Assembly (NCBI GenBank): GCA_945787595.1 | Contig: CALZJV010000183.1 | Coordinates: 1 to 17,124, forward strand | Source of the DNA: an uncultured Desulfobacterales bacterium | Lineage (GTDB): Bacteria > Desulfobacterota > Desulfobacteria > Desulfobacterales > JAFDCJ01 | DNA length: 17,124 nucleotides | Direction of reading: 5' to 3' | Shown here: positions 1 through 17,124 of the stretch, piece after piece | Layout: every line of letters starts with the position of its first letter | Position numbering within the stretch: position 1 is the stretch's first letter | Made by a program: the position numbers and the translations under genes | Notes under the pieces: generated by a model | Databases searched by the model: none | Seen by the model: only the letters and a program-made list of their open reading frames with translations | What the model was told of the DNA's origin: nothing

Positions 1-869
1 TTGACCGTACATGCAGCTAAAGGTCCCGCCGGTCAGTTTCTGATATTCCTCAATGACGGCGGGAGACTCCAGCCCGGCCACATGCTGCAAGGATTTGATG
101 TCCTTGCCGGATTTTTTGTGCGCTTCAAGAATGGAGCCAAGAATCGGTGCAAAATCAAACATCACCGAAACGTTTTTCTCCTCGATCAGACTCACCGCCT
201 GGGCAGCATCAAATTTGCTCATATTGACATTAAGGGCACCGCCGTGGAAACTGCCGGTGGCCATAAATAGTCCGCCAACGTGAAAAAGTGGTAAAATATT
301 GAGATGCACATCATCAGTGGATAATTCCAATTGAAGGTTTACATGAATGTTGGCGCTGATGAGATTTCCATGACTCAATAGGGCGCCGCGGGGCCTACCG
401 GCCACAGCCGCCGTATGGATAATGACCAGGCCGTCATCGGTGGTTACATCCGCCGGTTTGAAGTCGCCGTCGTTTTTCAACAGCAGATCAAAGGCGGCAA
501 AGCCATCTCCCGGTGGTTTCAAGCTGTAATAATCCTTGACAGAGGGCAGCTTATCTTTAGCACCGCCAATCATCTCCTGGTATTCAGGATCGACAAAAAG
601 CATCACGGGGTCACAGTCGTTGAGGTTAAAGAGCGCTTCTTCAACGGAGAGTCTCCAGTTGATGGGCAGCACAATCGCCCCCAGAGCGCCGGCCGCCCCA
701 ATGAGACAGAAAAATTCCAGGCTGTTCTTGCCGAATGCCCCGATGCGATCGCCTTTTTTGATGCCGGCGGCTTGCAGGCCGCAGGCCAGTTGATCCACTT
801 TATTTTTGTTCGGAAACAAACCGCATTGCGCTCAATAAGATCATAAAAACCAAAGTCGAAGAGTCCCAT
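1..869 (-). pseudogene. AMP-forming acyl-CoA synthetase, N-terminal part, frameshifted and cut by the window edge
   Basis: Adenylate-forming enzyme that would activate a carboxylic acid to its acyl-CoA. The start at 869 reads MGLFDFGFYDLIERNA, a typical family N-terminus, and that frame continues to about 811. The family sequence then resumes in another frame (low codon ends 3k+1, open from 831 to 1) with NKVDQLACGL, KKGDRIGAFGKN and INWRLS. It goes on to a degenerate P-loop HTAAVAGRPRGALLSH (usual form TSGTTGxPKG) and ends in MYGQ, the start of the YGQTE motif, at the window edge. About 20 residues normally lie between the N-terminal helix and DQLACGL and are absent here, so this looks like an out-of-frame internal deletion rather than a single-base slip. 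It could be a true pseudogene or an assembly error. The C-terminal domain is outside the window, and the substrate cannot be told. Confidence 0.8.
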
Positions 870-891
870 AATTAAGTCATCCCGCTTGTCT

Positions 892-920
892 ATTAAATCG
901 ACTCAAAATTAATATTTCAA
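892..920 (-). promoter_or_regulatory. Predicted sigma-70 promoter of the left acyl-CoA synthetase
   Basis: Minus strand: -35 TTGAAA (915-920), 17-nt spacer, -10 TTTAAT (892-897). Each box differs from consensus at one position. The expected start of transcription is about 16 nt before the ATG at 869. Confidence 0.45.
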
Positions 921-954
921 TTTTACCGTTAATAAATTGGTAGCCTGTTTAATT

Positions 955-1224
955 GGTTTCAGGTTTCGGGTTTCAGGTGTCAGATTAGCCGCTGGCTTGC
1001 AATGCGGTCGGTCTAATCGAAAAAAGAAACTGATGAACGTCGAACATCGAACGTCCAAGATCGAACATCGAATAATGTATTCTGTCCTTTTTAAAAAAGA
1101 TTTCGCGAAGCGATTCCATCATTCGTCATTCGTCAATCGTCAATCTTCATTCGTCATTTCATGAAGTTTCATACGAGATGTCAGTATCTAGCCTCTCCTT
1201 TCCCTGACACCCGACACCTGACAC
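955..1224. repeat. Heptamer-periodic intergenic repeat cluster with inverted outer arrays
   Basis: This covers most of the gene-free stretch 870-1285. Four arrays of degenerate 7-mers are visible. 955-982 is GGTTTCA/GGTTTCG/GGTTTCA/GGTGTCA. 1035-1076 is GAACGTC/GAACATC variants, six units. 1121-1155 is ATTCGTC/AATCGTC variants, five units. 1204-1224 is CTGACAC/CCGACAC/CTGACAC. The outermost arrays are near reverse complements of each other (GTGTCAG against CTGACAC), so the block is bracketed by an inverted repeat. A GCGAAGC motif sits at 1105-1111. No convincing gene lies here; short open frames such as the one starting at 937 are translated repeat. Confidence 0.75.
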
Positions 1225-1285
1225 CTCAATTATGTGAAAACATGTTGTCAGATAAAGGTGCCTAAGGCCCAAAAGTTACAGATTT

Positions 1286-1678
1286 TTACTTGACTGACGT
1301 AACGGGGCAAGGTGCCTTTAAGATGACGTATTGCGCGGTGGAACCCAGCAGCATCTTGCGGGTTTTCGATTTTTTTTCTATGCCGACAAATAGATGGTCA
1401 ATCTCGTTTTCATTGGCAAATTTGACGATATCTTCCCCGGGTGTGAGGCCCCGCACCAGTTGTTCTGTTTTGCAACGGACCCCATCTCTTTCCAGAAACT
1501 CCTGCGCAAATCTGAGATTTTCTGCGGCCGCGTTGATTTCTTCGATTTTCTCACCAATACCGCCTTCCAGAGAAGTGACAACATGAACAAAAGCATCATA
1601 GGTTTTTGCATAGCTTTTCGCCTGCGATAGCGCAGATTTGGCAACTTCGGAACCGTTGTACCCCACTAAAATTTTCAT
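1286..1678 (-). CDS. Universal stress protein, UspA family
   Basis: A 130-residue cytoplasmic single-domain Usp, near the usual length of 135-150. The N-terminus MKILVGYNGSE is the typical first beta strand and loop. The C-terminal block is VGIEKKSKTRKMLLGST followed by AQYVILKAPCPVTSVK. This matches the ATP-binding signature G-x2-G-x9-G(S/T) in spacing, but the second glycine is a lysine (G-I-E-K), so nucleotide binding is uncertain. The ATG at 1678 is preceded by an AAAGGGA ribosome-binding site. It stands alone between two repeat-rich gaps on the same strand as the liv operon. Usp proteins are generally induced in growth arrest or stress; the partner of this one is unknown. Confidence 0.85.
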   Translation of the reverse strand: MKILVGYNGSEVAKSALSQAKSYAKTYDAFVHVVTSLEGGIGEKIEEINAAAENLRFAQEFLERDGVRCKTEQLVRGLTPGEDIVKFANENEIDHLFVGIEKKSKTRKMLLGSTAQYVILKAPCPVTSVK

Positions 1679-1710
1679 CGTAAATCCCTTTCCCCGAACA
1701 CCTAAAATAT

Positions 1711-1916
1711 GTTATTAGTTATTAGGACGGTTTGGCATTGTTTGCCATACCCCGGAAAGAGGGTACCCAGTGTTTTCGGCACTGAATTTTCTGGATTCCA
1801 GATTCTCGACCTGAGACAGGGACAAGCTTTGCGAAATGACAGCCAACATCACAATATACGCAATATACTTCCCGAATGCCCAACTAACTAATAACCAATA
1901 ACTAACAACTAATTAA
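1711..1916. repeat. Intergenic element bracketed by inverted heptamer arrays
   Basis: The gap 1679-2010 holds no gene. It contains GTTATTAGTTATTAG at 1711-1725 and, inverted, CTAATAACCAATAAC within a five-unit heptamer array at about 1882-1916. Between them lies unique sequence with a TTCTGGATTCCAGA palindrome near 1788. A separate 7-bp inverted pair, TCCGCCC (1917-1923) and GGGCGGA (2000-2006), lies just past the livF stop. It has a long AT-rich loop and no clear U-tract, so it is at best a weak terminator. Confidence 0.6.
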
Positions 1917-2010
1917 TCCGCCCGGTCAAGATTAAAAAATTTTCATCAGTTTAAAACTAACCAATATCGTTTATCCAAACCTGGCATTTCTATTTTTCAG
2001 GGCGGAGTAA

Positions 2011-2832
2011 TTACATCCAGCGTTTACGCCGCTTGTAGGATTTGACTTCCTTGAATGATTTTCGTCCGCCGCCCTGGGTAACCCCCATGTAGAATTCCTT
2101 CACGTCCGGATTGTTTTTCAATTCTTCAGAGGGGCCCTCCAACACAATCTTGCCGGACTCCATGATATAGGCATAGGTCGAAATTTCCAGCGCAATTTTT
2201 GCATTCTGTTCCACAATCAGCAGGGTCGTATCCATATCCTGGTTGATGCGGATTATGTTTTCGAAAATTTCTTTGACCAAAAGCGGGGCCAATCCCAAGG
2301 AGGGTTCATCCAGCATCAGCATTTTGGGAGATGACATCAATGCCCGCGCAATGGCGATCATCTGCTGCTCGCCCCCGGAACAATAGCCTGCCAAGCGGTT
2401 GGTGACTCGGGCCAGGCGTGGGAAGTGATCGTACATGAGATCCTGGTCCCTGCGAACATTCGCGGTGCCGTCCTTGCGGGTGATGGATCCCACCCGAATA
2501 TTTTCATCCACGGTCAGATGCTTGAACACCCGGCGCCCTTCCGGCACCATGACTGCGCCTAATTTCACAACATGCGTGCCCAGCACGTTGGTGATATCTT
2601 TGCCTTCGAATTTGACGAATCCGTCCTTGATAAAGCCGTTTTCCGGCTTGAGCAGACCGCTGAGGGCTCGCAGGGTCGTGGTCTTGCCGGCCCCATTGGT
2701 TCCCAGCAGGGCAACGATAGCGCCTTCGGCCACGCCCAGGCTGACGCCGCGCAGCACCTGAACAATGTCATTGTAGACGACTTCGATGTTGTTGACATCG
2801 AGAAGATTGCCATTGGATGTTTGCTTGGTCAT
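2011..2832 (-). CDS. livF: Branched-chain amino acid-type ABC transporter ATPase, LivF-like
   Basis: One of two ATPases of a HAAT-family importer, acting on the inner face of the membrane. In the 273 residues one sees Walker A GTNGAGKTT (about 44-52), the VPEGRRVF segment typical of LivF, the signature YCSGGEQQ (about 150-157), Walker B MLMLDEPS (about 171-178) and LIVEQN. LivF proteins carry Q at this last site where most ABC ATPases have the switch histidine. The basic tail ending KRRKRW extends beyond the E. coli LivF length and recalls LivF copies found with acyl-CoA synthetases in deltaproteobacteria. It is the last gene of the livG-acs-livHMK-livF cluster. It follows livK after 94 nt containing a strong hairpin, which may set its expression relative to livK. 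Confidence 0.93.
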   Translation of the reverse strand: MTKQTSNGNLLDVNNIEVVYNDIVQVLRGVSLGVAEGAIVALLGTNGAGKTTTLRALSGLLKPENGFIKDGFVKFEGKDITNVLGTHVVKLGAVMVPEGRRVFKHLTVDENIRVGSITRKDGTANVRRDQDLMYDHFPRLARVTNRLAGYCSGGEQQMIAIARALMSSPKMLMLDEPSLGLAPLLVKEIFENIIRINQDMDTTLLIVEQNAKIALEISTYAYIMESGKIVLEGPSEELKNNPDVKEFYMGVTQGGGRKSFKEVKSYKRRKRWM

Positions 2833-2850
2833 TTTTCTTGCTTCTGAATG

Positions 2851-2877
2851 GGGAGGGCTGCACGAAGCAACCCTCCC
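2851..2877. terminator. GC-rich stem-loop between livK and livF
   Basis: GGGAGGG (2851-2857) pairs with CCCTCCC (2871-2877), extended inward by TGC/GCA after one mismatch, with a short ACGAA loop. On the plus strand it is followed by five T and could be a terminator, but no gene is known on that strand. On the livK-livF transcript the 3' side has no U-tract, so an RNA-stabilising or partial-attenuation role seems more likely there. Confidence 0.5.
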
Positions 2878-2888
2878 TTTTTATGAGC

Positions 2889-2926
2889 AGCGAAGCTGCG
2901 TTATATAACAGCGCGAAGCGATGTTA
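2889..2926. repeat. Two-copy GCGAAGC repeat downstream of livK
   Basis: Two imperfect direct copies of about 23 bp lie just after the livK stop codon. Each has GCGAAGC (2890-2896 and 2913-2919) followed by a GTTAT-type box. d(GCGAAGC) is known as an unusually stable mini-hairpin. The same heptamer recurs in most gaps of the window. Confidence 0.5.
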
Positions 2927-4153
2927 TTATTTGATCTTCTTGACATATTCCGAGACAAACGGCAGGCCGAGTTCATGGAACACACCACCCTTGGCAACAT
3001 ACAGCTGCAGGGTGTCCACGCCCTCCCGGTCGGTTTTCGAAAAGGTGACCGGTCCGACGGTGGTCAATGGATAATAGGCGTTGTAGCCGTTCATGGCCAA
3101 CATCTCTTCGTACAGTGCGGCACGGGTAATTTTTTTACCCTTGGTCTTGGCCCGGCGCATCGCCTCAACGGCAACCTGAACGACCATGATGCCGTTGGTG
3201 TAGTTCTGGGAATTGGCCAGCTTGGCATCGCGGCCGTACCGTTTGGCCAGAGCCAGCTGCGCATCCGTTCCCGGCCCCTTGGCGGTCATCAACTTGTAGG
3301 AAGTCGTCCAATAATAGTTTTCAGCAGCCGAACCGGCCAGTCCAATCAGATCCGGTCCGCCGGCATAGTGACACCCCAGAAAGGTTATTTTACCGGCCTC
3401 ACCGTATGTCGCGGCTGCCATTCCCAGGCTCTGGGCCCCTTTAAGCATGGTGGCCACCGGCGGTTGAACCGTCTGGCTGATCACGTACTGAACACCTTTG
3501 CTCTGGAAGCGTTTGAGCATTGCCGTGTTGTCAAGATCCTTGCCGTGCTCCACCACTTCGACAAGCTCGATGGGCAGACCGGCGGCAACAGCTTTTTTCA
3601 CATCGCCAAGCGGTCCACGCCCGAAGGCCGACGGATGCAGGAACAGAGCCACTTTGGGTTTGCCGCCGCCCTTGTGATTGGCCGCCACATATTCGGCCAG
3701 TCCCACGGCCTGGCTGGAATAGGAGGAAATCGGCAAAAAGATGTAATTGGAATCGACCAGGTTCCCGGCATGAAAAGATGCGGGCAGGACCGGAATTTTT
3801 TCTTCGTCAAAATCCTTTCTCATGGCCATCGTGCTGCCGGTGGAGTAGTTCAGATAAAACACGATATTCTCATCCAGGAAATCCTCGAAATTCCGCTTGG
3901 TGGCCTCAGTTTTATAGGCATCGTCGCGGATGAAGCACACCAGTTTGTCATCTCCCAGCAGCTTTTCATCGTTGACATATTTAACATAGTCCTCGACACC
4001 TTTTGAATAGGGGCTACCAATATCGCCGGTAGGGCCGGTAATGGCCAGAGACAGTCCCATCTTATAGGTTTCTCCCGCCTGGGTTTGGGTTGCGAAGGTC
4101 AGTGCGAAAACAAATGCCAATGCGACCAAAATAAAACTAAATTTTTTGTACAT
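2927..4153 (-). CDS. livK: Periplasmic substrate-binding protein of the HAAT ABC transporter (Peripla_BP_6)
   Basis: Binds the substrate in the periplasm and delivers it to LivHM. The 408-residue protein starts with a clear signal peptide: MYKK, a hydrophobic core (FILVALAFVFALTF) and a likely signal peptidase I site after TQA at residue 26. The mature start, YKMGLSLAITGPTGDIGSPYSKG, is the usual first strand of type-I periplasmic binding folds. The ATG at 4153 has a strong ribosome-binding site (AAGGGAGGG). It follows livM by 120 nt, a gap that may hold its own promoter, since binding proteins are usually made in excess; I see no clear one. The acyl-CoA synthetase in the operon argues for a fatty or aromatic acid ligand rather than an amino acid, but ligand residues cannot be read directly. 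Confidence 0.9.
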   Translation of the reverse strand: MYKKFSFILVALAFVFALTFATQTQAGETYKMGLSLAITGPTGDIGSPYSKGVEDYVKYVNDEKLLGDDKLVCFIRDDAYKTEATKRNFEDFLDENIVFYLNYSTGSTMAMRKDFDEEKIPVLPASFHAGNLVDSNYIFLPISSYSSQAVGLAEYVAANHKGGGKPKVALFLHPSAFGRGPLGDVKKAVAAGLPIELVEVVEHGKDLDNTAMLKRFQSKGVQYVISQTVQPPVATMLKGAQSLGMAAATYGEAGKITFLGCHYAGGPDLIGLAGSAAENYYWTTSYKLMTAKGPGTDAQLALAKRYGRDAKLANSQNYTNGIMVVQVAVEAMRRAKTKGKKITRAALYEEMLAMNGYNAYYPLTTVGPVTFSKTDREGVDTLQLYVAKGGVFHELGLPFVSEYVKKIK

Positions 4154-4273
4154 CTTTTTACCCTCCCTTTCGTTGTTAGTTTGCAGGTTAACAAAATTTC
4201 GACAAATAGAACATTAATCAAATTGTGGACGTCTTAATCGCCAGGACATCCGCTTGGCCCGGGGATAATACAG

Positions 4274-5313
4274 CTAATAGCGAAACGGCCATAGTTTGAA
4301 ATAGCTGCGTGCGATTCGCCACCAGTTGGCAATCCCCCGGGGTTCAAACATTAAAAACAACACGATGACCAGACCGAAGGACAGCGGCCGAAATGCCGTG
4401 GAAATATCCCCCACGGCCGTGAAGTAGTGACCCACAAATTCAGCAAAATTTTCCACCTGCAGTTCCAGCATCAGGATGGCCGCCGGCCCGACAAAAGAAC
4501 CCACCAGGGTACCCAGGCCGCCCACGATGGCCATGGCCAGATAGGAAATGGAGTGGTGCAGTGAAAAGGATTCAAACCCCACACCCCGCCACAGGTAGGC
4601 GTGCAGCGCCCCGGCAATCCCGGCGAAAAAGCCCGACAGGGCAAAGGCGTACACCTTGGTAAAACCGGGGTGCATGCCCATGGCATCGGCTGCCCGGTCA
4701 TTGTCCCGCACGGCCACCAGGCATCTTCCGTGCTTGCTGCGCAACAGGTTGCGAACGGCAAACCCCAGGACCACCACGAAGAATAAAATGACATAGTACC
4801 AGAATAAATAGTGCTCTTTACGGGCCACTTTGCCGGTAAACCAGAAAACCCGGCCAATAGAGATGGTCTGCCCCTGGTCGTAAAATTTCGAAAAATTGAT
4901 GACCCATAGGAAAATCATCTGAAAGGAGAGCGTGGCGATCACCAGGTAAAGGTGCTTGAGCCGCAGCGACGGCAAGCCCACAAAGGCGCCCATAGTATAT
5001 GGTCGCTACCCAGAAGCCTGGAGAAAGTCGCCAGGGTGTAGGCCCCCACCCCCACGAAGGCCGCATGGCCGATGGATATCAACCCGGCAAATCCAGTGAG
5101 CAGGTTCAGGCCGTATACCGCCACCACGGCGATGAGAATGCTGTCGATCACCAGCAGGTATTTGTTGCTGACCTCAAACACCAGCGGCCAGACAAACAGC
5201 AGCACCAAAAAACAGACAAACAGCAGCCGGTCGACATTCGTCAGAAATATGCGCTGCTCGGCTTTGTAAGAGGTAAAGAAGTTACCCGTGGCTAGCCATC
5301 TATTTTCAGACAT
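4274..5313 (-). pseudogene. livM: LivM-like permease, interrupted by a frameshift
   Basis: Membrane permease half of the HAAT transporter. The 5' piece (5313 to 4939) gives the N-terminal transmembrane segments and the family motif GLNLLTGFAGLISIGHAAFVG, then goes off frame after ATFSRLLGSDHILWA. The 3' piece (open from 4993 to 4274) resumes at MGAFVGLPSLRLKHLYLVIAT and continues through the conserved GFFAGIAGALHAYLW and YLAMAIVGGLGTLVG blocks to a normal C-terminus. Some 15-20 residues expected between the two are missing, so an out-of-frame deletion is likelier than a one-base indel. The segment ATGGGCG at the junction reads LWA in one frame and MGA in the other. Because all other operon genes are intact, an assembly error is quite possible. 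No ribosome-binding site supports the ATG at 4993 as an independent start. Confidence 0.85.
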
Positions 5314-5316
5314 AAA

Positions 5317-6210
5317 CTATACCCGCTCTATTTCATGGATACCAAAAAGACCATGGGGTTTGATCAATAGGATGATCAGGAGAATAATGTAAGGCAACAC
5401 ATCGGCCGTCCCGTTCAATCCCCAGTTGCCGTCCAGGTAGCCGGCCGCAAATTGCTGGATCAGCCCCATGATGATGCCCGCCACGATCGCGCCGAAGATG
5501 GAGTCCAGCCCGCCCACAATTACCACCGGAAACACGATGATGCCGAAGGATTGCAGAACATCGAAGTTCAAACCAGTGATATTGCCGATGATGCCCCCGG
5601 CGGCGGCCGCACTCAATCCCGCAGTGGCCCAGGCCAGGCCGAACACTTTGGGGACGGATATGCCGATGGACATGGAAGCAAACTGATCGTCCGAAACCGC
5701 TCGCATGGAAATACCCACGGTAGATGCTTTAAAGAACCAGGTAAAGCCCCCGATCATAATAAACGTGATGACAACGCCCACCATCTGGGTCCACGAGATG
5801 GAAACCCCCCAGTAAGTAATCGGCGTTTTGGGCAAAAATTCCGGGAACGAAAAATTGCCCGCCCCAAAGGGGCTCATGTAAATCAGACCGTCGATTATCG
5901 ACATCAGTCCGATGGTCACCATGATCACCGATATGATCGGCTCGCCGATCAGACGTCTCAGAAACACCCGCTCGACGCTCATGGCCAGAAAAAAGGTGAT
6001 GATCATGCTCAAGACAAACGACAGCGCAATGTGGATGCCCCCCCACACCGTCAGCGCATAGGTAATAAAGGCTCCGGAAGCGATGATCTGCCCATGGGCG
6101 ATGTTCAGCACGCGGCTGGACTTGTAGATCAACACAAATCCCAGCGCCGACAGGGCATAGATGGAACCCACCACGATACCACTTACCACCAGCTGGAAAA
6201 AATAACTCAT
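5317..6210 (-). CDS. livH: LivH-like ABC transporter permease
   Basis: The second transmembrane subunit of the importer, 297 residues, a normal length. It begins FFQLVVSGIVVGSIYALSALG and has the family hallmark RVLNIAHGQIIASGAF, followed by about eight hydrophobic segments and the GGLDSIFGAIVAGIIMGLIQ block, ending IKPHGLFG. The ATG at 6210 overlaps the stop of the upstream acyl-CoA synthetase by 4 nt (ATGA), which indicates translational coupling. The stop codon is 3 nt before the livM start. It pairs with LivM to form the channel, so the livM lesion bears directly on whether the system works. Confidence 0.93.
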   Translation of the reverse strand: MSYFFQLVVSGIVVGSIYALSALGFVLIYKSSRVLNIAHGQIIASGAFITYALTVWGGIHIALSFVLSMIITFFLAMSVERVFLRRLIGEPIISVIMVTIGLMSIIDGLIYMSPFGAGNFSFPEFLPKTPITYWGVSISWTQMVGVVITFIMIGGFTWFFKASTVGISMRAVSDDQFASMSIGISVPKVFGLAWATAGLSAAAAGGIIGNITGLNFDVLQSFGIIVFPVVIVGGLDSIFGAIVAGIIMGLIQQFAAGYLDGNWGLNGTADVLPYIILLIILLIKPHGLFGIHEIERV

Positions 6211-8135
6211 GCAACCCCTTCCATGGTGTAAAACGACATTTCGGCCTCCACGGTTGTGGTCTGGCCATCCTGATACTGGAAAAATGCCTCGACCTTCTTT
6301 TTGCTGACGCTTTCGTCGTAAAGGGCGTCGTAGAGATCTTTGTATTTTTCCATGACAAACTTACGGCGTATTTTGCCGGTTTTGGTCAGCTCGCCGTCGT
6401 CCATGTCCAGCAATTTATACAACACCGCGAAGCGTTTAATTTTAAAATGATCTTGTTCTGCCCGTGCGTTGATGTCAGCCACCGCCTCCTTGAGCAACTC
6501 CGCGACCTCCGGGTTGTTGGAAAGATCCATGTAGGTGGTAAACGATATCCCGCGGTCCTCGGCCCATTTGCCCACCACGATAGGATCGATGTTGATCAGC
6601 GCGGACACAAAATCCCGTTTGTTGCCGAAAATGACCGCCTCTTTGATATAGGGACTGAATTTCAGCTTGTTTTCCAGAAACATGGGACTGAACATCTCGT
6701 CCTGACTGTTGTGCATGACGTCCGCAACCCGGTCGATCACGATCAGGTGGCCGTTTTCATCGAGATAGCCGGCGTCCCCGGAATGCAGCCAGCCGCCCTC
6801 CAGCAGCTCCTCGGATTTATCATCCATCTTGTAGTAGCCGGCGCAGACCGACGGCGAACGCGACAGGATTTCGCCCTGTTCGGATATTTTGCATTCGGTT
6901 TCGGGCAGCGGTATGCCCACAGTGTCCGGGCGGACATCTCCATCGCGATGCATATAGGCAATCCCGACGATCTCGGTCTGGCCGTAAATCTGCTTCAGGT
7001 TGATGCCGATGGCCTGATAAAATGTGAACAGCTCAGGACCGAGTGCCGCACCGCCGGTGTAGGCTCGCCGCAGCCGTCGCAGTCCGATCTGGTTGATCAG
7101 CGGGTCCATCAGCAGGATCTTTCCCAGCCGGGCCATGAAACGCAGGGATGCAGGCATTCGTTCGCCGCTCATCCGATAGCGGGCGGCTTTTTCCCCGATC
7201 TTGATGAATTTCCTGTAAACTAGGCGGTTGAGCCAGTAAGATTCATCGATCTTGAGCCATATCTGTGAGCGTATGGTTTCATATATCCTGGGCGCGCCGA
7301 ACATGAAGTGGGGCCCGATCTCCTTGAGGTCCCCCATGCTGGTTTCGACCGACTCCGGAAAGTTGATGGTGATTCCGGTGGCCATGGCCACCCCGAAGGA
7401 GTTCATCTGCTCACCGATCCAGGCAAAGGGCAGAAAAGAGAGGTATTCGTCGGTGTTCTCGAGTTTGTCGACCTTGCTGATCTGGATGCCCATGTTGATG
7501 TAATTTTTGTGGGATATCATGGACGCTTTGGACAGCCCGGTGGTGCCGGAGGTCAAACAGAAGTGACAGACATCGTCCGGGCTTGCCTGGTCGATCAAGG
7601 CATCGAATTTATCCGGGTTTTCAGCGTGAGCCGCGGCACCCATTTCATAAAGATCATCTATAAAGAGATACCAGTCGTCGGATCGGTAGTCTCGCATGCC
7701 GCGCGGATCTTCGTAGATCACCTTGCGCACCTGGGGAATCTGGTCCCGGACATCCACCAGCTTGTCCACCTGTTCCTGGTCGTCGCAAAATACAACCGTT
7801 ACGTCCATATAATTGATCAGTTGGGCAATTTCATCGGGCAGGCTGGTTTGATAGATCCCGGCCGAGACCGCACCGATGGACTGGGAACCAATGGCCATGA
7901 ACAGCAATTCCGGAATATTATCGCCGATCAAGGCCAGCTTATCGCCCTTTTTGAGGCCCAGCTTTTCTAACCCCAGGGCGACTTCCCGCACGCGGTCGTA
8001 ATATTCGTTCCACGTGTAGTTGACCCAGTATCCGAAATCTTTCTCACGCAGGGCGACCTTGTCGCCGGTCTCATTAACCCGCCAGCGCAGCAGCTGCGGG
8101 ATGGTAAAATTGAGTAGTTCGTTTGTGTCCTGCAT
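6207..8135 (-). CDS. Long-chain-type acyl-CoA synthetase (AMP-forming) inside the transporter operon
   Basis: Converts a carboxylic acid, ATP and CoA to acyl-CoA, AMP and PPi in the cytoplasm. At 642 residues it has the size and layout of long-chain acyl-CoA synthetases. It shows P-loop TSGTTGLSK (195-203), the YGQTE adenine-site motif (384-388), WLHSGDAGYLDENG (449-462, with the D that binds ribose), the hinge region IDRVADV, and the C-terminal catalytic lysine in ELTKTGKIRRK (K588). It sits between livG (5 nt gap) and livH (4 nt overlap), so enzyme and transporter are co-translated. A plausible role is trapping the imported acid as its CoA ester. Synthetases embedded in liv-type operons are common in delta- and betaproteobacteria. 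Substrate (long-chain, aromatic or other acid) is not determined by the motifs. Confidence 0.93.
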   Translation of the reverse strand: MQDTNELLNFTIPQLLRWRVNETGDKVALREKDFGYWVNYTWNEYYDRVREVALGLEKLGLKKGDKLALIGDNIPELLFMAIGSQSIGAVSAGIYQTSLPDEIAQLINYMDVTVVFCDDQEQVDKLVDVRDQIPQVRKVIYEDPRGMRDYRSDDWYLFIDDLYEMGAAAHAENPDKFDALIDQASPDDVCHFCLTSGTTGLSKASMISHKNYINMGIQISKVDKLENTDEYLSFLPFAWIGEQMNSFGVAMATGITINFPESVETSMGDLKEIGPHFMFGAPRIYETIRSQIWLKIDESYWLNRLVYRKFIKIGEKAARYRMSGERMPASLRFMARLGKILLMDPLINQIGLRRLRRAYTGGAALGPELFTFYQAIGINLKQIYGQTEIVGIAYMHRDGDVRPDTVGIPLPETECKISEQGEILSRSPSVCAGYYKMDDKSEELLEGGWLHSGDAGYLDENGHLIVIDRVADVMHNSQDEMFSPMFLENKLKFSPYIKEAVIFGNKRDFVSALINIDPIVVGKWAEDRGISFTTYMDLSNNPEVAELLKEAVADINARAEQDHFKIKRFAVLYKLLDMDDGELTKTGKIRRKFVMEKYKDLYDALYDESVSKKKVEAFFQYQDGQTTTVEAEMSFYTMEGVA

Positions 8136-8140
8136 CCGGG

Positions 8141-8902
8141 TTATTCTTCTCCAATGTAAGCTTCGACAACCTTGTCAATTTTTACGACCTCATCAGGCGT
8201 TCCGGAGCCGATAAGCTCCCCGAAATCAAGGACATAGATGCGGTCTGATATGTCCATGACAACGCCCAGGTCGTGCTCCACAAGGACAACGGTTGCGTCA
8301 CGCTCTTTCTGGATGTCGATGACGAATCGCACCATGTCTTCTTTTTCTTCGATGTTCATTCCTGCCATGGGTTCGTCGAGCAGGAGCAGCTGGGGCGCCA
8401 GGGTGAGGGCACGGGCCACCTCTACCCGTTTTTGAATCCCGTAGCTCAGGCTTCCCACCGTGTGTTTACGGTAAGGCTCCAGCTCCATGAAATCGATGAT
8501 CTCTTCCACATACTGCCGGTTTTTCGACTCCTCTCTGGAGGCTTTCCCGTAATAGACCATGGCATGCAGAAGGCTGTAGCGTAGATTTTGATGCCGGGCC
8601 AGCATCAGGTTATCCAGAACCGTCATGCCACTGAACAATTCAATATTTTGGAAAGCCCGTGCAATTCCGAGGTTGGAAACCTGGTGCGGTGATGCTTTAT
8701 TGAGTTTGTGATCACCATAATAAATATTACCCGACGTCGGATGATAAAATCCGGAAATACAATTCAATAAACTTGTCTTGCCAGCGCCGTTGGGACCTAT
8801 AATAGAGGTAATCAGACCCGGTTCAATATCCAAACTGACGTCTGACAACGCCTTCAATCCGCCAAATGACAGGGTTACATCTGATATGGCTAGTTTTTCC
8901 AT
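8141..8902 (-). CDS. livG: Branched-chain amino acid-type ABC transporter ATPase, LivG-like
   Basis: First gene of the transporter operon and the partner ATPase of LivF. From the ATG at 8902 it has 253 residues. Visible motifs are Walker A GPNGAGKT (about 36-43), the IARAFQNIELF Q-loop, the LivG-type signature LSYGIQKRVE, Walker B LLLLDEP, and VVLVEHD with the switch histidine. The frame is open upstream to a TTG at 8941, but that lies in the T-run of a hairpin and would add 13 residues unlike the family, so MEKLAISDV is preferred. No strong ribosome-binding site is visible before either start, which is unusual for a first gene. Confidence 0.92.
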   Translation of the reverse strand: MEKLAISDVTLSFGGLKALSDVSLDIEPGLITSIIGPNGAGKTSLLNCISGFYHPTSGNIYYGDHKLNKASPHQVSNLGIARAFQNIELFSGMTVLDNLMLARHQNLRYSLLHAMVYYGKASREESKNRQYVEEIIDFMELEPYRKHTVGSLSYGIQKRVEVARALTLAPQLLLLDEPMAGMNIEEKEDMVRFVIDIQKERDATVVLVEHDLGVVMDISDRIYVLDFGELIGSGTPDEVVKIDKVVEAYIGEE

Positions 8903-8941
8903 GGTTACTAACAAAAATTGATTCTTTAGGCTAAAATACAA

Positions 8942-8967
8942 AAAAGGTCTGCAGTAGTAGACCTTTT
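8942..8967 (-). terminator. Intrinsic terminator or attenuator ahead of livG
   Basis: A perfect 9-bp stem, AAAAGGTCT (8942-8950) with AGACCTTTT (8959-8967), has an 8-nt loop. On the minus strand it is followed by six T and then GTATTTT. It lies only 39 nt before the livG ATG and after the upstream regulator gene. It could end that gene's transcript or, if the promoter at 9171-9199 drives livG, act as a leader attenuator. Confidence 0.6.
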
Positions 8968-9170
8968 CAATCTACAGTTTCGGCGTCGGTTTCGTTTCGG
9001 GTTGCTGTAATAATATGTGACTGCCCGGTTTTCAGTTCCGAAATTTCCGCCTCCAATATCGCACCAATCAACCACTCAATCTGTCATGCACAATTAAGAC
9101 TTTATAATCGACTTTTGCATATTCTATGAATTATATTCATTTCATGGAATGCTATCTATCGGATACGATT

Positions 9171-9199
9171 TCTTTAGTCAATTTATTAAAAAATGTCAA
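9171..9199 (-). promoter_or_regulatory. Candidate promoter for the livG operon
   Basis: Minus strand: TTGACA (9194-9199), 17-nt spacer, TAAAGA (9171-9176). A second overlapping set, TTGACT (9176-9181), 17 nt, TAGATA (9153-9158), is weaker. They lie in the 295-nt gap between the sensor gene and livG, which otherwise holds only the hairpin at 8942-8967. Confidence 0.35.
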
Positions 9200-9236
9200 G
9201 TTGATAAGATAGTGGTAAAATAGTGGTTAATACCCA

Positions 9237-10832
9237 CTACGAATCATAGGATAAAAGATGGGATCTCAGATTTATTTTCTTATTCTTTAACCCGAGCTTT
9301 TGGCGAATATTGTATCGATGAAATAATACGGTATTTTTGGATATGCAGAGTAACTCAGCGATTTCCTTGTTGGTTTTGCCCTCTTTGACAAGATTTGCAA
9401 CCCGTACTTCACCGGGTGTCAGATTGAAAAATTTTGAAGAAAGCTTGCTGATAAAAGGTGATATCATGTTGCTTAAATTCGAATCAAGGATGTTGATCAG
9501 CGTTTTCTGGTTGGTATTGAGTCGGCTTTTTTTCAATCTTTCGAGATAAGGTGAAATCAATTCCCTAACATTGGACAAAACGTTTTCACCGAGCTCTTTC
9601 TTATCGTCCTCTCTTTGTTTCAGCAGGACTTTTAAGGCGGTGTTGACTTCTTCCAGATGGTGAGACTGGGCTTTCAGTTCAACCTCCCGTTTGCGCAAGG
9701 CATTTTCAGCCCTCCTGCGCTCTTCGATTTCTTGCTCAAACTGTGCGTTGATTTTCGCCAGTTCAGCGGTCCGCTCTCCAACAAGTTCTTCGAGATGGTC
9801 ATGATATTTTCTCAACTCTCTTTCGGCTTTCTTCTGTGCGCTGACATCCCGCAGGGTAACGATATTGCCGGCTGGGTTCCCCTCGTGATCGTAATAAAGG
9901 GTAGAGCTTAATTGAACATCCAGCACTTGCCCGCTTTTTGTCAGCCGCCGGGTTTCAAAAAGTTGAATTTTTTCCCCGCTGAGCATACTCTCGATGGCAT
10001 TCTTGGTTTCCGGCCAGTTTTTCTCCGGCACAAAATCAATTTGTTTGCCCAATAGCTCTATTTTTGAAAATCCAAACGTGTGTTCAAAGGCGGGATTTAC
10101 ATAGGTCGCTTTACCCTGAATATTATAAAGCACGATGGGATCAGGAGAAGATTCCAAAAGCAGGCGATATCGCTGTTCACTTTCTCTGAGGGTTGCCGCT
10201 GTCCGTTTTCTCTCAGCCAGCTCGTGCCGCACGTCCGCATATAATTTGGCCTTGTCCAGGGCAACCAACGCCAGACCGGCGAACCGGCCTAAAACGGCGA
10301 TATCTTCCTCCGTAAAACGTCGGTCTGGTTTAACACTGGCAAGCCCGATGACGCCGTGAAACCGGTCGCGGTCTTTCAGAGGAATCCCCACCACCGAATG
10401 AAGATCATCCAGGGATTTATCGCTCAGGCGTCCCTCCCATGACCTGTAATCCGCTACCAGCAAAGGATGTTCAGATTCCCAAACCTTGCCGCCCATTCCC
10501 TCGCCCGGCTTCACCCGGAGGCCCAGTTGGCTTTTAAAAAAACCCATGCCGACCTGCATTTGCATTTCGCGTTCTCCGGGTTCAAGCAAATAGATGTAAC
10601 CGTGTTCGGTCCCGGTTAGCATGGCAGCACGTTGCAGTATGGCTTCCAGTAATTTTTCCTTATCTAAATGGTCAATCAGGCCAAGGGAGGTTTCATGCAA
10701 GGCCGTCAGATACTCGTTTTGTCGAAGCAAGGTTTCTTCGGTCTGTTTAACTCTAGAGATCTCTCTTTCAAGCTCCCCGACGCGAAGCGCCAGCTCTTCA
10801 TAGGTTTTTTTCCCGGTTTTTATATCCAGCAT
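9237..10832 (-). CDS. GAF-PAS sensor with C-terminal LuxR-type DNA-binding domain
   Basis: A one-protein sensor and transcription regulator, cytoplasmic with no membrane segment. From the ATG at 10832 it has 531 residues. These give an N-terminal coiled coil (about 5-55), a GAF domain (about 55-195, with GEGMGGKVWES and HSVVGIPLK), a PAS domain (about 220-335, ESSPDPIVLYN, YVNPAFE, GNIVTLRDVS) and a long coiled coil (about 335-410). A GerE/LuxR helix-turn-helix is at about 468-520 (LTPGEVRVANLVKEGKTNKEIAELL). No histidine-kinase or receiver domain is present, so ligand binding probably controls DNA binding directly. The frame is open to an ATG at 10892. However, 10832 has a good ribosome-binding site (AGAGGGGG, 8 nt spacing), and a TATAAT-like box at 10899-10904 lies too close to 10892. 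Its target may be the neighbouring liv operon on the same strand, which is inference from position only. Confidence 0.85.
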   Translation of the reverse strand: MLDIKTGKKTYEELALRVGELEREISRVKQTEETLLRQNEYLTALHETSLGLIDHLDKEKLLEAILQRAAMLTGTEHGYIYLLEPGEREMQMQVGMGFFKSQLGLRVKPGEGMGGKVWESEHPLLVADYRSWEGRLSDKSLDDLHSVVGIPLKDRDRFHGVIGLASVKPDRRFTEEDIAVLGRFAGLALVALDKAKLYADVRHELAERKRTAATLRESEQRYRLLLESSPDPIVLYNIQGKATYVNPAFEHTFGFSKIELLGKQIDFVPEKNWPETKNAIESMLSGEKIQLFETRRLTKSGQVLDVQLSSTLYYDHEGNPAGNIVTLRDVSAQKKAERELRKYHDHLEELVGERTAELAKINAQFEQEIEERRRAENALRKREVELKAQSHHLEEVNTALKVLLKQREDDKKELGENVLSNVRELISPYLERLKKSRLNTNQKTLINILDSNLSNMISPFISKLSSKFFNLTPGEVRVANLVKEGKTNKEIAELLCISKNTVLFHRYNIRQKLGLKNKKINLRSHLLSYDS

Positions 10833-10922
10833 GGCGATAACCCCCTCTTGAATGAAGGTTGACGAAGGATGGAAATCGCTTCGCTCTATCATTTAACTAT
10901 TATAAAGCGATAGGATTCCTTA

Positions 10923-11207
10923 ATTCATCCTTCTGCCTTCATCATTCGACATCCCGATGATTCCATAATTCAAAATTCATGGATTCGTAAAGAGTCACAA
11001 AATTCTATTTTGGTTCATTTTAACCAATTGAAATTACAAGCCTTGAATTTTAATATTTGCGATTTTTGCGCCTTTTAGCGGCTATATCAAAATTGAATAT
11101 TTGCGGAATTCGCTTCGCTCCGTCAATTTTCTCATATGACTTTTTAAATTGATCCGCTGAAAGCGGACCTTAAATCTTCAATCTTCAATCGAAAATCTTC
11201 AATCATT
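10923..11207. repeat. Repeat-rich intergenic region with heptamer arrays and small hairpins
   Basis: The gap 10893-11235 has no gene. It holds a degenerate heptamer run at 10923-10978 (ATTCATC, CTTCTGC, CTTCATC, ATTCGAC and decayed units). It also has GCTTCGC at 11112-11118, a hairpin TCCGCT-GAA-AGCGGA at 11153-11167, and a clear five-unit array AATCTTC/AATCTTC/AATCGAA/AATCTTC/AATCATT at 11173-11207. The region AATATTTGCGG/ATTTTTGCG near 11050-11106 is also internally repetitive. Confidence 0.6.
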
Positions 11208-11213
11208 TGAAAA

Positions 11214-11230
11214 TCCGGCTTCCAGCCGGA
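11214..11230 (-). promoter_or_regulatory. SECIS-like hairpin for the C-terminal UGA, also terminator-like
   Basis: On the minus strand a 7-bp perfect stem TCCGGCT / AGCCGGA encloses a 3-nt loop GGA. It starts 14 nt after the second in-frame UGA (11245-11247) and lies beyond the UGA stop at 11236-11238. A G at the start of a small apical loop fits bacterial SECIS elements, although spacing is about 3 nt longer than in fdhF. The stem is preceded by a T-run and followed by ATTTTC, so it may also end transcription. Confidence 0.5.
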
Positions 11231-11235
11231 AAAAA

Positions 11236-11463
11236 TCATACCCCTCAGGTATCGCCCTCAAAACCGATGGTCACTGTTTCTCCTTCGACAATGACCGGAA
11301 CTTTGCGCGTTCCATTGGAGTACTGTAACATGGTGTCAAAATGATCGGTCTCTTTTACGACATTATAATATTCGACCTGGCGTCCTTCCTTGGCAAATGC
11401 TGCACGAGCTGCCCGGGTATAGGGTCAGGCATCCTTTCCGAAAATCAAGACTTCAGCAGGCAT
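11236..11463 (-). CDS. Glutaredoxin-like selenoprotein with two in-frame UGA (Uxx-star type)
   Basis: A 75-residue thioredoxin-fold redox protein, readable only if UGA is decoded as selenocysteine. It begins MPAEVLIFGKDA-U-PYTRAA. The UGA (11425-11427) is residue 13, exactly where glutaredoxins have the nucleophilic Cys of CPYC. The frame continues through a beta strand (QVEYYNVV), the KVPVIV cis-proline motif and VTIGFEGDT to a second UGA (residue 73, 11245-11247). That is followed by Gly-Val and a UGA stop, giving U-G-V-stop. As I recall, this ending is what the family name Uxx-star refers to. The ATG at 11463 has an excellent ribosome-binding site (AGGAAGGAGGG). Hairpins follow both UGA codons at SECIS distance, and a good promoter lies upstream. 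A pseudogene with a chance stop is less likely given the fit. Cytoplasmic; partner and substrate unknown. The selA/B/C/D genes are not in the window. Confidence 0.85.
11392..11413 (-). promoter_or_regulatory. SECIS-like hairpin for the first UGA
   Basis: Minus strand: 11 nt after the UGA at 11425-11427, GGCA (11413-11410) pairs with TGCC (11395-11392). Inside, GCT pairs with AGC around a CGTGC loop, leaving a 3-nt bulge on the 3' side. The 11-nt spacing and the G near the start of the apical loop match the bacterial SECIS of E. coli fdhF. Confidence 0.6.
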
Positions 11464-11544
11464 TTTTCCCTCCTTCCTGTTTGGTGGGTATGGCATAGGA
11501 TATACAGTTTTAATTTTCAGTGATTGCAGTTATTTATCGGAAAG

Positions 11545-11573
11545 ATCCTAACAGCCATTTCTTTTTCTGTCAA
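11545..11573 (-). promoter_or_regulatory. Promoter of the selenoprotein gene
   Basis: Minus strand: perfect -35 TTGACA (11568-11573), 17-nt spacer, -10 TAGGAT (11545-11550). It would give a leader of about 75 nt before the ATG at 11463. Its -35 is back to back with that of the ptsH promoter. Confidence 0.55.
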
Positions 11574-11589
11574 TAATTTCAAATTGACA
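11568..11589. promoter_or_regulatory. Palindrome joining two divergent -35 boxes
   Basis: TGTCAAT, an 8-nt spacer and ATTGACA form a perfect 7-bp inverted repeat. The two arms are the -35 boxes of the selenoprotein (minus) and ptsH (plus) promoters. It could be an operator for shared control, or simply two consensus boxes facing apart. Confidence 0.4.
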
Positions 11590-11613
11590 AAAATACGCTT
11601 TTTACGAGATAGT
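11584..11613 (+). promoter_or_regulatory. Promoter of the ptsH-ptsI operon
   Basis: -35 TTGACA (11584-11589), 18-nt spacer, -10 GATAGT (11608-11613). The leader is short, about 20 nt, and includes the ribosome-binding site AGGAAGG 7 nt before the ATG at 11637. Confidence 0.45.
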
Positions 11614-11636
11614 AGAAAATTACAGGAAGGTTATTT

Positions 11637-11918
11637 ATGGTGACAAAAGGGCAAAAAGCATATAAGGTTGCAACGATTAAAAATGAGCTCGGATTGCACG
11701 CCCGGTCGGCTGCGCAGATTGCCCACATCGCCGCTAAGTCCGCAGCCGGTGTCCGGCTAAAAAAGGATGATAAAATGGCCGATGCATCCAGTATCATTGA
11801 TATATTAACCCTGGCATGCGAGAAGGGAACAAAAATAACGATTATCATTGAGGATTTGGCGGATATCAACATTTTAGACGCCATTGTCGATCTCGTTGAT
11901 AGCGGATTTGGGGAATAA
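11637..11918 (+). CDS. ptsH: HPr-like phosphocarrier protein
   Basis: A small cytoplasmic phosphocarrier, 93 residues, accepting a phosphoryl group from enzyme I on a histidine. The active-site block reads ELGLHARSAAQIA, with the phosphorylatable His but Ser in place of the near-invariant Pro of GLHARPA. The regulatory-serine region is DASSIIDILTLACEKG, where Gram-positive HPr has KSIMGVMSLG, so a Ser is present at the equivalent place. The protein ends in the usual helix AIVDLVDSGFGE. The ATG at 11637 has a clear ribosome-binding site. It precedes the enzyme I gene by 6 nt in one operon. With no EII gene nearby the pathway may be regulatory, or it may serve a mannose-type EII elsewhere. Confidence 0.92.
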   Translation: MVTKGQKAYKVATIKNELGLHARSAAQIAHIAAKSAAGVRLKKDDKMADASSIIDILTLACEKGTKITIIIEDLADINILDAIVDLVDSGFGE

Positions 11919-11924
11919 GCATAA

Positions 11925-13688
11925 ATGTTGGAACCAGTTGTTGAAGAAAAAACGCTTAAAGGCATCAGTGCATCACCCGGTATTTGCATCGGAAAGGCCT
12001 ATCTGGTGTATAAAGAAGGGGTGGATGTCGTAAAAAAGTATTTTCTCAAAGGGGAAAAAATAAAGGGTGAGGTGAATCGTTTCAATGCTGCCGTAAAAAA
12101 AGCAAAAGATGAAATCCGCACCATCATCGAAAACAGCCCGGAAGAACTGCAACGGGCCCATATTCTTGAAACCCACCTGGCAATGCTGAATGATAAAATG
12201 CTATATGGAAAAACCATTGAAATCATTGAAACGGAGGGTGTCAACGCCGAATGGGCGCTTAAAAAGGTCGTGTCAAATTTAAATTCGATTTTTCAGAATA
12301 TGGTCGACTCCTATCTGAAGGAACGGGCCTTGGACGTGGTCCATGTATCGGACAGCATCATGCGCAACCTGGTGGGGGTTGAATCCGAAGATATCGCTGC
12401 CATTGATAAACGGGTCATCCTGGTATCGGACGATCTGTCTCCGGCGGACACCAGTCGAATAAACCTGGCACGAATTATGGGTTTTATAACCAATCGCGGC
12501 GGAAAAACCTCCCATACCGGGATCATGGCCCAGGCCCTTGAAATCCCGGCCATCGTCGGTCTGGTCAATGCAACCACCGTAATCAAAAACGAAGATCTCA
12601 TCATCGTCGATGGAGGTACCGGCAAGGTTATCGTCAACCCCAGCGAACAGTCTCTGGTAGAATATGAAGTACGGAAAGTTCAATATGAAGATTTCAAGGT
12701 GGGTATCACCCAGGATAGCCATCTTAAAGCGGAAACAACCGATGGTGTCCAACTGGAGGTAATGGCAAATATTGAGCTACCGGAGGAAGTTTTCGCGGTG
12801 AAGGACTATGGAGGGGACGGTATCGGTCTTTATCGCACGGAATTTCAATATATGAATCGCCCAGAATTTCCAAGCGAGCAAGAACTATTTGACAAGTACC
12901 GGGATGTGGTCGAGGTCATGGCCCCCAAATCCGTCACCATTCGCACCTTGGACATAAATGGCGACAAGGCGCTAGCCAATCACAGCAGCTACAGCGAAAT
13001 CAATCCGGCCCTCGGACTTCGCGCCATACGGTATTGTTTGAGAAAACCGGATGTGTTTAGGACCCAGCTTCGTGCGATTTTAAGGGCGGCCGCCTTCGGC
13101 AGCGTCCGTATATTGTTTCCCATGATATCAGCCTATTTCGAAATTTGTAAGGCCAAAAAGTTATTGGACCAGGCCGCTGAATCGCTTGAAAAAGAAGGTC
13201 TGTCTTATAACCGCGAGATTGACATCGGAATCATGATCGAAGTTCCCTCGGCAGCGGTTATAGCGGATTTATTGGCGGAAAAAGTCGATTTTTTCAGTAT
13301 CGGCACAAACGATCTTATCCAGTATACCCTGGCGATCGACAGGGGCAATCGACATGTGGCCGATCTTTATCAACCCCTGGATCCGGCGATTATCCGCATG
13401 ATCAAACATGTGGCGGATGTGTCCAAGGACAAAGGCATCGGCTTGTTCATATGCGGCGAGATGGCGGCCACGCCCCATCACATCCCGCTGCTGCTTGGCA
13501 TGGGCATGGATGAGTTGAGTATGAACCCGCAATCAATTCCGCAGATCAAACGGGTAATTCGCTCTCTGAACGTCAAAGATGCCCAGTCATTCGTCCGGGA
13601 AGCCTTGACAATGAGAACCGCCAGAGGGGTTTTCGAATTGTCGAGGGATGCATTCGGTGACATGCTTTCGGAAGTGACGTTCTCCTGA
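11925..13688 (+). CDS. ptsI: PTS enzyme I, phosphoenolpyruvate-protein phosphotransferase
   Basis: Transfers phosphate from PEP to HPr. The 587 residues match the family length. The N-terminal domain begins KGISASPGICIGKAYL. The phospho-histidine domain has GGKTSHTGIMAQALEIPAIVG (usual form TSHTAIMAR, so Ala to Gly and Arg to Gln next to the active His). The C-terminal TIM-barrel PEP site shows GGDGIGLYRTEFQYMNR, FSIGTNDLIQYTLAIDRGN and the catalytic Cys in ICGEMAATPHHIPLLLGMGMDELSMNP. No NTR-type GAF domain precedes it, so it is a classical EI rather than PtsP. It starts 6 nt after ptsH. No EIIA, EIIB or EIIC gene is seen before the gap at 13689. Confidence 0.95.
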   Translation: MLEPVVEEKTLKGISASPGICIGKAYLVYKEGVDVVKKYFLKGEKIKGEVNRFNAAVKKAKDEIRTIIENSPEELQRAHILETHLAMLNDKMLYGKTIEIIETEGVNAEWALKKVVSNLNSIFQNMVDSYLKERALDVVHVSDSIMRNLVGVESEDIAAIDKRVILVSDDLSPADTSRINLARIMGFITNRGGKTSHTGIMAQALEIPAIVGLVNATTVIKNEDLIIVDGGTGKVIVNPSEQSLVEYEVRKVQYEDFKVGITQDSHLKAETTDGVQLEVMANIELPEEVFAVKDYGGDGIGLYRTEFQYMNRPEFPSEQELFDKYRDVVEVMAPKSVTIRTLDINGDKALANHSSYSEINPALGLRAIRYCLRKPDVFRTQLRAILRAAAFGSVRILFPMISAYFEICKAKKLLDQAAESLEKEGLSYNREIDIGIMIEVPSAAVIADLLAEKVDFFSIGTNDLIQYTLAIDRGNRHVADLYQPLDPAIIRMIKHVADVSKDKGIGLFICGEMAATPHHIPLLLGMGMDELSMNPQSIPQIKRVIRSLNVKDAQSFVREALTMRTARGVFELSRDAFGDMLSEVTFS

Positions 13689-13810
13689 TAGGCGCGGTTG
13701 GATGCGGGCTGCCAGCTACGGGTTATGGATTGCGATGGATACTGGATAGGTTTATCGATTTACTGATAAGTTCATTATTGTTTAGACATGGATTCACCGC
13801 CCGCTTCGCT

Positions 13811-14084
13811 CGAGTCGCAAAGATCGCAGAGAAGCTTTTCTGTAACTTTCTGCTGAGCCCCGCTAATAAACAGCGGGATGCGAGCAAGGGCAGAAAGCTA
13901 AAAATACAAGCCCTTCGGACAATAGAATTGCGAGCTATTTTCAACCCGTCACGCATAGGCAATTGCATGCATTTGAATCGGATTGTCCTTTATGTTTGCC
14001 GTCCTTCCTGTCCGCCGATTTTTTGGGAGGATCAACGGCAAACATTAAATAGGCATACTCTGCGCACTTTGCGGCCCTGCGGTG
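13811..14084. repeat. Intergenic element with inverted nonamer arrays and nested stem-loops
   Basis: The 421-nt gap between ptsI and smpB has no gene. Its ends carry inverted arrays: CGCAAAG (13816-13822) and CGCAGAG (13825-13831) on the left, and CTCTGCG, CTTTGCG, CCCTGCG (14058-14081) on the right, with a period near 9. Inside are two structures. One is CTTTCTGC (13846-13853) with GCAGAAAG (13890-13897), enclosing a second stem CCCGCT (13859-13864) / AGCGGG (13872-13877). The other is a perfect 10-bp pair ATGTTTGCCG (13992-14001) / CGGCAAACAT (14036-14045), with partial pairing inside. GCTTCGC occurs at 13803-13809. It may be a small mobile repeat or a structured RNA. No promoter was recognised. 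Confidence 0.55.
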
Positions 14085-14109
14085 AACTATTGCTGTTATT
14101 TAAAACAAA

Positions 14110-14571
14110 ATGGAAAAAAGTCATAAAAAAGTAGTCGCCCTGAACCGCAGGGCCCGGTACGATTATTTCATTGAAGATAAATTCGAAGCCGGAATGGTGC
14201 TTAAAGGAACCGAGGTGAAGTCAGCTAGACTCGGCAAGGTCAACCTCAAGGATTCCTATGCCAGAATCGACGATGGCGAGGTGTTTGTCTATCAGATCCA
14301 CATCGGACCCTACCCGTTTGCCTACTATGGAAATCATGACCCCCTGAGAAAGCGAAAGCTTTTAATGCACCGGCAGGAAATCAAGCGGCTTTACAGCAAG
14401 GTCAACGAAAAAGGTCATTCCCTAATACCCTTAAAAATGTATTTTAAAGGCGGCAAGATCAAATTGTCACTGGGGCTGGCAAAAGGAAAACGAAAATACG
14501 ACAAGCGCGAAGCCATCAAGCGCCGCGACGAAAAAAGGGATCTCGACCGCGCGCGCAAAGAATACGGATAA
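14110..14571 (+). CDS. smpB: SsrA-binding protein SmpB
   Basis: Binds tmRNA and places it in the A site of stalled ribosomes. The 153 residues are a normal length, with AlNRRARYDYFIEDKFEAGMVLKGTEVKS at the N-terminus (oligonucleotide-binding barrel), the conserved VNLKDSYARI, the HDPLRKRKLLMHRQEI block, and the basic tail GKRKYDKREAIKRRDEKRD that enters the decoding centre. It lies 140 nt upstream of ssrA on the same strand, a common pairing. No clear ribosome-binding site precedes the ATG at 14110 (upstream is A/T-rich), so the start rests on homology. A GCGAAGC motif occurs within the gene. Confidence 0.96.
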   Translation: MEKSHKKVVALNRRARYDYFIEDKFEAGMVLKGTEVKSARLGKVNLKDSYARIDDGEVFVYQIHIGPYPFAYYGNHDPLRKRKLLMHRQEIKRLYSKVNEKGHSLIPLKMYFKGGKIKLSLGLAKGKRKYDKREAIKRRDEKRDLDRARKEYG

Positions 14572-14575
14572 ATCC

Positions 14576-14604
14576 TTGACAAAACGCCCGAATTTGCTTA
14601 CTTT
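14576..14604 (+). promoter_or_regulatory. Candidate ssrA promoter
   Basis: TTGACA (14576-14581), 17-nt spacer, TACTTT (14599-14604). It lies immediately after the smpB stop and would give a 5' leader of about 100 nt, to be removed before mature tmRNA at 14712. Confidence 0.45.
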
Positions 14605-14646
14605 CAACCATAATTGCTCTTTCACATATCCCTTCAAAAAGATCAG

Positions 14647-14693
14647 ATTCCAAATCCGATTTGTTTTGTAATTTGGTACTTGTGATTTGGAAT
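14647..14693. repeat. Heptamer-type inverted repeat before ssrA
   Basis: A perfect 10-bp inverted pair ATTCCAAATC (14647-14656) and GATTTGGAAT (14684-14693) encloses heptamer-like TTTGTAA/TTTGGTA/CTTGTGA units. It falls in the ssrA leader and so would be transcribed with the tmRNA precursor. Confidence 0.5.
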
Positions 14694-14711
14694 TTCCCAC
14701 CTGTGGGTTTT

Positions 14712-15065
14712 GGGGGCGAAACGGCTTCGACGGGGATAAAGAAGCTTAGACTGCATACCGAGCTCCTGTCGGCTCGTTAAAATGACGGGACCTAAACATA
14801 ATCGCAGATGATTATGAATATGCTCTGGCTGCATAAATAGCCAGCGCTCTGCCGGGTTAATCCTGCGGATCCGGCAAGAGCGTCGACTAGCGGGATAGTT
14901 GGTACCGGCTGCCCGTAACGGTACCGGCGAAACTTTAGCGGGATAGCCGGTTGAGTATCCAGCCTGGAGGAGACTTAAACGGCGAAATCTAAAGTTCAGG
15001 ATAAGTATGTAGATGTTTAAGTGGAATGTTTTCGGACGCGGGTTCGACTCCCGCCGCCTCCACCA
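14712..15065 (+). ncRNA. ssrA: Transfer-messenger RNA (tmRNA)
   Basis: Rescues stalled ribosomes with SmpB and tags the nascent chain for proteolysis. The 5' end GGGGGCGAAACGGCTTCGAC is the near-universal tmRNA start. The 3' end has the T-arm GCGGG-TTCGACT-CCCGC, then GCCTCC, the discriminator A and an encoded CCA (15063-15065). The 5' GGGGGC pairs with 3' GCCTCC, with one G-U, to form the acceptor stem. About 354 nt, one-piece form. The tag frame is at 14804-14836. The 3' end doubles as an attachment site: its last 25 nt recur at 17018. Confidence 0.97.
14804..14836 (+). other. tmRNA tag peptide reading frame
   Basis: The resume codon GCA at 14804 opens a frame reading A-D-D-Y-E-Y-A-L-A-A followed by TAA (14834-14836). 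The ALAA ending is the usual ClpXP degron, and the ADDY start resembles deltaproteobacterial tags. Confidence 0.88.
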
Positions 15066-15147
15066 TGCTTCGCCGTAAAGGCTACGCATGGCAGGCCACG
15101 AAAAAATATGTATCAACTCAAATAATACGAAATCCCTCAGAATGCGA
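15041..15147 (+). repeat. Direct repeat, left copy (attL-like)
   Basis: 107 bp starting GGTTCGA in the T-loop of tmRNA and running 82 bp past the CCA. It matches 17018-17124 with one difference (C at 15048, T at 17025). It includes a symmetric hairpin at 15064-15090. Confidence 0.9.
15064..15090 (+). promoter_or_regulatory. Symmetric hairpin directly after the tmRNA CCA
   Basis: CATGC, TTC, GCC, loop GTAAA, GGC, TAC, GCATG: two stems (5 and 3 bp) separated by a 3x3 internal loop. It overlaps the CA of the CCA end, so it could guide 3' processing of pre-tmRNA or mark the recombination site. It is repeated at 17041-17067. Confidence 0.5.
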
Positions 15148-15167
15148 CGAAATCCCTCAGAATGCGA
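15128..15167 (+). repeat. 20-bp tandem repeat, two copies
   Basis: CGAAATCCCTCAGAATGCGA occurs at 15128-15147 and again at 15148-15167. The right-hand direct repeat stops, at the window end, after the first unit. This could be an arm-type integrase-binding region. The remainder of the gap 15168-15466 holds a TTCGTT-AG-AACGAA palindrome near 15184, the terminator and the promoter region. Confidence 0.75.
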
Positions 15168-15229
15168 AGCATGCCCTGCGTAGTTCGTTAGAACGAAGCG
15201 GGGCTAACTTCAATGATAGCAATTCATTT

Positions 15230-15272
15230 AAAAACCCCGTATTCTGGAATTTGGCCAAAATACGGGGTTTTT
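15230..15272 (+). terminator. Strong intrinsic terminator downstream of ssrA
   Basis: A perfect 14-bp stem AAAAACCCCGTATT (15230-15243) / AATACGGGGTTTTT (15259-15272) has a 15-nt loop and T-run. It can work in both directions. It lies inside the islet, so it now ends the ssrA transcript and insulates the cargo genes. Confidence 0.85.
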
Positions 15273-15372
15273 CATTGCCTCAACAAGAAACCATCAACGC
15301 ATTCATCAAGACGTAACGTAAACAGCATGTTACCGTTCGGGGATGTTGTTGAAAAAGCATATAAAATTACTT

Positions 15373-15422
15373 AACTATAGTTTATTATATAAAATTATAG
15401 TTGACAAAGATTAACTATAGTT
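15373..15422. promoter_or_regulatory. Three 10-bp palindromes spaced 20 bp apart (operator array)
   Basis: AACTATAGTT at 15373-15382 and 15413-15422, and AATTATAGTT (one mismatch) at 15393-15402, start exactly 20 bp apart, about two helical turns. The array overlaps the -35 box and spacer of the cargo promoter, so it is a likely binding site for the winged-helix protein encoded next to it. Confidence 0.6.
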
Positions 15423-15429
15423 ATATTGT
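15401..15429 (+). promoter_or_regulatory. Promoter of the islet cargo operon
   Basis: Perfect -35 TTGACA (15401-15406), 17-nt spacer, -10 TATTGT (15424-15429). The ribosome-binding site GGAG lies 8 nt before the ATG at 15467. Confidence 0.6.
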
Positions 15430-15466
15430 CTGGGGGGATTAAAACCGCGAAAATGGAGATTCTGTT

Positions 15467-16411
15467 ATGCGGCCAATTGTTTCAGAACAGGATTTTTTAC
15501 GTTATCCATTGAATGAATTGTTCGGCACCCGAGCCCATGTAAGACTGCTCAGGGTCATGGCAAATCAAGTTGATGGCCCGCTTGCCGCGTCGGATGCCGC
15601 CAAACGTGCCGGATTGACGGTGCCCGGCGCCCAAAAAGCACTTGGCAGACTTTTACGGTCGGGGTTCATCTCTCGCGTGGGTGGCGGTCGAAAACACCAG
15701 TATGAAATTCGGTTTTCGGACAGGCTCATGCAGATCGTATTAGCGCTGTTTCAGGCGGAAAAGGATCGACATGAACAACTGATCAGTAAAATTAAAACAG
15801 AAGTTGAGAACCTTAAACCCTATCCCTATGCAGCATGGATTCAAGCGCCCCCCAAAGAAGTTGGGGAGCCACTTACATTAGGATTGTTACATGAAACCCG
15901 GCATCTGACGAATTGCGTTCAACAATTGAGGGCAAGGCTCAACCTGGTGGAAAATGATTTCGATCTAACGATTGAAGTTGAGGGTTATACAAAAGCGGAT
16001 ATTTTCGATCATACGCATGATGAGGTTACCGTTCTGTATGGAGTCTTGCCATCAACGAATAGCCCTACACGACGGCATGCAACCCCACTGACACACAAAG
16101 AAAAGAATCGACGGTTGGACGCAATCTCGCGTAAGTTGGCTAAAGCCATCGAACAGGATTCTTCGCTCTTGGTGCGGGCAAAAGCGCATATCGATCGTTT
16201 GCTAAAAGAAGATCCAGGAACGGCCACCAAAGATTTAATGGAATGGCGTGACATCCTCGATTTGTACTCCCTACAGCGTCTGTCCAGGTTTTTCACCTCC
16301 TCCAGTGAACGAGCCAATCGTCTGCGCCAAAGCAACCCTTTTTTTGCCGTTTTAAACGCTGATGAACGGTCTCGGCTGACCCATGATATGGAGAGTAACA
16401 ATGACACGTGA
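15467..16411 (+). CDS. Winged-helix protein, putative regulator/antitoxin of a nucleotidyltransferase pair
   Basis: A 314-residue cytoplasmic protein. Residues about 18-85 form a winged helix-turn-helix (FGTRAHVRLLRVMA, SDAAKRAGLTVPGAQKALGRLLRSGFI, wing VGGGRKHQYEI). Residues about 110-195 (GEPLTLGLL..., DLTIEVEGYTKADI) loosely recall a nucleotidyltransferase-like fold but lack a GS...DxD catalytic site. The C-terminal part is helical and charged (KNRRLDAISRKLAKAI, then SERANRLRQSNPFFAVLN). Its stop overlaps the next gene by 11 nt, so the two are translationally coupled. Position upstream of a nucleotidyltransferase, behind a palindromic operator, suggests an autoregulating antitoxin-like partner. 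That role is inference; I do not recognise a named family for the full length. Confidence 0.75.
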   Translation: MRPIVSEQDFLRYPLNELFGTRAHVRLLRVMANQVDGPLAASDAAKRAGLTVPGAQKALGRLLRSGFISRVGGGRKHQYEIRFSDRLMQIVLALFQAEKDRHEQLISKIKTEVENLKPYPYAAWIQAPPKEVGEPLTLGLLHETRHLTNCVQQLRARLNLVENDFDLTIEVEGYTKADIFDHTHDEVTVLYGVLPSTNSPTRRHATPLTHKEKNRRLDAISRKLAKAIEQDSSLLVRAKAHIDRLLKEDPGTATKDLMEWRDILDLYSLQRLSRFFTSSSERANRLRQSNPFFAVLNADERSRLTHDMESNNDT

Positions 16412-16946
16412 TCAGCTTGAACACGCAATCCGGGCAGCCTGTGATGTCTCAGAAGATACCGAGTTGTGGATATTCGGATCTCAAGCAATTCTGGGAGAAT
16501 TTCCAGACGCGCCGAAAAGTCTTCGTGCATCTATCGAAGTGGATGTCCAGCCAAAGAATCGACCTGAAAGAACCGATGATGTCGATGGTTCCCTGGGAGA
16601 GTTGTCTATTTTCCATCAAACGCATGGCTTCTATGTGCATGGAATATCCATTGAATCTGCAAAACTTCCTGACGGTTGGGAACAGAGAACGGTATCAGTC
16701 AGTGATCCGATCTCGACACGGGGCAAGACCGGTTTATGTGTTCAGGCGCACGATCTTGCTGCCAGCAAGCTTGCTGCCTACAGGGAAAAGGATAAAGAAT
16801 TTGTCCGTCAGCTTCTTATCGAGAAAATGATCGATGCAAACATCCTTATGGAGAGAATAAGCGCACTTGATTTGAAAGAACAGTTGCGAAAGCGTCTTCA
16901 TTATTGGCTTAAAATAACCGCAGAAGAATTGTACGGTTCAGAATAG
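16401..16946 (+). CDS. DUF6036-type nucleotidyltransferase, putative toxin or effector
   Basis: A 181-residue protein. I recognise the pattern of the widespread DUF6036/AbiEii-like nucleotidyltransferases: ELWIFGSQAILGEFPDAP (GS motif, about residues 20-37), then SIEVDV as the acidic strand, DDVDGSLGELSIFHQTHGFY, and VQAHDLAASKLAAYREKDKEFV towards the C-terminus. The ATG at 16401 is preferred over an in-frame ATG at 16383 because GGAGAG precedes it at suitable spacing and the family start fits. It overlaps the winged-helix gene by 11 nt. AbiEii-type enzymes act in type IV toxin-antitoxin and abortive-infection pairs by transferring nucleotides to tRNA or other targets. Whether this member does so is unknown, as DUF6036 proteins are mostly uncharacterised to my knowledge. 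Confidence 0.75.
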   Translation: MTRDQLEHAIRAACDVSEDTELWIFGSQAILGEFPDAPKSLRASIEVDVQPKNRPERTDDVDGSLGELSIFHQTHGFYVHGISIESAKLPDGWEQRTVSVSDPISTRGKTGLCVQAHDLAASKLAAYREKDKEFVRQLLIEKMIDANILMERISALDLKEQLRKRLHYWLKITAEELYGSE

Positions 16947-16960
16947 CCAGTAAAACCCAG

Positions 16961-16980
16961 TGTGGGTCACATGTGGGTCA
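16961..16980 (+). repeat. Paired TGTGGGTCA direct repeats near the right att copy
   Basis: TGTGGGTCA occurs at 16961-16969 and 16972-16980, 11 bp apart, that is one helical turn. They lie 38 bp before the right direct repeat. Such phased repeats beside an att core are typical of arm-type binding sites of tyrosine integrases. Confidence 0.45.
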
Positions 16981-17017
16981 GATCCTCGCAAACCCGGGCC
17001 ATTCGTGGCAGAACATA

Positions 17018-17124
17018 GGTTCGATTCCCGCCGCCTCCACCATGCTTCGCCGTAAAGGCTACGCATGGCAGGCCACGAAAAAATATGTATCAACTCAAAT
17101 AATACGAAATCCCTCAGAATGCGA
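17018..17124 (+). repeat. Direct repeat, right copy (attR-like), reaching the window end
   Basis: GGTTCGATTCCCGCCGCCTC and onward, matching 15041-15147. The last 99 nt (17026-17124) are identical to 15049-15147. Upstream bases do not form a T-stem, so this is a tmRNA 3' fragment and not a second gene. The true right limit is not visible. Confidence 0.9.

Follow-up and report, generated by a model that had tools for sequence, protein, structure and literature searches.

A glutaredoxin-fold member of UXX-star selenoprotein family 1 with UGA at codons 13 and 73, from a bacterium close to Desulfosarcina

The locus and its neighbours

The window (the whole stretch of DNA that was analysed, 17,124 nt) carries on its minus strand a short gene of UXX-star selenoprotein family 1 with two in-frame UGA codons. 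The gene starts at an ATG (11463-11461), and the closest in-frame stop upstream of this ATG is 69 nt away. The features of the locus are the following:

11236 to 11463, minus strand: selenoprotein gene, UXX-star selenoprotein family 1; 75 aa with Sec13 and Sec73, UGA stop included
11469 to 11475, minus strand: Shine-Dalgarno sequence AAGGAGG, 5 nt before the ATG, read from the sequence
11425 to 11427, minus strand: UGA codon 13 (Sec, in the UPYT motif)
11392 to 11413, minus strand: first bacterial-SECIS-like hairpin, inside the coding region, with the loop CGUGC at 11402-11406, taken from the fold
11245 to 11247, minus strand: UGA codon 73 (Sec, third residue from the C terminus)
11236 to 11238, minus strand: UGA stop, codon 76, three codons past UGA73
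11214 to 11230, minus strand: second bacterial-SECIS-like hairpin, UCCGGC-UGGAA-GCCGGA, past the stop codon
11637 to 13688, plus strand: HPr (11637-11918) and PtsI (11925-13688), divergent neighbours outside the selenoprotein gene, named from their translations

Translated from 11463 to 11236, the minus strand reads MPAEVLIFGKDA-U-PYTRAARAAFAKEGRQVEYYNVVKETDHFDTMLQYSNGTRKVPVIVEGETVTIGFEGDT-U-GV, then the UGA stop, with the motifs UPYT at residues 13-16, KVPVIV, and GDT-U73-GV-stop at the end. The original prediction, which left the strand unstated, had described a frame read through UGA behind a strong ribosome-binding site, with a cis-Pro motif KVPVIV downstream, in a region that looks empty to standard ORF calling. 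All of these elements were recovered on the minus strand: the frame has 75 residues with UGA at codons 13 and 73, AAGGAGG provides the ribosome-binding site, and KVPVIV is present (the cis-Pro was read from the motif). Across 11236-11463, no minus-strand ORF of at least 60 aa was listed, and a single plus-strand ORF of 60 aa (11341-11523) overlapped the gene.

A search of genome contigs returned 97 stretches encoding a relative. The best 80 of the 97 were kept, all of which were used in the counts, and together with the window they make up a set of 81 sequences. Upstream of the selenoprotein gene and divergent from it lie genes for HPr, PtsI, and SmpB, as read from their translations. HPr was matched in 23 of the 80 loci, always divergent and 78-615 nt upstream of the gene start; PtsI was matched in the same 23 loci and SmpB in 17 of 80. 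All 23 HPr/PtsI loci fall among the nearer, Desulfobacterales-like relatives (L001-L031). On the downstream side is a gene for a GAF-PAS-LuxR regulator, for which 14 of 80 loci gave a match: ten had 61-87% identity, and L032, L037, L047, and L075 had weak partial matches only. It is followed by a branched-chain amino acid transport cluster and an acyl-CoA ligase, both read from translations. Because many loci are short, missing neighbour matches say little. A connection between the selenoprotein and PTS signalling is no more than a lead.

Further along the plus strand, a tmRNA gene (14712-15065; Rfam RF00023; tag ADDYEYALAA) follows the putative smpB and was found by two tools. After the tmRNA come two overlapping genes at 15467-16946 (plus strand), the first with weak matches of the DUF7342/MarR type and the second with a match to a DUF6036 nucleotidyltransferase; PADLOC returned weak matches only for the first and none for the second. 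As a guess, the two may form a toxin-antitoxin-like pair carried by an element that has inserted at the tmRNA.

Family membership and fold

The gene product matched NCBIfam NF041114.2 ("UXX-star selenoprotein family 1") over residues 5-75 with 102 bits, against a curated cut-off of 72, and it also passed the parent model NF041212 (81 bits, cut-off 66). The NCBIfam, Pfam, solved-structure, protein-database, and genome-relative queries contained 76 letters, with C standing for the stop UGA as well; when the NCBIfam scan was repeated with the 75-residue form, the NF041114 score was 102.1 bits. All 46 aligned members (46 of the 81 sequences) matched NF041114 at E ≤ 1e-6. The Pfam glutaredoxin model PF00462 was matched with 38.4 bits (cut-off 22.9). 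The window gene thus belongs to an already catalogued family, UXX-star selenoprotein family 1, and is not a new kind. The original prediction had called the selenoprotein hidden, and plain ORF calling does miss the gene; the prediction was made without knowledge that the family had already been named and modelled (NF041114).

Length, the UxxT site, the two Sec, and the position of one Sec third from the end are all shared with UXX-star family 1 (NF041114, also "Distant Grx-like protein 1"). We found no difference between the window gene and this family, of which it is an additional, Desulfosarcina-like member. UXX-star families 2 and 3 and the HUGP/GUXX-star fusion (NF041211, NF047338, and NF045501) gave weak matches of 51, 46, and 41 bits, far below their respective cut-offs of 100, 97, and 325 bits. 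The active-site motif of classical glutaredoxins is CPYC. The window protein shares with them (PF00462; Grx3, NrdH) the fold, the KVPVIV region, and a structure match, but it has UPYT for CPYC as well as a C-terminal Sec tail, and it scored below the cut-offs of the NCBIfam Grx3 and NrdH models. A selenoprotein glutaredoxin, as it appears in excerpts of PMC13188914, also has Sec in the glutaredoxin active-site motif, but with UxxC and one Sec, whereas the window protein has UxxT and a second, C-terminal Sec.

The same excerpts of this 2026 review (PMC13188914) enter UXX-star family 1 as UxxT with 2 Sec and state that the roles of the UXX-star family need further study. "Distant Grx-like protein 1" is given with UxxT in an excerpt of PMC9312934. 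In the rows for Grx and Grx-like proteins available from PMC2398784, which PMC13188914 cites for "Distant Grx-like", the motif is UxxC, and the phrase "distant grx" was not found in the main text of that paper. A protein search of a plasmid collection gave no match, and a search of solved structures by sequence gave only weak glutaredoxin matches (best E 0.0043).

An AlphaFold2 model of residues 1-75, with Cys in place of Sec and an alignment of 46 of the 81 sequences, showed a glutaredoxin fold (mean pLDDT 85.7, pTM 0.69). Its best PDB match was the glutaredoxin 3ic4 (TM 0.78 over the query). In the model, residue 13, predicted to be Sec, sits at the glutaredoxin nucleophile position.

The pattern used to locate the members accepted U, C, S, or W at position 13, with position 73 restricted to U or C; all 81 were found, and the same reading frame was present in all 80 kept relatives (the best 80 of 97). 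The original prediction had named an absence of homologues with Cys or Sec at residue 13 as evidence that would count against it. Such homologues make up the whole set: Sec stands at this position in 76 of 81 sequences (UGA) and Cys in five (UGC in four, UGU in one). Codon 73 was UGA in 81/81, so that Sec73 is more constrained than Sec13 (81/81 vs. 76/81). The closest relative among the best 80 of 97 was L001, a Desulfosarcina MAG, which is 77% identical. The tree, built on 72 columns and with many unresolved forks, places the window gene beside L001 (support 100/85).

SECIS-like hairpins after UGA13 and UGA73

In the published bacterial SECIS model, the loop lies 16-37 nt after the UGA and has a G in its first two positions. 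The first hairpin of the window agrees with this model, with the loop CGUGC 18 nt after UGA13. The hairpin that had been predicted 11 nt after this codon exists, its stem starting exactly there when 39 nt from UGA13 are folded; folding 45 nt instead adds outer pairs. It is, however, the first of two, the second lying beyond the stop. The upper stem of hairpin 1 has only three pairs before a bulge in the window, or seven pairs when the lower stem is counted.

With the U of UGA13 numbered 0, the upper stem pairs positions 18-20 with 26-28. Among the 76 members with Sec at position 13, pair 18-28 was Watson-Crick in 67 and G-U in six, and pair 19-27 was Watson-Crick in all 76. Pair 20-26 was standard in 75 of these 76 (74 Watson-Crick, one G-U) vs. 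one of the five with Cys at position 13 (Fisher P = 1.5e-5, relatedness not controlled). This pair links two codon wobble sites, and the Ala/Glu codon combinations were GCU-GAA in 23, GCC-GAG in 11, and GCC-GAA in one; on the tree, its U-A label requires seven changes and its C-G label 11. Conservation did not extend to the lower stem, whose four pairs were each Watson-Crick in only 22-29 of the 76, and the conserved part of hairpin 1 in the family is the upper three pairs only. These three pairs together with a G at loop position 1 or 2 were found in 68/76 Sec13 members and in 0/5 Cys13 members; the G was missing from both positions in 6/76 Sec13 members.

The five Cys13 members (L008, L042, L054, L055, and L066) all keep UGA at codon 73. 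They occupy three places in the tree, which has few columns: L008, L055, and a group of L042, L054, and L066. Pairs 18-28 and 19-27 were kept in all five, but the Ala codons would keep both anyway. A G was present early in the loop in two of five, and the sole standard pair 20-26 was that of L066, whose loop is without the early G. Judged from these pairings, the Cys13 members are a small natural control (n = 5), in which Cys at position 13 goes with a degraded first hairpin.

The second hairpin of the window has its loop, UGGAA, 20 nt after UGA73 and likewise agrees with the SECIS model. A model hairpin with at least four pairs followed UGA73 in 77/81 members. A hairpin score of at least 12 was reached in 77/81, vs. 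50/433 other stop codons in the same loci, these controls being stops of stop-to-stop frames of at least 200 aa that may include shadow frames. No hairpin 2 was found under the looser model in four of the 81 (L018, L019, L020, and L054). When the search was anchored on a 5-nt loop of the form N-G-[G/U]-N-N, 71/81 fit with at least three pairs and 10/81 did not. In these 71, each of pairs 1-5 was standard in 66 to 71 and occurred as three to six standard pair types; pair-type counts, in which kinship is ignored, thus show variation in pairs 1-5 that appears compensatory. The counted stem (at most 10 pairs) started at least 1 nt past the stop in 64/71 and abutted or overlapped the stop in 7/71.

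The loop of hairpin 2 lay 17-25 nt after UGA73 in the 77 members with the hairpin; in the 42 members that have UGA as stop, the loop followed this stop at a distance of 8-13 nt. Thus, only UGA73 lies within the 16-37 nt range of the model, a distance that arises partly by construction because hairpin 2 was sought only 15-36 nt (looser search) or 14-27 nt (anchored search) after UGA73. Among the 80 relatives, 41 use UGA as the stop, compared with 141 of 413 further ORFs at these loci (Fisher P = 0.005, relatedness not controlled); as a stop three codons after UGA73, UGA is at least not avoided. In the excerpts of PMC8659212, nothing was found on stop spacing.

Alternative readings, decoding, and proposed role

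We consider it highly probable (approximately 95%) that the gene encodes a family 1 glutaredoxin-fold protein with two Sec, from a bacterium close to Desulfosarcina (Desulfobacterales), and that both UGA codons are decoded via their own conserved hairpins. The original prediction of a glutaredoxin-like protein with UGA at the nucleophile position is supported by the family match, by the codon counts in the 81 sequences, and by the hairpin pairing.

A 72-residue protein with a single Sec would result if UGA13 were read as Sec and UGA73 were mostly a working stop, the last codons being rarely reached. The downstream stop is indeed only three codons past UGA73, but codon 73 is invariant although that stop varies (UGA in 42, UAA in 32, and UAG in seven of the 81 members). 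In addition, the residues between codon 73 and the stop are mostly Gly-Val or Gly-Ile, and a conserved, compensating hairpin follows UGA73 at SECIS distance. We therefore regard the single-Sec protein as very unlikely.

The two UGA codons could also be decay in a glutaredoxin pseudogene, in keeping with plain ORF calling, which breaks the gene and leaves no minus-strand ORF of at least 60 aa. However, both UGA codons occupy identical sites in relatives from Thermodesulfobacteriota, Nitrospirota, and Acidobacteriota. In comparisons with seven relatives of the same length, dN/dS was 0.10-0.22 overall and 0.11-0.21 for the segment flanked by the two UGA codons. In 80/81 members, no in-frame stop other than the two UGA sites was present between the ninth codon ahead of codon 13 and the end of the gene; L049 had one more UGA. 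We rejected decay on the conserved UGA sites and the dN/dS, and we consider it extremely improbable. The gene is confirmed as real by these comparisons, which also indicate purifying selection with both UGA codons kept in frame.

The third in-frame UGA of L049 lies at the otherwise conserved Gly9 site (codon 9), nine bases before the codon preceding the UGA13 region. It may be a sequencing error, decay, or another recoding.

For the Sec machinery, whose complete absence from the genome the original prediction had also named as contrary evidence, the search covered the genomes of nine relatives, namely, L001, L002, L004, L005, and the five Cys13 loci. The four Sec13 relatives (L001, L002, L004, and L005) have selA, selB, selC, and selD. 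Over all nine genomes, selA and selB were over cut-off in 9/9 and selC and selD in 8/9; in the L008 genome (2.2 Mb), no selD and no selC were over cut-off. Among 14 control genomes, those over cut-off numbered one for selA, two for selB, two for selD, and five for selC, the last of which makes selC the least specific search. The best selD match in L001, L002, L004, L005, L042, L054, L055, and L066 contains one internal UGA, so that in these genomes selD, too, seems to encode a selenoprotein.

The protein database search found 221 relatives, of which 120 were listed. Among the matches listed, 24 of 26 relatives were written with W at both UGA sites, and the other two of 26 had Cys at position 13 and ended before codon 73. 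On these counts, the gene is often misread in databases. The W in public gene predictions is what would be expected if the host read UGA as Trp and made a protein WPYT...W, but we rejected this as having almost no chance of being correct: where codon 13 is not UGA, it is always a Cys codon, UGG occurs in 0/81 at codons 13 or 73, relatives have the four sel genes, and UGA ends about one-third of the other ORFs in the same loci (141/413, as given above).

For the two-Sec protein, the known biology of Sec decoding suggests that SelB and Sec-tRNA would decode UGA13 with the hairpin in the coding region and UGA73 with the hairpin past the stop. The stop UGA at codon 76 would stay undecoded because it is too close to hairpin 2. 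Sec13 would act as the nucleophile of UPYT; with Thr at residue 16, its partner would lie outside this motif. Sec73, in the C-terminal tail that follows the final long strand, may be the resolving selenol for Sec13 or a second metal or metalloid ligand. The protein is likely a selenol oxidoreductase or a metal-binding protein in which Sec13 and Sec73 would act together.

The gene adds independent evidence for a double selenoprotein, one overlooked by plain ORF calling, in a family that has a name. What we observed beyond this (the apparent SECIS loss beside Cys13, the second SECIS-like hairpin past the stop, and the conserved ptsHI-smpB neighbours) may already be in print. The wobble pair of hairpin 1 is lost in 4/5 Cys13 members, and the second putative SECIS, being past the stop, is mostly free of coding constraint; in both respects, the family offers a clean test of bacterial Sec decoding. 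More doubtful, and put forward tentatively, is the idea that one hairpin, which in most members lies past the stop, must drive Sec insertion at UGA73 while a UGA just nine bases further on, the stop of about half of the members, terminates the protein, with the third UGA perhaps sometimes being read. If this were true, then the family would be a natural yardstick for how distance by itself keeps Sec decoding apart from termination.
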